Shown in pieces: positions 1-64,000 of a DNA stretch of 64,000 nt. The DNA is taken from the NCBI GenBank assembly GCA_018003015.1, contig JAGNEZ010000014.1, positions 1 through 64,000 on the forward strand, written 5' to 3'. Both the position numbers and the translations under genes were made by a program. Below the pieces are notes generated by a model. That model did not search any database. It saw only the letters and a program-made list of their open reading frames with translations, and was not told where the DNA came from. Origin of the DNA: Phycisphaerae bacterium. GTDB taxonomy: Bacteria; Planctomycetota; Phycisphaerae; UBA1845; PWPN01. Every line of letters begins with the position of its first letter. The first letter of the stretch is position 1.

Positions 1-431
1 TAGCCCTGCGGTTCGCGAACCTCACCGCCGGTGAACTCCGGGAGCAACGGCCGCCGGGCACGATTCGCCCGGCCGGGCCGTGCAATTCGGCACCTTCGTG
101 CTGGCTTTTATGCAACTGGGGGGTCTATTGTCCACAATCAAGGCCGCGCGTCAAGCCCAAAGTCGCGAAGCAAACAAAGCGGGAGCAGAATGCGTCGGCC
201 GGGTCCGGATCGGCGTGAACGGATGGTCTCGCCCGCCCGGCGGAGACGGTGGCCCGGGCGGCGGAGCGACCCGCCTTTCGAGCGAGTATCAGACCTAAGA
301 TACTGGAGCACAAAAGTTTACGTCCATCCGGGAGCTAATGCGCTTATCCCAGGTGGGCGGGTCGGGGCCTGGAATTGGCCGGGGCTCCTGGTGGGTGTCT
401 GTAGCTCAAGGGATGGCGCGCCCAGCCGGAC
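1..431. other. Left edge, no supported gene
   Basis: No reading frame in this stretch has a recognisable domain, a ribosome binding site or a codon pattern that beats its competing frames. It lies downstream of the leftward GH172-like gene and may contain that transcript's 3' end. I saw no tRNA and no strong hairpin with a T-tract. Confidence 0.5.
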
Positions 432-2096
432 CTAGCGATACAGTCTGGGGTTTTGGCGCCAGTCCTTGTCCTTGTCGTGGCCCATGGTTGTCACCCGTGG
501 CCGGCGTTCGCGGAGCCGGACGGACTCCAAGCCCAGCCCCCAGCTTTCGGAGGCGATGTTCTTGCCCACGCATTCCAGGCGTAAGGTGTAGTTGCCGGGC
601 TCAGGCCAGAAGTCGAGGAGGTGAAATTCACTGCTGTCGATCTGGGCGGCGTAGAAGTCGAGGGCTTTGCCCAGTTTCACGCCGTTGAGCGAGGCCTGGT
701 AACGGCCGAAGTCGGGGGCGGAGGTTGCGTTGAGCAGTAGCCGCACGGGTTCCTTCTTGATCACCTTGAAGGGTATCTCGAGCCAGCCGTCCTCGATGGT
801 AGCGGGTTTGAAGAGCAGCTGTGCTTCCTTGTACAAGCTGGGCATGGGTTGCGGTCGGGCCTCGCCGGGCCCGTGATAGCGGGCGTCGGTAAAGTCCTTG
901 GCGAAGACAATCGCCTGGTCCAGGTTTGGCAGGCGGCGTTCGCGGGCCTCCGGGGCGCGGGCGGTGAAGGTCGGGGTGCCGGTCTGATACCAGTAGGCCA
1001 CGCTGGCGTAATCGTCCTCCCGCTCGTTCCAGCTCATGGCCTTGTAGTTAGCGTTCTCATCCTCCGACATCCAGCCCCAGTGCTCGATGGTGACTTTGAT
1101 TCCCTTGGTGAACACAATGGGGTCGTTGATGTGCCAGCGATAGGAGCTGGTGTAGGTGCCCACGCCCCGCTGCTTGAAGTAAGGCACGCCGAAGTAAGGC
1201 GTCTTGCAGGGCTTCAAGCCCCAGGCGGAGAGGAAGTAGTCCTCGGTGCCGGTTCCCCAGATTGAGGGCTTTTCCTCGCCGTCGATGTAGATCTTCTCGT
1301 CACCTTCGCCGAACCAGGCGGGGCTGCGCATGCGGACGGCCAGGACGGTGCCCACGTAGTGACCTTTGCCCTGGGTTTCGAGGAGGACGTAGTCCTTGCC
1401 GTTCTCGACGGGGTACTCCTGGCGGTACTGGGCGTAGAAATAGGGGGTATCATCGGGCAGTGAATCGAGCTTGATCCAGTCGATGTTGTGATACAACCCG
1501 CGGAGCGGCTTGTCGCTCTGGTTGATGACCTCGATCCTGGCTGACTTTCGGAAGGGCATTCGCCAGTAGCAGTTGTACGAATCGGCGTCCTCGACGATGA
1601 CCGGCAGGCTGATGACTTCGCTGCGAAAGCCGAAGGCGTTGGCGAAGAAGTCGCCCATAGGGGCCTCGACGGCGGGTTTGTCCTGGTCGTCCCAGTACAT
1701 GCGCAACAGCATTTCCTGGTGATTGGCCGCTCCGTGGGGGGCACTTGGCAGGGCGGGTTCGGGACCTCGGAAGGTGAACCAGATGTGGGTGATGATGCCC
1801 GGCCCATTCGCGTCGAGGACGACTTGGGTCTGGCCCGGGGGCACATCGCGGGCATCGCGGTTGCTGAGCGGCTCGGTGGTACCGAGCAGTTCGGCCTTGG
1901 GGTCGTAGGTACCGTCGGGGCCTTTGCGGAACGCCGAGGTGGAGCGCATGCTGCGACCCTGGCTGGGGCGGGCCAAGCCGTCGAGTGGCCCTTGCTGGGC
2001 GGGTGCGGGGCTTTCGAAGATCAGCGCCGCAAGGCAGGCAGCCATCGTGCATGCGATCTTCCGTGCGGGTCTAGACCTTTCGTGTCTTCGGTTCAT
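432..2096 (-). CDS. Secreted DUF2961 / GH172-like glycoside hydrolase
   Basis: This is a 554-residue protein with an N-terminal signal peptide (a hydrophobic run around residues 14-28 ending near APAQQ). The body reads as a DUF2961 (GH172) protein. It has the N-terminal 'GPGIITHIWFT' strand near residue 100, a YN-containing block, and the family hallmark GTGTEDYF near the middle, preceded by 'IYIDGEEKPSIW'. Characterised GH172 enzymes act on arabinofuranosides or difructose anhydride, so an exo-acting furanosidase in the periplasm or outside the cell is plausible; the exact substrate is not visible. The start has a good site (AAGGAG, 7 nt before ATG). It lies downstream of a GH43 gene on the same strand, 154 bases away, which fits joint use of arabinose-containing glycans. 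A broken relative lies at 18030-18320. Confidence 0.88.
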   Translation of the reverse strand: MNRRHERSRPARKIACTMAACLAALIFESPAPAQQGPLDGLARPSQGRSMRSTSAFRKGPDGTYDPKAELLGTTEPLSNRDARDVPPGQTQVVLDANGPGIITHIWFTFRGPEPALPSAPHGAANHQEMLLRMYWDDQDKPAVEAPMGDFFANAFGFRSEVISLPVIVEDADSYNCYWRMPFRKSARIEVINQSDKPLRGLYHNIDWIKLDSLPDDTPYFYAQYRQEYPVENGKDYVLLETQGKGHYVGTVLAVRMRSPAWFGEGDEKIYIDGEEKPSIWGTGTEDYFLSAWGLKPCKTPYFGVPYFKQRGVGTYTSSYRWHINDPIVFTKGIKVTIEHWGWMSEDENANYKAMSWNEREDDYASVAYWYQTGTPTFTARAPEARERRLPNLDQAIVFAKDFTDARYHGPGEARPQPMPSLYKEAQLLFKPATIEDGWLEIPFKVIKKEPVRLLLNATSAPDFGRYQASLNGVKLGKALDFYAAQIDSSEFHLLDFWPEPGNYTLRLECVGKNIASESWGLGLESVRLRERRPRVTTMGHDKDKDWRQNPRLYR

Positions 2097-2250
2097 GTTC
2101 GGTCTCCTTCTCGTCTATGGCAAGTCATCCACAATGCAACACTCCGCCCATTTCGACATCGGTTACTCGGTCCGGCCCCGGTCGTCAGGACGGCCTGGTT
2201 CTCCGAGGATGGAGCAGGCCGAACCCGTCGTTTTCTCTTCGACTGATTCA

Positions 2251-3540
2251 TCACGGTCGGGCCTTGGGTGATTCCGGGCGCAGGTCAAGCGGTGCTGGGC
2301 GGCTGGCCGGCTGTGTCGCGCCCCCACCGTCGCCTCTGCAGGGTTCACCAAGCACCGGCCACCCGGCCTGATCCCAGGTCAGCGGCCGGATCTGAAGCGT
2401 CGGCACGCCGAACATGTCGGCGTCATAGTAGTGATGTACCAGCCAGTGCTCGTCACCGTTTACCAGGACGGAGTTGTGTCCTGGGCCCCGGACGTGGCCT
2501 CGGCTGTCCAGGACCAGGGTTCCGCCGCCGTCGAGCATCGGCTTGCCGTCGCGATCGACATAGGGCCCGGTGACGGCCTTGGATCGGCCGACCATGATCT
2601 TGTAGGTACTCTCGACGCCCCGGCCGCAGTAGTCGAAGGAGACGAACAGGTAGTAGTAGGCTCCTCGCCGAACGATGCAAGGGGCCTCGACCGCCCCGGG
2701 CGAGGATCGAGCGGCCAGCGAATACAGGTGCGTGTCCGAGTGCAGCTTGCCGGTTGACCAGTCCAGGCGGCGCAGCTTGATGCCGCTCCAGAACGATCCG
2801 AAGGCCAGCCAGGGTTTCCCGCGCTCGTCGAGTACGAGGTTGGCGTCGATGGCGTTCCAGTTGTCCCGACCGGGCAGGGACTCGATCACTTTGCCATGAT
2901 CGACCCACTTGTACTCAGGGCTGGCGGGATCCAGGGTCTCGTTGATCGCCAAGCCTATGCATGAGCGGTTCCGTCCCCAGGTGGAGGCGGAGTAGTACAG
3001 GTGATAGCGTCCGTTGAAGAAGGAGATGTCCGGCGCCCAGAGGCCGCGCAGGCCGGGGACCTCGTCCCGAGCCCAGCCGGGGGTTTCGTTGAAGACGGTG
3101 CCGATCCGCTCCCAGCGAACCAGGTCTCTGGACCTGCGGATGGGTATGCGGGCGCCGGTGGAGAAGATGTAGTAGATGCCTTCAGCGGCGATGATGTGCG
3201 GGTCATGGACACGGCGGATGTCCCCTTGCTGGGCGATGGCCGAGCCGGCCACCCCCAGAAGGGTGGCCAGGGCCGCCGTCCAGGTTGCACCGTGCGGTAC
3301 GCGGAAGCGAGGGAGCGGAACTCGAGAGCCGCTCCAGGTAGCTCGCGGGTGGCTGTTCCTGGAGACTCCTGGCGATGATCTCTGAGCGTCGGCAACCGGC
3401 GTGACCGGTGTCTGGATCCGCACGCTACCCGGAAGTCTGGCTGGACGGATGCTATGTTCTGTGGTGGTGATGGTGCGGTCGACCAGCGGGCGGATGGGGG
3501 CGGGGGCGGGGGTGACATGGCTTCTGGGGACAACCTTCAT
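2251..3540 (-). CDS. GH43-family arabinanase/arabinosidase, secreted
   Basis: The C-terminal three quarters is a GH43 five-bladed propeller. The three catalytic carboxylates are visible in order: Asp in 'VHDPHI', Asp in 'NAIDANLV' and Glu in 'GAVEAPC'. 'LWAPDISFFNGRYHLYYS' and 'SFWSGIKL' are typical of endo-1,5-alpha-L-arabinanases. The frame is open up to 3717, but the start at 3540 has GGAG 6 nt upstream, so I chose it. The roughly 80 residues before the hydrophobic segment (TWTAALATLLGVAGSAIA) are unusually long for a signal peptide, so the true start could be further in, at a non-ATG codon. The C-terminus ends with a Pro-rich tail. It is on the same strand as the GH172-like gene, suggesting arabinan or arabinoxylan use. 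Family call firm, start uncertain. Confidence 0.88.
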   Translation of the reverse strand: MKVVPRSHVTPAPAPIRPLVDRTITTTEHSIRPARLPGSVRIQTPVTPVADAQRSSPGVSRNSHPRATWSGSRVPLPRFRVPHGATWTAALATLLGVAGSAIAQQGDIRRVHDPHIIAAEGIYYIFSTGARIPIRRSRDLVRWERIGTVFNETPGWARDEVPGLRGLWAPDISFFNGRYHLYYSASTWGRNRSCIGLAINETLDPASPEYKWVDHGKVIESLPGRDNWNAIDANLVLDERGKPWLAFGSFWSGIKLRRLDWSTGKLHSDTHLYSLAARSSPGAVEAPCIVRRGAYYYLFVSFDYCGRGVESTYKIMVGRSKAVTGPYVDRDGKPMLDGGGTLVLDSRGHVRGPGHNSVLVNGDEHWLVHHYYDADMFGVPTLQIRPLTWDQAGWPVLGEPCRGDGGGATQPASRPAPLDLRPESPKARP

Positions 3541-3807
3541 TATCTGCTCCGACTGATGCGGAGGATACCCCGACCGGGCCTGGGTCCGCAACAACCGGGA
3601 GGAAGTGTGCGGACTTGGAGAGCCGATGGTGCGGAACGAACGAGGCACGGGAAGTGGAGAACGGGATTTCGATGTTGGGGCAGTGACTCGAACCAGCGTA
3701 TCGTTCCTCAGGGACACACCGCGGCGAGGATCCCTTGTTGCTGTCGAGGATCCTGGCCGCGGATCATGGGTGTGATGGGCTTTGGGTGAGCCGCCTCCGC
3801 GATCGGC

Positions 3808-5160
3808 CTACTGACTGGAGTCCGGGCTGATGGGGAAGGGTTCGCTCACCACCACGCCGGAGAAGAGGTTGGACGGCACATCGCTGGGCTTGACCTGCTC
3901 CCTATAGAGCTCGCGCATCTTGACCGGGCTGGGCCCCTGCATGTAGCGGAGGGTGATGCGACGCGGATTCGGCCCGGCGGTCTCGGTTTCCTCGCCGGCA
4001 CGAGCCAGCTCGGGAATTGGTGCCTGGGCGATTTCGAGGGTCCCGCCCGGGTCAACGGTTTTGAGGCGATCGAGCCGGAACGTTCCGGCCGCGGGATCGG
4101 GATCGGGCTGCCAGCGTCGGGTGTTCTCCTGGGTGCCGATGGTGATATCCCACACGAGCTGTGCGTGCCGGGAGCTGTCCGGTCCGAAGTTGAGATTGAG
4201 GGACAGAGGGCGATCCCAGGTGTTGTGTACTTCTGCCACGAGGTGGTGGTTCTGGCGTTTGAGCTGGAGATGGAGGGGTCGTTCTGCCATGCGGATGTCA
4301 TCGGGTGCGGAGCGGGTCACCTCGACTGTGACCGGCTCGCTGGTGACCCGTCCGAAACCGGCCTCGGTCCAGGACTCGTCCTCCCACTGGGGCTGGTACT
4401 CGAAGCGAATGGTGTGCTTACCGGCGGCGAGCATAGGATATCGGGACCAGCCGCGGTTGAATTCCGGGATGCGGAGTTGGGCGTGACTTCCCGGTGTGAT
4501 GGTGTGCGCGGGCGGTTTTTTGCCCGCCCGGAGATCGACGGCCTGGCGGATGTCGGCATCGCCGTCGATCGAGTCGATGCGCAGCTCCAACGGCTGGTGG
4601 TCGGGCCCTGTGACCCTGAGCCAATCGGCGGCGTCGAGCATTCGGCCGACCTGATCGGCGTCGGGTGAAGCCGGCCGGGTGGTGGGTGTTTTGGTCGCAT
4701 CGGGCCAGGGGACCCGCATGGGTCCCTGGCCAGGGTTGTGGGCGTGAAGGATGAGGGTGAACGGTTCGTTCCAGGCCACGCGTGCTGGAACGACCTCGAG
4801 ACGGACGCGGCCGCCGAGCATGATGGCCGCCTGGAGTTCGTTGAGCAGGGTTCGGGCGGAGAGGGCGGCCTCGAGGTCGTTTCCCTGGGCGGCGGTGTGC
4901 AATTCGGGGAAGGTGATTGGTCCCCAGGCGGCGAGTTGCCGGATTGCCTCGCGGCGTTTGGCGGGTGACGGATGCTTGAGTTGCCTGACGGCCTGGCGGA
5001 TCTCTGCGGCGGACGGTTTGGCGGGGGCCGATGCCGTGGTGGTTGCGGTTCGGGAGGCGGTCCGGTTCGCGGTCTGGGCGACCGCTGTCGTGCCACCGCA
5101 GGTCAGCGACCAGGCCATTGCGGCGATCACGCACCGACACGCCGGGGACGTTCTGCTCAT
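3808..5160 (-). CDS. Secreted protein of unknown function with HEAT-like N-terminus
   Basis: This 450-residue protein has a signal peptide (hydrophobic to about residue 28, ending AVAQ), then a Thr/Ala-rich linker and a helical stretch at about 45-110 ('IRQAVRQLKHPSPAKRREAIRQLAAWG') that reads like one or two HEAT-type repeats. The rest is beta-rich with two immunoglobulin-like stretches (about 120-290 and 290-440) without catalytic motifs. The start is supported by GGGAG 8 nt before ATG. It sits 85 bases downstream of uvrA on the same strand, but nothing in it suggests DNA repair; a cell-envelope role is inferred. Function unknown. Confidence 0.75.
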   Translation of the reverse strand: MSRTSPACRCVIAAMAWSLTCGGTTAVAQTANRTASRTATTTASAPAKPSAAEIRQAVRQLKHPSPAKRREAIRQLAAWGPITFPELHTAAQGNDLEAALSARTLLNELQAAIMLGGRVRLEVVPARVAWNEPFTLILHAHNPGQGPMRVPWPDATKTPTTRPASPDADQVGRMLDAADWLRVTGPDHQPLELRIDSIDGDADIRQAVDLRAGKKPPAHTITPGSHAQLRIPEFNRGWSRYPMLAAGKHTIRFEYQPQWEDESWTEAGFGRVTSEPVTVEVTRSAPDDIRMAERPLHLQLKRQNHHLVAEVHNTWDRPLSLNLNFGPDSSRHAQLVWDITIGTQENTRRWQPDPDPAAGTFRLDRLKTVDPGGTLEIAQAPIPELARAGEETETAGPNPRRITLRYMQGPSPVKMRELYREQVKPSDVPSNLFSGVVVSEPFPISPDSSQ

Positions 5161-5245
5161 ACGTTGTTCTCCCGGGTTTGGCCCCGGCGGCGCTGACGAG
5201 AGGGCTGCCTATTGGATGGGGTTTGGCCACTGTCCTTCTGGAGGC

Positions 5246-8212
5246 TCATGAGTTCACTTCGCTTGTGTTGCGGGGCGCGGTCTGGGGGCCGGCGATGCCC
5301 AATCTCGACCGAAGGAACTGCCCGGTGTAGCTGTTTTCGTTGCGGGCCACGTCCTCGGGGCGGCCCTCGACCACGATCCGGCCCCCGCGTTCACCGCCTT
5401 CGGGTCCCAGATCGATAATCCAGTCGGCCATTTTGATGACGTCGAGGTTGTGTTCGATGACCAGGATGGTATGTCCTTTATCTGCGAGGCGGTTCAGCAC
5501 TCGAAGGAGGTTGTGCACGTCGGCGAAGTGCAGGCCGGTGGTTGGCTCGTCCAGCACGTACAGTGTATGGCCGGTGGGTGTCTTAGCCAATTCGGCGGCC
5601 AGTTTGACCCGCTGGGCCTCTCCGCCGGACAGGGTCGTCGACGGCTGGCCGAGCTTCATATAGGACAGGCCGACGTCATCCAGGGCCAGGACGATCTGGC
5701 GGATGTTGGCGAAGCTCTCGAAGAACGAGATGCTCTCATCGACGGTGAGGTCGAGCACATCGGCGATGTTTCGGCCGCGGTAGCGGACTTCGAGGGTTTC
5801 GCGGTTGTAGCGGGTTCCCTTACAGACATCGCAGGCCACGTAGACATCCGGGAGGAAGTGCATTTCGATGCGTTTGGTGCCCTGGCCCTGGCAGGCCTCG
5901 CATCGTCCGCCCTCGACGTTGAAGCTGAACCGTCCGGGGCTGTAGCCGCGGATTTTGGACTCGCGGGTTTTGGCGAACAACTGGCGGACGAGGTCGAAGG
6001 CCCCGGTGTAGGTGCAGGGGTTACTGCGTGGCGTTCGGCCGATGGGGGACTGATCGATTTCGATGACCCGGTCCAGGCGTGAGACGCCGATGATCTGTTC
6101 GAACTTACCTGGTCGTTCACGGGAGTTATACAAGCGGCGGCGGACGGCCTTGAGGAAGACCTCGTTGACCAGGGTGCTCTTGCCGCTGCCGGAGACTCCG
6201 GTCACGCAGATGATGCCGCCGAGGGGGAACCTGACGTCGATGGACTTGAGGTTGTTTTCCGCGGCGCCCTTGATCTCGATGGACTGGGCGAGGACGATTT
6301 TGCGGCGTTTCTGGGGGACGGGGATCTGGATCTCGCCGCGGAGGTACCTAGCGGTCAAGGAATCGGGATGGGCGAGAACCTGCTCGAGGCGACCCTGGGC
6401 GACGATGAGTCCGCCGTGGGTACCTGCTCCCGGGCCCATGTCGATGAGGTGGTCGGCTGCTCGGATGGTTTCCTCGTCGTGCTCGACGACGATGGCGGTA
6501 TTGCCCGCTTGGACCAGTTGGCGGAGGGTATCGACCAGCTGGCTGCTGTCGCGGGGGTGGAGGCCGATGGTGGGCTCGTCGAGGACGTAGCAGACGCCGA
6601 CCATGCCGCTGCCGACCTGGGTAGCCAGGCGGATGCGTTGGGCCTCCCCGCCGGAGAGGGTGGCACTGGCCCGGTCGAGGGTGAGGTAGCCCACGCCGAC
6701 GTTGATCATGAAGCGGAGCCGGTCGGTCACGGCGTGGAGAATCGGGGTGGCGATGGTGGCCTTTTCGCCGCTCAGGGAAATGGTGGCGAGGAATGCGGCG
6801 GCCTGCTCGATTGACAGGCTCGCGACCTGGGCGATGTTTTTGTTGGCGACCTGGACGGCGAGGGGTTCCGCCCGCAGGCGGGCCCGGTGACAGGTTTCGC
6901 AGGGTCGCTCGCTGAGATAGGCGTGCAGTCGCTGCTTGAGTGATTCGCTTTCGGTCGATGCCCAGCGGCGTTTCAGGTTGGGCAGGACGCCTTCGAAGCT
7001 GGTGCCGTATTGGGCCTTGCTCTCCGGGGTGGTGCCGTTCATGAGGATCTCGCGGCGATCTGCGGGCAGCTTGTCGAACGGCACGTCGGGCGGCACGTGG
7101 AATCGCAGGCAGAACTCGTCCAAGAGGTTGCGGTAGACGACGTTCATGCGTTTGCCGCTGTGCCGCCAGGCGGTGATGGCGCCGTCGGCCAGGGACAGCG
7201 TGGGATCGGGCACCACCAAGTCGGGGTCGAATTCGAGGATATTGCCCAGGCCGTCGCAGCCGGGGCAGGCCCCGTGGGGGGAGTTGAAACTGAACATGAC
7301 CGGAGACAGAGCGGGGATGCTGACCTCGGGGTGCAGTGGGCAGGCGAAGGTGGTGCTGAAGAGGTGATCCCTCCATTTGCCATCTGGCTGCTCTTCGGCG
7401 ATGAAGACGGTCTGGCCGCCGAGGTTGAGTCCGAGGGTGATACTCTCGGCCAGGCGGCTTCGGACGTCGGGTTTCACCGCCAATCGGTCGACGACCAGGT
7501 CGATGATGTTCTTGCGGCCTTTGCGTAGGGCGGGCACGTCGCGGAGATCGCAGAGGGTGCCGTTGACGCGGACGCGTACGAAGCCCTGCTTCTGAATGCG
7601 GTTGAGCACCTCCTGAGCTGCTGCGGCCGGGCTCTTGGCTTCACCGGCGGCGGGGATTGGAGATTGGCCTTTGCGGGTTCGTTTCGCGTGAATTGCGGTG
7701 ATCGGGGAACCCGGGGCGATGCCGGGGCCGTGCCGGCCGAGGAGGGGTGCGAGGATCATGATGCGAGTGCCGCCCGGCCAGGCCAGGACCTGGTCGACGA
7801 TCTGGGACGGCTCCTGGCGATCGATCCGACGGCCGCACACCCAGCAGTGGGGTTCGCCCACGCGGGCGTAGAGCAGGCGGAGGTAGTCGTAGACCTCGGT
7901 GGTTGTGGCCACGGTTGAGCGGGGGCTGCTGCTGCCGGCCCGCTGCTCGATGGCGATGGTTGGCGGGAGGCCCTCGATGTGCTCGAGGTCGGGTTTCTGC
8001 ATTTGCTCGACGAACTGTCGGGCGTAGGCACTGAGCGTCTCGATGTATTTCCGCCGGCCCTCGGCGTGGAGGGTGTCGAAAGCGAGGGAGCTTTTGCCCG
8101 AGCCGCTCAGGCCGGTGATGACCACCAGCTGGTCGCGGGGGATGTCCAGGGAGATGGCCCGCAGATTGTGCTGTCTGGCCCCCCGGATTCGGATGTAGCG
8201 ATCGGTGTCCAT
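5246..8212 (-). CDS. uvrA: Excinuclease ABC subunit A
   Basis: UvrA is the damage-recognition ATPase of nucleotide excision repair and acts as a dimer with UvrB. Both ABC modules are complete. Walker A is GLSGSGKSS near residue 35 and GVSGSGKST near residue 640. The signatures [12 protein letters not shown] and [12 protein letters not shown] are each followed by a 'VLDEPTxGLH' Walker B. Zinc-module cysteines are present, including the C-terminal [14 protein letters not shown] pair; the insertion module begins CPLH, a variant with His in place of the second Cys. The frame opens at 8239, but the ATG at 8212 places [16 protein letters not shown] at the N-terminus as in the family. At 988 residues it is about 40 longer than usual. 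Part of this is a Pro/Ala/Lys-rich insert just before the conserved '[10 protein letters not shown]', around residues 170-210. Confidence 0.96.
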
Positions 8213-8477
8213 ATCCGGAACCTGCGGAGACAGGCCCATTCACTCGCCGGGCCAGAAGCCAGAAAACCGCCAGGGTACCAGCTTAGGACCCCGGGTTCGG
8301 AAAGGCAATACCTCGGTTCCGTCGTCTCGGACCGCGACGACGAGTCAAGAAATGAGGATAGAGAATCGAGAAAGCCCATGGTCGGTATCGGAACTCCTTG
8401 GGCACTATTAACCTCTTTTAGACTCTTATTTTCCCGCGTTGCGGAAAGTGGGGCGGCGGCGGTCGATCGGGTTGGGA

Positions 8478-11400
8478 TCAGTGTCCGCACAAGGGGTCGC
8501 TGGGGGCGCCGCCGGTCCAGCATTGCTGGAAGATGCCGAAGTCGGTCTGATCCGCATCGGCGTCGTCGTCCAAGGAAATGCCGACGCAATCGGGCGGCAC
8601 CGGCAGGTCGGGCCCGGCCGCGCAGCGCAGGAAGTGCCGCAGATCGTCGGAATCGACATCACAGTCCTGGTCATAGTCGCCGGCGGAGAAGCCGGCTGTC
8701 AGCAGGTTCGAGACCACAAACGGGCCGAGGTGGGTGACGCCGCCGGCGGCGTGTTCTCCGTTGTGTGAGACCAAGTGCAGGTGCCATCGGCCGGGACTGC
8801 TGGCGGTCAGGGAAAGCACGCCACCGGCCCAGACGGTGGGTGTTTCGCCGGTCGGCATCGCGTCGTTGGTGGTGTCCCAGAGGTAGTGATAATGGTTGAC
8901 GCCGCCGGGACCGAAGACCGGCGTGCTGGTGAAAGTGAATTCCTGACCGGGGAGGGTGGCCGGGCAGTGGGTCGGCTTGCTGGGGGTCACCGCCGGGGAT
9001 ACGGGCCGTGTCCACTTGGTGGCGGAGACGAAGGCGGTCACCTTGCCGTCACCGTTGCGGCTTTGACCGGTGAAGGTATAGGGCGTGTTGGCGACCAGGG
9101 GGGAAGAAGGCCAGTAGTTGTTGGTCTGCACCCAGCCGGAGGTGGCGGCGGCGGTTTGATTCCGCCAATTCAAGCCGGAGATGCCGGCCGTCAGGTTGGC
9201 AGGTGTGTTGACCGATCGGACCTCGATCTGGTCAGTTGCCGCTGGGCCAAACTCCAGGGCGGCGACAGGTTCGATCGCCGTGTAGACGGTGGCCGCAGTG
9301 CTGGGATCGCTTTCACCGGCGCCGTTGTATGCGTGGACGTGCCGGCGGTAGGCGGTGTTGGCGGACAGGCCCGACTCGGTGGAGCTGGTCGCATTCACCC
9401 CGACCGTCCACCTCGGGGCATGAGCGTCGTCCTGACCCCGGAAGCCGTCCTCGTTATCCGACATGTCCAGCCAGGTCCAGGTGATGCTGTCGATTGTGCT
9501 GTTGCTGTGGCCGAAGCCGGACGGGGCCCGGGGCGGCGACGGCAGCCCACAGAGGGTGAACCGCACATTGGGCACGTTGGTGCTGCCCAGCACGGTAGGC
9601 AGGTTGGTTCCCACCCAGAGGAGGGGATCGCCATAGCGGCTGTCGGAGTAGGCGCACGCGGTCCGCACGCCGCCCGGGATGGAGGCGGTGCAATAGCCGC
9701 TGGTTGAGAAGCTGGTGTTGTTATGGCTGAAATCGACCATCAGGTTGCTGGTGCCGTTGTAGTTGAACGGCGTGGTGAAGGTGAAGGTGCGCCAGCCGGG
9801 TTCGCCGGGTGGCTCGGTGTTCTGATAGACGATCGTCCAGCCGGTGTTCTCGAGGGTGGCCTTGGTGTAGGCGTTCAGGGGGGTGTGCTTGATGCGGATG
9901 GTCCAGGCGTTGAGAGTCTGTCCGGGCACCTGGGTGACATCCAGAGCCAGGGCCGTGATCTGCCCGGCCGGCCCCAATTCGCTTGCCAGGTAGATGACCT
10001 GGATTCGACTATCGTGGCGGTAGGTATACATGGGGTAGTGCCACGTGGTTTGGTCGGTGCCCACGGTGACCGGTGCGCAGTGGGCGGCGTTGATGCTCAC
10101 GGTGGCGAGGTTGGAATTGCCGCCGGTGGGCGGACTGCCCCCGTCGTTGGCGGTGAAGGTAAAACCATCCGAGCCGGCGGAGGAAGCGGTGTAGATGACC
10201 TGGTTGGCGCCGTTGGCCAAGGTATGAGGCGGGCTCGAGATCACGCCGGCTGCCGGGTCGCTCAACGAGCCAAGGGCAGGCAGTGACTGGATGATGTAGC
10301 TCAGGGTTGCGGGCGGATCGGGCAGACCCTCATCGACTGCCTGGAGGGTGATCGTGACGGGTGTGCCGATCACGACGTCGGCGCTGACGTCCTGCGCGGT
10401 CGGAGGGGCCTCGGAGGAAACGAAGTCGACCGGCCAGCGATTGCCCGAGTTGTTGCCGTAATCGGCGGAGGTCCCGGTGGTGACGTTCTGCTTGAAGAAC
10501 GCCCGGCCGGGGTAAGACACAGACACGGTGTAGGCTGACGCGGACGAGAGTTTTGCCAGGGCGTAGATCCCACGGCTGTCGGTCGTGTCGATGCAGGCGG
10601 CGCCGCCGGTCTTCTGCCCGGTCACTGTTGCTCCGCTAATCGGGGCACCGGTCGTATCCAGCACTCGACCGCTAATGATCTCGCCGGAACCGCTGACGTA
10701 GACGTTGTAGACGCACTTGTAGACCGAGGTGAACGCCGGCGAGCTGTCGACGTCGGGCAGGTTGTACCAGGCGTCGGAGGAACCGCCCCAACCCATGTTG
10801 AGATGATGATACAGCGTGGAGGCGTTGTAGCCATACCCGTCGGCGACAATAGCGTGGCCGCCAGAAGTGCTGGTGATGCCGAGGATCACGGGGTATCCGG
10901 CGTCCAGGTTGGGGTTGATCATGCCGACCAGTCCCGGCCCGATGTCATTCTGGTTGTTGTAGCCCCGGACGGCGTTGCTGTAGCCGAACGTGGAGACGAG
11001 GCTGGTTTTGGCCTGCAGTGCGTCTGCCGACGAACCATCGGAACGATAGTCCATGCCGACCGACAGGCCCGCGTCGTAGGACAGAGCCCCGATGGCCTCG
11101 CGCTGAACGACGGTTGTGCTGCAGTTCGGGTCCGGGGTCATGTTCGCCCAGGCGTACGCCCCGCCGGCCCCGTCGCCTCCGCGGGTCGTGGCGGTGGTGG
11201 TGAAGCCGTCGACGGACAGGGTGAAAGAATGGGTGCCAATGCCCGCGATCGGATACTGATGAAAGCGCATGAGTTGAGCCATGGCGGTGGCCACGCAGCC
11301 GCACGGATACGCTTGGGGTGTATAGTAGTTGTAGCAGGGGCTGCCGCACTCGTCCTGCTGGTTCCATTTGCTCTGGAGCAGAGGGCTGATCCGGATGTCA

Positions 11401-12017
11401 GAGACGTTGGACAAGCCCGCTGCCCTTTCCGTGTCGGCGAGCTGCTCGAACCGGGCCCACTTGCGGTTGGCGGCTTGTGCCCGGGGATCAGCTGCGGCTG
11501 GAGTGAGCGTCTGGGACCGGCGGGCGGCATCGAGCCTCGCGGGCACATCGCTGGTGACGAGTGCGCCGAGCGGGTTGGCCGGTGACGGGTCGTAGTTGCC
11601 GTTCTCGACGAACGCGATCACCGGTTCAATCCGGTCGTCTGCGGGCACGATTACGAAGCCGGTGGTCTGGAGTGCGACCACGTGGTACTGCATCCGGCCG
11701 TCGGCATCGCGGAAGGTCTCCACATGGGAGACCGGTCGTCCGAGGGCCGCGTCCAGGGGGGCGGCGTTGCTGCTGAGCCAGCCGGCGGCCACCCGGCGAG
11801 CCCGATGGGGGTCGGCGGTTGCCGCCTGAACCGGAAGAGCCAGCGTTGCGCCGAGCAGGCCGAGCCACGCGCCGACGGCAAGCAGAGGGTGGATTCGTTT
11901 CGTATCCAGGAAGGTACGCTCCTCTCCGCCCAACGATGGCTGACCTCCATCCGCCGCCCGGCGGTCCAGGGAGGATCCCGCGTGGCAGGCGGCTGACCGC
12001 TGCAGCGATCGACTCAT
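8478..12017 (-). CDS. Large secreted C10 (streptopain-like) cysteine peptidase with dockerin-like tail
   Basis: The order is a signal peptide (hydrophobic run ending LPVQA), an N-terminal inhibitory prodomain of the Spi_C type, and a peptidase C10 domain with the nucleophile Cys in 'CGCVATAMAQLM' (about residue 241) and His in 'SGGHAIVADGYGY' (about residue 388). A carboxypeptidase-regulatory-like beta domain, Ig/cadherin-like and fibronectin-like domains follow. The C-terminal 65 residues have two Asp-rich EF-hand-like loops (DYDQDCDVDSDD and DDDADADQTDF), as in planctomycete dockerin-like modules. It probably degrades protein outside the cell. The start is doubtful: ATG at 12017 has a weak site, and the long frame to 12146 would overlap the upstream gene. 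A strong GGAGAGGAG lies just before a CTG at 11909, immediately ahead of the signal peptide. Confidence 0.85.
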   Translation of the reverse strand: MSRSLQRSAACHAGSSLDRRAADGGQPSLGGEERTFLDTKRIHPLLAVGAWLGLLGATLALPVQAATADPHRARRVAAGWLSSNAAPLDAALGRPVSHVETFRDADGRMQYHVVALQTTGFVIVPADDRIEPVIAFVENGNYDPSPANPLGALVTSDVPARLDAARRSQTLTPAAADPRAQAANRKWARFEQLADTERAAGLSNVSDIRISPLLQSKWNQQDECGSPCYNYYTPQAYPCGCVATAMAQLMRFHQYPIAGIGTHSFTLSVDGFTTTATTRGGDGAGGAYAWANMTPDPNCSTTVVQREAIGALSYDAGLSVGMDYRSDGSSADALQAKTSLVSTFGYSNAVRGYNNQNDIGPGLVGMINPNLDAGYPVILGITSTSGGHAIVADGYGYNASTLYHHLNMGWGGSSDAWYNLPDVDSSPAFTSVYKCVYNVYVSGSGEIISGRVLDTTGAPISGATVTGQKTGGAACIDTTDSRGIYALAKLSSASAYTVSVSYPGRAFFKQNVTTGTSADYGNNSGNRWPVDFVSSEAPPTAQDVSADVVIGTPVTITLQAVDEGLPDPPATLSYIIQSLPALGSLSDPAAGVISSPPHTLANGANQVIYTASSAGSDGFTFTANDGGSPPTGGNSNLATVSINAAHCAPVTVGTDQTTWHYPMYTYRHDSRIQVIYLASELGPAGQITALALDVTQVPGQTLNAWTIRIKHTPLNAYTKATLENTGWTIVYQNTEPPGEPGWRTFTFTTPFNYNGTSNLMVDFSHNNTSFSTSGYCTASIPGGVRTACAYSDSRYGDPLLWVGTNLPTVLGSTNVPNVRFTLCGLPSPPRAPSGFGHSNSTIDSITWTWLDMSDNEDGFRGQDDAHAPRWTVGVNATSSTESGLSANTAYRRHVHAYNGAGESDPSTAATVYTAIEPVAALEFGPAATDQIEVRSVNTPANLTAGISGLNWRNQTAAATSGWVQTNNYWPSSPLVANTPYTFTGQSRNGDGKVTAFVSATKWTRPVSPAVTPSKPTHCPATLPGQEFTFTSTPVFGPGGVNHYHYLWDTTNDAMPTGETPTVWAGGVLSLTASSPGRWHLHLVSHNGEHAAGGVTHLGPFVVSNLLTAGFSAGDYDQDCDVDSDDLRHFLRCAAGPDLPVPPDCVGISLDDDADADQTDFGIFQQCWTGGAPSDPLCGH

Positions 12018-12063
12018 CGCCGCGACCGGCCGCCCCGTGCTCGTCTTCTCCGGCCTGGCCCGA

Positions 12064-12657
12064 TCAGGCTTTCCTGACCGGCATGCGCACGATGGTCTTG
12101 AGTTTCTCCGGGGCCACGCGCCGGGGATCATTGAGGTAGATCTCATGCGCCGGGCCCAGGAGACGCAATTTGTTCTCCTTCGCGTACGCCTCCATCTGGC
12201 GGTAGATCAGCCCGACCTGATCATAGGGGCCGACGTGCAGAGTCTGAATTGCCCGGTCCTCCTTCCACCGGATGCGTTTGACCGCGCGGGTGTCAAGTCC
12301 TTTTCGCTCCATGAGGGTCTTGCGGGTCTTGGTGAGGTGGCCCGCGGTGACGGTCTCGGGCACGCGGAGGAGGAAGCGCCATTGCCACTGGTCGATGGCC
12401 GTCTTGTCCGGGGTGGAGAGATAGAGGCACTCGAGTCTCGGGATCTTGAAGTCCACCACGCCGTCGTACTTGAGCATGAACTTGGTGGTGTACGCGGCCG
12501 CGAACAGCTGGCCGATGGCCTGCTGGAAAGCGTCGCCGCCGGGTGTGCCGCGGCCTTGGACGGTGAAGAACGTGCCGGCCCCGGCCTCGACCTCCTGGAT
12601 GCATTGTCTGGCGGTGTACAGGTGCTTGAGTTTCTTGCCGAAATCGATGGTTTGCAT
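12064..12657 (-). CDS. GyrI-like small-molecule-binding domain protein
   Basis: This 197-residue cytoplasmic protein starts MQTIDFGKKL, with AGGAG 9 nt upstream. The sequence from about residue 10 to the end fits the GyrI-like/AraC effector-binding fold, here as the stand-alone version seen in 'GyrI-like domain' proteins: 'EVEAGAGTFFTVQGRGTPGGDAFQQAIGQL', a central 'WQWRFLLRVPE', and 'RAIQTLHVGPYDQ' near the end. Such proteins bind or hydrolyse hydrophobic small molecules. No DNA-binding domain is attached. It precedes the C10 peptidase on the same strand by 46 bases, but a functional link is not evident. Confidence 0.8.
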   Translation of the reverse strand: MQTIDFGKKLKHLYTARQCIQEVEAGAGTFFTVQGRGTPGGDAFQQAIGQLFAAAYTTKFMLKYDGVVDFKIPRLECLYLSTPDKTAIDQWQWRFLLRVPETVTAGHLTKTRKTLMERKGLDTRAVKRIRWKEDRAIQTLHVGPYDQVGLIYRQMEAYAKENKLRLLGPAHEIYLNDPRRVAPEKLKTIVRMPVRKA

Positions 12658-12908
12658 GTCGGATCTCTCCTGCCGCGGTGACCGGTTACGGAGGGATACC
12701 CACCTGGGCTCTCTCCTGTCATTATGTCGATGCCGCTCGAGCATCGCAAGCGCCGGAGGCAGTGGAGGAGCGCCCCCCCTCGTGGATCGGCTGGCCGAGG
12801 GCAAGTGAACGTGTGATCCAACGTTTGAGGAACTGGTTGAAGTTACCTGGGTTGGCGGCGACAATAGTACACGGTCTGGAGAGTGAGGGTCCTTCCAGGA
12901 GCGGAGAC

Positions 12909-14087
12909 ATGAGCTGGCGACTCGGGGATCTGGTGATCGGCGGCGAGATCATCAACACGAAGAACTACTCGACCCACGGCTACATCGCCCTGCGCGGGCT
13001 GGAGCAACCCATCCTGCTGCAGCTGACCGGGAACTGCGAACCTGATCTTGTCGGGCGGCATATGCGTTTCGAGGTCCGGTCGCGGGAGGGCCAGGGGAAG
13101 GGCTCTACCCAGGCCGCGGCCGGAGAAGACGAGGCGAGTCCGTGCGACTTGAACGGTCTGGCTCGTCGGCAGATCGGGCCGACCGGTATGATGACGACCA
13201 ACCACAGGGTGAAGGAAGCCGGCTGCTCGATTCACGAGTTGATCATGCGCTGCAAGCTTGGCGAGCCGCCGCCGGTGCAGTGGAGGCGATGCCTGTACCT
13301 CGAGTGGTTCAGTCAGAACGGGCGGGTTCTGATCGAGATTCCCGATCCGATCATCGAATTTGTCGGCGAGGACGAGCCTGAGCCGCAGGAGGCCGAGTTG
13401 CCGGTGGACGCGCATGATTCGGACGGCTGGGAGGGCGGGGCTGATACCGACGATTCCGCCGCCGGTCCGAGCATCACCGAGGTCTGGCTCGACGCGGACG
13501 GCAGCGCGGATGTCCGGGAGGTGGCACCGGACGAGATGCAGGGGTGCGACGATTCACGCGACTGCCGGTGCGACTGCGGCGACCCCTACGGTCTGATCTC
13601 CGATGATCTTCAGCGGCAGCTGGATGCCCAGAGCAGGGAACTCGATCGGGCGATTCGCGGCGACACGGAGGATGCCGATGACGCGGACTTCACCCGGGAC
13701 CTCGAGCTGATGGACGAGTGCATCGCCCGAGGCGAAGGTGAACCGGTGGGTAATCTGTTTGATCTACCGATCAAGATGCCGCTGCCCGACCAGCTGGCCG
13801 ACGATGAGATCGAGTCGCACTTGAAAGCGCTGCTCGGACAGATGGCTCTGCACGGTGTGGCTCTGGACGTCTGCGAGCACTTCACCCCGCGGGACTGCTA
13901 CCGGTTGCTGATCGAGGAGATCTGCAGGAACCAGAACGCCTACGCCGAGCTTCGCGGGACGCGGTGGGTGCAGCATTTCATGACTTCCGAGTACTGCGAG
14001 GCTTGCGAAGAGGAGATGCGCCGGCAATCGGAGGAAGACCGCCTCAAGGGCGGGCAGCCGCCGGAAGAGGGCGACGAGCGCGGGTAG
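12909..14087 (+). CDS. Acidic conserved-looking protein of unknown function
   Basis: This is a 392-residue soluble protein without a signal peptide or membrane segment. The start is ATG at 12909, preceded by AGGAGCGGAG; the frame opens earlier at 12678 but that part shows no protein character. The N-terminal ~75 residues form a compact beta-rich unit (MSWRLGDLVIGGEIINTKNY...). The middle (about 150-260) is very rich in Asp and Glu with a CRCDCGDPYG cluster, and the C-terminus is helical with CEHFTPRDCYR and EYCEACEEEM cysteine pairs. I do not recognise the family; its tidy codon use suggests a real gene. It is convergent with the EamA transporter. Confidence 0.75.
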   Translation: MSWRLGDLVIGGEIINTKNYSTHGYIALRGLEQPILLQLTGNCEPDLVGRHMRFEVRSREGQGKGSTQAAAGEDEASPCDLNGLARRQIGPTGMMTTNHRVKEAGCSIHELIMRCKLGEPPPVQWRRCLYLEWFSQNGRVLIEIPDPIIEFVGEDEPEPQEAELPVDAHDSDGWEGGADTDDSAAGPSITEVWLDADGSADVREVAPDEMQGCDDSRDCRCDCGDPYGLISDDLQRQLDAQSRELDRAIRGDTEDADDADFTRDLELMDECIARGEGEPVGNLFDLPIKMPLPDQLADDEIESHLKALLGQMALHGVALDVCEHFTPRDCYRLLIEEICRNQNAYAELRGTRWVQHFMTSEYCEACEEEMRRQSEEDRLKGGQPPEEGDERG

Positions 14088-14161
14088 TTGAGCCGGCGGT
14101 TTTGGACGCAGGCTCCATTTCGGTCGTGGTCGGCATGATGTCCGACTTCGGCGGCCGCCCC

Positions 14162-15079
14162 TCAATCGGCCGGCGGGGACGAGGGGGACTGTTCTTGGGG
14201 CTCCGGCTGGTGCCGCTGTTCGTCGACGACCATGAATGTCGCGGCCAGGAGGCAGAGGACGATTCCTGCTCCCTCGATCTGCCTGGGCAGGCGTTGCTCG
14301 ATGGCCAGGGTGATGATGACGGTCAGCAGCGGGGAGGCATTCCCCAGCGGAGCCACGATCAAGGCCTTGCCGTACTTGAAGGCCAGGACGTAGGTCACGA
14401 AGCCGATCGCGTTGAGCGACTGAACGATGGCTGCCAGATACGGGCCGTGGAATCCCCAGTTGATCGGCTGGTCGAAGTCGGTCATCCACAACGTCAGGGG
14501 AATCAGGAGCACGGCCGTGACCGTATTGTAGAAGCACACGCTGGCGGAGTTCATGTGGTTGTTGGCCACTTTCATGAAGTAGGCCTGCACGCCCCAGGCC
14601 AGGAGGATACCGAGGGATGCAATGAGCCAGAGCGGGCCTTGGGCCGCCTCGCCGCCCTGCTGCTGCTGCGCGATGGTGAGCACGACGATGCTGACCAGGG
14701 CGAGGGTGACGCCGACGGCCCCGAGCTTGCCGGTTCGTTCGCCGAGCAGCAGGAACGACAGGATGACGGTAATGAGGGGTGCCAGGGCCAGGATCGGGAA
14801 CACCAGATAAGGCGGGCCGCCGATGGCGATCACCTTGAACAGGGCCACCTGGCCGCCGCAGCCGGTCAGGCCGACGAGGGCGCCGTAGAGGATTGCCTTT
14901 CTGTGGGTAGCGATTCTGAATCTGTCGGCGGCCAGGATTCCCACGGCGGGCGGGATGGTCATGATCGCCCAGACCACATAGCTGAGGGTCTCGGGAAAGC
15001 CGTGCTCGGTGGGCTTGCCGAGAAATGCGCCCCAGATTCCCCAAAGAACGAACGTCGCGAAAGCGTACGTCAACCACAT
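14162..15079 (-). CDS. EamA/DMT-family inner-membrane transporter
   Basis: A 305-residue protein with about ten hydrophobic helices and the internal two-fold repeat of the drug/metabolite transporter superfamily. It begins MWLTYAFATFVLWGIWGAFLGK, and 'ILALAPLITVILSFLLLGER' is the characteristic fourth-fifth helix motif; the second half repeats it as 'GNASPLLTVIITLAIEQR'. The start at 15079 has a purine-rich GGAAAGGG about 10 nt upstream; the frame extends further upstream without hydrophobic character. The C-terminal tail is Pro/Gln/Ser rich. Substrate unknown: the family exports amino acids, nucleotides or sugars. Confidence 0.9.
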   Translation of the reverse strand: MWLTYAFATFVLWGIWGAFLGKPTEHGFPETLSYVVWAIMTIPPAVGILAADRFRIATHRKAILYGALVGLTGCGGQVALFKVIAIGGPPYLVFPILALAPLITVILSFLLLGERTGKLGAVGVTLALVSIVVLTIAQQQQGGEAAQGPLWLIASLGILLAWGVQAYFMKVANNHMNSASVCFYNTVTAVLLIPLTLWMTDFDQPINWGFHGPYLAAIVQSLNAIGFVTYVLAFKYGKALIVAPLGNASPLLTVIITLAIEQRLPRQIEGAGIVLCLLAATFMVVDEQRHQPEPQEQSPSSPPAD

Positions 15080-15351
15080 CGTGTGACACCCTTTCCGCCG
15101 GCCCGTTCGCCTGGCGGCCAAGTCGACACCAGTACCACGGGGCACCGGGGGCCGGGGCATGCGCCTTTCGTAGAGGTGGCTTCCCTTACCTGAAGGCCGC
15201 AGACACCGGCCCGGCCCCTTCACTGTAATCCGCAACGATCATTTGTGGAACCTCGGATCGAGATGATGGGAGTGGCAGGAGCACATCAGGAGCTGTTGCA
15301 CTCCTGTCCGGGGCCGAGGAGCACGCGGCCGGTGGCGGCTTGGCGTGCCGC

Positions 15352-16995
15352 CTACGGTGTCTCGGCCAGTGGCTCGATGAAGACTGGGAACGGTGTCAGC
15401 CGAATGGCCAGGCGCCCGCCGGGCGAGGCCAGAATCTGAACGTCGGGCTCGGTCTGATCGACGCCGGTGATGCTATGGGTCACACGTACGCGGTCGGCGC
15501 CGACGGGCAGAATGGCCGTTCCCGAGCCGGTCTCCTGATCATGGTTGCGGGCGATGTGGTCGTCGTAGAAAGCGACGAGAACGCGACGGCCGCCCTGAAC
15601 GGTGCACTGGTAGGCGTAGATGTAATCCGGGGTGGGCATCCGGCGGCAGGCGGTGATGCCCTGCAGCTTCTCGATCAGCTGTTTGTAGGTGAAGGCGGCG
15701 GGCCAGAGCTGGTTGAGCGTCCTGCTCTTGTATCCGCCGACATGCAGCGGGTAAGGGATGAGTGGTGCCTGGGCGTCGAGCACCCAGCCGTTCATCAGCT
15801 TCCTGGCACCGGCGTTCAAGCCGACCATGCAGCATTTCACGACCATGGCGGCCTGCATGCCGCGATACCAGCGGTTGACCTCTTTGAACTGCTTGTCGCG
15901 CGGGTCGCGCAGGATGCGGATGTAATCCAGGCTGCGTGAAGGCGTCGGGTAGGGATGGAGGGTGGTCATGGGCAAGATCATCGCGTCCAGGAGGGGATGA
16001 GCGGTGTAGATCTCCGCGCTCCAGATCGGTACCGTGGCTCGGCCGGCGCGGCGCAGTTCCTCCTGGCAACGGGCCACGACGCCGTAGTACGACCAGCGGG
16101 CGTCGAGGATATCGTAATCCGGCAGCTTGACGGAGTCGTGGGAGAACTTATCGGCGCGATCCAAAAAAGGGCGCATTCTCGAAGCGACCTTGGGCAACTG
16201 ACCCTGGACGTAGTTTCGGGTACGGGCGTCCATCTCCTTGTCATAGAAGCCGTCGAGGTGATTGAAGCAGATGCCGGCGAGGATGATTTTCACGTCTTTG
16301 CTGGCTTGGCGAGCAGCCTGGGCCACTTCTTTCAGATGGGCGCCGTATTCCTCTACCGTACCGGCCCAGAACAACTCGTTGTAGGCCTCATTGCAGACCT
16401 GGTAGTGCAGGATGGGAAACAGCAGGCCGCGCATGTCGTCCACGCCGTCCCCGTCGTAGCGTTCGACCAGGGCTTGGACGAACTCCCGGAGATCCTGTCG
16501 GTGCTCGGGTTTGGGGACGTAGTCGCCCGCGCCGCGGGGGATTGCCGCGAGCATTCCGCCGAGATAGGTGAACTGTTCCCCGCTGGGCTTGGCGTTGGCC
16601 CACTGCGAGACGAACCGGAGGGACATCATGATATGGACGCCGTACTGCTGCCACTGGCGCACGGCCTCGTCGAGCGCGGTCCAACTGTACGCGTGGCGGC
16701 CGTCCTTGGGCGCGTTCGGCTCCAGGTCACCCCAGTTGATGCGGGAGAAGTTGGCCCAGCGCACCCCGACGAAGCCTCCGAGCTGCCTGACCAGTTCGGG
16801 CTTGCGGAATTCCCGGTCGAGGGCGAAGACGTAGTCCAGGCCGAAGGGGGAGTCCCGGCCTTCTGCGACGTAGCGATTGAAGTCCGAGCCACCAACCGGA
16901 GGCACGACGGACGGTTGGCCGGCACCGGTCTCGGCCGGGCAGATCACCGGTGAGAGGGTTCCGATCGAAAGGACGGCGCAAAGGGCAGTCTTCAT
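15352..16995 (-). CDS. Secreted (beta/alpha)8-barrel glycoside hydrolase, clan GH-A type
   Basis: This 547-residue protein has a signal peptide at the N-terminus (MKTALCAVLSIGTLSPVICPAE) and a TIM-barrel body. An Asn-Glu pair in 'YQVCNEAYN' (E203) fits the acid/base at the end of strand 4, and Glu in 'IWSAEIYT' (E328) fits the nucleophile at strand 7. 'VGVRWANFSRINWGDLEP' and 'HIMMSLRFVSQWA' resemble the start of GH39/GH5-like barrels. A beta-sandwich of about 90 residues follows. The start is supported by CGGAGG 7 nt before ATG. Exact GH family and substrate cannot be assigned by eye. It is flanked by unrelated genes, so this is probably a single-gene unit. Confidence 0.75.
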   Translation of the reverse strand: MKTALCAVLSIGTLSPVICPAETGAGQPSVVPPVGGSDFNRYVAEGRDSPFGLDYVFALDREFRKPELVRQLGGFVGVRWANFSRINWGDLEPNAPKDGRHAYSWTALDEAVRQWQQYGVHIMMSLRFVSQWANAKPSGEQFTYLGGMLAAIPRGAGDYVPKPEHRQDLREFVQALVERYDGDGVDDMRGLLFPILHYQVCNEAYNELFWAGTVEEYGAHLKEVAQAARQASKDVKIILAGICFNHLDGFYDKEMDARTRNYVQGQLPKVASRMRPFLDRADKFSHDSVKLPDYDILDARWSYYGVVARCQEELRRAGRATVPIWSAEIYTAHPLLDAMILPMTTLHPYPTPSRSLDYIRILRDPRDKQFKEVNRWYRGMQAAMVVKCCMVGLNAGARKLMNGWVLDAQAPLIPYPLHVGGYKSRTLNQLWPAAFTYKQLIEKLQGITACRRMPTPDYIYAYQCTVQGGRRVLVAFYDDHIARNHDQETGSGTAILPVGADRVRVTHSITGVDQTEPDVQILASPGGRLAIRLTPFPVFIEPLAETP

Positions 16996-17326
16996 GGTAC
17001 GTCCTCCGTAGGATAATACGCGGTCTCCTGGCGCGAGGTTACACCTTGGGCGGGACAGTAGTCTCCGCCGGCTGTCGCGTTGGGTATTCAGCCGGCAGCT
17101 GTGGCGAGGGGTGGCCCGTGTTTGGAGTCCGGGCGGGAGGTGCGTGGGGGCGTCCGAGGCAATGGGTCTTGCCGGCAGCGTTGACGGCCGCCATCGTCGC
17201 CCGGTCGGCAGTGCTCAGGCATCGTCGGAGTGCAGGCAAGCCCGGTTCGAGCGGGCGTTTGCCGGCAGCGGAGGCGTTTCGCCGTTGAACCGTCGGCCGG
17301 GTCGGTTCTGGGCTCATTTGCCCGCG
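16996..17326. other. Gap between leftward genes, nothing recognised
   Basis: 331 bases between the DinB-like gene and the GH-A-like hydrolase, both leftward. It should hold the 3' end of the former and the promoter of the latter. Several GC-rich short inverted repeats occur, but none has a clear T-tract, and no frame looks coding. Confidence 0.5.
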
Positions 17327-17851
17327 TCAGGCGGGTGGCAAGCCCATTGCTCGGCGCCAGGTGCTGATCTGACCGAGGTGAACCTGGGTATGGCCGATCA
17401 TGTAGAAGTTCAGAGCCATGCCGATCTTGGGGAACAGATCGCGGAGGCGGCCCTCGGCGGGATTAGGAGCGTCGAAGGCTTCATCGGCGGTTGACTCGAT
17501 GGCCGCGATGGCCGCCCGGTAGCTTCCGAAGAAGAAGGTCTTCATCTTCTCGAGGGGCGGGTACACCGTGCCGGCGGGGTCGTTTTGGCATTCGGCCCCG
17601 AACTTGAACAAGGGTTCGTAACTGGCGGGAAGGGCCGTTAGGCCCTCCGGCAGCTTGAGGTACTGCATGGTGCGCACCGGGTAGAGCGACAGGTGCCCGA
17701 GCACGAACGCGGGGTGGTTGGATTTGACCACCACGCCGCCGGGGCTGGCGAACCGGGCGTAGTTTTCCTGGGTCACCTGGTCAAGCAGCCGCTCCGCGTA
17801 CATCTGACTGAGCTTGGCTCCGGCGGCGATGATCGATCCGACTCGTCCCAT
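17327..17851 (-). CDS. DinB-superfamily four-helix-bundle protein
   Basis: A 174-residue cytoplasmic protein. The start at 17851 is fixed by GGGAG about 9 nt upstream; the frame runs much further back but that part is low-complexity. The sequence is helical, with His in 'SNHPAFVLGHLSLYP' and 'IGHTQVHLGQISTWRRAMGLPPA' at the end. These match the DinB fold, where three His residues bind a metal near the helix-bundle mouth. Members act in thiol- or metal-dependent transfer reactions; which reaction applies here is unknown. Confidence 0.72.
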   Translation of the reverse strand: MGRVGSIIAAGAKLSQMYAERLLDQVTQENYARFASPGGVVVKSNHPAFVLGHLSLYPVRTMQYLKLPEGLTALPASYEPLFKFGAECQNDPAGTVYPPLEKMKTFFFGSYRAAIAAIESTADEAFDAPNPAEGRLRDLFPKIGMALNFYMIGHTQVHLGQISTWRRAMGLPPA

Positions 17852-18029
17852 GATTACTGCTCCCAAGCAGCGCCGGCCTCGGCTCGAGCGAACGATCCGA
17901 GAGGGTTCCGAAGACAGGCGGCCAGACGACCGTTCGACCGGCACGGTTCCCGTTGCACACGACCCGGGCGGGCGTTGCGGAGCTGAGTATACGCCCGATG
18001 CGGGGGGCCGCAACATGGGGTGGTAGGAA

Positions 18030-18320
18030 TTGACCGAGGTGACGCTCCTGGTCCAGTTCCGACGCCGGAATCCGACGGTGCTCAAGCGGGACCACATGCT
18101 GTTTGGCGAGGTCGAGGGTGCCGGGGCGTTGATCGGTGGCGTCATCGGCGTGCGGCCGCTGCGGGGCGGCTGGTGGGGTGAGGGCGAGGTCAAGTTGCAC
18201 CTCGACGGCGATGAGAAGTCCCCGATGATCGGCGGCGCCGGCGTCGAAGACTGCTTCTGGGCCGTCTGGGGCATGGCATGTTATCAGAAGCCCTGGCGCG
18301 GGTGCACCCTGGGTGGCTAA
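18030..18320 (+). pseudogene. Remnant of a DUF2961 / GH172-like gene
   Basis: About 90 codons in the + frame match an internal slice of DUF2961 proteins: 'FRRRNPTVLKRDH', then 'GVIGVRPLRGGWWGEGEVKL', 'HLDGDEKSPMI' and 'GAGVEDCFWAVWG'. The intact paralogue at 432-2096 has the corresponding 'YIDGEEKPSIWGTGTEDYF'. The fragment lacks a signal peptide, the N-terminal domain and the C-terminal half. It has lost the conserved GTEDYF pattern (here GVEDCF), and ends at a stop that overlaps the 3' end of the phosphatase gene by 4 bases. It has no start codon with a good binding site. It is best read as a decayed gene copy. Confidence 0.72.
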
Positions 18321-19624
18321 CCACAGGAGCAAGAGCGGCGTTCGATTCCCACCACGGTCATGTCGTCGTCGGGGGCGATGCTGCCCTCGGTGTGTTCCAC
18401 CTGGGCGGACAGGGTAGCGATGCAGGTTTCGATGGGCATACGTACCAGCTCGCGGAAGGATTCGGTGTACTGGACAGTGCCCTGGGTTCGGTCCCGGTGA
18501 GCGATGATCGAATCCTCGATCCCATCGCTGTAGATGATGAACTTCTCGCCGGGTTTGAGTACGAGGCTGGTGCTGGGAAAGGTCTCTTCGGTGAAGACGC
18601 CGAGGAGGCCGCCCACGGTGAGGACCTCGTTGCACTGTCCGTCGGCGGTCACGTGGATTGGATGAGGATGCCCGCCGCGGGCGAAGGTGAGCTGGTTGTC
18701 GCGCGTATCGATGATGCCGTACAGGGCGGTGACGAACTGGCAGTTGGGCAGTTCCTGGCGGGCCAGATCGACATTCAGGTTGGCCAGCACCTCGCTGGGG
18801 GACGTCAAGGTGTAGCTGTTGCGATCGATGCGTTTGCCGACCACGTCCTGCTTGATGAACATGGTCAGGAGTCCGGCGGCGATGCCGTGCCCGACGGCGT
18901 CAGCGAGGTAGAAGCCCAAGTGGGTTTCATCCAGCCGCGCCACGTCGTACATGTCGCCGGACACCCAGGCTGCCGGCTGGTACATAGCCGCGAAACGAAT
19001 ATCGCCGACCTCGGGGAAGGTTTTGGGCAGGAAATCGCGTTGGAGGCGACTGGCCAGCCGGAGTTCCTGGTCGACGGCGACGAACTGTTGATTGAGCCGC
19101 TTGCCCAGTCGCTGCATGTTGGCCACCTGTTGCTCGAACTGGCTGAATAGGGGCCGGTACTGGCGGATGGTGGCCACGCGTCCCCAGAGTTCATCGGCGG
19201 GGACATCGGGCGGAACGAGGAGGAACGCGCCTTCGTCGAGGCGTTGCTGGCCGGTCGCGCCCTCGGAGAGGACGACCCCGGTCAACCGATGGGCCAGAAG
19301 GGCATCCCCGAGGAGTTCCAGCGAGGCTCGCCGGGCTTCGGTGAGGTTTGCGTTTGCGTGGCCGGGCGGATCACTGGCCGGATCGCAGACCACGACTGCA
19401 TCGGTCATGGAGAGCAGCGACGGATCGCAGGCCTGATGGACGCTCGTGGCTTTGAGCACGGTGATGTCACGGGTGGCGAGCAGTTCGCGCAGGGCCAGCG
19501 GCCACTCCTCGGACTCACTCAAGACAAGCAGGCGCAGGGGTCCAGTTGCGGTCGACCTGATCTGTTCCGATAACGTGGCCAGTGGCGTATCCTCTAGGTG
19601 CAGAAACGGGACCGCGGGCGGCAC
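18317..19624 (-). CDS. SpoIIE/RsbU-type PP2C serine phosphatase with receiver-like N-terminus
   Basis: A 435-residue protein. Residues about 30-180 look like a degenerate receiver domain (LRLLVLSESEEW..., 'AVVVCDPASDP'). A coiled-coil linker follows ('QQVANMQRLGKRLNQQFVAVDQEL'), then a PP2C-type domain with 'LQRDFLPKTFP', the metal motif 'VSGDMYDV', 'DAVGHGIAAGLL', 'GGHPHPI', 'YSDGIED' and 'PDDDMTVVGI'. These proteins dephosphorylate anti-anti-sigma factors. It ends in a Cys-rich tail (RRSCSCG). The start shown is a GTG at 19624 with a poorly spaced purine tract, so a slightly later start is possible. It follows the DUF192 lipoprotein gene by 51 bases on the same strand, suggesting co-transcription. 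No anti-sigma/STAS partner is in the window. Confidence 0.88.
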   Translation of the reverse strand: MPPAVPFLHLEDTPLATLSEQIRSTATGPLRLLVLSESEEWPLALRELLATRDITVLKATSVHQACDPSLLSMTDAVVVCDPASDPPGHANANLTEARRASLELLGDALLAHRLTGVVLSEGATGQQRLDEGAFLLVPPDVPADELWGRVATIRQYRPLFSQFEQQVANMQRLGKRLNQQFVAVDQELRLASRLQRDFLPKTFPEVGDIRFAAMYQPAAWVSGDMYDVARLDETHLGFYLADAVGHGIAAGLLTMFIKQDVVGKRIDRNSYTLTSPSEVLANLNVDLARQELPNCQFVTALYGIIDTRDNQLTFARGGHPHPIHVTADGQCNEVLTVGGLLGVFTEETFPSTSLVLKPGEKFIIYSDGIEDSIIAHRDRTQGTVQYTESFRELVRMPIETCIATLSAQVEHTEGSIAPDDDMTVVGIERRSCSCG

Positions 19625-19675
19625 CCCTTCGGGCCGCCGCGGCTTACCGGATTCTCCCAGAGTGAGTTCGACCTT

Positions 19676-20230
19676 TCAGGGCGAGGCCTTGAGAATGGAG
19701 TCGGAGATTTCGACCTTGTCGCCGCGGGTGATGCCGAGTTCTGCCAGCCGGCCGGCTCGGACCTCGAGGGCGAAGCGGGCGGGTTCCACCGACGGGTAGA
19801 GTCGCGTCTCGAGGGGGGCCATGGTGTGGGTTTTGACGATTGTGCCGTCCTCGCGGATGTAGGCGATATCCAGCGGAATGATCGTGTTTCGCATCCAGAA
19901 GGAGCGCGGCAGGTCCTCATCGAACACGAAGAGCATGCCTCGATCGGCCCCGTTGGGGATTCCGGCGGCGGTATCCGGCGGGATCGCGGCGAGCTCGTCC
20001 TGCTGGACCTGCATGAGCCCCAGTTCCTGCTCGGCCGGCGAGAAGGCCAGCCAGACCTTGAACGTATGTCCCTTGATCTGAATCTGGCCAGTCTGCATGG
20101 ACTCCAGCTTGTTCTTCATGGTCGAGTCCTGGGAGCCGCAGCCGGCCATGCAGGTTGCCCCTAACACAAAAGCCAGCGTCGCGAAGTCACGCCGCCGGCC
20201 GATCGCTGCCCTTGCTTCCCTTTTCTTCAT
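19676..20230 (-). CDS. DUF192-family lipoprotein
   Basis: A 184-residue protein. The N-terminus is a lipoprotein signal (KKR..., hydrophobic 'FATLAFVLGATCMAGC' with the lipobox Cys at about residue 28). The rest is DUF192: 'FKVWLAFSPAEQELGLMQVQ', 'GMLFVFDEDLPRSFWMRNTIIPLDIAYI' and 'ALEVRAGRLAELGI' are its conserved blocks. DUF192 proteins are small exported beta-barrel domains of unclear function. The start at 20230 gives the proper signal peptide although its ribosome site is weak. It is the first gene of a probable pair with the RsbU-type phosphatase. Confidence 0.87.
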   Translation of the reverse strand: MKKREARAAIGRRRDFATLAFVLGATCMAGCGSQDSTMKNKLESMQTGQIQIKGHTFKVWLAFSPAEQELGLMQVQQDELAAIPPDTAAGIPNGADRGMLFVFDEDLPRSFWMRNTIIPLDIAYIREDGTIVKTHTMAPLETRLYPSVEPARFALEVRAGRLAELGITRGDKVEISDSILKASP

Positions 20231-20623
20231 CGGAGCGAGTATACCTTCATTTCGTTGGATGGGGAAGGCTCGCGTTCGTCGCCGCGGCCAGAAGGGTTCG
20301 CGCAGTGCCGATGCCAAGGGTCGGAGAGGGACCTGACCGCGCCGGGCGCTGTCGAAACCGATCCCTGATCCGACCTTCATCAACGTGTCAAGGCAACGAG
20401 ACGCAGCCAACAGGCTGTGAGCCGACCAGGGCGACCGGGACGTCACTGTTTGCCGTCCGGTGGTCAATCGGCCAGGACGGGTTGATCAGCAGTGAGACCC
20501 TCTTGCCGCACCAGGTGGCGCGAAACAGTGTCTTGATGGTCTCGAGTACGCCGAGCTCCTGTTGCTCGGCGGTTCGCATGATACTGGCGTTCGAAATAAA
20601 TGGACCTGTCCCGGTATTCGAGC
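20231..20623. other. Gap with a possible 63-codon reading frame
   Basis: This 393-base gap lies between two leftward genes. The minus-strand frame 20579-20388 (MRTAEQQELGVL... ending QPVGCVSLP) has a strongly GC-biased third position like neighbouring genes, but has no Shine-Dalgarno sequence and no recognisable domain. It may be a decayed gene end or a small gene. Otherwise only a short AT-richer patch at about 20580-20600 stands out. Confidence 0.35.
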
Positions 20624-21313
20624 TTAGAGCCGTTTCAGGCGGATGTTCCGCAGGGCCGCGCCGGTATCCCAGGCAGCGATTCCCAGCGGCCGGGCCGGTT
20701 CCTGCTCCCACCAGACGGAGAACTTGTGCTCGCCGCGTTCGAGGTCGATCATCTGCTTGTCATCGATCCAGGCATCGATTCGCGAGGTCGTGACCCGAAG
20801 GCGGATCTTGTACCAACGGTTGTTCTCGAAAGTCATCCCCTGGGTGGTCACGTTCTCGACGGCCGCGTCATTGTCAACGTTCGACAATCCGACCACGGAC
20901 CCGCCCCAGCCGCCGATGATCCAGGTGCAAGGCTCATTGCCGACCGGGAAGGTCAATCCGCAGAAGAAATCGTTGCCATCGGTGCGCATCGCCTCGAGCG
21001 AGACCTCATAGTCGTCGCGCGGTACCTGGCCGTTCCAGCCGACGCCGGTCTGGAGCGAACCCCGTTCGAGCACGATGGTGCCGTCTTTGACCCTTACTTG
21101 CCCATGGTGTTCGAAGGCCCCGTCTTTGAGTACGCGCCAGCCGGCCAGCGACTGTCCATCGAACAACGGGGTGGTCTCGCCGGGCCCGGGCGCGGGGATT
21201 GGGCTGGCGCGGGTCGTCTTGTCCTGGGGAGTCGAGGCACAGCCGGCCAAGCCGGCGACCAAGAACATGGCGACGAGCCGCCCGCTGCAGCGATTCAAGC
21301 AGGTTCGGTTCAT
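20624..21313 (-). CDS. DUF1080 (3-keto-disaccharide hydrolase-type) lipoprotein
   Basis: A 229-residue protein with a lipoprotein signal (hydrophobic 'LVAMFLVAGLAGC', lipidated Cys near residue 25) followed by one DUF1080 concanavalin-like domain: 'PLFDGQSLAGWRVL', 'GTIVLERGSLQTG', 'GLTFPVGNEPCTWIIGGWGG', 'NRWYKIRLRVTTSRIDAWID', and the closing 'LGIAAWDTGAALRNIRLKRL'. The family is named for 3-keto-glycoside hydrolase activity; many members bind or process glycans. The start is supported by GGAG 7 nt before ATG. It is divergent from the GH4 gene with 96 bases between starts, so they probably share a control region. A much longer minus-strand frame continues antisense through GH4 and is not real. 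Confidence 0.88.
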   Translation of the reverse strand: MNRTCLNRCSGRLVAMFLVAGLAGCASTPQDKTTRASPIPAPGPGETTPLFDGQSLAGWRVLKDGAFEHHGQVRVKDGTIVLERGSLQTGVGWNGQVPRDDYEVSLEAMRTDGNDFFCGLTFPVGNEPCTWIIGGWGGSVVGLSNVDNDAAVENVTTQGMTFENNRWYKIRLRVTTSRIDAWIDDKQMIDLERGEHKFSVWWEQEPARPLGIAAWDTGAALRNIRLKRL

Positions 21314-21409
21314 GCGTTGGCTCCGTTCAGCAGTGGGGCATTGTGCCACATTCGCGGTACAATGCCAACCCGGCGGCTTTCGGAGTACTGCATCAAGAAC
21401 AGGAACAGC

Positions 21410-22789
21410 ATGCTCATGACTGCGACGGACAAGAACCAGGATCAGCAGCGGGCCGAGAGCCTGGGCATCGTGCCGGCCGTTCGGCGGCCGATCAAGATCG
21501 TTTTCCTCGGGGCGGGCAGCTTCTTCTTCCAGCGGCTGCTGACGGACGTGCTGGGCATTCCCGGCGCCGATCGCGGCGAGATCGCCCTGGTGGACGTGGA
21601 TGCCGAGCGACTGGAGCTGGCCGACCGGCTGGGCCGCCTGATCGTCGACAAGATGGGCAAGGCCTGGGTGGTGACTGCGTGCGCCGACCGCCGCCGGGTG
21701 CTGGCCGGTGCCGACTACGTGATCAACTGCATTGAAGTCAGCGGCGTTGAATGTGTGCGGTTCGACAACGACATCCCTGCGAGGTACGGCATTGATCAGT
21801 GCATTGGGGACACCATCGGGCCCGGGGGGCTCTTCAAGGCCCTGCGTACCACGCCGGTCTTCCTGGAGGTGCTGAAGGATGTCGAGAACCTGTGCCCCGG
21901 CGCCTGGGTGCTGAACTACACCAACCCGATGAGCATCCTTTGCCTGGCGGCCGCCCGGTCGAGCAAGGCGAAGGTCGTCGGGCTGTGCCACAGCGTCCAG
22001 GGCACCAGCCACGACCTGGCCCGCTACGCCGGCGTGCCGTATCACGAGATGCGCTGGGCCTGTGGCGGCATCAACCACCTGGCGTGGTTCACCGAGCTGA
22101 GCCGTGACGGCCGCGATCTCTATCCTGTGCTCCGCGACAAGGTCCTCAGCGACCCAGCCCTCTACGAGCAGGACCCGGTCCGATTCGATATGATGCTTCA
22201 CTTCGGCCACTTCATCACCGAGTCGAGCGGGCATCTCAGCGAGTACCTGCCGTATTACCGCAAGCGTCCCGAGCTGATCCGCAAGTACTGCCGCGACGGC
22301 TACAAGGGCGGCAGCGGCTTTTACGCGGACAAATGGCCGACGTGGCGCCACGAGTGCGACGAGAAGCGCCGCAAGCTGGTCACCGGGCAGGAGGATCTGG
22401 TCATCGATCGGAGCTGGGAGTACGCGAGCTACATCATCCAGGCCATGGAGACCCATCAGCCGTTCGTCGCACACGCCAACGTGCCCAACACCGGGCTGAT
22501 TGAGAACCTGCCCGGGGACGGCGTGGTTGAGGTTGCCTGTCTGGTGGATCGCAACGGCGTGCATCCGACGCACTTTGGCCCGCTGCCGCCGCAGTGTGCC
22601 GCGGTCTGCGACTGGAACATGCGGATGTACGAACTCGCGGTCATCGCGTGCATCGAGCAATCGCGGGAGGCGGCGGTGCACGCGCTGATGCTCGATCCGC
22701 TGACCGCGGCGGTCTGCTGTCCCGCGGAGATTCGCAAGATGGCGGAGGAGCTTCTCGCCGCCGAGGCCGCATTCCTGCCGAGGTTCTGA
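21410..22789 (+). CDS. GH4-family NAD-dependent glycosidase
   Basis: A 459-residue cytoplasmic enzyme. The N-terminal Rossmann motif is 'KIVFLGAGSFFFQRLL' (residues 29-44). The Mn-binding residues of the family are present as Cys193 in 'GLCHSVQGT' and His223 in 'GINHLAWF', with 'NYTNPM' at 169-174. GH4 enzymes cleave glycosides by NAD-dependent oxidation at C3, elimination and re-reduction. Alpha-galactosidase or alpha-glucuronidase type is more likely than phospho-glucosidase, but specificity cannot be read by eye. The start at 21410 has AGGA 5-6 nt upstream; 21362 and 21416 are alternatives. It ends 23 bases from the convergent GH2 gene. The C3 chemistry fits the neighbouring DUF1080 protein. 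Confidence 0.92.
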   Translation: MLMTATDKNQDQQRAESLGIVPAVRRPIKIVFLGAGSFFFQRLLTDVLGIPGADRGEIALVDVDAERLELADRLGRLIVDKMGKAWVVTACADRRRVLAGADYVINCIEVSGVECVRFDNDIPARYGIDQCIGDTIGPGGLFKALRTTPVFLEVLKDVENLCPGAWVLNYTNPMSILCLAAARSSKAKVVGLCHSVQGTSHDLARYAGVPYHEMRWACGGINHLAWFTELSRDGRDLYPVLRDKVLSDPALYEQDPVRFDMMLHFGHFITESSGHLSEYLPYYRKRPELIRKYCRDGYKGGSGFYADKWPTWRHECDEKRRKLVTGQEDLVIDRSWEYASYIIQAMETHQPFVAHANVPNTGLIENLPGDGVVEVACLVDRNGVHPTHFGPLPPQCAAVCDWNMRMYELAVIACIEQSREAAVHALMLDPLTAAVCCPAEIRKMAEELLAAEAAFLPRF

Positions 22790-22812
22790 CACGGTCGACG
22801 ACTCGTTCGGTC

Positions 22813-25299
22813 TCAGTCAGGTATCGGCCGCACGGAGACTACTGCCTGGTCTCCCGCCAGGCCATCGGCCGACGCCTCAAGGGTGATGCTGCCGGGCTGG
22901 CCGGTGGGGCGCAGGATGGCGAGGCATCGGCCACGGAACGTGGTGCGAACCGGTGCCCGGAAGCTGGCCGCATCCGAGGGATTGCCGCTGCCGACGGCGG
23001 CAAGTTCCCCTGGCCCGCGGACCATGAAGTGGACCGGCACGGCGGCATGCGGGACGAGCTTCCCGGTCTCGTCGATGACCTCCACGGTAACGAAGGCAAG
23101 GTCATTGCGATCGTTGCCGAGGGTGTGGCGGTCGGGGGACAGACGCAGCCCTTTGGGCGGGCCGGCGGAACGGAACGACAGGGTTGCGGCGGGCTGACCC
23201 TTGACCAGCCCCACCGCCCGAAGCTCACCCGGAGCGTGGGGGACCTCGAACCGGGCGGTCAGTTTGGTGTCGGCCGATACCAGCTTTGTACCGACGGTCT
23301 GGCCGTTGAGTTCGAGGCGGACGGCTTCGAGGCTTGAGTACACGGTCACCTGCATCGGCTTGCCTTCCTGGCCGGGCCAAGTCCAACTCCGCTGCTCGTC
23401 GGGCCAACCCCAGTCGCTGACCTTTTCGGTGCGGCCTTGCGGGATCGGGGCGTGGACAGCCATCTCCAGCGTGCTTCGGCCCCAGACCACATCACGGAAG
23501 TACGACTGCGGCTTCTTGAAGCCACAGACATCGATGTCGCCGCAGTAGGCGTTGAACCATGGCCAGGGCCTCAGGAAGCTCTGCTTCTCGTTGTCGAGCA
23601 CGGCGTGGCCGATGCCGGCCTCGCCGAAGTAGTCCATTCCGGTCCAGACGAAATCGCCGATCACGCAGGGGTTCTTGAGTACGGCCTGCCAGTTCTCGAA
23701 TGCCTCCCTGGGGTACGATTCGGTACCGGCGATGATCCGTTGAGGGAACTGCTGATGATCGGGCTCGTACTGTTGCCACTTGTAGTTGTAGCCGCCGACG
23801 TCAAGTACTTCGAAGGCCTTGTGGGTATCCGACCACGGGCGTCCGGCATGATCCCAGAAATGGCAAATGGCCGCGGTCACCGGCCGGGTGGGATCCATGC
23901 GATGGACCGCTTCGGCCAGTCGCCGGCCGATCTCGATGCCGGACGGGTCGGCCCGCTCGTTGATCTCGTTCCCGATGCTCCAGAGGATGACGCTGGGGTG
24001 GTTGCGGTCGCGGAGGACCATGGCCGCCAGATCGCGATCCGAGCACTCCTTGAAGAACCGGGCGTAATCCTGGGGTTTCTTGGGGCGCTCCCACATGTCG
24101 AACGCTTCATCGATCACGAGCATACCCAGACGATCGCAAGCGTCGAGGAACGCGGGCGACGGGGGATTGTGGCTGGTGCGGATGGCGTTGAAGCCGTTTG
24201 CCTTCATGATCTCGATTCGTCGCTCCTCGGCCCGATCGATGGCTGCCGATCCCAGCGGGCCGTTGTCATGATGCAGGCATCCGCCCTTCAGCTTGACGGG
24301 TTTGCCATTGAGCTTGAAACCGGTGACTGCATCGAAATGAATGGTGCGTATGCCGAACGTGGTTTCGGCCTGGTCCACGCGCTTTCCGTCGATGAGCACC
24401 TCCACGGCCGCGCCATAGAGCGTGGGCGTCTCCGGTGACCACAGCTTGGGCGACGCGATCTCGATATCCTGCTCCGTTTCGGTTTTGCCGTTTGCGGGAA
24501 TGACCACGGTGGCGTCCGCGGACTTGAGGGTGGAGTTTCCACGGTCGGCCAGCCGAACGCGGACGATGGCGGCGATCTCATCGCTGCGCGAGTTCTGGAT
24601 GGTTGTGGCCACGTTGACCGTGGCGGTTTCCTGCGTGATCTTCGGCGTCGTGACCGCGATTCCCCACTCCGCCACGCGTACGGTATCCGTGACGATCAGC
24701 CAGGTGTGCCTGTAGATCCCGGAGCCGGAATACCAGCGGCTGTTCTGTCCCAGGTTGCGAACGCGCACCGCCAGCAGGTTGGACTCGCCGATCGGCTTGA
24801 GCCACCTGGTCAACTCGAATGAGAAGGGGGTGTATCCGTACGGATGGCCGCCCAGGTGATGACCGTTGATCCAGACATCCGAATCCATGTACACGCCGTC
24901 GAAGCGGATGGAGACGATCTTGCCGCGGTCGGCCTCGTTGATCTTGAAGTGTTTGCGGTACCAACCGATGCCGCCGAGGACGTGGCCGGTGGACTCGGCC
25001 CCGGGGCTCTCGCGGGGTGCGAACGGCCCGACTCGGATCGCCGGCAGGTCGTCACCCTTGCCGTCGGGGCCGGCACCCGCCGGCTGGCTGGCGGGCGTGG
25101 GCGGGAGGTCCTCGATGCTCCAGTCGTGGGGCACATCCAGGGTCCGCCAGCCGGAATCGTCGAAGTCTGGTTTCTCCGCCCCCGGCGAATCAGCTCTCAG
25201 GAACCGCCAGTCGTCGTCAAAGCGGCGGTCGCGCAGATCCCGAGCCATTCCGGTGGACGCCGCCAGAAGCAGCACGAGTGAAGGGATCATCCGAGCCAT
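22813..25299 (-). CDS. Secreted GH2 beta-galactosidase-like glycoside hydrolase
   Basis: An 828-residue protein. After a short signal peptide (MARMIPSLVLLLAASTGMA) the GH2 domains follow in order: jelly-roll sugar-binding domain (about 25-205, with 'GVYMDSDVWINGHHLGGHPYGY'), immunoglobulin domain (210-320), TIM barrel (320-600) and C-terminal beta domains. The acid/base is Glu445 in 'SIGNEINE' and the nucleophile is probably Glu527 in 'IIAGTESYP'. 'GCLHHDNGPLG' and 'RTSHNPPSP' are classic GH2 barrel motifs. The start has an ideal site, AAGGAGG, 6 nt before ATG. It is divergent from a second GH2 gene across 357 bases. It probably removes beta-linked galactose or a related sugar in the periplasm. 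Confidence 0.93.
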   Translation of the reverse strand: MARMIPSLVLLLAASTGMARDLRDRRFDDDWRFLRADSPGAEKPDFDDSGWRTLDVPHDWSIEDLPPTPASQPAGAGPDGKGDDLPAIRVGPFAPRESPGAESTGHVLGGIGWYRKHFKINEADRGKIVSIRFDGVYMDSDVWINGHHLGGHPYGYTPFSFELTRWLKPIGESNLLAVRVRNLGQNSRWYSGSGIYRHTWLIVTDTVRVAEWGIAVTTPKITQETATVNVATTIQNSRSDEIAAIVRVRLADRGNSTLKSADATVVIPANGKTETEQDIEIASPKLWSPETPTLYGAAVEVLIDGKRVDQAETTFGIRTIHFDAVTGFKLNGKPVKLKGGCLHHDNGPLGSAAIDRAEERRIEIMKANGFNAIRTSHNPPSPAFLDACDRLGMLVIDEAFDMWERPKKPQDYARFFKECSDRDLAAMVLRDRNHPSVILWSIGNEINERADPSGIEIGRRLAEAVHRMDPTRPVTAAICHFWDHAGRPWSDTHKAFEVLDVGGYNYKWQQYEPDHQQFPQRIIAGTESYPREAFENWQAVLKNPCVIGDFVWTGMDYFGEAGIGHAVLDNEKQSFLRPWPWFNAYCGDIDVCGFKKPQSYFRDVVWGRSTLEMAVHAPIPQGRTEKVSDWGWPDEQRSWTWPGQEGKPMQVTVYSSLEAVRLELNGQTVGTKLVSADTKLTARFEVPHAPGELRAVGLVKGQPAATLSFRSAGPPKGLRLSPDRHTLGNDRNDLAFVTVEVIDETGKLVPHAAVPVHFMVRGPGELAAVGSGNPSDAASFRAPVRTTFRGRCLAILRPTGQPGSITLEASADGLAGDQAVVSVRPIPD

Positions 25300-25656
25300 G
25301 CCATACCTCCTTTCCACGTGTTCGAGGACATATCCAGCGGGAGTCCGCGAGGACACGTGATCCGCCCCGGCACCTCTCATCATGGTCCCCGACCGTGGCG
25401 AACACCATGGGCCTGTTCTACGCATTCTTCCAGGGAATTCAAGCATAGCGTTGGCCGCAACCGCACCGTTTCTGGGGCGAGGGCCGGCGTGAAGTCGTCG
25501 ATCACCGGGCTGGTGGTGCCTTGCGGCAACTGGATGACACCCTCGTCGAGTTCGATTATGGTGAGTCGGCTGGCGGTGTCATCTGAAGGCACGCCTTGGC
25601 GGCGTGAACGCCTCCGAAAACCACAGCGGCCCTACTCCGAAACAGGATGAGAACAC
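25300..25656. other. Divergent intergenic region between two GH2 genes
   Basis: This 357-base region separates oppositely directed GH2 genes and should hold both promoters. A 70-codon minus-strand frame (25592-25380, GTG start) reads MPSDDTASRLTIIELDEG and has partly GC-biased third positions, but no domain or ribosome site; it may be a gene remnant or a leader frame. I saw no clear sigma-70 boxes. Confidence 0.4.
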
Positions 25657-28600
25657 ATGATCCGGAGAATGGTGGCGATCATCTCCCTGACGGTCCTGAG
25701 TCCCCTGGCCGCGATGGGCGAACCGACCGCGGTCGTCTCGCTGAACGGTGAGGACTGGCTCTTGGCCCCGGATCCGCAGAATATCGGGCGCGACCAGTCC
25801 TGGTTCAACGCGGCCCGGCCGGAGGCAAAGCGAACCCAGGTTCCCTGGATCATTCAGGATGCCTTTCCCGGCTACCACGGGGTGGCCTGGTATTGGCACG
25901 ACTTCACCGCCCCGTCCAATCCTCGCCGGGGCGGACGATATCTGCTGCGTTTCTGGCAGGTGGACTACATGGCCGAGGTCTGGCTCAACGGCCAGCCGGT
26001 GGGCGGGCACGAGGGCGGCGAATCGTGCTTCCTTCTCGACGTCACCAAGACGGTCAAACCCGGCGCCGTCAACCGCCTGGCCGTGCGGGTGCTGAACCCG
26101 ACGAACGAACCCATCGACGGCATCGTGTTGAGCGAGACGCCACACCGCAACAAGGCCCTGCCCTATGGGCCCGGTTCCGCGTGGGATCAGGGCGGCATCA
26201 TTGACGATGTCGAGTTGCTGGTCACTGCTCCGGTCCGGGTGGCCGATGTGTTCGTCAGGCCGGACTGGAAAACGGGGGTGGTTCGTATCGAGGCCACGAT
26301 CCAGAACGCGGGTGCTGCGATTGCCGGCCATCTGAATTTCACGCTCGGGCCAGCTGCGGGAGGCGGGACAGTGCTTTCCGCCCGGATTGACCGGGCACTG
26401 CCGAGCGGCGAGACGCTGATCGAAACGCAGCTGCAGGTTGAGAAGCCGCGGCTGTGGGAGTTAAAGGAGCCGTTCCTGTATCGGCTGACCACGCGGGTGA
26501 ACGCTGAGGACTCGGAGTCGTTTGACGAGCACTCTGTCCGCTTTGGCTTCCGCGACTTCCGGGTCGAAAACGGCGCGTTCCGTCTCAACGGCAAGCGGGT
26601 ATACCTGCGTTCGTCGCACACCGGCAACTGCACCCCGATCGGCCTGGAGATGCCCCACGATCCCGACTACCTGCGTCGCGATCTGATCAACGCGAAATTC
26701 ATGGGTTTCAACATGATCCGGTTTATCTCGGGCGTGGCCAAGCGTTACCAGTTGGATCTGTGCGACGAGATTGGGCTGATGGTCTACGAGGAGGCCTACG
26801 GGGGCTGGTGCATGGCCTACTCGCCCAAGTTCGCGGAGCGGTACAACGAGTCGATTCTGGGCATGATCCGCCGCGACCGGAATCATCCGAGCATCACCAT
26901 TTTTGGTCTGCTCAACGAGACGGGCGACGGCCCGGTGTTCCGTCACGCCGTGGCCCTGCTGCCGCAGGTGCGGGCCCTGGACGACACGCGGCTCATCCTG
27001 CTCAACAGCGGGTCGTGGAACGTCGGCGGCAGCGTGGCCGGCATCGAAGCCTGGCACAACGAGGGCCGTGCCGACCCGTGCGTCACCTACAACGGCACGA
27101 AGGAGGTCATCAAGGCACTGGGCATCACCTGGTCACCGGGTCAGTTGGCCTTTCACCCTGGCCGCGACGGTGAATATGCGGTTGTCCGCTGGACCGCACC
27201 GGCCGACGACCAAGTCGATCTCTCGGCCGTCTTCACCAGTATCGCCGAACACGCCACCACCGACGTTCATGTACTGCTCAACGGTCAACCGCTGTACGAA
27301 GGGTTCATCCATGTCAAGGATGCCGGGCCGAAGCAGTCCTTCACCTCGCGTGTCGCGGTGAAGGCGGGCGACACCCTCGACTGGGTGTGTGGCTACGGCA
27401 ACGGCGACTATGGTGCGGATACGACCGCCTTAGCCGTGACGCTGCAGACCGGAGGTGGAAAGGCCTACGACGCCGGGGGCGACTTCTCTGTCAAGGCGAA
27501 TCCCAGCGGCGCCTGGAGCTACGGGCAGATGTCGCCCGGCCCGGCCCCTGCGGCCGCATCGTTTGTCCGCTTTCCCGTTGGCCAGGTGGAAGCACGCCAG
27601 GGGATGGTCAGCAATCCCGGCTCGGACCAGTGGCAGGCCCTTCTCGACGACCAACACCCGTATCAGCGTGTTCCGCACACTGCCGGCATCATCCACGCGC
27701 TGCGTACCCTCCACGGCAAGGGGCTGCCGCTGTTCATTTCGGAATACGGCATTGGCAGTGGCTGCGACCTGGTGCGACTGGTCCGCCTCTACGAGCAGGC
27801 CGGCAAGCCGGAGGTCGAGGATGGCAAGCTCTACCGGTCTTTCCGGGATCAGTTTCTGGTCGACTGGGAGCGATGGAAGATGGCCGAGGCGTTCGGACGG
27901 CCGGAGGATTTCTTTGCCCAGAGCAACGCCCGCATGGCCGGGCAGCGGCTCCTGGGCATCAACGCGATCCGTTCCAATCCGTCGGTCATCGGCTACAGTC
28001 TGACCGGGACGCTCGACCAGGGCATGACCGCGGAGGGTCTCTGGACTACGTTCCGTGAGCTCAAGCCGGGGACAGCCGATGCGGTGTTCGACGGCTTCGC
28101 GCCGCTCCGCTGGTGTTTGTTCGCCGAGCCGGTCAATGTGTACCGCAAGGCGCCGGTGCGTCTGGAGGCGGTGCTGGCGAACGAGGACGTTCTGGCGGCG
28201 GGTGGGTACCCGGTCAAGTACGAGGTCTTTGGTCCGGACGGTGTCCGGGTCTTCGAGAAGACCGTGACGGTGAGTATTCCATCCCGCACCGCCGATCGCG
28301 AGCCGCCGATGGTCATACCGGTCTTCGCCGAGGACGTGGTCCTCGACGGGCCGGCCGGTCGGTATCGCTTCACGGCCACTTTTCAGCGCGGGGCGGCTGC
28401 GGCCGGCGAGTCGATCGAATTCTATGTCGACGACGCGGCTGGCATGCCGGGCGTGGAAGCAGACGTGGCCCTGTGGGGCGAGGACCCCGACCTCGCCAAG
28501 TGGCTGACCGAGCATGGTGTTCGCAGTCACCCGTTCGTCGTGACGGCCCCGGGCAAGAGCGAGGTGATCCTCTCCGGCGCCAGGGCGCCGGGCCCGGACG

Positions 28601-29076
28601 CGGCGGCCGCGTTCCGCGAACTCACCGAGCGGGTCGAAGCCGGATCGGCCGCGGTGTTCCTCTGCCCGGAGGTCTTCTCGGACGGCAAGAACAGCACCGC
28701 CTTCCTTCCGCTGGCCAACAAGGGTGGGGTCGCCGGGCTGCCCTCGTGGTTGTATCACAAGGAGGAATGGTGCAAGCGGCATCCGATCTTTGACGGTCTG
28801 CCCGCCGGCGGGCTGATGGACTACACCTTCTATCGGGAGGTGATCCCGGACATGGCCTTCGTGGGGCTGGATCCGCCTCGGGAAGCTGTCGCCGCGGGCA
28901 CCAACACCTCTCAGGGCTATTCCGCCGGCCTGTTTGTGGCGGTCTACCCACTGGACAAGGGGCTGATCGTCATCAACACGCTGAACGTGCGCGGCAACCT
29001 CGGTCGCGATCCGGTTGCGGAACGCTTGCTGCGCAACATGTTGCGGTATGCGGCCGGCAAGTCCGGCAAGTCGTAG
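25657..29076 (+). CDS. Large GH2-family glycoside hydrolase with an inserted domain
   Basis: A 1139-residue protein with a signal peptide to about residue 21. It has a GH2 jelly roll (30-190), an immunoglobulin domain (195-295) and a barrel beginning 'ENGAFRLNGKRVYLRSSH'. The acid/base is Glu421 in 'LLNETGDG' and the nucleophile is Glu696 in 'FISEYGIG'. These two residues are about 275 apart, whereas about 80-90 is usual in GH2. The excess (about 475-660) contains a beta-rich domain with 'DVHVLLNGQPLYEG' resembling a carbohydrate-binding jelly roll, after which the GH2 motif 'DQHPYQ' resumes. The C-terminal ~220 residues resemble a class-I glutamine-amidotransferase-like domain, as in some beta-galactosidases. 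The start has AGGA 9 nt upstream. Substrate not readable. Confidence 0.9.
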   Translation: MIRRMVAIISLTVLSPLAAMGEPTAVVSLNGEDWLLAPDPQNIGRDQSWFNAARPEAKRTQVPWIIQDAFPGYHGVAWYWHDFTAPSNPRRGGRYLLRFWQVDYMAEVWLNGQPVGGHEGGESCFLLDVTKTVKPGAVNRLAVRVLNPTNEPIDGIVLSETPHRNKALPYGPGSAWDQGGIIDDVELLVTAPVRVADVFVRPDWKTGVVRIEATIQNAGAAIAGHLNFTLGPAAGGGTVLSARIDRALPSGETLIETQLQVEKPRLWELKEPFLYRLTTRVNAEDSESFDEHSVRFGFRDFRVENGAFRLNGKRVYLRSSHTGNCTPIGLEMPHDPDYLRRDLINAKFMGFNMIRFISGVAKRYQLDLCDEIGLMVYEEAYGGWCMAYSPKFAERYNESILGMIRRDRNHPSITIFGLLNETGDGPVFRHAVALLPQVRALDDTRLILLNSGSWNVGGSVAGIEAWHNEGRADPCVTYNGTKEVIKALGITWSPGQLAFHPGRDGEYAVVRWTAPADDQVDLSAVFTSIAEHATTDVHVLLNGQPLYEGFIHVKDAGPKQSFTSRVAVKAGDTLDWVCGYGNGDYGADTTALAVTLQTGGGKAYDAGGDFSVKANPSGAWSYGQMSPGPAPAAASFVRFPVGQVEARQGMVSNPGSDQWQALLDDQHPYQRVPHTAGIIHALRTLHGKGLPLFISEYGIGSGCDLVRLVRLYEQAGKPEVEDGKLYRSFRDQFLVDWERWKMAEAFGRPEDFFAQSNARMAGQRLLGINAIRSNPSVIGYSLTGTLDQGMTAEGLWTTFRELKPGTADAVFDGFAPLRWCLFAEPVNVYRKAPVRLEAVLANEDVLAAGGYPVKYEVFGPDGVRVFEKTVTVSIPSRTADREPPMVIPVFAEDVVLDGPAGRYRFTATFQRGAAAAGESIEFYVDDAAGMPGVEADVALWGEDPDLAKWLTEHGVRSHPFVVTAPGKSEVILSGARAPGPDAAAAFRELTERVEAGSAAVFLCPEVFSDGKNSTAFLPLANKGGVAGLPSWLYHKEEWCKRHPIFDGLPAGGLMDYTFYREVIPDMAFVGLDPPREAVAAGTNTSQGYSAGLFVAVYPLDKGLIVINTLNVRGNLGRDPVAERLLRNMLRYAAGKSGKS

Positions 29077-29139
29077 GAGAGGGCACGCTGGCGACACGAA
29101 GCCCTGGGGTTGAGAAGTGATCGCCGGGCCCTGGCGGTG

Positions 29140-29157
29140 CGGGCCGGGAAAGGCCCG
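29140..29157. terminator. GC-rich hairpin between convergent genes
   Basis: CGGGCC and GGCCCG form a 6-bp stem around the loop GGGAAA, 64 bases past the stop of the large GH2 gene and 45 bases past the stop of the convergent SnoaL-like gene. No T-tract follows on either strand, so it is only a candidate transcript end. Confidence 0.3.
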
Positions 29158-29201
29158 GGACGACTGTCAGCGCGGGTGAGTGTCCATCGCCCCCCGCGGC
29201 G

Positions 29202-29696
29202 TCACTCGTCAGCCGGCACTGCCGGAAAGGACACGTGCGTCTGGTGAATCCGCCACTCGTTGCCCCGGCGGACCATGACGGCCGTGAACCGACCGCGGAA
29301 TCCGACATCCTCGCCGCCGACCTTGACCGATCCGGCGCAGACCGCGCGGCACCAGGCTACCGAGCCTTCCCCGAAGATCTCCAGATCCTCGGCGTTGGCC
29401 TCGACATAGCAGTACTGCTCGAACGCTTCCTCATGCCACTTGGCGATCGCACGGGGACCGGTGTAGTACTCGTGAGCCTCCGACCCAATGGCGGTGATAT
29501 CGTGATCTTCCGCGTAGGTGGACATCACCATCTCCCAGTCGCCCCGCCTGAAGCCGTCCAGGTAGCGGCAAAGAGTCGCCTTGACCCCTTCGACGATATC
29601 CGGGGCGGTGCCGACCGGATGTGGACGTTGCGAGTTATGGTAATGACCGCATTCGCAGTTCACACATGTTCCGCTATGTGCTTCGCTGATCGTCAT
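29202..29696 (-). CDS. SnoaL-like / DUF4440 domain protein with Cys-rich N-terminus
   Basis: A 164-residue soluble protein. Residues about 35-160 form a cone-shaped NTF2/SnoaL-like domain: 'GVKATLCRYLDGFRRGDWEMVMSTYAEDHDITAIG', 'YYTGPRAIAKWHEEAFEQY' and a closing 'VMVRRGNEWRIHQTHVSF'. Such domains bind small hydrophobic ligands or act as isomerases. The N-terminus carries 'CVNCECGHYHNS', an uncommon metal-binding-like addition. I chose the ATG at 29696 (AAGG 7-8 nt upstream); 29786 is a possible alternative adding 30 residues. It lies alone, convergent with the GH2 gene. Confidence 0.78.
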   Translation of the reverse strand: MTISEAHSGTCVNCECGHYHNSQRPHPVGTAPDIVEGVKATLCRYLDGFRRGDWEMVMSTYAEDHDITAIGSEAHEYYTGPRAIAKWHEEAFEQYCYVEANAEDLEIFGEGSVAWCRAVCAGSVKVGGEDVGFRGRFTAVMVRRGNEWRIHQTHVSFPAVPADE

Positions 29697-30221
29697 CGTG
29701 TTACCTTCGCATTCCTCAGCCGGCGAACTGCCCAAGGCGGCCGCGAGATCGACCACGATCTCCCCCGGCTCATCTTGTTTGAACATGATGCTGCCCGCCG
29801 GGATGCGGCCCTTTCTGCCCTCGGTGGGCGTATGCTGTGTCCATGCCAAGCATACGATACGTGTTCTTGGGTTGCGTGCCGCAACGAAGGGGATTCGAGA
29901 GTGGCTGGTGGAGAACCACGCCCGATAAATGCCGGCTCCGGATTGCTCTTCCGCGGGCGAGTGGAAGGTGAGGCGTGAGCGTCTTCCTGAGCGGGAGGAC
30001 CAGGGGATGGGCATGCCTCGATGCCCGTCAACGCCGACGGTCCATGCCGCGTGGCCACGGGCCTCTGGGACGGTCAGATCACGGCTTCATTGGCTCAACT
30101 GCCGGTCAGAGCGAGTGCGTGGCGGCGGCACTCCGAGCGACAGCGGTCCGGTGACCTTCTTTCGCCGTCTTTGCCTGTCGGTGTGTCGCTTCGCGGCGTT
30201 GTCCCGCGGAACGTCAGAGGC
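29697..30221. other. Gap, no supported gene
   Basis: 525 bases between two leftward genes. The frame upstream of the SnoaL-like gene stays open but loses protein character beyond 29786. No RNA gene, repeat or convincing terminator was seen. Confidence 0.5.
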
Positions 30222-31397
30222 TCACCTGCTTTCCTCGGCCTTGGCGGGCTTCTTATCCGCCGGCGGAGGCAACTCTGCCACTCGGATGTTGCGGAAGCTC
30301 AGGTTGGTCGTGGGATCGTGACCTTGCAGGCTGATGCAGCCCTTGCCGAGCCGGCTGCCGTTGCGGGCACTTTCGGCCGGGGGTTTGGTGTCGACGAAGT
30401 CGGCGGTCTGGTATCCGTTGACCCAGGTGGCCGAGCGAGGTCCAGCGACGATGAGTGTCATCGTGAACCACTCGTTGTCGTTGGACACGACTTTTCTGGA
30501 AGGCTGACGGTTGTAGATCCCGCCGGTGCCGTAATCGACAGGCTTGGTCCGATCCTCGTTCTTCTCGTCACGAGCCTTACCCTTCACGTAACCCTTCCAC
30601 TCGTTGCGGATCTGGGCCTCGTAGCCTTGCCAGAACTGACCCGGTAGTGCGCGATAGAAGACGCCGCTGTTGAGGTGCTCGCCGTACGAGATGATATCGA
30701 GCTGAAGGATGAAATCGGCCCACTGGTCCTCGGTCTGGATCTCGCCCCCACCGTCCTTGATGTTGAGCTCGCCCTTGTCGGTCACCGAGAACTTCGACGG
30801 GTTCCCCGGTACGGGCTTCCAGCCCGTCAGGTCCTTCCCGTTGAACAGCGACTTGGTGCCGAGTGGCTTGAGGTAGACGTTGCGCAGCCCCAGGGTTTCG
30901 CCGTCCGCGTTCCTGAAGCCGATCGGTGTGCGGCTGGTTCCTGTTCCGGTTGTGGTATTGACGGACGAAGCCTCTTGGCCCTTGGCCGACATGTTGACCT
31001 TGCCGTCGGTACCCACCGTGACCTTGTACTGTGTCCAGCTTTTTCCGCTCGGACCGGGCACGGTGAGGTTCAACGGCTTGCCGTTGAGGATGACCGAGGC
31101 CCCCTTGGGGCCACTTCCCTGGAACTGAAGCTCGAAGTCGCCGAACTCGGTCGTTGTGGTTGCCGAGGCCGTCTTCTCGCCGCCGACCAGGAGCGTGCCG
31201 TCCTTGATCTTCACGTCACCTTCCGTCTTCCAGCCAAACGGTGTCTCGCCGTCAAAGAGCATGATCCAGCCTTCCTCGATCTGGGTCCTGCTCAGCGCGT
31301 TCGGCTTGCTCGGAGCAGCGTCATCGGCACCCGTCGCCGGGGCCGCCAGGATGGCCACCACTACCGCCACCCCCATCAGCGTTCGGACACATCGCAT
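30222..31397 (-). CDS. Secreted two-domain DUF1080 protein
   Basis: A 391-residue protein. A signal peptide (MRCVRTLMGVAVVVAILAAPATGA) is followed by two DUF1080-type concanavalin folds. The first is about 35-180 ('GWIMLFDGETPFGWKTEG', 'GLRNVYLKPLG'); the second is about 182-375 ('SLFNGKDLTGWKPVPGN', 'DFILQLDIISYGEHLNSGVFYRALPG', 'YEAQIRNEW', 'NEWFTMTLIVAGPRSATWVNGYQTADF', 'ISLQGHDPTTNLSFRNIRVAEL'). The second is the better-conserved, possibly catalytic copy; the first looks trimmed. The C-terminus is a Lys-rich tail. The start has AAGGG 8 nt before ATG. It probably acts on oligosaccharides in the periplasm; enzyme activity is inferred from the family. Confidence 0.9.
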   Translation of the reverse strand: MRCVRTLMGVAVVVAILAAPATGADDAAPSKPNALSRTQIEEGWIMLFDGETPFGWKTEGDVKIKDGTLLVGGEKTASATTTTEFGDFELQFQGSGPKGASVILNGKPLNLTVPGPSGKSWTQYKVTVGTDGKVNMSAKGQEASSVNTTTGTGTSRTPIGFRNADGETLGLRNVYLKPLGTKSLFNGKDLTGWKPVPGNPSKFSVTDKGELNIKDGGGEIQTEDQWADFILQLDIISYGEHLNSGVFYRALPGQFWQGYEAQIRNEWKGYVKGKARDEKNEDRTKPVDYGTGGIYNRQPSRKVVSNDNEWFTMTLIVAGPRSATWVNGYQTADFVDTKPPAESARNGSRLGKGCISLQGHDPTTNLSFRNIRVAELPPPADKKPAKAEESR

Positions 31398-31615
31398 GGT
31401 CGTACCCTTCCGTCGTTTGACCTGTCGTTTCGTTGCCCGCCGCGGCACTCCGCAGCCCCTGCGGGCTCTCTCATGGTACCCTGGCCGACAGGTCGACGAA
31501 AGCTCCCGGTCTTTTCCCTGATGTAAAAAGGTCGGGATTGCGTCTACGCGTGGAATGGCAGTACGGGTATAGTGTCTTAAAGACCCGGGGGTGGCTTTTC
31601 GAGAGGAGGACTGTC

Positions 31616-32728
31616 ATGGGCCTGTGGGACAAACTCAAGGGCGAACTCGTCGACATTGTGGAATGGCTGGACAGTAGTCACGACACCATGGTCTACCGGT
31701 TCCAGCGTTACCAGAATGAGATCAAGTACGGTGCTCAGCTGATTGTGCGCGAGTCTCAGGTGGCGGTCTTCGTCAACGAGGGTCAGCTCGCGGACGTGTT
31801 CCTTCCTGGCACCTACACGCTGGAGACGCAGAACCTGCCCATCCTGAGCACGCTGCGGGGCTGGAAGTTCGGCTTCAACAGCCCCTTCAAGGCCGAGGTT
31901 TACTTTGTGTCCACCCGGACGTTCACCGACCGGAAGTGGGGCACCAAGAACCCGGTCATGCTTCGCGATCCGGAGTTTGGGCCGGTGCGGTTGCGGGCCT
32001 TCGGCACCTTCGCCGTTCGGGTCAAGGACGCTGGGGCGTTCATTCGCCAGATCGTCGGCACCAACAGCCGCTTCACGGTCGACGAGATCGGCGACCAGTT
32101 GCGCGATTTACTCATCTCCCGTTTCGCCGATGTGCTCGGGGAGAGCAAGCTGCCGGTTCTGGACATGGCCAGCAACTACGACGAGATGGGCAAGTTCATC
32201 ACCGGGCGGATTCAGCCCGATTTCGAGCGTTTCGGGCTGGACATCGTCATGGTGCTGGTCGAGAACGTCTCCTTGCCGCCGGAGGTGGAGCAGGCCCTGG
32301 ACAAGCGTACCAGCATGGGGGTGATCGGCAACATGCAGGCGTACACCCAGTTCCAGGCAGCCAACGCCATCACCGATGCGGCCAAGACACCTGGGGGCTT
32401 GGCCGGTGCGGGTGTCGGCATGGGGATGGGGCTGGCCATGGGTGGCCAGGTCGCTCAGACGCTGGGCGCGGGTGCTCAGGCTGGCGGCCCGGCGGTTCCA
32501 CCCCCGTTGCCGGGCGCGGTGTCGTTCTATCTGGGGCTGGACGGCAAGCAAGCCGGCCCGTTTGATCAGCCAGGTCTTCAGGCTCAGGTTGCCGCCGGGC
32601 GACTGACCGCTGGGACGCTGGCCTGGAAGGCGGGGATGGCTCAGTGGGCCCCCGCCGCCCAGATTCCCGAATTGGCCGCCATGCTCGCCAGCGTGCCCCC
32701 GCCGCTGCCTGGGAATACCGGGAAGTGA
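31616..32728 (+). CDS. SPFH-domain protein with C-terminal GYF_2 domain (YdjI-like)
   Basis: A 370-residue protein starting MGLWDKLKGELVDIVEWLD. Residues about 10-250 are the SPFH ('virion core protein'/YdjI) fold: 'LIVRESQVAVFVNEGQ', 'LPGTYTLETQNLP', 'RAFGTFAVRVKD', 'LDIVMVLVENVSLPPEVEQALDK'. A Gly/Ala-rich hinge (about 260-300) leads to a GYF_2 (DUF4339) domain with 'DGKQAGPFDQPGLQAQVAAG' and a WxP-like 'MAQWAPA'. In Bacillus the relative YdjI works with PspA at the membrane. An excellent ribosome site (AGGAGG, 6 nt) fixes the start. It is followed 209 bases later by a zinc-ribbon membrane protein, the usual partner type. Confidence 0.92.
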   Translation: MGLWDKLKGELVDIVEWLDSSHDTMVYRFQRYQNEIKYGAQLIVRESQVAVFVNEGQLADVFLPGTYTLETQNLPILSTLRGWKFGFNSPFKAEVYFVSTRTFTDRKWGTKNPVMLRDPEFGPVRLRAFGTFAVRVKDAGAFIRQIVGTNSRFTVDEIGDQLRDLLISRFADVLGESKLPVLDMASNYDEMGKFITGRIQPDFERFGLDIVMVLVENVSLPPEVEQALDKRTSMGVIGNMQAYTQFQAANAITDAAKTPGGLAGAGVGMGMGLAMGGQVAQTLGAGAQAGGPAVPPPLPGAVSFYLGLDGKQAGPFDQPGLQAQVAAGRLTAGTLAWKAGMAQWAPAAQIPELAAMLASVPPPLPGNTGK

Positions 32729-32937
32729 GCGATTAGAAGTGAGACCCTAGGGGAGGATCTACCTGGGCTCCCCGGTATCCGAGTATCTCGGCGTTGTGGC
32801 GTGGACGCCTGGTTCGAGACTTCCGCCCTGGGTAGCCTCCCTGGTTCGGTGTTTTGACGCTTTGGTCTTTCGGAGTTTCGCCTCCCGCGTTTCGGCTTTT
32901 GGCGTTAGGCGTTTCCGGCGGAGGAGCCCAACCAGCG

Positions 32938-34080
32938 ATGGATCCCACCACCAGCGAGCCCACCATCCAGCGTGAGTTCCCCTGTGTCCAGTGCGGTGCC
33001 CATCTGGTTTTCGCCCCCGGCACTGCGGAGCTGGCCTGTCCCCATTGTGGCACGCGGAACCGGATCGCGGAGGACACCGCGGCCATCGAGGAGTGTGACT
33101 ATGGCGCGGCCCTGGCGGAGTTGGCCGCGGGCGAGCCCTTGCAGGAAACGCTGGCGGTGAAGTGCTCCCGCTGCGGGGCAGAGAGCACCCTTCCGCCGAA
33201 CGTGACCGCGGACAAGTGCCCCTTCTGCGGGTCTGCCATTGTGGCGGAGGCCGCCTCGCGCAAGCTGATCCGCCCGGGGAGCGTGCTGCCCTTTCACATC
33301 ACCCACGAGCAGGCCCAGGACGCCTTTCGCCAGTGGATCGCTTCGCTGTGGTTCGCGCCCTCTGCCCTGCGCCGGGTGGCCGACACCGAAAACATATCGG
33401 GCATCTACATGCCCGCCTGGACCTACAACAGCGACACCACCAGCCGCTACAACGGCCAGCGCGGCGACGACTACTGGGAGACCGAGACCTACTGGGACAC
33501 CGATTTCTACACGGAGAATCTGAACGGCCAGAGTGTCACCCGCACGCGGCAGGTGCAGAAAACACGCCAAGTGCGCAAGACCCGCTGGACCTCGGTCCGC
33601 GGCCAGGTCGCCCAGTCTTTCCTCGACCTTCTCGTGCGGGCCAGCGAATCTCTCCCCGAGCAGTACTTTGACGCCATGCAACCCTGGGACTTGAACAACC
33701 TCGTCCCCTACAAGGACGAGTACCTAGCCGGCTTCGTCACCGAGAGTTACCAGGTCGACCTGCCCACCGGCTTCGAGCGGGCCAAGGAGGACATGCAGGA
33801 GCCGATCCGCCAGACGATTTGCGCCGACATCGGCGGCGATCACCAACGGATCAGCAGCGTCTCGACCCGCTACTTCAACATCACCTTCAAGCATCTCCTG
33901 CTGCCGCTATGGCTGAGTGCCTACGCCTACGGCGACAGGAGCTACCGTTTCATGGTCAACGCCCGCACCGGTGAGGTCCAAGGCGAGCGGCCGTACAGCT
34001 ATTGGAAGATCGCGTTCACCGTGCTGGTGGCCATCGCCGCGGTTGCCACGACGGCGATTCTGATGAACATGCCGAGGTAA
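32938..34080 (+). CDS. Zinc-ribbon membrane protein, YdjG-like partner of SPFH protein
   Basis: A 380-residue protein with two N-terminal zinc ribbons: CVQCG...CPHCG (about residues 16-40) and CSRCG...CPFCG (about 75-100). A soluble mixed domain rich in Tyr/Trp/Thr follows ('GIYMPAWTYNSDTTSRYNGQRGDDYW'), and one C-terminal membrane helix ('IAFTVLVAIAAVATTAILM'). Databases often label relatives 'primosomal protein N prime' or 'TFIIB-type zinc ribbon' proteins because of the ribbons, but no helicase motifs are present, so a replication role is unsupported. The start at 32938 has GGAGGAG about 12 nt upstream. Position right after the SPFH gene mirrors ydjG/ydjI arrangements, suggesting a membrane-stress or membrane-scaffold complex. 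Confidence 0.85.
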   Translation: MDPTTSEPTIQREFPCVQCGAHLVFAPGTAELACPHCGTRNRIAEDTAAIEECDYGAALAELAAGEPLQETLAVKCSRCGAESTLPPNVTADKCPFCGSAIVAEAASRKLIRPGSVLPFHITHEQAQDAFRQWIASLWFAPSALRRVADTENISGIYMPAWTYNSDTTSRYNGQRGDDYWETETYWDTDFYTENLNGQSVTRTRQVQKTRQVRKTRWTSVRGQVAQSFLDLLVRASESLPEQYFDAMQPWDLNNLVPYKDEYLAGFVTESYQVDLPTGFERAKEDMQEPIRQTICADIGGDHQRISSVSTRYFNITFKHLLLPLWLSAYAYGDRSYRFMVNARTGEVQGERPYSYWKIAFTVLVAIAAVATTAILMNMPR

Positions 34081-34435
34081 ACGCGGGCGACTGGCAAAGT
34101 GGTTCCGCGATTATCGCAACTCGGCCTTGTTTGTTCGGGTCGACCTGATGCCCCAGGCGGGGATGGTGAACACAGAATACCCTGGAGGAAGGCACCGTTC
34201 TATCCACCACTATACGAAGACAAGGCCTGATCCTGTTCAGGCGCTGGGCGGCTGGTATGCGTGCCCGCCGGGCCGGTCCTGGTCGGCCTCGTCCAGGGGG
34301 GGCCGATCACGCCGCTGGCCATCCTGCGGACGGTGAGATTCCACAGGAACCGATTTCGCCGGCTTCCGAGTCGACGTGGAGGGCCTACACGTCCCTGATG
34401 GGGCCCGGGCGAGCTCGCGGGTCGTCCGAGGACCA
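34081..34435. other. Convergent gap, weak hairpins only
   Basis: 355 bases between the ends of the zinc-ribbon gene and mutM. A 6-bp inverted repeat (GCCTGA / TCAGGC, 34225-34242) is the only notable structure, and it lacks a T-tract. No coding frame is supported. Confidence 0.45.
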
Positions 34436-35269
34436 TTACCGCCCGGACGGTTGGCATTTCGGGCAGATGAACGTACTCCGGCCGGCGGCGGTCAAATGCT
34501 GGATCGGCGTGCGGCACTTGGGGCAGGGACGGCCAGCCCGCTGGTACACGCGGTGGCGGACCTGGAAGTGGCCAGGCTCGTTGTCGGCGGTACGATAGTC
34601 GCTGATGCTCGAACCGCCGGCCTCGACCGCCTGTTCCAGGACCCGCCGCACACACTGCCACAACCGGCGTACCGCGGCCGTGTCCAACCGGTCGGCTCGG
34701 GTCAGCGGATGGACCCCGGCTCGATGCAGCGACTCGTCGGCATAGATGTTACCGATCCCACCGATCGGCCGCTGATCGAGCAGCAGGGCCTTGATCTGCC
34801 GGCGTTGCGCGATGGCATCGCGGAATTCCTTGAACGAGATGGTCAGGGCATCAACACCCACGGGCGGTAATCGCCGTCCGATCCAGTTTTCCACTGTCTG
34901 CGGGGTGACCAGCAGCCAGAGCCCGCCGAAGCGGCGCGGGTCGATGAAGCGCATTTCCACCCGCCGCCGCTCGAAGCCGATCCGAAGATGGGTGTGCATC
35001 TCGGCCGGCGTATCGCGATCGACTGCGATCAGGCGGCCGGTCATGCCCAGATGGACGACCAGGGTCCTGCGGCCGGCCAGTTCAATGTGGATCTGCTTGC
35101 CCCGACGTCCGACCCGTTGGATCCGTCGGCCGCGCAGGAATGCGCACACCGGCACGCCCTCGCCATGAACGATGTCGCCGCGGCCCAATACGACTGATGC
35201 GATCCGGCAGCCGGTCACGTGCCGGGCCACGCCACGGGCGACGGTCTCCACTTCGGGCAGTTCGGGCAT
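34436..35269 (-). CDS. mutM: Formamidopyrimidine-DNA glycosylase
   Basis: A 277-residue base-excision repair enzyme that removes oxidised purines such as 8-oxoguanine and cuts the AP site. The catalytic N-terminus MPELPEVETV (Pro2, Glu3) is intact, Lys58 in 'RRGKQIHIEL' fits the conserved lysine, and 'IGNIYADESLHRAGVHP' is the helix-two-turn-helix motif. The C-terminus is a zinc finger with CPKC and CPKC pairs. Met1-Pro2 is functionally required, which fixes the start. The last helix before the finger, 'GGSSISDYRTADNEPGHFQ', is the usual family block. Confidence 0.97.
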   Translation of the reverse strand: MPELPEVETVARGVARHVTGCRIASVVLGRGDIVHGEGVPVCAFLRGRRIQRVGRRGKQIHIELAGRRTLVVHLGMTGRLIAVDRDTPAEMHTHLRIGFERRRVEMRFIDPRRFGGLWLLVTPQTVENWIGRRLPPVGVDALTISFKEFRDAIAQRRQIKALLLDQRPIGGIGNIYADESLHRAGVHPLTRADRLDTAAVRRLWQCVRRVLEQAVEAGGSSISDYRTADNEPGHFQVRHRVYQRAGRPCPKCRTPIQHLTAAGRSTFICPKCQPSGR

Positions 35270-35411
35270 GGGAAGCAGTCAGCGTTCGGCCTTCAGGGGT
35301 GAGCAAGAACAGAGGTCGAACCTCTTTTGACGATTCCTGCTCATCGCTCGAGATTGTAGCATCTGCTTCGGTCTTGACGAGCGGACGCGGGCAGTGCGGT
35401 GAGAGTTGCTC

Positions 35412-36311
35412 TCACGGCCAGCCGATCCGCGTGCCTTCGACCCATTCGACGTGGCCGTCGGCGAAGATGGCACTCGTGCCGCCGCCTTTGCCGCCGGCCC
35501 GGTGACTGTTGACGTTCACTCGCCCGACGTGGGTGGAATCGCCCTGAAAGACGATGTGCTCTCCCTGGGCGCAGAACACGGCGGTCAGTTCGCCCAGCGA
35601 GCCGCTCTTGGCTTCGCGGGCGTAGCGGCCATCCCAGACCCGATGCTGCAGGTTTCGCTTTTCGTCGGTGTTCACGCCCTGGCCGTTCGGCCCGATCATG
35701 TTCCAGACCACGTTCGAGTACTTGACCACGCCCGCTTTGCTGGTGCCGGGTGACGGCCACGGATTGCCCGGCGTGGTGCCCTTGATGATCGGCCGCCACA
35801 GCCAGGTCTGGTAGTGCTCGTGCTTGCCTTCCCAGGCATAGTACCGGAATTGCGTGTCTGTGCTGACGTGGACTTCGCCCGCGCCCCGGCCGCGGGCAAA
35901 CGGGCAGACGAAGAACTCCGGGATCATGGTGTCCTCGTACTCGCCGAGCCAGCCGGTCTCGGGGTACCACACCATTTGCGGATCGAACTTGCCGCCCCTG
36001 GTGTACTTGAACCACTTGCCGCTCGCCAGGTACTGGCGTAATGCCACTGAAAGCCAGCATGCCCGTGCCGGGGCGTCGTGGGCTCCGCGGCCGTAGGCGT
36101 AGTAGTTGTACATGATGGGCACGCAGCCGCGGTACTCGGCCTGGTATTGGGCGGTCATGTTCGCGATCTGCTTGGAGTTGGCCCTGCAGGTGGTGAGCTT
36201 GGCCAACTCGCGGGCTCGATTCAAGGAAGGAACCAGAATCGCGATGAGCAGTGCGATGATCGCCACCACGACGAGCACTTCGATGAGCGTGAATCCCCGA
36301 GTGCGGTTCAT
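35412..36311 (-). CDS. Pseudopilin-like protein with H-x9-DG C-terminal motif
   Basis: A 299-residue protein beginning [30 protein letters not shown], a type II pseudopilin/type IV prepilin N-terminus. Cleavage would follow Gly6, with Glu5 of the mature chain present. The C-terminal '[22 protein letters not shown]' is the H-x9-DG motif common in planctomycete pseudopilin-like proteins (the DUF1559 group and relatives). GAGGAG 6 nt before ATG supports the start. It stands alone with no secretion ATPase or prepilin peptidase nearby. Such proteins are highly multiplied in Planctomycetota; their job is unclear. Confidence 0.93.
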
Positions 36312-36554
36312 GGTCGTCTCCTCACGGATCGGCGAAGACGCCGCGCCCAGCCCAGGTCGTCGCGTTCCCCGCCGAGCGCGTCAGAATGCAGGGACACTCA
36401 GGATTATATCGTTGCCGGGCGGTGCTGAACACCGTGGGGGTGGCAACAAGATCATGATCACGATTCCGGCGGGTTTGGAGATGCGGACTGTCCGCATCGT
36501 TCGGGGGGCGTTCGCGATCGTGGCCGCACGCGAAGGCTGGGCGGCCTTTCGGGG

Positions 36555-36953
36555 TCAGTCTCTGCATCCGGGCATTGCCGGTTCACCCTCGCCGCGGTAG
36601 CAATGTTGAAAGACACCAAAGTCGGTCTGATCGATATCGCCGTTGCAGTCAAGGTCCATGCCTTCGCAGCCGGTGGCGACCGAGATCATCGGACCCGAGA
36701 AGCAGGCCTCGAATACGAGCAGGTCGGCGCCGTCCACGTCCGTGTCGTCATCCCAATCGACCGGCTTGATGCCCTCGCCCTCGTCCGGGATTCCATTACC
36801 GTTGCAGTCGAGGCAAGTGCCGCGAGAGATATCGAGATTGTCTTGTACGCTGTTTCCGTTGCAGTCGACGGCTTGGACGATCTGCGTGCAGGCTGCGAGA
36901 CAGACCATCGCCACAAGACACACGCCATAGTCCAGCGTATTTGAGGTGGTCAT
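36555..36953 (-). CDS. Small exported dockerin-like calcium-binding protein
   Basis: A 132-residue protein with a signal peptide to about residue 28, then Asp/Asn-rich loops: 'DCNGNSVQDNLD', 'DCNGNGIPDEGEG', 'DWDDDTDVDGADLL' and 'DLDCNGDIDQTDFGVF', each spaced like Ca-binding EF-hand loops in dockerin-type modules. Six Cys residues lie in the mature part. The end, 'DIDQTDFGVFQHCYRGEG', closely resembles the tail of the C10 peptidase (ADQTDFGIFQQCW). There is no catalytic domain, so this is a free-standing module. GGAAGG about 6 nt before ATG supports the start. Confidence 0.82.
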   Translation of the reverse strand: MTTSNTLDYGVCLVAMVCLAACTQIVQAVDCNGNSVQDNLDISRGTCLDCNGNGIPDEGEGIKPVDWDDDTDVDGADLLVFEACFSGPMISVATGCEGMDLDCNGDIDQTDFGVFQHCYRGEGEPAMPGCRD

Positions 36954-37189
36954 TGTTTGCCTTCCAAGGCGTTGCGAGGAACGCTTCCCGAGGCGACTAC
37001 CGTTCGGGGCCCGGGCCCTATGAAGATGAGTGATCGGTCTGCTTCGAAGGGATCGCGTTCAATTGAACGCGGGAAGCCCCGACGATCCCAGTCTATCGCA
37101 ATCATGACCGGACTTTAACGGAGAGGTAAGCTCTGATGCTGAGGAAGTGATTCACTCTGGCTCTCGGGTACGCTGAGAGGGCCTTGCGG

Positions 37190-38071
37190 TCAATCGGAAG
37201 CCGGCAAGGTCACGGTAAAGGTGGTGCCCACACCCAGCTGGCTGGCCACCTCGATTCGACCGCCGAATTCCTCGATGATGTCGCGGCTGATGGACAGACC
37301 CAGGCCCAGGCCGCGCTGGTCGGGTTTCTCCGCGTTGGTCTTGGTGGAGAAAAACGGATCGAAGACGGCGTCGAGGTGTTCTGCGGGGATCCCGCAACCG
37401 CTGTCGCGGACGTTGATCTGAACCTGACCTTCGGCGGTCGGAGCCGCATCGACGCTCAGCCGGCCGCGGCGGCCGAGCATGGCCTGTCGAGCATTGCTGA
37501 CCAGGTTCAACAGGACCTGCAGGAGCTGGTTCTCGTTGGCCCGGACGGTGAGTTTCTCGTCGATCTGGAGGTTGAGCTGGATGCCGTCCTTACCCAGGTC
37601 GCGGCCGAGGCATCCGATGGCCTCTTCGACCACTTGGTGAAGGTTGACCGCTTTGATGACCGTATCGCTCTGGCGGGCCAGACCGACGACCCGGTCGATC
37701 ATCTGGCGCATGGCTGCCGCCCGATCGAGGGTCTTGCTGAGGGCCAGGCGCATGAGTTCGGGGTCGTTGCGATCCAGGGCGTCGCGGCAGTAGGCCACCA
37801 CCGGGGTGAGCATGTTGTTGAGCTCGTGGGCGGTCATGGCCGCCGTGGTACCGAGGGTGGCCAGCTTCTGGGAGTGTCGCAACCGGGCCTTGAGCCAGTC
37901 GAATTGTTGGGCCAGCTGATCGATCTGGGCTTGTAAGGAATAGGTGTCGGTGGCTACAGTGGCGGCTTCTGGCGGGCTGGTTGGGCTCGTGGCGGTGACG
38001 GTCTGGGTGCGTGAGGGGGATGAACCGGACGGCGGAATCCGCCGGGGTGTCTCGGCGTGAGGCGTGGACAT
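37190..38071 (-). CDS. Soluble sensor histidine kinase
   Basis: A 293-residue protein with no membrane helix. A Ser/Thr/Pro-rich N-terminus (1-40) and a coiled coil (45-70) lead to the phosphoacceptor box 'AMTAHELNNMLTPVV' (His82). Then comes a HATPase domain with the N-box 'NLVSNARQAM', G1 'DSGCGIP', F-box 'FDPFFSTK' and G2 'GLGLGLSISR'. It autophosphorylates and would pass the phosphate to a response regulator, but none is nearby, so it is an orphan. AGGAG 6 nt before ATG fixes the start at 38071. Divergent from an 89-residue protein whose start lies 77 bases away. Confidence 0.92.
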   Translation of the reverse strand: MSTPHAETPRRIPPSGSSPSRTQTVTATSPTSPPEAATVATDTYSLQAQIDQLAQQFDWLKARLRHSQKLATLGTTAAMTAHELNNMLTPVVAYCRDALDRNDPELMRLALSKTLDRAAAMRQMIDRVVGLARQSDTVIKAVNLHQVVEEAIGCLGRDLGKDGIQLNLQIDEKLTVRANENQLLQVLLNLVSNARQAMLGRRGRLSVDAAPTAEGQVQINVRDSGCGIPAEHLDAVFDPFFSTKTNAEKPDQRGLGLGLSISRDIIEEFGGRIEVASQLGVGTTFTVTLPASD

Positions 38072-38147
38072 ACCGACTCCTGGAGCTCTGGATGAGACTT
38101 GCTCATATCGGCAGCCGGGCCGAGGAAACTTGAGGGGGGTTGCGGAG

Positions 38148-38417
38148 ATGGAACTCAGTGGCCGATTGGATGCCCTGCTGACGCTGGCGGAGCGTGTCGG
38201 AATCGAGGTCCGGCCCGAACCGATGGGTGGGGGCGGTGGGGGACTGTGCCGGGTCAAGAACCACCGCATTCTGTTCGTAGACACGGCGGCTGATCTGGCC
38301 ACCCGCTACGACCGGACGCTGGCGGCCATGGCTAGCCAGCCGGAGCTCGACGAGCACTTTCTGCCCCCGGAAGTCCGCGACGACCTTGAGCGGCAACGCC
38401 GAAGCGCGGCCGTGTGA
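38148..38417 (+). CDS. Small protein of unknown function, divergent from kinase
   Basis: An 89-residue soluble protein: MELSGRLDALLTLAERVG, a Gly-rich patch 'MGGGGGGLCRVKN' (26-38), then 'RILFVDTAADLATRYDRTLAAMA' and an acidic/charged helix. The start at 38148 has a G-rich purine tract upstream. Its consistent third-position GC and compact alternation of strand and helix suggest a real gene. I do not recognise a characterised family; planctomycete genomes carry similar small Gly-rich proteins, to my recollection. Confidence 0.65.
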   Translation: MELSGRLDALLTLAERVGIEVRPEPMGGGGGGLCRVKNHRILFVDTAADLATRYDRTLAAMASQPELDEHFLPPEVRDDLERQRRSAAV

Positions 38418-38464
38418 GCCGCCCGAAAGCCCATCGCCCGGCTGACGGTCATGTCCAGGGATGG

Positions 38465-38782
38465 TTACAGGAGCTGTTCCGGCAGTCTCTCTTGCACCGG
38501 TTCGGGTTGCGGGGCCGTTATGCCCGCGATCAAGTCCTGGAGTTCGGCGAACACCGGACAATCCGGGTCTGCCTGAAACAAGACCTGGTTGCCGCGAGCC
38601 CACCGCCTGACGATCCCGGCCTGGACGAGCCTAGTCAGTTCCCGCTGCACGGCCCCCAGCCCGGTCCCTGCCTGACGGGCCACTTCGCGCAGGTAGAAAG
38701 ACTGCTCGACCTGGTGGAAGAGAAGGAGGAGCAGGTAGCGACGTGTCTTGCCGAAGAGAGCGGAAGCCAAATCATTGTCCAT
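38465..38782 (-). CDS. Winged-helix transcriptional regulator
   Basis: A 105-residue protein. 'LASALFGKTRRYLLLLLFHQ' followed by 'SFYLREVARQAGTGLGAVQRELTRLVQAGIVRRW' is an ArsR/MarR-like winged helix-turn-helix of the type annotated as nucleotidyltransferase-associated or generic HTH regulators, with 'GNQVLFQADPDCPVFAELQDLI' as wing and C-terminal helix. I took Met at 38782 as the start because the family begins just before 'ALFG'; ATG at 38806 would add eight residues. Neither has a clear ribosome site. A 21-bp palindrome lies immediately upstream (38797-38817), a likely self-operator. No partner gene identified. Confidence 0.85.
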   Translation of the reverse strand: MDNDLASALFGKTRRYLLLLLFHQVEQSFYLREVARQAGTGLGAVQRELTRLVQAGIVRRWARGNQVLFQADPDCPVFAELQDLIAGITAPQPEPVQERLPEQLL

Positions 38783-38796
38783 GGATTCGAGGCTTT

Positions 38797-38817
38797 TCGT
38801 AATCATTATGATTACGA
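38797..38817. promoter_or_regulatory. Perfect palindrome upstream of the winged-helix gene
   Basis: Arms TCGTAATCAT and ATGATTACGA pair perfectly across a single central T. The site is AT-rich in a GC-rich region, lies 15 bases upstream of the proposed start of the regulator, and is of the length bound by a dimeric winged-helix protein. Autoregulation is inferred. Confidence 0.6.
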
Positions 38818-38836
38818 TTGTATCTATTATGAGTAC

Positions 38837-38858
38837 AAAAAGCCATGAAGAAGGCTTT
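38837..38858 (-). terminator. Candidate intrinsic terminator of the ECF operon
   Basis: On the minus strand AAAGCC pairs with GGCTTT over an 8-nt loop, and the stem runs into a five-T tract. It lies 31-52 bases beyond the stop of the PDZ-protein gene, the right place for the end of the sigma/anti-sigma/PDZ transcript. The short stem limits certainty. Confidence 0.4.
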
Positions 38859-38888
38859 GAAGGGGGCGGTGATGGGTATCACTGCGGG

Positions 38889-41108
38889 CTACTGATGACT
38901 TGGGGGATTCTCGGGGGGTTTGAGCGGGTCGGCGGGATCGATGGTTGGGGGAGGGTCTGGGGTTGTCGCGGCCGGGCGTGCCGGACTGGCGGTGGCCGTC
39001 TCGGTGAGGGAGGGAGCGAGCTTGAGGTCGAGCCGGGTCTGGATGACGTCGCGGGAGGCCTGCCAGGTGGTGTAGCTGGCGAAGGCGAAACCGTGAAGCA
39101 GTTGCGAGAGCTGGCGGAGCAGGGTGAGGGGTTGGGCTGCGGCCGCCGAGGCGGTTTGGACGGGCATGGGGATGTCGACATCGCGGCTTTCGCCGTCGCG
39201 GAGGACGGTGAGTCGGACGCAGTCGTCGTGTTCGCGTTTAGCCAAGCGGTCTTTCAGGGATTGGAGCGGGCGATCCAGATCGAGTTTACGGCCATCGACG
39301 GCGGTGAGGCGATCTCCGACCTGGAGGAGTCTGGCAGCCGGGAAGTCGGGCAAGACCTCGGCGACCTCGACCTCGCCGTTGGCGCTCCCGGGGGCAGGCA
39401 GGATGCCGAGTTGGACCTGGGGAATCTCCGACTGGCGGCGGAGTTGTTGCCACCATTTGGGCTCGAGCATCTCGGGATAGTTGCGGCCGATGTAGTTGAG
39501 CCAGGAGTCGATGACCTCGCTGGCTGCTCCGGGCTGGGCGAGGAGGACCATGTCGGGGAATCGTCGGGGAGGCTGGGCACGTCGCATGGCCTGCTGCAGG
39601 GCTTGGGCGGACATCAGCGGTGACCGACCGCGGCGTGCTTCGACGATCTGGCGGACGGTCTCGCGGTGAGTGCCCATAACCAGCCAGCCGTCGTAGACGA
39701 TCCAACTCAGTTCGGTGGCCCCGAACAACTCACGGTACAGCCCGGGAGGGAACAACCGTCCGAGGGGGATGGAGCGTAAGGTCCCGCAGGCGGCCAGGGG
39801 GGGGTCGACCTCAAACTCGCCGTTGTTCCCGTGGACGCTCCAACCTCGTCGGAGGGTTTCCTCTTCAATCTGGACGGCGTTGTCGGACGTGGGGGGCAGG
39901 TTGACGAGCCGCAGCAGGTTGCGGGTCATCTGCCGGAGGGTGTCGTCGACCTTGTCCGAATCGTCGGTCTGGACCGCGAAGGCGAAGGTTGGCATGAGCA
40001 GCGGATTCCCGGTTCCCTTGCCCTTGGGATGGACCGGAATGCGAGCGATGACGCACACGGTATCACCGACCAGGTGGCGGAGGAGGTCGTTTTCGAGTTT
40101 GCCAGGGGGCAGACCCCACTGAAGGACTTCGAGGTAGAAGCGCTGGGGTGTCTGGGCGGGTGCGGCCATGAATCGCCGGTACTCGTTCACATAGCCAAAC
40201 GGATAGCTCCATGCGAAGACGGCCGAGGGCGGCAGAAAGAGCAGGGCTTCCACCGGAGGCGTATGTTGTGGGAACTCCTGCCCGGCGGCCAGACGGCCGG
40301 TCGTCTCGAGAATCACGCCTTCGTCGGTCAGGACGGCTCCCATGGCGAGGGATCGCACCGGTGGACTGAGAATCGGCCACCAGTCGCCGGTGGGCTGGGT
40401 GGCGGGTCCGCTTCGCCGCTGGTTGGTGCCCAGGTACAGCACCACCTGGGAGTTGGGCGGCACTTCGGAGACCCGCTCGCGGAATTCCACGAGGTCCGCC
40501 AGGGCGACCCCGTGGTCGCTGGAGAGCAGCGTCAGGCATCGGGCGTGGAGGCTGCCCTCGCGTGTTTGCCGGCCGACGATGAACACGCGCCCGTCGCCGG
40601 TGATCTCGTAGCCGAGATCCAGGCGGTATTGGCGCATTCCAGGGATTGACTCGGCGGCGGGTATCCGGGTTTTGAGTTGGTTTTCCAGGGCTTCGGGACG
40701 GCGTGGCTGAGCGACGAGTACGGCTGAATCCAGTGCTGTCCAATCTTGGGCGGCGATGGCCAATCGGCCATCGAGCAGCAGCATAGCGGCCCGTTCGTCC
40801 CCGAGGCCCAGGGCGTCGGAGAACAGTTTGCGCCAGCCGGTGAAAGCCGGGGCGGTAGTGGTCGCCTCGCCTGACGTCCGGACCTGAGCGACCAGCAGGG
40901 CCAGGACATCGCTGAGGGCGGCTCCAGCCGGGATCGAGCTGAGGCTTTGGGTGTCCTCGATTTCGAGGAAGAGCCGAACGTCGACCGGGACATAACTGGC
41001 CAGAAGGGCTGGGGGGCGGCGGTCGTCGCTTACCGGGGAGGCGCCCGATGCGAACCCGGGCAGACACCCAGCCAGGCAGATCGACATGTAGAAGGGCAGC
41101 GTGCTCAT
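38889..41108 (-). CDS. Exported protein with C-terminal PDZ domain, DUF3352-like body
   Basis: A 739-residue protein. The N-terminus is a signal peptide (MSTLPFYMSICLAGCLPGFASGA). The body (40-560) is a repeated alpha/beta arrangement ('LASYVPVDVRLFLEIED', 'WRKLFSDALGLGDERAAMLLLDGRLAIA', 'GDGRVFIVGRQTREG') resembling DUF3352-type proteins. A PDZ domain follows at about 575-655 ('LPDFPAARLLQVGDRLTAVDGRKLD'). A hydrophilic tail ends with a Pro-rich stretch. There is no protease catalytic triad. The frame opens at a TTG (41114), but ATG at 41108 is preferred. It is third behind an ECF sigma factor and anti-sigma, so it is probably in that operon. Confidence 0.8.
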   Translation of the reverse strand: MSTLPFYMSICLAGCLPGFASGASPVSDDRRPPALLASYVPVDVRLFLEIEDTQSLSSIPAGAALSDVLALLVAQVRTSGEATTTAPAFTGWRKLFSDALGLGDERAAMLLLDGRLAIAAQDWTALDSAVLVAQPRRPEALENQLKTRIPAAESIPGMRQYRLDLGYEITGDGRVFIVGRQTREGSLHARCLTLLSSDHGVALADLVEFRERVSEVPPNSQVVLYLGTNQRRSGPATQPTGDWWPILSPPVRSLAMGAVLTDEGVILETTGRLAAGQEFPQHTPPVEALLFLPPSAVFAWSYPFGYVNEYRRFMAAPAQTPQRFYLEVLQWGLPPGKLENDLLRHLVGDTVCVIARIPVHPKGKGTGNPLLMPTFAFAVQTDDSDKVDDTLRQMTRNLLRLVNLPPTSDNAVQIEEETLRRGWSVHGNNGEFEVDPPLAACGTLRSIPLGRLFPPGLYRELFGATELSWIVYDGWLVMGTHRETVRQIVEARRGRSPLMSAQALQQAMRRAQPPRRFPDMVLLAQPGAASEVIDSWLNYIGRNYPEMLEPKWWQQLRRQSEIPQVQLGILPAPGSANGEVEVAEVLPDFPAARLLQVGDRLTAVDGRKLDLDRPLQSLKDRLAKREHDDCVRLTVLRDGESRDVDIPMPVQTASAAAAQPLTLLRQLSQLLHGFAFASYTTWQASRDVIQTRLDLKLAPSLTETATASPARPAATTPDPPPTIDPADPLKPPENPPSHQ

Positions 41109-41195
41109 GGACAACCGCGACTCAGAGTCTCAGACGCCCTCAGTCCCCCCCCGCGTGGTGTCTTGTCAGAGCCGGTCAGACGGAAGCCATCGGCG

Positions 41196-41981
41196 TCAGA
41201 TAGGGCCGGGCCTATCGTCCTCGGCCTGCGGAGGGGGCGGCGAGGGTAGGGCCGGTACGGCTGCAGGGAACGGAGCCATCAACGGGCTGACATCGCTACC
41301 CACCTTCCCGAGCGAAGGGGTGAAACCGTCCTCAGGATAGCGTTCGCGGAATTCGGCGGCAAGTTGATCGCTCATGCTGTCGAACGCGAACATGATCAGC
41401 GCCTCCATGTCTTTGGCACTTCGCCGCGTTCCGTCCACCGTGTTCTTGGTTCCTTCGACGACTGGGGCCAGAAGATAGTCGAGAAACGAGGTGGCGGACA
41501 TGGTTGGCGTTTGTTCGAGCTCGGCTTTCTCTCGCGGGGTTAACGAACGGTGGGCTCGCTGCATCGCGGCCTGCCGGAACGGGGCAGGAGGAGCGATCAT
41601 CTCGGAGGCGATGGCGGTCGGTTTGACCGACGGAGCGTCGTCCGTTCCGACCACGGGTGAAAACACCAGAAAGGCGAGAACGACACTCGCGGCGGCAGCC
41701 ATGGGAGAGGCGACGTAATACAGCAGGCGGCGCCACCGGCGACCGGAGGCGACCGGGGCCGCACGACGAGCGGCCATGACTCGATCGGTGAACGAGGCGG
41801 CGAGCTTGGGCTCGCGGCGGTCCAACCGGATCACATCGCCGCAGGCTTCGAGAATGGCCATTTCGGCCTGGCACTCGGAACACTGCAGGAGGTGAGCGTG
41901 CAGTTCCGCCCGGAGCGACGGGGGGAGTTCGTCGTCCAGGTGACGATCGAAGAGTTGACGGGCGTGTAAACAGGTAATCAT
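41196..41981 (-). CDS. Zinc-binding anti-sigma factor
   Basis: A 261-residue membrane protein. The N-terminal 'HAHLLQCSEC' (His30, Cys34, Cys37) is the ZAS/zf-HC2 motif that clamps an ECF sigma factor. A single membrane helix (about 87-112, 'LLYYVASPMAAAASVVLAFLVFSPVV') connects to an exported C-terminal domain of about 150 residues, ending Pro-rich. Its ATG overlaps the stop of the sigma gene by 4 bases (ATGA), which indicates translational coupling and fixes the start. It probably holds the sigma factor inactive until an envelope signal arrives. Confidence 0.92.
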   Translation of the reverse strand: MITCLHARQLFDRHLDDELPPSLRAELHAHLLQCSECQAEMAILEACGDVIRLDRREPKLAASFTDRVMAARRAAPVASGRRWRRLLYYVASPMAAAASVVLAFLVFSPVVGTDDAPSVKPTAIASEMIAPPAPFRQAAMQRAHRSLTPREKAELEQTPTMSATSFLDYLLAPVVEGTKNTVDGTRRSAKDMEALIMFAFDSMSDQLAAEFRERYPEDGFTPSLGKVGSDVSPLMAPFPAAVPALPSPPPPQAEDDRPGPI

Positions 41982-42607
41982 GACGCGGCTTCTCTCAATG
42001 CCTGGATCTGTGATGGATCCTTGACCATTGCTGCCAACGACTCACGTAATCGCCCTCGGGCCCGGTGCAAGTGGCTCTTGGCCGTGGCGACCGGAATTCC
42101 CAGGGCGCTGGCGATCGCTTCGCAACTCATGTCCTCGCGATAGAACAGCAGGACCGCCGCCCGCTGCTGAACGGACAGCTCATCCACGGCGGCCCAGATC
42201 TGATCCTTCAACCGGCGGGCCTCCTCGCTTTCAGCGACTTGGTCCGACACGTCCGGCTCCGACGACGGCATTGCGGCGTAGTCCAACTCGCAGGTTTTGG
42301 ACTTGCGTCGGCGGATGTGGTTCAGGCACAGGCGGTAAGCGATCGTGAACAGCCAAGTGCTGAACCGGTATTCGGATGAGAATGAGTCCAGCGAACTGAA
42401 CGCCCGGAGGAAGGCATCCTGGCACACCTCCTCGGCCTCGTGGTGGTTCCTGAGGATCCGCCACGAAAAGGCGAAGAGACGGTCCTTGTGGGCCTCTACC
42501 AGCAGGCGCGCGGAGTCTTCACAGCCCTCACGGGCCTGACTGACGAGCTTCTTCTCAGCCCGTCGGGTCAGCTTGGCCTCTCCGCTTTCAGCCTGCCTGG
42601 CGAACAT
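41978..42607 (-). CDS. ECF-family RNA polymerase sigma factor
   Basis: A 209-residue protein with sigma region 2 ('DRLFAFSWRILRNHHEAEEVCQDAFLRAFSSLDSF', 'STWLFTIAYRLCLNHIRRRK') and region 4 ('AAVDELSVQQRAAVLLFYREDMSCEAIASALGIPVATAKSHLHRARGRLRE'). A charged N-terminal extension of about 25 residues precedes region 2. It forms a unit with the overlapping anti-sigma gene. A TATAAT box sits upstream on the same strand (42646-42651). Target genes are unknown; the PDZ protein downstream is one candidate. Confidence 0.95.
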   Translation of the reverse strand: MFARQAESGEAKLTRRAEKKLVSQAREGCEDSARLLVEAHKDRLFAFSWRILRNHHEAEEVCQDAFLRAFSSLDSFSSEYRFSTWLFTIAYRLCLNHIRRRKSKTCELDYAAMPSSEPDVSDQVAESEEARRLKDQIWAAVDELSVQQRAAVLLFYREDMSCEAIASALGIPVATAKSHLHRARGRLRESLAAMVKDPSQIQALREAAS

Positions 42608-42645
42608 GCCTTGCCCCGCGGTGACGTATGTTCGGTACTCACATG

Positions 42646-42651
42646 ATTATA
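42646..42651 (-). promoter_or_regulatory. Candidate -10 box for the ECF sigma operon
   Basis: TATAAT on the minus strand, 39-44 bases upstream of the sigma start codon. A TTGCAA about 19 bases further upstream could be the -35, with longer than usual spacing. The perfect -10 is unusual for this GC-rich region. Confidence 0.4.
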
Positions 42652-42786
42652 CCGCAATCCGGTTGGCCGGTTGCAACCCCGGTTGCGGGCCAAGTGGCAC
42701 GGCCCGTCACCCTCCGGTAAGATACCCACCGGACACCAGCGCCCCTGGATCTGCTATCGGCACAAATGGTGGCCGGATCATGACTT

Positions 42787-43263
42787 ATGGCAAGAAAAAG
42801 CCCAGACAAGACCCGACGCCGCATTCTCAACAAGAAGGCCCGGCACGACTATCACATCCTCCAGACGTTGGAGGCCGGGATCGTGCTGACCGGCAGTGAA
42901 GTCAAGAGTCTGCGAGCCGGGGCCGCCCAGCTCCACGAGTCCTTCGTCCGGATAAACGGTACCAAGCTCACCCTCTACGGCTGCCAGATCGACCGCTATC
43001 CTCCGGCGACCGACCGCAACCACGAGCCGCTTCGCAACCGCCGGTTGATGCTTCACAAGCGGGAGATTCTGAAGCTGACCGTGGAGCTGGCCCAGGCTGG
43101 CACCACGCTGATCCCGCTGAGCATCTACTTCAACGACCGTGGACTGGCCAAAGTCGAGCTTGCTCTGGTGACGGGCAAGCGGGAGTTCGACAAGCGTCAG
43201 GACTTACGCAAGAAGGAGCACCGGCGCGAGATGGACCGGGCGATGAACAAGCGGGCGCGGTAA
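42787..43263 (+). CDS. smpB: SsrA-binding protein SmpB
   Basis: A 158-residue protein. SmpB binds tmRNA and brings it to stalled ribosomes for trans-translation. The core is complete: 'NKKARHDYHILQTLEAGIVLTGSEVKSLRAGAAQLHESFVRI', 'LYGCQIDRYPPA' (usual 'hI.pY' block), 'RRLMLHKREI', 'TLIPLSIYFNDRGLAKVELAL' and 'GKREFDKRQDLRKKEHRREMDRAM', with the basic C-terminal tail. Size is normal for the family. The tmRNA gene itself was not seen. Its last 134 bases overlap, on the opposite strand, the reading frame of the sulfatase. Confidence 0.97.
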   Translation: MARKSPDKTRRRILNKKARHDYHILQTLEAGIVLTGSEVKSLRAGAAQLHESFVRINGTKLTLYGCQIDRYPPATDRNHEPLRNRRLMLHKREILKLTVELAQAGTTLIPLSIYFNDRGLAKVELALVTGKREFDKRQDLRKKEHRREMDRAMNKRAR

Positions 43264-44662
43264 GGGTTTGGTCCCAGCGAATGACGTCGTCGCTGAGCCG
43301 CCGGGTCAGATCCGGATGTTGGCCGGCGAGGTTGATGGACTCCTTGCGATCGTTGGCCAGGTTATAGAGTTCGGGGCGTGACCGGTCGCGGAAGACCAGC
43401 AGTTTCCAGTCTCCGTCGCGGATGGCCAAGTCCGGCCAGCGGTTTTTCGGGCCCGGGCGATCGGGCGGCCGGACCCACATCAGGGGCTGGTCGCGTTTGG
43501 GTGTGGCGTGGCCGAGGAGCGTATCGGCCATGTTCAGTCCATCGAAACGGGCGCCTGAGGGGGTGCGGACATCGGCCCAAGTGAGCAGTGAAGGCGGCAG
43601 ATCCATGGCGGCGAGGACGGTCTTCTCATTGGCCGAGCCGGCGACGGCCGCGGGGATGGAACGGTGCCAGACGATAAGTGGACTGCGAATCCCCCCCTCG
43701 TAGAGCCGGGCCTTGCCGCCGCGCAGGCCGCCGGTTGAGCCCCAACCATCCTCGGGACCATTATCGCTGCTCAGCAGGATCAAGGTGTTTTCGCGGAGGG
43801 CGGCATCCGCCCGAATAGCATCGAAGAGCCGCCCGAGTTGGCAGTCCATCTCTTCCAGGACGCCGGCGTACCTTGCCGCGGGGGAGTTGTCACCTCGCCT
43901 GCCGGGCGGGGCCTGGATGGGGGTATGAACGTCGTCCAGCCAGAGGTTGATGTAGAAGGGGCGGTTCTGCCCGGCAGCGGTTTGAATCTCCTTCAGGGCC
44001 CGGTCCACGTAGTATGCGGTCACTGCGTGGCGATCGATCCAGTGAATTGGTCCGCCGGCGAGTTCGGCACTCATCCGGGTCGGAACGTGCACGAAGGGCC
44101 GGCCATCTCGTCCCGGTTCGAACCGAGGAAGGACGCGTTCGCCGAGCCCCTCGAAGTTGGTGAGTGACGCGTTGAAGCCGTACCGGCTGATAGGTGGGGC
44201 GTCGCCCACGTCGCGTTGTCCGCCCATGTGCCACTTGCCGACGTGGGCGGTGTAGTAGCCGGCTTGGGCGCAGCACCGAGCGAGGCTTGGCGCGGTAGGG
44301 GCGAGCCAGTCGGCCAGCCCCCGCCGGTTGTTCATTGCCCGCGTGTCGAGGTAGGAGGTGATCTTCCAGCGGCCGGGGTACTGACCGGTGGTGAAGGCCA
44401 CGCGTGAGGGGCTGCAGATGGGGGCGTTGACGTAGAACTGGGTGAAGCGGATGCCTTCGCGGGCCAGGCTGTCGATCATCGGTGTGCGGGCGTGGTTTCC
44501 CCCGTAGCAGGCGAGGTCGCCGAAGCCCATGTCGTCGATCAGGATGAAGAGGATGTTGGGGCGTCGGGCGGTTTGGCCGGTGGAAGCCGGGAGCGTGTTC
44601 TGGTCAAACAAGAGGAGCAAGCCCAGTGCCAGCAGGATTCGATGGCCGCCATGCGCGTGCAT
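43130..44662 (-). CDS. Secreted type I sulfatase
   Basis: A 510-residue protein with a signal peptide (hydrophobic to about residue 25). The metal-binding 'NILFILIDDMGFGDLACYGG' (Asp43, Asp44) and the active-site 'CSPSR' (Cys83) belong to formylglycine-dependent sulfatases: the Cys must be oxidised to formylglycine by a maturase not present in the window. 'GKWHMGGQ' and 'LLSSDNGPEDGWGSTGGLRGGK' are further family blocks. The C-terminus normally ends near 'VIRWDQTL'; here the frame continues about 45 residues into the antisense of smpB (low-complexity Cys/Pro/Ser), so the annotated tail may be unnatural or a genuine convergent overlap. GGAGG 8 nt before ATG supports the start. It desulfates a glycan or small sulfate ester. 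Confidence 0.92.
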   Translation of the reverse strand: MHAHGGHRILLALGLLLLFDQNTLPASTGQTARRPNILFILIDDMGFGDLACYGGNHARTPMIDSLAREGIRFTQFYVNAPICSPSRVAFTTGQYPGRWKITSYLDTRAMNNRRGLADWLAPTAPSLARCCAQAGYYTAHVGKWHMGGQRDVGDAPPISRYGFNASLTNFEGLGERVLPRFEPGRDGRPFVHVPTRMSAELAGGPIHWIDRHAVTAYYVDRALKEIQTAAGQNRPFYINLWLDDVHTPIQAPPGRRGDNSPAARYAGVLEEMDCQLGRLFDAIRADAALRENTLILLSSDNGPEDGWGSTGGLRGGKARLYEGGIRSPLIVWHRSIPAAVAGSANEKTVLAAMDLPPSLLTWADVRTPSGARFDGLNMADTLLGHATPKRDQPLMWVRPPDRPGPKNRWPDLAIRDGDWKLLVFRDRSRPELYNLANDRKESINLAGQHPDLTRRLSDDVIRWDQTLTAPACSSPGPSRAGAPSCVSPDACRTPACPSPEQARLWPVHGR

Positions 44663-44782
44663 TGGTCGATCCTCCGATCAGGATGATCGCGTACCGGGGC
44701 TTCTGTTCTGCCGCCGGTCATTCCGACGACCCGGCGACGCCTGATAACTCCACACAACTCCTAGGAGGGAGATGGCCGGGTT

Positions 44783-45988
44783 TCAGTCGCCGAGCTTGAG
44801 CAGCTCGACGCTGATGATATCGGGATTGCCCTTGGCGATTGCCGACACCAGGGCGTTTCCGGGATTGCGATCCAGCTGGATCCGGCAGCACGCGGCCAGG
44901 GCACCGTCCAGGATCAGGTTGTGCACTTCCTCGATATTAATGTCCGCGCGGCGGATCTGGTCCATCACGAATGCCAGCACGCCCACCCGGTCGTAGTGGC
45001 GGACGACGAGCTGCCACTGGGCGGGGGTTCGGGTGGCGGCATTGACGCAGTTGATCGCCTGGCCGGTCCTGATGAACGTGGCGATGATGCGAATGGCCTC
45101 CTCGGCGATCGCTTCCTGGGCCTGCTCGGTGGAGGCCCCGACATGGTGAGTGCCGTAGAGGTTAGGCAGGTCGAGGATCGGATTGGTGAAGTCGGCGGTT
45201 CCCTCGGCGGGCTCGGGGTCGAACACATCGAGGCCGGCGCGGAGTTTGCCGGCTTGAAGAGCGGCTCTGAGGGCGGCCTGATCGACGACCTCGCCGCGGG
45301 CGGTATTGATGAGGATGGCGCCCGGCTTGAGAAGCGCGAGCCGTTCCGCCGTCACCAGCTTGCGGGTTTCCGGCTTGAGGGCCACGTGCAGGGTGACGAT
45401 GTCGGCGCGGCGGAACACGTCGTCAACCGTCGGGCAGCGCTCGACGCCCATGTCCTGGGCACGTTCGTCGGTCAGGGATCGCGACCAGGCGATGATCCGC
45501 AGGCCGAAGGCCCTGGCCCGGACGATCACCTCGCGGCCGATCTGGCCGACGCCGACGACGCCCAGAGTCTTGCCGTAGATTCCGTCGGCCTTGGAGAACT
45601 CCTTCTTGTTCCACTGGTGGGCGCGCAGGGATGCGACGCTTTCCGGTATCCGGCGGTCGATTCCCAGGAGCAGGGCGAAGACCAGTTCCGCGACCGCGAT
45701 CGAGTTCTTCCCCGGGCAGTTGGTCACAAAGACGCCGCGGGCGCTGGCCGCCTTCACGTCAATGGTGTTTACCCCCGCCCCGGCCCGGACGATCAGGGCC
45801 AGTTCGTCGGACGCTTTGATCGCCTCCCCGCTCACCTGTTTGCTGCGCACGATCAGGACCTTGTATCCCGGGATCACCTTGGGCAGATCTTCCGCCTTGA
45901 CCGTGGGGTTGTAGGTCACCTCGCAGCCGAGCTTGGCCAGGCGATCGAGGTGGGCCTCTGAGAACTTGTCAGCGATCAGGGTCTTCAT
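44783..45988 (-). CDS. serA: D-3-phosphoglycerate dehydrogenase
   Basis: A 401-residue cytoplasmic enzyme catalysing the first step of serine synthesis (3-phosphoglycerate to 3-phosphohydroxypyruvate, NAD-dependent). The nucleotide-binding 'GVVGVGQIGREVIVRA' and the catalytic set Arg in 'IVRAGAGVNTID', Glu in 'DPEPAEG' and His in 'GTHHVGAS' are all present. The C-terminal ~85 residues are an ACT-like regulatory domain ('RVGVLAFVMDQIRRADINIEEVHNLI'). AGGAGG 6 nt before ATG (45988) rules out the longer frame from 46036. 120 bases separate it from the sulfatase on the same strand. Serine synthesis makes sense generally; no other ser genes are in the window. Confidence 0.92.
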   Translation of the reverse strand: MKTLIADKFSEAHLDRLAKLGCEVTYNPTVKAEDLPKVIPGYKVLIVRSKQVSGEAIKASDELALIVRAGAGVNTIDVKAASARGVFVTNCPGKNSIAVAELVFALLLGIDRRIPESVASLRAHQWNKKEFSKADGIYGKTLGVVGVGQIGREVIVRARAFGLRIIAWSRSLTDERAQDMGVERCPTVDDVFRRADIVTLHVALKPETRKLVTAERLALLKPGAILINTARGEVVDQAALRAALQAGKLRAGLDVFDPEPAEGTADFTNPILDLPNLYGTHHVGASTEQAQEAIAEEAIRIIATFIRTGQAINCVNAATRTPAQWQLVVRHYDRVGVLAFVMDQIRRADINIEEVHNLILDGALAACCRIQLDRNPGNALVSAIAKGNPDIISVELLKLGD

Positions 45989-46279
45989 CACGGTCCTCCT
46001 GCATAGGGATGATGCCAGTGAACGACGAAAGCACATGGCGAATCATACGTGATTGCCCTTCGCCTCCGGCTTGCCCGAGGTTCTGGGATCGGTACGGAAG
46101 AGGCTAGTACCACCTCACGCAGCCCAGGACTCCCTCTTCCACCCGGAGACCGGCCTTCGGAGTCGACTCCTTCATGATACCATCCGCGCGGCGTTCGGCA
46201 AGTGACGGAGGTGGCGGGAACGCTTTCAGTTCGGGGGCGGACTGTCGTCGGGCGATTGCTGCTTGAGACAGCCGAGGGT

Positions 46280-48616
46280 CTACTCGTGCACGACGATGAC
46301 ACCACCGGCCAGGGGTGTGGCCGCGTCGCCGGTCGGCTCGGCGCCGGGCTGATTGTCGTAGACGACGCCGGCCTCGTTCCAGATGCTCAACCGGACCGCG
46401 TCATTTCGGTCGTCGGGTTGCGTGCGGCCGGCGACGGCCGTCAGGATGAACTGGTATCCCTCCCGACCGTTGACGGAACCGATTCCGGCAAGCTGGGCCT
46501 TCCGCTCCGTCACCACGAGCCACTCGAGATCGTCGGAATGGAAACGCAGGTCACCGGCCTTCTGCAGGAACTGGACGTTGCCGTGCGGTGTTGTCGCGTT
46601 CTTTTGATACTTGGCGTTGAAGCTCAGGACGGCCTTGCCGACCGCGTCGGGACTGGCCGCGCAGGCCCCAAGTGGTGAATGGAACCAGCCGCCGCCGGTC
46701 ATGAAACCGCGGTCTGGATCATAGATCACCACGAAGGGTCTAGCGTCTTGGATTCCTGACGCCGTCTCTGCGGATCCGGCGTTGCCGGCGGCATCGGTCA
46801 CGGTGAGCTCGACGGCGTAGATGCCCGGCCTGGCAAAGGCATGAACCGCCGCGACCGTTGCGGCTTGCGGATCGAGGATGCCGGGAACGTTCACTTCCTC
46901 GGCGACCGAGACCAGGCGCCACTCACTTGTGCCGACGGAACAGTTCTCGACGAACGACCCCGCGAGAGTGACCTCGCGGTGAACGGGGTACGACGTCCAG
47001 GACGCCGGCGAAGTGATGTTCACGAGGGGTGGGATCAGGTCGACGACGGTGATCGCGACGGTGCAGGCAGCGGTCGTGCCGTCTGCATCCGTAGCGGTCA
47101 GGGTCACCTCGTGGTTGCCTGGCTCGAGCCATCCGCCGGGCGCGGGCACCTGGGTCAGCGTGGTCGGGGCCTGCCCGCCGGTGACGACCGCGCTGCTGGT
47201 CAAGTCCGGTACGGGTGCCCGGCATTCCTGGTCGACCGCGATCGGTTCGGGAACCGGCGGACAAGTGATGGCCAGCGGTTCCGAGCAGAGCTCGACCACG
47301 GTTGCCTCGCTGTCGGGCGAAGAGATGCCGCAGTTGCCGACGGCCCGGACGGCATATCCACAGGTCCCGCAGGAAGCGGCCGCATCCGTGTACGACTGGC
47401 TATCGGCTTCCAGGGTAGCGATCGTCTCGCCGGACGCCCCATTGCACCAGCGGCGGACCAGGTAGCCGACCTCGCCGGCTGCATTGTCGGTCCAACTCAA
47501 CTCGACGGTGCTCGGGCCGGTCACGACGGCATTCAGGTGGCTTGGTGCCCTCAGCCCGATCATCTCACCGCCGAACAGGATGACCCGGTCGCCGGCGGCG
47601 TCGTACACCGCGGCGGCGCCGCGGCGGGGGCCGGGGCGATCGCCGGTCGTGGCCAGTTCACGCCAGACGCCGTTTTCGAGCACCCAGACATCGTCGAGGC
47701 CGGTGTACGTTCCCGATCCGCAGGAACTGGCGACATAACGCAAGCCCCCCAGGACGATCATTCGTTGGCGGAGGGAGTCGAACACAACCGCCGCCTGCCC
47801 GCGAGCGGGTGGAGACACGGGAGTGGTGATTGGGGTCCACGGCCCGGATCCGTTCTGCAGGGACAGGGACCACGTGTCATTGTAGAGCGTGCCGGCCGAT
47901 CCGCCGCCGAGCCCGCCCCCGAACAGCATCAGGCCGCCCGATTGCGGATCGAACGCGACGGCGGCCATTCCCCGCGGCCCGGGAGCGGGGCTGAGAGCCC
48001 GTTCCGACCAGACCAGGGTGTCGGGATGGAGCATGTGCACATGGTTGTTGAAGAAACTCGTGATCTCGGTGATCGGACCGCCCCCGAAAACGCAGTAGCG
48101 GTCGTTGACCGAATCGTACACCGCGGCGTGCGAAGTCCCGAAGAGCTGATACGGTTGGATCACGCCCGAACCTGCCGAGGGAAGCAGCTGCCACGCGTTG
48201 GTGGTGAGGTCGAGGACATCGAGATGGTCGATCGCATGGGCAACGACGAATCGATCCCGTCGGGGATCGTACCAGCCTGGCCGGTAGGTGAATGGCCCGT
48301 CCAGGGCTGCGGTCTGCAACCGGATCCAGGCAGCGGAACTGCCGGCCCCGAGTTCCAGCGCCCAGGTATCGGCAAAGGCGGATGCACCCTCGCCGCCGGA
48401 CACCAGCATCCGGCCGCGTGACGAGTCGAAGGCATGCGGGAAGTGTCGGCGAGGGGCGGGACTGCCGGCCACCGGATCGGGGACAGGTGCCAGTCGCAAC
48501 CAGGTATCGTCAGCCAGATTGAGCTGCCAGACCTCATTGAGGCACTGGGCCTGCCCTTGCCCGACCAGCACCCACAGCCAAAACGCGACCGCAACCCCCG
48601 TCGTGGCACACCTCAT
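46280..48616 (-). CDS. Secreted Kelch-repeat protein with Ig-like domains and post-COAP-1 tail
   Basis: A 778-residue protein with a signal peptide (to about residue 23). Kelch-type beta-propeller repeats follow over 25-355, each with a 'GG' then W pattern ('RMLVSGGEG', 'RYCVFGGGP', 'GLMLFGGGL', 'RMIVLGGLR', 'RVILFGGEM'). Then come a fibronectin-like domain ('VELSWTDNAAGEVGYLV'), a HYR/PKD-like domain ('DGTTAACTVAITVVDLIPP') and a C-terminal domain of the post-COAP-1 type: 'RGFMTGGGWFHSPLGACAAS', 'NAKYQKNATTPHGNVQFLQKAGDLRFHSDDLEWLVV'. It is likely a surface or secreted carbohydrate/ligand-binding protein. GGGAGG before ATG supports the start. Confidence 0.85.
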   Translation of the reverse strand: MRCATTGVAVAFWLWVLVGQGQAQCLNEVWQLNLADDTWLRLAPVPDPVAGSPAPRRHFPHAFDSSRGRMLVSGGEGASAFADTWALELGAGSSAAWIRLQTAALDGPFTYRPGWYDPRRDRFVVAHAIDHLDVLDLTTNAWQLLPSAGSGVIQPYQLFGTSHAAVYDSVNDRYCVFGGGPITEITSFFNNHVHMLHPDTLVWSERALSPAPGPRGMAAVAFDPQSGGLMLFGGGLGGGSAGTLYNDTWSLSLQNGSGPWTPITTPVSPPARGQAAVVFDSLRQRMIVLGGLRYVASSCGSGTYTGLDDVWVLENGVWRELATTGDRPGPRRGAAAVYDAAGDRVILFGGEMIGLRAPSHLNAVVTGPSTVELSWTDNAAGEVGYLVRRWCNGASGETIATLEADSQSYTDAAASCGTCGYAVRAVGNCGISSPDSEATVVELCSEPLAITCPPVPEPIAVDQECRAPVPDLTSSAVVTGGQAPTTLTQVPAPGGWLEPGNHEVTLTATDADGTTAACTVAITVVDLIPPLVNITSPASWTSYPVHREVTLAGSFVENCSVGTSEWRLVSVAEEVNVPGILDPQAATVAAVHAFARPGIYAVELTVTDAAGNAGSAETASGIQDARPFVVIYDPDRGFMTGGGWFHSPLGACAASPDAVGKAVLSFNAKYQKNATTPHGNVQFLQKAGDLRFHSDDLEWLVVTERKAQLAGIGSVNGREGYQFILTAVAGRTQPDDRNDAVRLSIWNEAGVVYDNQPGAEPTGDAATPLAGGVIVVHE

Positions 48617-48784
48617 GACGGTCCTCCCTCCAGATGCCTGGACCAGCCATACCGGTTTCCGCGCGTCGTCCCGGCCAAGTATCCAATACGTTTCGCCGCG
48701 GTGCGCGGAGCATGGAGGTATAAGGGCTGATGGGCCTCTGCTCAGGCGCGGGAGTCCATCTGCGCCCGTTCAGCCCGATAACAG

Positions 48785-49159
48785 CTAACCCTGGGATGAG
48801 GACGGCTTGCCCCGCGTCCGGAATCGCCGGAGGGCTTCAGCTGCCAGGATGCCGGCGCAACCCGAGGCGAGATCCACCACGTCCCCCAGATCAGGCAGAT
48901 GCGGATGGAGCGGATCACGAACGGCGATCAATTCGAGCAGTTCGACGGCCAAGAGGAGGCACATGCAGCTGGCGGCGGACGCTCGGAACGAGAGTCCACG
49001 GCGTAGCAGGAGATGGAGAGCACCCAGGAACAGGAATCGAGTCGGCAAGTCCAGGGGGACACCCGCGATGGCATATCCGGAGAAGAAGCCGAGGAATCGT
49101 TTGGCGGCTCGCACCGATGCGACCAGGGAGTCCGGCCAAGGAATAGTCATGGTGTTCAT
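48785..49159 (-). CDS. Small membrane protein, possibly VanZ-like
   Basis: A 124-residue protein with about three hydrophobic segments ('FLGFFSGYAIAGVPLDLP', 'FLFLGALHLLLRRGL', 'CMCLLLAVELLELIAV') and a C-terminal 'DLGDVVDLASGCAGILAAEAL' that resembles the end of VanZ-like proteins (Asp-rich, then a Gly-containing helix). Without the four full helices of VanZ the assignment is weak. A purine-rich GGATAGAG sits just upstream of the ATG. Located alone between the Kelch protein and the symporter. Confidence 0.55.
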   Translation of the reverse strand: MNTMTIPWPDSLVASVRAAKRFLGFFSGYAIAGVPLDLPTRFLFLGALHLLLRRGLSFRASAASCMCLLLAVELLELIAVRDPLHPHLPDLGDVVDLASGCAGILAAEALRRFRTRGKPSSSQG

Positions 49160-49470
49160 CTCTATCCGGGCCGATCCGGAAACGCAACCGGTGACCGCCG
49201 GGCGAGCGCCGCCGTGTGCCAGGATGTGCCCGGTGGGGCCGGCTCGGGCGACGGGCTTCGGCGCGATGTGAGACGGCGGTGTACCGATCGCGCCAGCGGT
49301 AGTGACCGAGACTCTGCTCGGCTGGCGGCGGCCCGGACACGATTCGTCGACGGTTCGGCGACTCTGGGTGACCAGACGGCGTCGCTCCCTTGCCCCTCGG
49401 CCGATGGTCCTATACCTTAGGCCTCGAGCGTCGCCGGAACACTCGTCGTTTCCCGTGTCAGGAGCGTGTC
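49160..49470. other. Divergent gap before the symporter gene
   Basis: 311 bases with no supported frame. The rightward end carries AGGAG, 6 nt ahead of the GTG start at 49471. No clear promoter boxes or riboswitch were recognised. Confidence 0.5.
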
Positions 49471-51513
49471 GTGCGATATCTGAACTCGGCCGACTACGCC
49501 ATCATCGCCGCCTACTGTCTCATCCTCATCGCCATCGCCGTCTATCTGAAGCGTATGGCCTCGCGGAGCCTGGAGGACTACTTCCTGGGTGGCAAGCAGC
49601 TGCCCTGGTACGTGCTCGGCGTTTCCGGCATGCTCAATTTTGTGGACATGACCGGAACGATGGTCATTGTGTCGTTCCTGTACATGATGGGACCGCGCGG
49701 TCTGTACATCGAGTTTCGCGGAGGAGCTTGCCTGGTTCTGGCCTTCATGCTGCTGTGGACGGGCAAGTGGCACTATCGGTCGCAGTGCATGACCGCGGCG
49801 GAATGGAACATCTACCGATTCGGATCGACCGCTGGGGCCAAGATCGCCCGGTTGCTCGGCGTGGTTTTTGGCACTGCCTTCACCGTGGCGATGCTGGCCT
49901 ACCTGATCAAGGGAGCGGGGAGTTTCCTGTCGATGTTCCTTGATTTGCGGCCTGAGGTCTGTGCGGCCATGATGGTGGCCCTGACCACGTTGTACACACT
50001 GATGTCCGGCTTCTACGGTGTGGCCTTCACCGATCTGTTCCAGTCGGGCATCATCCTGATCAGCGTGGTCGCGATCACCCTGCTTGCCGTGAGCAGGATC
50101 GCGGGTTACGAGGGTGACCTGGGGCTTCTGGCCACCCAGGTCACCGGCAACGCTCAGTGGATGAGTTCGGTCCCTCACGTTCGCACGGCCATGCCACGGG
50201 GGTACGAGGACTTCGAGCCGGTGCTGATCCTGGCCGGGGGATATCTGTTTCGGCAGGTGCTGGGCGGCATGGGCACGGGGGCGGATCCCCGCTACTTCGG
50301 GGCCCGCAACGAGCGGGAATGCGGTCTGCTGACCTACTTCTGGACCTGGCTGATGACCTTCCGCTGGCCGCTGATGATGGGGTTTGCGGTGCTCGGCATC
50401 TTCCTGGTTCACGACCTGTTTCCCGACCAGAAGGTGCTGGCCGAGGCGGCGGTCACCATCCAGCAGTCGCCCGAGGTTGCTCAGCGGTACGGGGCCGACG
50501 TCGGCAAGAACCGTTGGGACGACGTCATTGCCAACGTCACCCAGCACCAGGATCAGTTTCCCGTGCTGGCCGGCAACCTGAGAAGGCTGTTCGGTGGCGG
50601 CGAGGACTGGCAGGAGAAGGCCATGCTGGTCGGCTATGAAGGGGGAGTCAACCCCGAACGGATCCTGCCGGCGGTCATCCTGATGAAGATACCGGCCGGC
50701 TGGCGAGGCCTGTTTCTGGTCGCCCTGGTGGCGGCCGCGATGTCCACATTCTCGCCCACGGTGAACATGTGCGTGGCTCTGTTCACCCGCGACATCTGGC
50801 AGGGCTTCCTTCGTCCGAGGGCATCGACCCGGGAGCTCATCGCGTCGAGTTACTGCTTTGGCGTGGTTCTGGTTCTCGGCGGATTCGCCATGGCGTACAC
50901 CTCGGAGAGCATCAACGACATCTGGGACTGGATCATCATGGCCCTGACCGCGGGTTATGTCATTCCAGGCCTGCTAAGGCTGTACTGGTGGCGGTTCAAC
51001 GCAGGCGGCTCCAACATCGGCGTGGCGGTGGGCCTGATCGTCGCCATCGGCCAGCGAGCTCTGAAGCCCGATATGCCGCCTGTGGACAAGTTTGTTCTGG
51101 TGACGGGTCTGTCGCTGGTCGGAACGATCATCGGTACTTACTGTTTTCCCCCGACGGAGCATCGGATCCTGGAGCATTTCTACCGGACCACCCGCCCATT
51201 CGGCTTATGGGCACCGCTGAAGGCGTCGCTGGCCCCCCAGGTGCGTAGAGCCATGGAGCGCGAGCACTTCTACGATATCGCGGCGCTGCCTTTCGCCCTC
51301 GGCTGGCAGGTCACCCTGTTTCTGCTGCCGATGCAGCTGCTGATCGGAGCATGGCGCTCGTTTGGTGTTACGCTTCTGATTTTCCTGGTCTGCCTGGTCG
51401 GGGTCCATTTCCTGTGGTACAGGCAGTTGCCGCCAGCCAGGCCCCGGAAGGAAGAGGTCGGCGACGGAAGCCTCACGCGGCCGCCTTCCGAGCTCACGGC
51501 TGAAACGGGCTGA
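49471..51513 (+). CDS. Sodium/solute symporter (SSS family)
   Basis: A 680-residue inner-membrane protein with about 12-14 hydrophobic helices. The N-terminus 'ADYAIIAAYCLILIAIAVYLKRMASRSLEDYFLGGKQLPWY' and 'SGFYGVAFTDLFQSGIILISV' are the SSS/SGLT helix 1 and helix 5-type motifs; 'AAMSTFSPTVNMCVALFTRDIW' is the sodium-site helix. A soluble insert (about 320-400) and a charged C-terminal tail after residue 640 are extra. The start is GTG at 49471, with AGGAG 6 nt upstream. It imports an unknown solute, plausibly a sugar, with Na+. Carbohydrate genes elsewhere in the window make a sugar likely, but specificity is not visible. Confidence 0.92.
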   Translation: MRYLNSADYAIIAAYCLILIAIAVYLKRMASRSLEDYFLGGKQLPWYVLGVSGMLNFVDMTGTMVIVSFLYMMGPRGLYIEFRGGACLVLAFMLLWTGKWHYRSQCMTAAEWNIYRFGSTAGAKIARLLGVVFGTAFTVAMLAYLIKGAGSFLSMFLDLRPEVCAAMMVALTTLYTLMSGFYGVAFTDLFQSGIILISVVAITLLAVSRIAGYEGDLGLLATQVTGNAQWMSSVPHVRTAMPRGYEDFEPVLILAGGYLFRQVLGGMGTGADPRYFGARNERECGLLTYFWTWLMTFRWPLMMGFAVLGIFLVHDLFPDQKVLAEAAVTIQQSPEVAQRYGADVGKNRWDDVIANVTQHQDQFPVLAGNLRRLFGGGEDWQEKAMLVGYEGGVNPERILPAVILMKIPAGWRGLFLVALVAAAMSTFSPTVNMCVALFTRDIWQGFLRPRASTRELIASSYCFGVVLVLGGFAMAYTSESINDIWDWIIMALTAGYVIPGLLRLYWWRFNAGGSNIGVAVGLIVAIGQRALKPDMPPVDKFVLVTGLSLVGTIIGTYCFPPTEHRILEHFYRTTRPFGLWAPLKASLAPQVRRAMEREHFYDIAALPFALGWQVTLFLLPMQLLIGAWRSFGVTLLIFLVCLVGVHFLWYRQLPPARPRKEEVGDGSLTRPPSELTAETG

Positions 51514-51601
51514 GAGGTCCTGGGGGCGGTCGAGAGGCCTTGGAACGTAAGGCCGGACTAGGCGATCTGCCGATCGACAATCGAGTCCAAGGAGTTGGCC
51601 C

Positions 51602-51979
51602 ATGGCGATGTCCCAAGAGAAGCAGAAGACGCTGTTGGCGGTGCTGGCCATTGTCGCCACCATTGTCGCGGTTGCGCTGGTCTGGTCCAGTCTGGTAAGG
51701 ACGAGGGGGAACGTTGAGACGGACATCAAGACCACGGTCCTGTGCGCCAATCCCGACTGCGGCTACTACGGGGAGACGTCCCTCTCGCAGCTGGAGGACA
51801 AAGGTGGCACCGACGCCGCATCCCCGGAGTCAACAGGGTTCAAGTGTCCCAAGTGCGGGCAGTACGCCCTGCGGGCCAACCCGCTCATGTGCACCAAGTG
51901 CAAGAAGCCTTATCTGATGAGGATCGGGCCGACGGGGGCATACGACCGCACCTGCCCGCGGTGCAAGACGGAGAACTGA
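51602..51979 (+). CDS. Single-pass membrane protein with zinc ribbons
   Basis: A 125-residue protein: one N-terminal membrane helix (about 10-31, 'LLAVLAIVATIVAVALVW') and a hydrophilic remainder with four Cys pairs ('CANPDC', 'CPKC', 'CTKC', 'CPRC'), enough for two zinc ribbons. No catalytic residues. AGGAG 7 nt before ATG supports the start. Located 88 bases after the symporter on the same strand. Similar small proteins occur near planctomycete secretion or pseudopilin genes, and a pseudopilin gene lies next door on the opposite strand. Function unknown. Confidence 0.75.
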   Translation: MAMSQEKQKTLLAVLAIVATIVAVALVWSSLVRTRGNVETDIKTTVLCANPDCGYYGETSLSQLEDKGGTDAASPESTGFKCPKCGQYALRANPLMCTKCKKPYLMRIGPTGAYDRTCPRCKTEN

Positions 51980-52119
51980 TCGGCTTGGCAGTCGCAGACG
52001 GTCCATCGGCCCGGGGAGGCCGCCGAAGGGAGAGACTCCGTCGATGGGCCATGTGGAGGGCGCATCGACGCTGGGGTGACCGTCAGTGCGGGGTGGACCA
52101 TCGCTATCGGGGCGGGCTG

Positions 52120-53073
52120 TCAGCGCTTGGGCAGGTAGCCGCCGCCCAGCGCCAAGTTAACCGGGTACATGTCGTTCGGGTAGCGGTTCCATCGCTTGGC
52201 CTCTGCGATATCTGCGTGGCCATCCCAGAAGAGGATGTTGCCCTTGCCGAGATGGCGGGTACTGAGGCGATCGCCGCTGTTGCTGGAGATGTTTCGCAGG
52301 TAGCTGTGCCCGTCGTTCAGGGCGTTGCTGTTGGCCAGATAATACTCCGAGTTCCGATCTCCAAAGCCCTGGTACTCCTCGTACATCAGGACCACCCGGT
52401 TGGGGGTAGACATGAACTGGGAGACCCGCGGGAATGCGGTAGACTTGAAGGCCCCTGCCTTCAGGTGGTCAGGATTGACGAAGTCGCAGGAGAGCAGCTG
52501 ATCCGTGTCGGCCACATGCTTGCCGTCGATCTTCTCCTGCAAGTAGTCGTGCGGGTCCATCAGGCGAACGTAGCTGTGAATCGCATGATTGCCGTAGGTG
52601 CCGCCGCTCCCGATAGCGCTGCCGCGGCGAATGCGGTCATCGACCGGGCAGAAATACGTCTCTCGGTTCTTGAGGTATCGATAGAGGTCGCCGTATTCGA
52701 CCCACCGGCGAGAGTCAGAGAACCGCACACCACCGCTGACGGCATAGAGCGTGGGGTTATACTTGATCTTCGGCTTGCTGTGGTTCACGCCGTCATAGAG
52801 CCACCAACTCCAGTGAGGAAAGACGCCATTTCGCGCTTCCTGGGCGTAGAAGCAATGTCCATTGTAGAGTTGGGCAAGCCGGGTTTTACACACGAGAATA
52901 TTGGACTGGTCACGGGCCCGCTGCAGCGAAGGAAGCATGATGGAGATCAGCAGGGAAATGATCGCGACGACGACGAGGACTTCAAGTATGGTGAACGCTC
53001 GCGGGTGGTGAATCGACGTACCCGTGCCAGCAGGCAGAAGCCTCTTGGTGACCCCATGACAAGGAACCCGCAT
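52120..53073 (-). CDS. Pseudopilin-like protein with Ala at the cleavage position
   Basis: A 317-residue protein. A basic 24-residue leader leads to '[29 protein letters not shown]', a prepilin-type helix with Glu5. The residue before Phe1 is Ala instead of the usual Gly, which may slow or prevent peptidase cleavage. The C-terminus 'TRHLGKGNILFWDGHADIAEAKRW' fits the H-x-DG type end of planctomycete pseudopilin-like proteins. The start at 53073 has GAGG 8 nt upstream, and the frame upstream of it is not protein-like. A TATAAT box lies about 137 bases upstream. Confidence 0.88.
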   Translation of the reverse strand: MRVPCHGVTKRLLPAGTGTSIHHPRAFTILEVLVVVAIISLLISIMLPSLQRARDQSNILVCKTRLAQLYNGHCFYAQEARNGVFPHWSWWLYDGVNHSKPKIKYNPTLYAVSGGVRFSDSRRWVEYGDLYRYLKNRETYFCPVDDRIRRGSAIGSGGTYGNHAIHSYVRLMDPHDYLQEKIDGKHVADTDQLLSCDFVNPDHLKAGAFKSTAFPRVSQFMSTPNRVVLMYEEYQGFGDRNSEYYLANSNALNDGHSYLRNISSNSGDRLSTRHLGKGNILFWDGHADIAEAKRWNRYPNDMYPVNLALGGGYLPKR

Positions 53074-53982
53074 CGCGCTGACCTCTTTGCCCCCGACGTC
53101 CAGACCGACGACCGGGAACCCAGACATGCGGCGACTACGCCGCGCCGCCGCTACTCGCTTTGAACTGCATTCGGTCGCTCGAAATGCACGGCGACCGCGC
53201 TCCGGGCTTATTATAACACACCCTGCTAAACGACGCGAGCACTTTTCGCCCATTTTCCTGGTATATCGGGCAACCGGCCTGCAACAGACAGAGCCGCTGT
53301 GAGATCGGCATGCGTTCCGCCTGTGAAATGCTGAATACACCGCAGACTCCGATCCTCGTCCACACCTATGCTCGGCAAGAACCTCCACGGACATGACTGC
53401 TCAACCCAGGCGCCCATGCATGCCGGGCTTAACATTGGAGGTCATGACGAGCGTTCATTCCGACGCATATTTGATAATATCGGCAAAATAGTTATTCTGG
53501 GAAACCTCTACCGGCCATTCTCCGGGAGGCGACTTCTGGCTCGCCTGGGGACCCGCCTGATGATGCGTATCTGAGGGGCTGATCCGCTTCTCGCCAAACG
53601 GACCCAAATGCGCTTGCAGAGGACTAGTTTCAGCCTTACCTGAGCCCGTGAGCAGCCGTCCGCGGTCGATCAGGAGGCTTGATCGCCACCCAGGGCTTTG
53701 TGAGAATGCGGCGGCCCAAAGCTCCTCAGGAGGTGATCGATGGCGACCCTGATTCGTTCTATGGGTCTACGGTACGGGGGAGCAGGGCGGCGGGAAGGCG
53801 ACGGGCAGCTTCATGGGATGTTAATGGTAGGTAACCGGCGCCGCCCGAGGCCCAGGCAAGGTTCTGGCCTCGGCGATCCTACCCCATAAGCAGGCTCAGA
53901 AGGTCGCGGTCGGTCTGAAGATGGATGACTTGATGGCGGTTCTGATCCGCAGCGGCGCGGTCAACAGAAACGAGGTGCCCAG
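53074..53982. other. Long gap upstream of the cytochrome/Clp block
   Basis: 909 bases without a supported gene. An AT-rich patch at about 53450-53510 contains ATATT/AATAT arms and contrasts with the surrounding GC-rich DNA. The frame there has a short run that looks coding, but no homology was recognised. It may hold decayed sequence. The left part contains the leader and promoter of the pseudopilin gene. Confidence 0.45.
53210..53215 (-). promoter_or_regulatory. Candidate -10 box for the pseudopilin gene
   Basis: TATAAT on the minus strand inside 'TTATAATAAG', in an otherwise GC-rich leader, 137 bases upstream of the start codon. No matching -35 box is obvious, so it could need an activator or be chance. 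Confidence 0.35.
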
Positions 53983-54672
53983 ATGTTCGAACGATTCAGC
54001 GATCATGCCCGCAAGGTCATGGCTCTGGCCAATCAGCAGGCCCAGCGTCTCGAGCACGACCACATCGGGACGGAGCACATCCTCCTCGGGCTGGTCAAGG
54101 AAGGCACCGGCGTCGCGGCCAACGCCCTCAAGACGCTGGGTGCGGATCTCGATCGCGTGCGGCACGAGGTGGAAGGCATGCTCACGCCCGGCGATCAGGG
54201 GCCCGGGTCGGGTAAGCTTGCCCAGGTACCGGCCGCCAAGCGGGTTATCGAGTACGCGATCGAGGAGGCCCGGCTGCTCAACCATCGCTACGTTGGCAGC
54301 GAGCATCTGCTGATTGGGCTTCTCCGTGAGCAGGAGGGCTTGGCGGCCCGGGCGCTGATGAACCTGGGCGTGCGGCTGCACGATGCCAGACTGGCCATCG
54401 CCGACCTGCTTGGCGAGGCACCGCCGGAGCCGCTGGCCGTCCCATCCGACGCCCACTTGCCTCCCTTGACCGGGGCAGGGCTGCGGTTGCAGGCCCTGCT
54501 CGTCTCCATCGACCAGCAGTGTAACCAGTTGATGGCCGGGCCGGAGGGAGACGCGTCCTCATTGCGGAACAGACGGGCCCGCGCTCCCGAGATCAAGACG
54601 ATTCTCCTCGACAGGATCGAGCAGTTGACCGGGCAGGCTCGCGGCTTCTGGGAAGAGCTCCGGGAAAAGTGA
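53983..54672 (+). CDS. Stand-alone Clp N-domain protein
   Basis: A 229-residue protein. The first ~145 residues are the double Clp repeat of ClpC/ClpA N-domains: 'MFERFSDHARKVMALANQQAQRLEHDHIGTEHILLGLVKEG' and 'IEYAIEEARLLNHRYVGSEHLLIGLLREQEG'. There is no AAA+ ATPase domain, and the C-terminal ~80 residues are a predicted coiled/helical region ('EIKTILLDRIEQLTGQARGFWEELREK'). It is likely an adaptor or decoy that mimics substrate or adaptor contacts of ClpC. GAGG 7 nt before ATG supports the start. It is 75 bases upstream of the tetraheme cytochrome gene, same direction; co-transcription is possible. Confidence 0.88.
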   Translation: MFERFSDHARKVMALANQQAQRLEHDHIGTEHILLGLVKEGTGVAANALKTLGADLDRVRHEVEGMLTPGDQGPGSGKLAQVPAAKRVIEYAIEEARLLNHRYVGSEHLLIGLLREQEGLAARALMNLGVRLHDARLAIADLLGEAPPEPLAVPSDAHLPPLTGAGLRLQALLVSIDQQCNQLMAGPEGDASSLRNRRARAPEIKTILLDRIEQLTGQARGFWEELREK

Positions 54673-54747
54673 GAGATTCTCGTTGACGCCTGTCTGCTCA
54701 CGCTCGTATAAGAGGCGGGGCGATTCCAGACGATCAGGAGTGCTTAA

Positions 54748-55470
54748 GTGAGTCGGACCGGGACCACGTTTGCTCTGCCCTCGGACCCTCCACGGCGCTG
54801 GCAAGCGTGGTTTGTACCGCTCGTGCTGATTGCCCTGACCGGCCTGCTGCTCGCCGATCCCTGGCCGTACGTCAGCCCGGCGGGTCCGGCTGCAGTCGTG
54901 CCCGCCTCGGCCACGGACATCACCCCGGTCCGCCGACCGATTCTCAAGCCCGAGACGGTCGTTGCGGGTATGACTTACCGCTGCAGCGAATGCCACAACC
55001 TGTTTCCTTCGCCCGTCGAGACCGACCGGCCGTTGACTCAGCACCGTGCAATCGTGCTCGAGCACGGGATCAATGGGCGCTGCTTCAACTGCCACAACCG
55101 CGAGGATCGCAACGCCTTTGCCGACGACCGCGGCGGCCCGATCCCCTTCGATCAGCCGCCGCTGCTGTGTGCGAAATGCCACGGACCCGTCTACCGCGAC
55201 TGGACGCACGGCGTGCATGGCCGGACCAATGGCTACTGGGATCCCGAGCTTGGCCCGATGGAGCGTCGCAAGTGCGTTGAATGCCACGATCCGCACAACC
55301 CGGCGTTCCAGCCGATGCAGCCGGCGCCCGGCCCGAACACGTTGCGGATGGGCGATCAGCGATCGGAAGCTGAAGGACGGGGCGAGACCAGGAACCCGTT
55401 GCTGATCTACCGCCAGCGGTTGCCGGCCGGTCGCGGGGATGAGGCAAAGCCACGGGGGCACCGCCCATGA
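54748..55470 (+). CDS. Membrane-anchored tetraheme cytochrome c
   Basis: A 240-residue protein with an uncleaved N-terminal membrane helix (about 20-37) and a periplasmic domain with four CxxCH heme sites: CSECH (79-83), CFNCH (112-116), CAKCH (141-145) and CVECH (176-180), plus a Pro/Arg-rich tail. The start is a GTG with AGGAG 7 nt upstream. The stop overlaps the Fe-S gene by 4 bases (ATGA), so the two are translationally coupled. The likely role is electron carrier between the quinone-linked Fe-S/NrfD module and the octaheme enzyme, comparable in position to NrfB or NapC/cM552-type donors but not homologous enough by eye to assign. Confidence 0.93.
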   Translation: MSRTGTTFALPSDPPRRWQAWFVPLVLIALTGLLLADPWPYVSPAGPAAVVPASATDITPVRRPILKPETVVAGMTYRCSECHNLFPSPVETDRPLTQHRAIVLEHGINGRCFNCHNREDRNAFADDRGGPIPFDQPPLLCAKCHGPVYRDWTHGVHGRTNGYWDPELGPMERRKCVECHDPHNPAFQPMQPAPGPNTLRMGDQRSEAEGRGETRNPLLIYRQRLPAGRGDEAKPRGHRP

Positions 55471-56474
55471 GCGAGGAGGACAGCCAGTCGAGCGGACCCG
55501 GTCTCACCCGGCGAGGCTTCTTCCGCAAGAGCGCGGTGGCCGCCACCGGTGCCGCGGCCATCGCCGCTGCGGTCTCGCCCTTGCGGAAGATGTCGCCCGA
55601 CGACATCCCGACGCTGGAGCGCTTCCTGCAGAAGCACTACAAGGAGATGACCCCGGCCGAGATGCAGACCGCCCTGGATCGCATCGCCCGCGAGGTCGAG
55701 AATCGTTTTGCTGTCCGGCCGAGCCTCAGCGACGTCAAGCCCATGGTCGGCGTCGAGTTCGTCTATGCTCTGAACATCAGCCGGTGCATCGGCTGCCGGC
55801 GATGTGTCCATGCCTGCGTCAAGGAGAACAACCTGTCGCGGGCCCCTGAGATCCAGTACATCCGCGTCCTCAAGATGGAGAAGGGCAGCATCGATCTCGA
55901 GAGCTCGGACCATCATTACGATCCGCCGGTCGTGCCCGAGCACGACAGCTACTACATGCCCGTGCAGTGCCACCAGTGTGCCAAGCCGCCGTGCGTCAAG
56001 GTCTGCCCGGTCGAGGCCACCTGGCAGGAGCCCGATGGCCTCACGGTCATCGATTACGACTGGTGCATCGGCTGCCGCTATTGCGAAGCGGCCTGTCCTT
56101 ACTGGGCCCGGCGGTTCAACTTTGCCCAGCCGGAGTTGGCGGCCAAAGACCTCAATCCGGACATGAGCTACCTGTCCAACCGGCCGCGGCCAAAGGGCGT
56201 CATGGAGAAGTGCACTTTCTGTCTGCACCGCACGCGGGTCGGGAAGCTGCCCGCCTGCGTCGAGGTTTGCCCGACCGGATCGCGCAAGTTCGGCAACGTG
56301 CTGGACCCCGAGAGCGAGGTGAGCTACATCCTGCGGCACAAACGGGTGTTCGTTCTCAAGGAAGAGGTCGGCACGCTCCCCCGGTTCTTCTACTACTTCG
56401 ACGAGCGCGGAAGCCGCTACCACGAGTCGGTTGAATCCGGCCAGGCCACGGAACGGGGTGGAGGTGGGGGATGA
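55467..56474 (+). CDS. Tat-exported four-cluster ferredoxin subunit (NrfC/HybA-like)
   Basis: A 335-residue protein. A twin-arginine signal ('TRRGFFRKSAVAATG', Arg15-Arg16) is followed by sixteen cluster cysteines in four groups: 107/110/113/117, 168/171/176/180, 200/203/206/210 and 249/252/264/268, matching four [4Fe-4S] clusters. This is the arrangement of NrfC, HybA, DsrO and PsrB-type electron-transfer subunits, which pair with an NrfD-like membrane protein. The C-terminus ends in a Gly-rich stretch. It overlaps the neighbouring genes by 4 bases at both ends. It would carry electrons between the quinone site of the NrfD subunit and periplasmic cytochromes. Confidence 0.95.
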   Translation: MSEEDSQSSGPGLTRRGFFRKSAVAATGAAAIAAAVSPLRKMSPDDIPTLERFLQKHYKEMTPAEMQTALDRIAREVENRFAVRPSLSDVKPMVGVEFVYALNISRCIGCRRCVHACVKENNLSRAPEIQYIRVLKMEKGSIDLESSDHHYDPPVVPEHDSYYMPVQCHQCAKPPCVKVCPVEATWQEPDGLTVIDYDWCIGCRYCEAACPYWARRFNFAQPELAAKDLNPDMSYLSNRPRPKGVMEKCTFCLHRTRVGKLPACVEVCPTGSRKFGNVLDPESEVSYILRHKRVFVLKEEVGTLPRFFYYFDERGSRYHESVESGQATERGGGGG

Positions 56475-57718
56475 AGCGATACCTCACCTTCCTCCGGCAG
56501 TGCGCCCAGATCAGCTTCGTCGGCGACTGGCGCTACTACACCTGGATGACCATCCTGACCGTTCTCTCGCTGGTCGGCCTGCACGCCTGGTGTACGCAGC
56601 TGGTGAACGGCCTCGTGACCACGGGCATGACCGACCAGGTGTCGTGGGGGGTGTACATCGCCAACTTCACCTATCTTGTGGGCCTGGCGGCCGCGGCGGC
56701 CATGCTGGTCATTCCGGTCTACATCTATCGCAACATGCACCTTTACCACGTGGTCATCTTCGGCGAACTGCTGGCCGTCGCAGTGATCGTCATGTGCCTG
56801 CTGTTCGTGACTGTGGATCTCGGCCGGCCGGATCGCTTCGCTCACCTGCTGCAGCGGTTCAATTTCCCGGTTTCCATGCTGACCTGGGACGTTATCGCCC
56901 TCAACGGCTACCTGATCCTCAACCTGCACATCTGCGGGTACCTGATCTACTGCGCCTACTGCGAGCGGGAGCCGTCCAAGGTCTTCTACGTGCCCTTTGT
57001 GTTCGTGGCCATCGTCTGGGCGGTGAGCATCCACACCGTGACCGCGTTCCTGTACGTCGGGCTCGGCGGCCGGCCGTTCTGGAACTCCGCGATCATTGCG
57101 CCCCGCTTCCTGGCCAGTGCGTTCGCGGCCGGGCCGGCGTTCATCATCCTGACGCTGCAGATCGTGCGGCACTACACCCGGTACCACGTTGGCGACGACG
57201 CCCTGCTGACCCTGCGACGGATTGTGCAGGTCGCCACGATCATCAACATCTTCCTGCTGGGTTGCGAGCTGTTCACCGAGTTTTACTCCGACTCGGCCCA
57301 CATTGCCTCGTCGCGCTACCTGTTCTTCGGCCTTCACGACCGGCACGCGCTGGTCCCTTGGATCTGGACGGCGGTCGCGTTCAACGTCCTGGCGACAATT
57401 CTGCTTGTGCTGCCCGCTTCTCGGGGCCTCAAGGTTCTGAACGTGGCCTGCGTGCTGACCATCGTGGGCATCTGGATCGAGAAAGGGATGGGGCTGATCG
57501 TCCCGGCGTTCATCCCCACTCCGCTGGGCGAAGTTGTCGAGTACGTGCCCACCCTGCACGAGGTCCAGATCTGCCTGGGCATCTGGGCGTTTGGCCTGTT
57601 GCTGTATACCCTGTTTGTGCGTATGGCGGTGCCGGTGCTCTCCGGCGAGCTGACCTATCGCAGGGACCATGGCGTTTCATACGAAGATCACCGTCGGGCG
57701 ACCGCCGAGACGGTCTGA
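56471..57718 (+). CDS. NrfD/PsrC-family quinone-interacting membrane subunit
   Basis: A 415-residue protein with about nine to ten membrane helices, e.g. 'VSWGVYIANFTYLVGLAAAAAMLVIPVYI', 'GYLILNLHICGYLIYCAYC', 'FIILTLQIVRHYT' and 'VCVLTIVGIWIEKGMGLIVPAF'. The 'WGVYIANFTYLVGLAA' and 'SIHTVTAFLYVG' blocks are typical NrfD/DsrP-type features. It anchors the Fe-S subunit and exchanges electrons with menaquinone. The ATG overlaps the preceding stop (ATGA). It is larger than E. coli NrfD (about 318 residues), closer to the PsrC/HmcC/DsrP size class. 17 bases separate it from the octaheme gene. Confidence 0.94.
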   Translation: MKRYLTFLRQCAQISFVGDWRYYTWMTILTVLSLVGLHAWCTQLVNGLVTTGMTDQVSWGVYIANFTYLVGLAAAAAMLVIPVYIYRNMHLYHVVIFGELLAVAVIVMCLLFVTVDLGRPDRFAHLLQRFNFPVSMLTWDVIALNGYLILNLHICGYLIYCAYCEREPSKVFYVPFVFVAIVWAVSIHTVTAFLYVGLGGRPFWNSAIIAPRFLASAFAAGPAFIILTLQIVRHYTRYHVGDDALLTLRRIVQVATIINIFLLGCELFTEFYSDSAHIASSRYLFFGLHDRHALVPWIWTAVAFNVLATILLVLPASRGLKVLNVACVLTIVGIWIEKGMGLIVPAFIPTPLGEVVEYVPTLHEVQICLGIWAFGLLLYTLFVRMAVPVLSGELTYRRDHGVSYEDHRRATAETV

Positions 57719-57735
57719 AAGGGAGTGACCAAGAC

Positions 57736-59184
57736 ATGCAAGCCATTCGACCCATCCTGCTGAACCGTCTGGCGATCGTGCTGCTGGCCGCTTCACCGGC
57801 CTGGGCGGCCCCGTGGGGCCTGCCGGAGATCTCGGCCAAGAGCAAGGCCTGCATCGAGTGCCACCGCAAGGATAACACGCCGATCTATCAGCAATGGGGC
57901 GGCAGCAAGCACTTCCGGGCCCACATCGGCTGCTATGAATGTCATGCCGCCCAGGACGGCGAGGGGGACGCTTTCAAGCATGAGGGCGAGCTCATCGCCA
58001 CGATCGTGTCGCCCAAGGACTGTGCCCGCTGCCACGAGAAGGAAACCGCCCAGTTCGGCGAGTCCCACCACTCCAAGGGCGCCCGCATCCTCGGCTCGCT
58101 GGACAACACCCTGGCCGAAGTGGTCGAGGGCAACAATGCCTTCAAGACGACCGGGTTCCCCGACGGCACCAGTGCCGCGGCGGTCAACGGTTGTTGGCAG
58201 TGCCACGGTTCGCAGGTCAAGGTCCTGCCCGGCGGCAAGCTTGATCCGGCCACCTGGCCGAACACCGGCATCGGGCGGATCAACCCGGACGGTTCCGAAG
58301 GCTCCTGCGCCGCCTGTCACAGCCGGCACAGCTTCTCGGCCTGGCAGGCTCGCCACCCGGACGCCTGCGGCAAGTGCCACATGGGACCTGATCATCCCCA
58401 GAAGGAGATCTACGAGGAGTCCAAGCACGGTATCGCCTTCAAAGCCTTCCGCGAGAAGCTCAACATGGACTCGGCCAAGTGGGTTCTGGGCGAGGACTAC
58501 AGCAGCGCTCCGACCTGTGCGACCTGTCACATGAGCGCCACGAAGAACCAGGCGCTCAACCACGACATCGGGCTGCGGATCAGCTGGAACAACCGGCCGG
58601 CGGTCTCCATCCGTCCCGAGGCAAGCGATCAGAAGATGGGGCTTCCGGGAGCGAGCGTGGACTGGAAAGCCCGCCGGGCGAACATGCAGAACGTCTGCCT
58701 CAACTGCCATGCGAAGCAGTGGGTGGACAACTTCTATGTGCAGTATGACGGACTGATCGAGCTGTACCACGACAAGTTCGCCAAGCCCGGCCTGGAGCTG
58801 TACGAGCTGGCCAAGCCTTTGTTGGTACCGATCGAGTTCGCGAACGCCGTCGATTTCACCTGGTATGAGATCTGGCACCACGAGGGCCGCCGCGCCCGCC
58901 ACGGGGCCTCGATGATGGGACCCGACTACACCCACTGGCACGGGACTTACGAGGTCGCCAAGCACTTCTACGCGCACTATGTGCCGGAACTCCGCGGGCT
59001 GGCCGAGGAAAACGCCAAAGCTGCCGAACCCGCCAAGGCCGAGGCGGCCAAGAAGCTCCAGGCCAAGCTGGACGAGGTGCTGGCCTCCGCGAACCACCGG
59101 TGGTTCATCAACCAGATGGACGCCGCCGAGAAGGACCGTCGGGCCAAGGCGGCCGAGGATTTCCGCAAGCGGTACAGCAAGTGA
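57736..59184 (+). CDS. Octaheme cytochrome c, hydroxylamine oxidoreductase family
   Basis: A 482-residue periplasmic protein. The signal peptide covers about residues 1-24. Eight CxxCH sites follow at 39, 66, 96, 153, 191, 211, 261 and 321 (first Cys). After heme 8 come 'NFYVQYDGLIELYHDKF' and then 'WHHEGRRARHGASMMGPDYTHWHG' (380-403), which is a diagnostic HAO-family block. HAO enzymes oxidise hydroxylamine or hydrazine, while relatives (epsilon-type Hao) can reduce nitrite or hydroxylamine. Whether the cross-linking Tyr of HAO is present needs alignment; Tyr398 in 'GPDY' is in about the right place. A C-terminal Lys/Ala/Glu-rich helix (425-480) has no membrane segment. GGGAG lies about 10 nt upstream of ATG. 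It is the last gene of the four-gene operon. Confidence 0.9.
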   Translation: MQAIRPILLNRLAIVLLAASPAWAAPWGLPEISAKSKACIECHRKDNTPIYQQWGGSKHFRAHIGCYECHAAQDGEGDAFKHEGELIATIVSPKDCARCHEKETAQFGESHHSKGARILGSLDNTLAEVVEGNNAFKTTGFPDGTSAAAVNGCWQCHGSQVKVLPGGKLDPATWPNTGIGRINPDGSEGSCAACHSRHSFSAWQARHPDACGKCHMGPDHPQKEIYEESKHGIAFKAFREKLNMDSAKWVLGEDYSSAPTCATCHMSATKNQALNHDIGLRISWNNRPAVSIRPEASDQKMGLPGASVDWKARRANMQNVCLNCHAKQWVDNFYVQYDGLIELYHDKFAKPGLELYELAKPLLVPIEFANAVDFTWYEIWHHEGRRARHGASMMGPDYTHWHGTYEVAKHFYAHYVPELRGLAEENAKAAEPAKAEAAKKLQAKLDEVLASANHRWFINQMDAAEKDRRAKAAEDFRKRYSK

Positions 59185-59728
59185 TTTCGTGGAACTTCCG
59201 TTTCGTTCGCTCATCCAATTGAGGATCCTGGAGGATCGTCCGGGGAAGGTGTGGCCACACCTGACGCCGGCCTCGCGTTTTGGGGTCAGCGAGTCCGTGT
59301 TGAGCGGTCGCTTGTGGTCGCGCTGCCTGGGGTGAACGCCTGCCCGGAGCGTGTTTGGCGACCCAATGACGACTGAGAGGGGCGTTCTTGCCTGGAAGAG
59401 GCGGTGGACGCGTTGCGACCGTCTTCTTATGGGCTCGGTGTGGTCTTGAGGCCCCGCCCACCGCCGAATCGGATCAGAAGGGTTACGAGGTTCTGGCTCA
59501 GGGCGATTCTGCTTCGGATTCGAGTGTGCACCTTGACAGGAGGGCCAAAATCATTACACTGGGAGTTTGGGAGGTGCTGGGGAGCCACAGCCACGGTGGC
59601 CGCAGTACAGGAACGGAGTAACACCCTGAGACCTTCGCCGGCTGGCGAGCCTTCGATCCGTGGGATGACGGCGTTATGTCATCCGCGGAACGGGGATGGT
59701 TTCTCACCCCTGTAACCGGAGTCCGACC
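59185..59728. other. Intergenic region ahead of the metalloprotease
   Basis: 544 bases without a supported gene. It holds a weak 5-bp stem (GATCC/GGATC, 59224-59237) shortly after the octaheme stop and a stable hairpin leader near its right end. It probably contains the transcript end of the cytochrome operon and the promoter of the next gene. Confidence 0.5.
59658..59688 (+). other. Structured 5' leader hairpin
   Basis: GGATGAC (59663-59669) pairs with GTCATCC (59678-59684) around an 8-nt loop. The outer CCG/CGG pairing extends the stem across a small internal bulge. A second smaller pairing (GGGG with CCCC at about 59692-59710) follows. It lies 41 bases before the ATG, so the stem may control translation or transcript stability. 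I do not recognise a known riboswitch class. Confidence 0.45.
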
Positions 59729-62700
59729 ATGTTTACGAATGCGCGTGTCTCCACTTTTCTGGTCTTGAGCTCTATCGCGACGTTGTGCGGCCCCGCGGGT
59801 GCCGATGCGGATCAGCGCAAGTTCGGGGTGATGCTGGCGACCGCGCCGAAGTCGGCCCAACCGCTGCTCCCCAACCCGGATGACGTCTGGAACCAGTACT
59901 TCAATATCGTAGACCCGACCGTTGGTTCTTTTGCCCAGTACTGGAACGAGATCTCGTACGGCGCGGTGACAGTGAGCGGCGACGTGGTCGGCTGGATTCA
60001 TCTCCCCTGGCCGATCCTGCCCACGGCCGCAAACGGGAGTGCCATCCAGCACACCTATCTGGGGGTGGGCGGGGCGCTGAGTATGATGGGCGAGCCGTTC
60101 TCCGACGGCGCGCCCATGTACGAGGTCTCCGACATCTCCGGGAATTCTCGGGTCACCAACTTGACCGCCCCCACCGAGGGGCCGCCCGCCGACGGGTGGT
60201 GGACGCCGGGCGAGCGTTTCCGCGATCTCAACGGTGATGGCCGGTACAGCGCCTACATCGAGGAGAGTTACGACGGATATGATCGCGCGGACTCGGCGAC
60301 TCCGCCGAACTGCCTGGGAGGCGACGGCGTCATCGGTGCGGGGGAGTTCGATGACAGCAACCGCAACGGCGTCTGGGATATTCCGGAGCCCTTCGAGGAC
60401 TTCCTGCGGGTCTATGTTTACACCTCGGATGCCTCGCGCCGCTGGGTGAAGTGCGACCCGAGCCCCAACAACCCCGACCCCGCGTCGCGCCAGTGGGCCA
60501 TTGACTACATCACCGCGAACTATCCCGGCGTCGACCCGATTACTGGCGCGAGCACTGCGGCGATCATCATCGCGCACTGCGGCAACGGCAAGTACGACGG
60601 ACCGGAGCGGTGGAGCGAGCGGGGCAACACCAAGATGAGGTTTGACGACTACCGAGGCAGCCCGACGACGCCGCGTCCGTGCGATGACCCGGCGACGGGC
60701 GAGCCGAGCGCCAATCCGTGGAAGTGGGACTATGACGGCTGGTGGCAGGCGTATTTCACGGACCTGCACACCATGACGCCCAACGCCGTGCTGCCGGCCA
60801 CGCTTCCGCCCGCCCCGACCTGGGTGGAGCGCATTCCCAATATGGTCGAGTTCGACCCGACGGCGGCGAGGGTCTTCGAGCCCAATGTGGGCGGCACCAA
60901 GGCCCGGTCCGGACTGAACAACTTCCCGCTGCCACCCCCCTCGGGCAACAATTGCATGGGGACGGTCGACCCGCCCTCAATTGGCAACGGGGACATGGAT
61001 GGCGGCTATGCGGTTCACACCGGCACCACCATCTACCCGGACGCGACCGGCTACTATGACGGCCAGGCGGAGTTCAGCGACCTGCCCTCCTCGATCTACC
61101 ACGCCAGGAGTGTTTCCGGCATCGACTACGGCGGGGACGGACGGCTGGGCGAAGTGACCTCCCCTGCCAGCACGAACCCCTTCGGGGAGGACCGGGGGGC
61201 AGGGGATCCCGGCGCCCCCGCGCCCAACGACGGGATCATTGGACCGGGTGGACCGGGGGCCTACAATCTAACCGGCCAGAACGGCTACGATGGCGGGAAC
61301 GTCCTGAACCTCGAGTACCTCACCTGGTTCAATGCCCCGGTCAACGACCCCGCCTACATCCCCACCACGCCGGTGGAGGTGCTCAAGCGCGACTACAACC
61401 TGGACGGGCTGCTGGATCAGGGCAGCGTCCGGCTCGCGGGCACGGATAATTACGCCTGGGATGCCGATCCCGGCAACAGCAACGACGGCAGCCCGAGCGA
61501 GGGGTACCCCTTCAACCGGAAGCGACTGACCGAGGACACGGTCGAAGCCCTGGACGCGAGCACCGACTGGAACCATCTCGTCTCGGGAGCGAGCACCGCC
61601 AACCCGGTGTTCAGCGGTTTCACCCTGCTTCCGGGCGGGCTGTATCCAGGCGGCCTTGCCCCCGGCGGACGCGGGCTCTTCCAGCTACCCGCCCCGGGCA
61701 TGGACCTGCCCATCCAGACGAGGATCGACAAGACCGCGGCCACGAACACTGCCGACCTGGCCGCCAACACGTACAGCAACACGCGGGTCATCGCGTTCTC
61801 CGATTTTGCCACCTCGGTGGACACGATTGGTGAGACCGGCAGCTCGGACGAGTCCGGCTTCGCCAAGGGCCTGATGAATCACGAGTTTCTGCACAGTTGG
61901 GAAGGCTACCCCGATCTTTACGACTACGACGAGTATCTCACCGGACCGACGATCATCAACACCCCGATCGGCGGGTGGTGCATCATGGCCGGCGGCCCGG
62001 TGCATCCCGCGCCGATCCTCAAGGAAGCTTCGGGGTGGATCCGGAGCAACGACCTGATGGAGATCCTGCCTCCGTCGATCGAGTGGCCGGTGACGCTGAA
62101 GGACTACTCCTTCGATCCGGTCTCGTCGGTCTACTATTTCGAGAACACCGTCTACCCCGGCGAGCGCTTCTACTTCTGGCGGGTGACCCGGCACGACTAC
62201 GACCCGCCTTACGCGGACCGGGTCAATTTCAACGCCGCCGCGCCCGGCGAGGGCGTGGTGATCCTGCATGCCGATCTGGGAGCCAATCCCTCCGGCCTGC
62301 CCCAGCAGCAGCGACTCGGCTCGCACTTCGTCTACAACATCGTTCAGGCGGACGGGCAGCACCAGCTCGAGACCGGCGAGAACGGGGGCGACAATGGCGA
62401 CTGCTATCCCGGATCCCAGGGCGTCACGGTGTGGAACGACACCACCAACCCGAGTTCCCGGTGGTACGGTCAGCTGCCGAGCGGTCTGTCCATCACCCAC
62501 ATCGTGACCGAGCCGACCCAGTCGATCGTCACCTTCCTCTGGCAGCCGCACATCGTGCCCGAGTTGCGATTCCTGAATCCGCCCGGCGGGGTCATCATGG
62601 GTACCGGGGCGAGTGCCTACTTCCCGCTCAAGTACGAGGCCTGGGATGCCTACGGCGGGACGACCATCCGGCTGTTTTTCGTCGACGACGTGACCAAGGC

Positions 62701-64000
62701 GGCGAATCCGTACGGTGGTACGGAGCTCACCGATCCCGCGAACCCGCTGGTCAAGCTGCCGGGGGCGGTGCAGGACGGCTTCCACGTCCCGCTGAGCGCC
62801 CTACCCAAGGATGGCACCTATTACTTCTACGCAGAGCTGACGCCAGGGACCTCGCCGACCGGCACGGAGCGTGCCGCGACGACCCCGCACGCCGGATGGC
62901 TGAACACCGGCCGGGGCTCGATCGCCGACCTGACAGTCGATGCCACCAAGTCGAAGCTCGAGACCTGGATCATCGAGTGTGTGGACGAAACCGCGCCCGG
63001 ACAGGAAGTCTGGCAAGTCAAGGGCAGCGTGTCCGGCCTGCAGGCCGGCAAGGCGACCACCGGGGTGGATTACATCACCGACGACGGGGGAGTCGCGTTC
63101 CGCGTCGACTGGGCCGGCATCACGCCGATGGACGCGGCGTCGGTCAGCGTTTCGAATACCGACGGCGTCTACCGGCTGGACGATCCCACCCCGTCAAGCC
63201 CCTTTATCGCGAGCGAGTTCAAGACGAACGACACGGTACGGATTCTCGAGGGCCCCAAGCCCGGCTGGTACGTAGTCAAATCGGTGCTGGGCCCCACCAG
63301 CCTGGAGCTTGCCTCGGATCCGGGCAGCGGCACCGGCGTCTCCTATCGCGTGCACAGCTTCAAAGCCAATACGATGGTCACCCCGCCAGACCGATTCACC
63401 ATGGTCACGACCGGCAAGACGCCGCACAGCCTGCCGATCCGCATCGTCCACGGGCAGATCGTGCCCGCGGTCAATGCCGTCATCCAGGTGACCTTCCCGA
63501 ACGAGCCCTACAATCCGCTCCACCAGTTGCCCCTCGCCGCCCGCTTTGACGCCACCGGTTCCCGCGACGAGTTCGGGCTGATCAACAACGAGTTGGTTTG
63601 CACGTGGGATTTCGGCGACGGCAGCCCGATCGAGATCGGCACGGTCGTGTACCACACTTACACGGACTACCAGACGGGCGGATACACGGCCATCCTGACG
63701 GTAATCAATCCGGCCACCGGAGCCAATGCGACGGCCACGACCCTGATCACCGCTCGCCCGGGTGACACCGACAGCGACGGGGTGGAGGATCCGGCCGACA
63801 ACTGCCCGACCGTCGCCAACCCCGACCAGGCCGATTCGAACGGAAACGGGATTGGCGATCTCTGCGATCCCGGCATCATCACGGACCTCGCCGTCGACCC
63901 CAAGGAGGCCTTGTCCACGATCACGGTGCCGGAGGGGGCGACGGCCACGTTCCGAGTCAAACTGACCATGGCTCCCCCGCCACCCTCGAACACGATGCAA
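59729..64000 (+). CDS. Very large M6-like secreted metalloprotease (partial at window end)
   Basis: The frame is open from the ATG at 59729 to the last base (1424 codons, no stop), so the gene continues beyond the window. A signal peptide covers about residues 1-26. The N-terminal region (30-700) is Gly/Asp/Pro-rich with calcium-loop-like 'DLNGDGRYSAY' and 'DSNRNGVWDIPEP'. The zinc motif is His718-Glu719-Phe-Leu-His722 in 'MNHEFLHSWEGYPDLYDYD', matching the M6 (immune inhibitor A) pattern HExxH...PDxYD. Beta domains follow, then a PKD-like domain ('CTWDFGDGSP') and thrombospondin type-3-like loops ('DTDSDGVEDPADNCPTVANPDQADSNGNG'). GGAG 7 nt before ATG supports the start. It is likely secreted protein-degrading machinery with Ca-dependent folding. 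Large antisense frames overlap it but are not genes. Confidence 0.85.
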   Translation, partial: MFTNARVSTFLVLSSIATLCGPAGADADQRKFGVMLATAPKSAQPLLPNPDDVWNQYFNIVDPTVGSFAQYWNEISYGAVTVSGDVVGWIHLPWPILPTAANGSAIQHTYLGVGGALSMMGEPFSDGAPMYEVSDISGNSRVTNLTAPTEGPPADGWWTPGERFRDLNGDGRYSAYIEESYDGYDRADSATPPNCLGGDGVIGAGEFDDSNRNGVWDIPEPFEDFLRVYVYTSDASRRWVKCDPSPNNPDPASRQWAIDYITANYPGVDPITGASTAAIIIAHCGNGKYDGPERWSERGNTKMRFDDYRGSPTTPRPCDDPATGEPSANPWKWDYDGWWQAYFTDLHTMTPNAVLPATLPPAPTWVERIPNMVEFDPTAARVFEPNVGGTKARSGLNNFPLPPPSGNNCMGTVDPPSIGNGDMDGGYAVHTGTTIYPDATGYYDGQAEFSDLPSSIYHARSVSGIDYGGDGRLGEVTSPASTNPFGEDRGAGDPGAPAPNDGIIGPGGPGAYNLTGQNGYDGGNVLNLEYLTWFNAPVNDPAYIPTTPVEVLKRDYNLDGLLDQGSVRLAGTDNYAWDADPGNSNDGSPSEGYPFNRKRLTEDTVEALDASTDWNHLVSGASTANPVFSGFTLLPGGLYPGGLAPGGRGLFQLPAPGMDLPIQTRIDKTAATNTADLAANTYSNTRVIAFSDFATSVDTIGETGSSDESGFAKGLMNHEFLHSWEGYPDLYDYDEYLTGPTIINTPIGGWCIMAGGPVHPAPILKEASGWIRSNDLMEILPPSIEWPVTLKDYSFDPVSSVYYFENTVYPGERFYFWRVTRHDYDPPYADRVNFNAAAPGEGVVILHADLGANPSGLPQQQRLGSHFVYNIVQADGQHQLETGENGGDNGDCYPGSQGVTVWNDTTNPSSRWYGQLPSGLSITHIVTEPTQSIVTFLWQPHIVPELRFLNPPGGVIMGTGASAYFPLKYEAWDAYGGTTIRLFFVDDVTKAANPYGGTELTDPANPLVKLPGAVQDGFHVPLSALPKDGTYYFYAELTPGTSPTGTERAATTPHAGWLNTGRGSIADLTVDATKSKLETWIIECVDETAPGQEVWQVKGSVSGLQAGKATTGVDYITDDGGVAFRVDWAGITPMDAASVSVSNTDGVYRLDDPTPSSPFIASEFKTNDTVRILEGPKPGWYVVKSVLGPTSLELASDPGSGTGVSYRVHSFKANTMVTPPDRFTMVTTGKTPHSLPIRIVHGQIVPAVNAVIQVTFPNEPYNPLHQLPLAARFDATGSRDEFGLINNELVCTWDFGDGSPIEIGTVVYHTYTDYQTGGYTAILTVINPATGANATATTLITARPGDTDSDGVEDPADNCPTVANPDQADSNGNGIGDLCDPGIITDLAVDPKEALSTITVPEGATATFRVKLTMAPPPPSNTMQ

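What the first reader, a model, noticed from the sequence alone, without database searches (positions are those of the whole stretch)
54748..59184. Nrf-like respiratory module with an HAO-family octaheme enzyme in place of NrfA
Four genes read in one direction with 4-base ATGA overlaps or 17-base spacing: a membrane-anchored tetraheme cytochrome, a Tat Fe-S protein with sixteen cluster cysteines, an NrfD-type membrane subunit and an octaheme HAO-family cytochrome. The Nrf pathway (NrfBCD with pentaheme NrfA) sends electrons from menaquinol to nitrite. Here the enzyme slot is filled by the HAO fold. I infer a quinone-linked periplasmic system that reduces nitrite or hydroxylamine, or runs in reverse, and I do not know of a standard name for this exact combination.
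Basis: partly seen in the sequence, partly recalled or inferred. Interest (0 to 1): 0.85.

Follow-up and report, generated by a model that had tools for sequence, protein, structure and literature searches.

The report
Octaheme nitrite-reductase operon with Dsr-type partners
Four adjacent genes in an uncultured planctomycete probably build a membrane chain that takes electrons from quinol and gives them to an eight-heme enzyme that reduces nitrite (most likely to ammonium), standing in for the usual enzyme NrfA; the same operon recurs across Planctomycetota and Verrucomicrobiota, often beside a nitrate reductase.

Summary
The four genes are as described. The octaheme protein (OCC) belongs to the HAO family by sequence, tree and predicted fold, with Ignicoccus OCC as its nearest solved relative. 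It has an invariant His where Nitrosomonas HAO has its cross-linking Tyr467, which marks reductive members. The partners are closer to DsrJOP than to NrfBCD: the membrane subunit exceeds the curated DsrP cut-off and the Fe-S protein scores best against DsrO. The genome shows no DsrM/NarI and no dissimilatory sulfite reductase. The four-gene order is complete in 59 of 69 related loci with enough flank, across Planctomycetota, Verrucomicrobiota and Hydrogenedentota. Periplasmic nitrate reductase NapA follows directly downstream in 12 of 56 testable module loci. Across 394 phylum genomes, OCC and NrfA almost exclude each other (3 have both, 20 expected); of 46 NapA genomes, 18 have OCC, 15 NrfA, none both. 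A sister OCC clade uses a Rieske/cytochrome b partner, also beside NapAB. Best reading: a quinol-linked nitrite (and hydroxylamine) reductase that replaces NrfA. A similarly composed locus beside nap was reported in 2017 in two NrfA-less ammonifiers of another phylum, so this is a new variant of a known kind. The substrate is inferred, not assayed, and this genome has no nitrate reductase.

The parts
54748..55470 (+). CYT4: membrane-anchored tetraheme cytochrome c (240 aa, GTG start, N-terminal anchor, CXXCH at residues 79, 112, 141, 176); the DsrJ-like place in the order, probable electron relay to the OCC
   Evidence: four hemes in 58 of 59 relatives, the exception being a gene fragment
55467..56474 (+). 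Periplasmic (Tat) protein with 16 cysteines for four [4Fe-4S] clusters, DsrO-like; overlaps CYT4 by ATGA
   Evidence: (DsrO 172 bits, just under the cut-off of 200; NrfC 102)
56471..57718 (+). NrfD-family integral membrane quinol-binding subunit, DsrP-type; overlaps the Fe-S gene by ATGA
   Evidence: PF03916; DsrP 413 bits, cut-off 350
57736..59184 (+). OCC: secreted octaheme cytochrome c of the HAO family, reductive type (His400 at the Tyr467 place), probable nitrite/hydroxylamine reductase
   Evidence: (PF13447)

Best explanation
The operon encodes a quinol:nitrite oxidoreductase of the periplasmic side. The DsrP-type NrfD subunit oxidises menaquinol; electrons pass through the four [4Fe-4S] clusters of the DsrO-like protein and the four hemes of the anchored cytochrome to the octaheme HAO-family enzyme, which reduces nitrite (and hydroxylamine) to ammonium, or to hydroxylamine that the cytoplasmic hybrid cluster protein finishes. 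It fills the niche that NrfA fills in related genomes. Shown: gene anatomy, family membership, conserved order, NapAB adjacency in relatives, near mutual exclusion with NrfA, reductive active-site signature, absence of other recognised reductases. Inferred: direction of electron flow, substrate, product, complex formation.
For: HAO family by Pfam PF13447, by PDB sequence hits that are all HAO/HDH/Ignicoccus OCC and by predicted fold (pLDDT 86.5; the 11 significant PDB matches are all HAO family). Invariant His at the NeHAO Tyr467 place; a His there marks reductive enzymes (PMC12758564). Conserved four-gene order in 59 of 69 loci. NapA directly downstream on the same strand in 12 of 56 testable module loci (identified as NapA by an equivalog model, with NapB-like partners); the sister Rieske/cytochrome b OCC loci also sit beside NapAB. 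OCC and NrfA exclude each other: 3 of 81 against 93 of 313 genomes, Fisher p 7e-8; of 46 NapA genomes 18 have OCC, 15 NrfA, 0 both, p 7e-5. In the window's family and order, G307 and G329 carry NrfA and no OCC. Own genome: no NrfA, no heme-copper oxidase or NorB, no molybdo-reductase, no NarI/DsrM, but Hcp. Cultured ammonifiers without NrfA carry a similarly composed locus beside nap (PMC5276818).
Against: No activity is shown for any member. The own genome has no nitrate reductase, so nitrite would have to come from outside. Nine loci with enough flank carry a closely related OCC with no linked partner. The DsrP/DsrO likeness could point to sulfur substrates. The exclusion statistics treat related genomes as independent. 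Orthology with TDIS_0606 was not tested; that paper gives no sequence and predicted no signal peptides.
Confidence: 0.68

Rival explanations
1. It is an NO-forming nitrite reductase, like the proposed role of Kuenenia HAOr and of kuste4574, feeding a partial denitrification.
For: HAOr lacks the Tyr cross-link and makes NO from nitrite (PMC12758564); kuste4574 in a Rieske/cytochrome b complex is proposed to do the same (PMC12954380); a putative Onr replacing NirK/NirS was suggested for Phycisphaerae (PMC11266412).
Against: The own genome has no NorB (PF00115 family absent) to use NO. The genomes where OCC is missing tend to have NrfA, an ammonium former. The protein is far from HAOr in the tree.
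Confidence: 0.12
2. It detoxifies or disposes of hydroxylamine, NO or nitrite rather than serving respiration.
For: No nitrate reductase in the own genome; Hcp present; a fermentative or anaerobic life is likely, as no heme-copper oxidase was found.
Against: A dedicated quinol dehydrogenase module is unusual for pure detoxification; relatives link the operon to NapAB.
Confidence: 0.1
3. It reduces a sulfur compound (sulfite, tetrathionate, polysulfide); the Dsr-type partners mark a sulfur pathway, as in MccACD.
For: DsrP/DsrO-like partners; MccACD joins an octaheme sulfite reductase to Fe-S and NrfD subunits (PMC8076601); a sulfur role has been proposed for clade I HAO proteins (PMC9213671).
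Against: The own genome has no NarI/DsrM and only a single-chain siroheme reductase of assimilatory type; the neighbours are NapAB, and no sulfur gene was recognised among the recurrent neighbours; OCC hits no MccA or OTR structure.
Confidence: 0.07
4. It runs oxidatively: hydroxylamine or hydrazine oxidation feeding electrons into the quinone pool.
For: The HAO fold; oxidative HAO enzymes exist in Planctomycetota.
Against: The cross-linking Tyr is replaced by His in all 23 rows of A1 and no row of the wider alignment shows a Tyr there except NeHAO; no heme-copper oxidase was found to take electrons onward.
Confidence: 0.03

Closest known systems
[quoted passage not shown]
   Same: HaoA-homologous multiheme cytochrome, NrfD-family protein, 4Fe-4S protein and second multiheme cytochrome, with numbering that fits the same gene order; beside nap genes; hosts ammonify nitrate and lack NrfA
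   Different: Another phylum; described only as a hypothesis in two genomes; no sequence comparison could be made here; those papers did not describe spread in PVC bacteria, a Dsr-type relation or exclusion with NrfA in the passages read
NrfABCD of enterobacteria
   Same: NrfD-type quinol subunit, 4x[4Fe-4S] protein, multiheme relay, multiheme terminal nitrite reductase
   Different: The enzyme is HAO-fold octaheme, not pentaheme NrfA; the relay is an anchored tetraheme protein, not NrfB; the membrane and Fe-S subunits score closer to DsrP/DsrO
DsrMKJOP
   Same: DsrP-type membrane subunit above the curated cut-off, DsrO-like Fe-S protein, anchored multiheme cytochrome in the DsrJ place; the order J-O-P
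   Different: No NarI/DsrM family protein and no dissimilatory sulfite reductase in the genome; the cytochrome has four hemes where DsrJ has three; an OCC is added downstream
epsilonHao / HaoCA (reverse-HURM) of Campylobacterota (PMC3701875)
   Same: HAO-family enzyme without the Tyr, proposed quinol-linked nitrite reducer, with Nap in the same genome and Hcp
   Different: The quinol partner there is a NapC/NrfH-type tetraheme protein; here it is a DsrJOP-type module
MccACD / SirACD octaheme sulfite reductase (PMC8076601)
   Same: Octaheme terminal reductase served by Fe-S and NrfD-type subunits
   Different: MccA is another octaheme family with a heme-copper site (PMC9213671 reference list); OCC has eight plain CXXCH motifs and HAO sequence and fold
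Kuenenia kuste4569-4574 Rieske/cytochrome b complex with HAO-like OCC (PMC12954380)
   Same: HAO-like OCC proposed to reduce nitrite with quinol-derived electrons; comparable Rieske/cytochrome b-OCC loci form a sister group here
   Different: The quinol-oxidising partner is Rieske/cytochrome b, not an NrfD module

Membership tests
HAO-family octaheme cytochromes | Sequence profile and eight heme motifs of the family | tested here: met
   PF13447 84.5 bits (cut-off 21.9) and eight CXXCH; PDB hits only HAO/HDH/Ignicoccus OCC
HAO-family octaheme cytochromes | HAO fold | tested here: met
   AlphaFold2 model pLDDT 86.5; the 11 PDB matches with E below 0.001 are all HAO family, 4qo5 best at 1.8e-18
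Oxidative HAO/HDH | Cross-linking Tyr (Tyr467 of N. europaea HAO) | tested here: not met
   His400, invariant in the 23-row alignment
NrfA pentaheme / ONR octaheme nitrite reductases | CXXCK active-site heme motif and NrfA-type homology | tested here: not met
   Eight CXXCH and no CXXCK; no NrfA match in the own genome with PF02335, so not at this locus either
NrfABCD system | NrfC and NrfD by curated models | tested here: not met
   NrfC 102 bits against a cut-off of 377.6; no NrfD equivalog model hit; DsrP 413 bits above its cut-off of 350
DsrMKJOP | DsrP subunit | tested here: met
   413 bits, cut-off 350; also met by relatives
DsrMKJOP | DsrO subunit | tested here: inconclusive
   Best model, but 172 bits against a cut-off of 200
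DsrMKJOP | DsrM/DsrK partners and dissimilatory sulfite reductase | tested here: not met
   No PF02665 match; only a single-chain NirA/SiR-like protein. DsrK itself was not searched
DsrMKJOP | Triheme DsrJ | tested here: not met
   CYT4 has four CXXCH, as do its full-length relatives
reverse-HURM (HaoA with NapC/NrfH-type quinol dehydrogenase) | NapC/NrfH partner at the locus | tested here: not met
   Partner is CYT4-FeS-NrfD; NrfH model only 24.6 bits against 134.2. A distant relative, L096, does have an NrfH-like partner
Quinol-linked nitrite ammonification | Measured nitrite to ammonium activity | not testable with these tools
   Needs expressed protein or a culturable carrier

The most novel reading that the evidence does not exclude
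A PVC-wide respiratory nitrite ammonification complex in which the JOP half of the Dsr complex, cut loose from DsrMK, drives an HAO-fold octaheme nitrite reductase; it is the main replacement of NrfA in these phyla, and the same enzyme clade has swapped its quinol partner at least between DsrJOP-type and Rieske/cytochrome b modules.
Probability: 0.5. Interest if true: 0.72.

Novelty: new variant of a known kind. Interest (0 to 1): 0.56.

Why it matters
Many Planctomycetota and Verrucomicrobiota look as if they lack a nitrite reductase, because surveys look for nrfA, nirK and nirS; PMC11266412 notes this gap for Phycisphaerae and names a culturable carrier of the octaheme protein. If this operon is an ammonifying nitrite reductase, nrfA-based counts of nitrate ammonifiers miss a widespread group. 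It would also show that the DsrJOP module is a portable quinol dehydrogenase, and that one enzyme clade can be plugged into different quinol-oxidising partners.

Tried and rejected
Nrf membership was rejected on curated models. Dsr sulfite pathway membership was rejected: no NarI/DsrM and no DsrAB-type reductase. Oxidative HAO was rejected on the Tyr to His change. The first structure prediction, from a narrow alignment, was poor (pLDDT 53.6) and was not used; a broader alignment gave a usable model. No sigma-70 promoter-like site was found and the terminator-like sites were no more than chance and on the other strand. CYT4 has no significant PDB relative, and its kinship with DsrJ could not be tested for want of a DsrJ model or sequence. 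Papers by Ferousi (HAOr) and Pereira (Ohc/Nhc complexes) are not held. The cytochrome bd family gave only a weak partial match with no NCBIfam support, so a terminal oxidase remains uncertain.
Full report
OBSERVATION. Gene 1 (54748-55470) is a tetraheme cytochrome with one N-terminal hydrophobic segment; gene 2 (55467-56474) a Tat-signal protein with 16 cysteines in four clusters; gene 3 (56471-57718) an NrfD-family membrane protein; gene 4 (57736-59184) a secreted octaheme cytochrome. Composition scans show no unusual GC in this region.

CONSERVATION. A search of one genome per species with the octaheme protein alone returned 80 loci. Of the 69 with at least 3.2 kb upstream, 59 carry all four genes in the same order and strand, one carries a partial set and nine carry none. 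The carriers are mainly Planctomycetota and Verrucomicrobiota, with Hydrogenedentota and one record labelled Deltaproteobacteria; the Omnitrophota and Lentisphaerota loci seen carry the enzyme without linked partners where flank allowed a judgement. The conserved residues include all heme and cluster cysteines apart from fragmentary rows. In the phylum sample 143 of 394 genomes hold some relative of the octaheme protein.

WHAT THE ENZYME IS. Pfam gives the multi-heme HAO family (PF13447, 84.5 bits). The best solved relative is the Ignicoccus hospitalis octaheme cytochrome 4qo5, then Kuenenia HAOr and Nitrosomonas HAO; no NrfA, ONR, OTR or MccA chain appears. A predicted model (pLDDT 86.5) matches only HAO-family structures at E below 0.001. 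The chain passes from a relative (L096) to N. europaea HAO: the residue aligned with Tyr467 (reached by counting residues in the printed 1fgj alignment) corresponds to His400 here, invariant across 23 close relatives and His, Gln, Trp or Thr in wider ones. PMC12758564 states that reductive members have His at this key site. The Asp219-His220 pair matches Asp267-His268 of N. europaea HAO; that this pair lines the active site is from memory. The tree places all module enzymes and the partnerless ones in one clade (SH-aLRT 98), apart from enzymes beside Rieske/cytochrome b genes and from the enzyme of an inferred anammox group, and far from HAO and HAOr. Those two outgroup branches are very long, the reference sequences were pieced together from printed alignments, and only a quick tree was run, so deep branching is unsure.

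WHAT THE PARTNERS ARE. NCBIfam assigns the membrane subunit to DsrP (413 bits, cut-off 350) and ranks DsrO first for the Fe-S protein (172, cut-off 200; NrfC 102); relatives from other loci agree. The order cytochrome, Fe-S, NrfD equals dsrJ-O-P. The own genome has no NarI/DsrM family member and only a single-chain siroheme reductase that scores best, below cut-off, against ferredoxin-nitrite reductase. So this is a JOP-like module without its usual M partner; DsrK was not searched.

FUNCTIONAL CONTEXT. In 12 of 56 module loci with at least 2.5 kb downstream, napA follows on the same strand 172-903 bases after the enzyme match. It scores above the cut-off of one NapA equivalog model and just below that of another, and a NapB-like cytochrome follows. 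None of the 14 loci without an NrfD match has napA, though some of these contigs are short. In a sister clade the same kind of enzyme sits beside a Rieske and a cytochrome b gene, again with NapAB in three of the loci read (L094, L104, L105). One distant relative has an NrfH-like partner (L096). In 394 phylum genomes, strong OCC matches (E up to about 1e-99, so module and Rieske/cytochrome b types together) and true NrfA matches co-occur in 3 genomes where 19.7 are expected (Fisher p 7e-8); for the module type alone, 1 where 5.8 are expected (p 0.014). Of 46 genomes with NapA, 18 have OCC, 15 NrfA, none both (hypergeometric p 7e-5). The genome sets were copied by hand from the printed tables. 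Related genomes are not independent, so these p values are too small; yet within the window's own family and order two genomes (G307, G329) have NrfA and no OCC, while the window's genome and six of its order have OCC and no true NrfA.

THE OWN GENOME (98.7% complete, 3.4% contamination). One HAO-family gene, no NrfA, no molybdopterin enzyme but NuoG, no heme-copper oxidase or NorB, a hybrid cluster protein well above cut-off, a doubtful cytochrome bd match. Without a nitrate reductase, nitrite, NO or hydroxylamine must come from neighbours. Without NorB, NO as main product is less attractive than ammonium, or hydroxylamine finished by Hcp.

MECHANISM. Menaquinol is oxidised at the DsrP-type subunit, electrons pass through four [4Fe-4S] clusters and the anchored tetraheme cytochrome to the octaheme enzyme, which reduces nitrite. 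The family anatomy and localisation signals are shown; direction, substrate and product are inferred.

COMPARED WITH WHAT IS KNOWN. Slobodkina and co-workers (PMC5276818) described in T. dismutans and D. thermophilus a four-gene locus of similar make-up, beside nap genes, in organisms that ammonify nitrate without NrfA, and suggested nitrite reduction; PMC4911364 left its specificity open. The gene numbers fit the same order (cytochrome 0609, Fe-S 0608, membrane 0607, HaoA homologue 0606). The Phycisphaerae octaheme protein has been called a putative Onr (PMC11266412). What appears to be added here is the spread across PVC phyla, the Dsr-type identity of the partners, the swap of partners within one enzyme family and the exclusion with NrfA. 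It works like Nrf and reverse-HURM but is a member of neither by the features tested. The literature search was limited to open papers, so earlier mention elsewhere is possible.

Noticed in passing
L048:9469-9999, L060:9461-9982 and 21 other loci, directly downstream of the OCC gene or after napA: A family of proteins of about 145-180 aa with no Pfam or NCBIfam match recurs beside the OCC/Nap genes in 23 of 80 loci; it may be an accessory or maturation factor. Not seen in the window.
   Followed up: partly
L092, L093, L094, L095, L103, L104, L105: OCC relatives with Rieske and/or cytochrome b genes upstream, three of them beside NapA/NapB: the quinol partner differs between sister clades.
   Followed up: partly
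L012, L016, L018, L026, L037, L045, L054, L072, L075: Closely related OCC genes (66-72% identical) with no linked partner genes although flank was available; their electron donor is unknown.
   Followed up: no
L102 (genome G145), 3780-8169 and 15942-17528: A genome with five OCC matches, from a family inferred to be anammox-like, carries the four-gene module and an Ignicoccus-type OCC about 8 kb downstream.
   Followed up: partly
L107, L108 (genomes G098, G015): These genomes hold a second, divergent copy of the module with a 54-55% identical OCC and a strongly diverged NrfD subunit.
   Followed up: no
window 53983-54672: A free-standing Clp N-domain protein (PF02861) ends 75 bases upstream of the operon on the same strand; linkage to the operon not tested.
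   Followed up: no
whole genome G000: No heme-copper oxidase, NorB, nitrate reductase or other molybdopterin enzyme beyond NuoG was found, and cytochrome bd is doubtful: the organism looks like an anaerobe with few recognised terminal reductases.
   Followed up: partly
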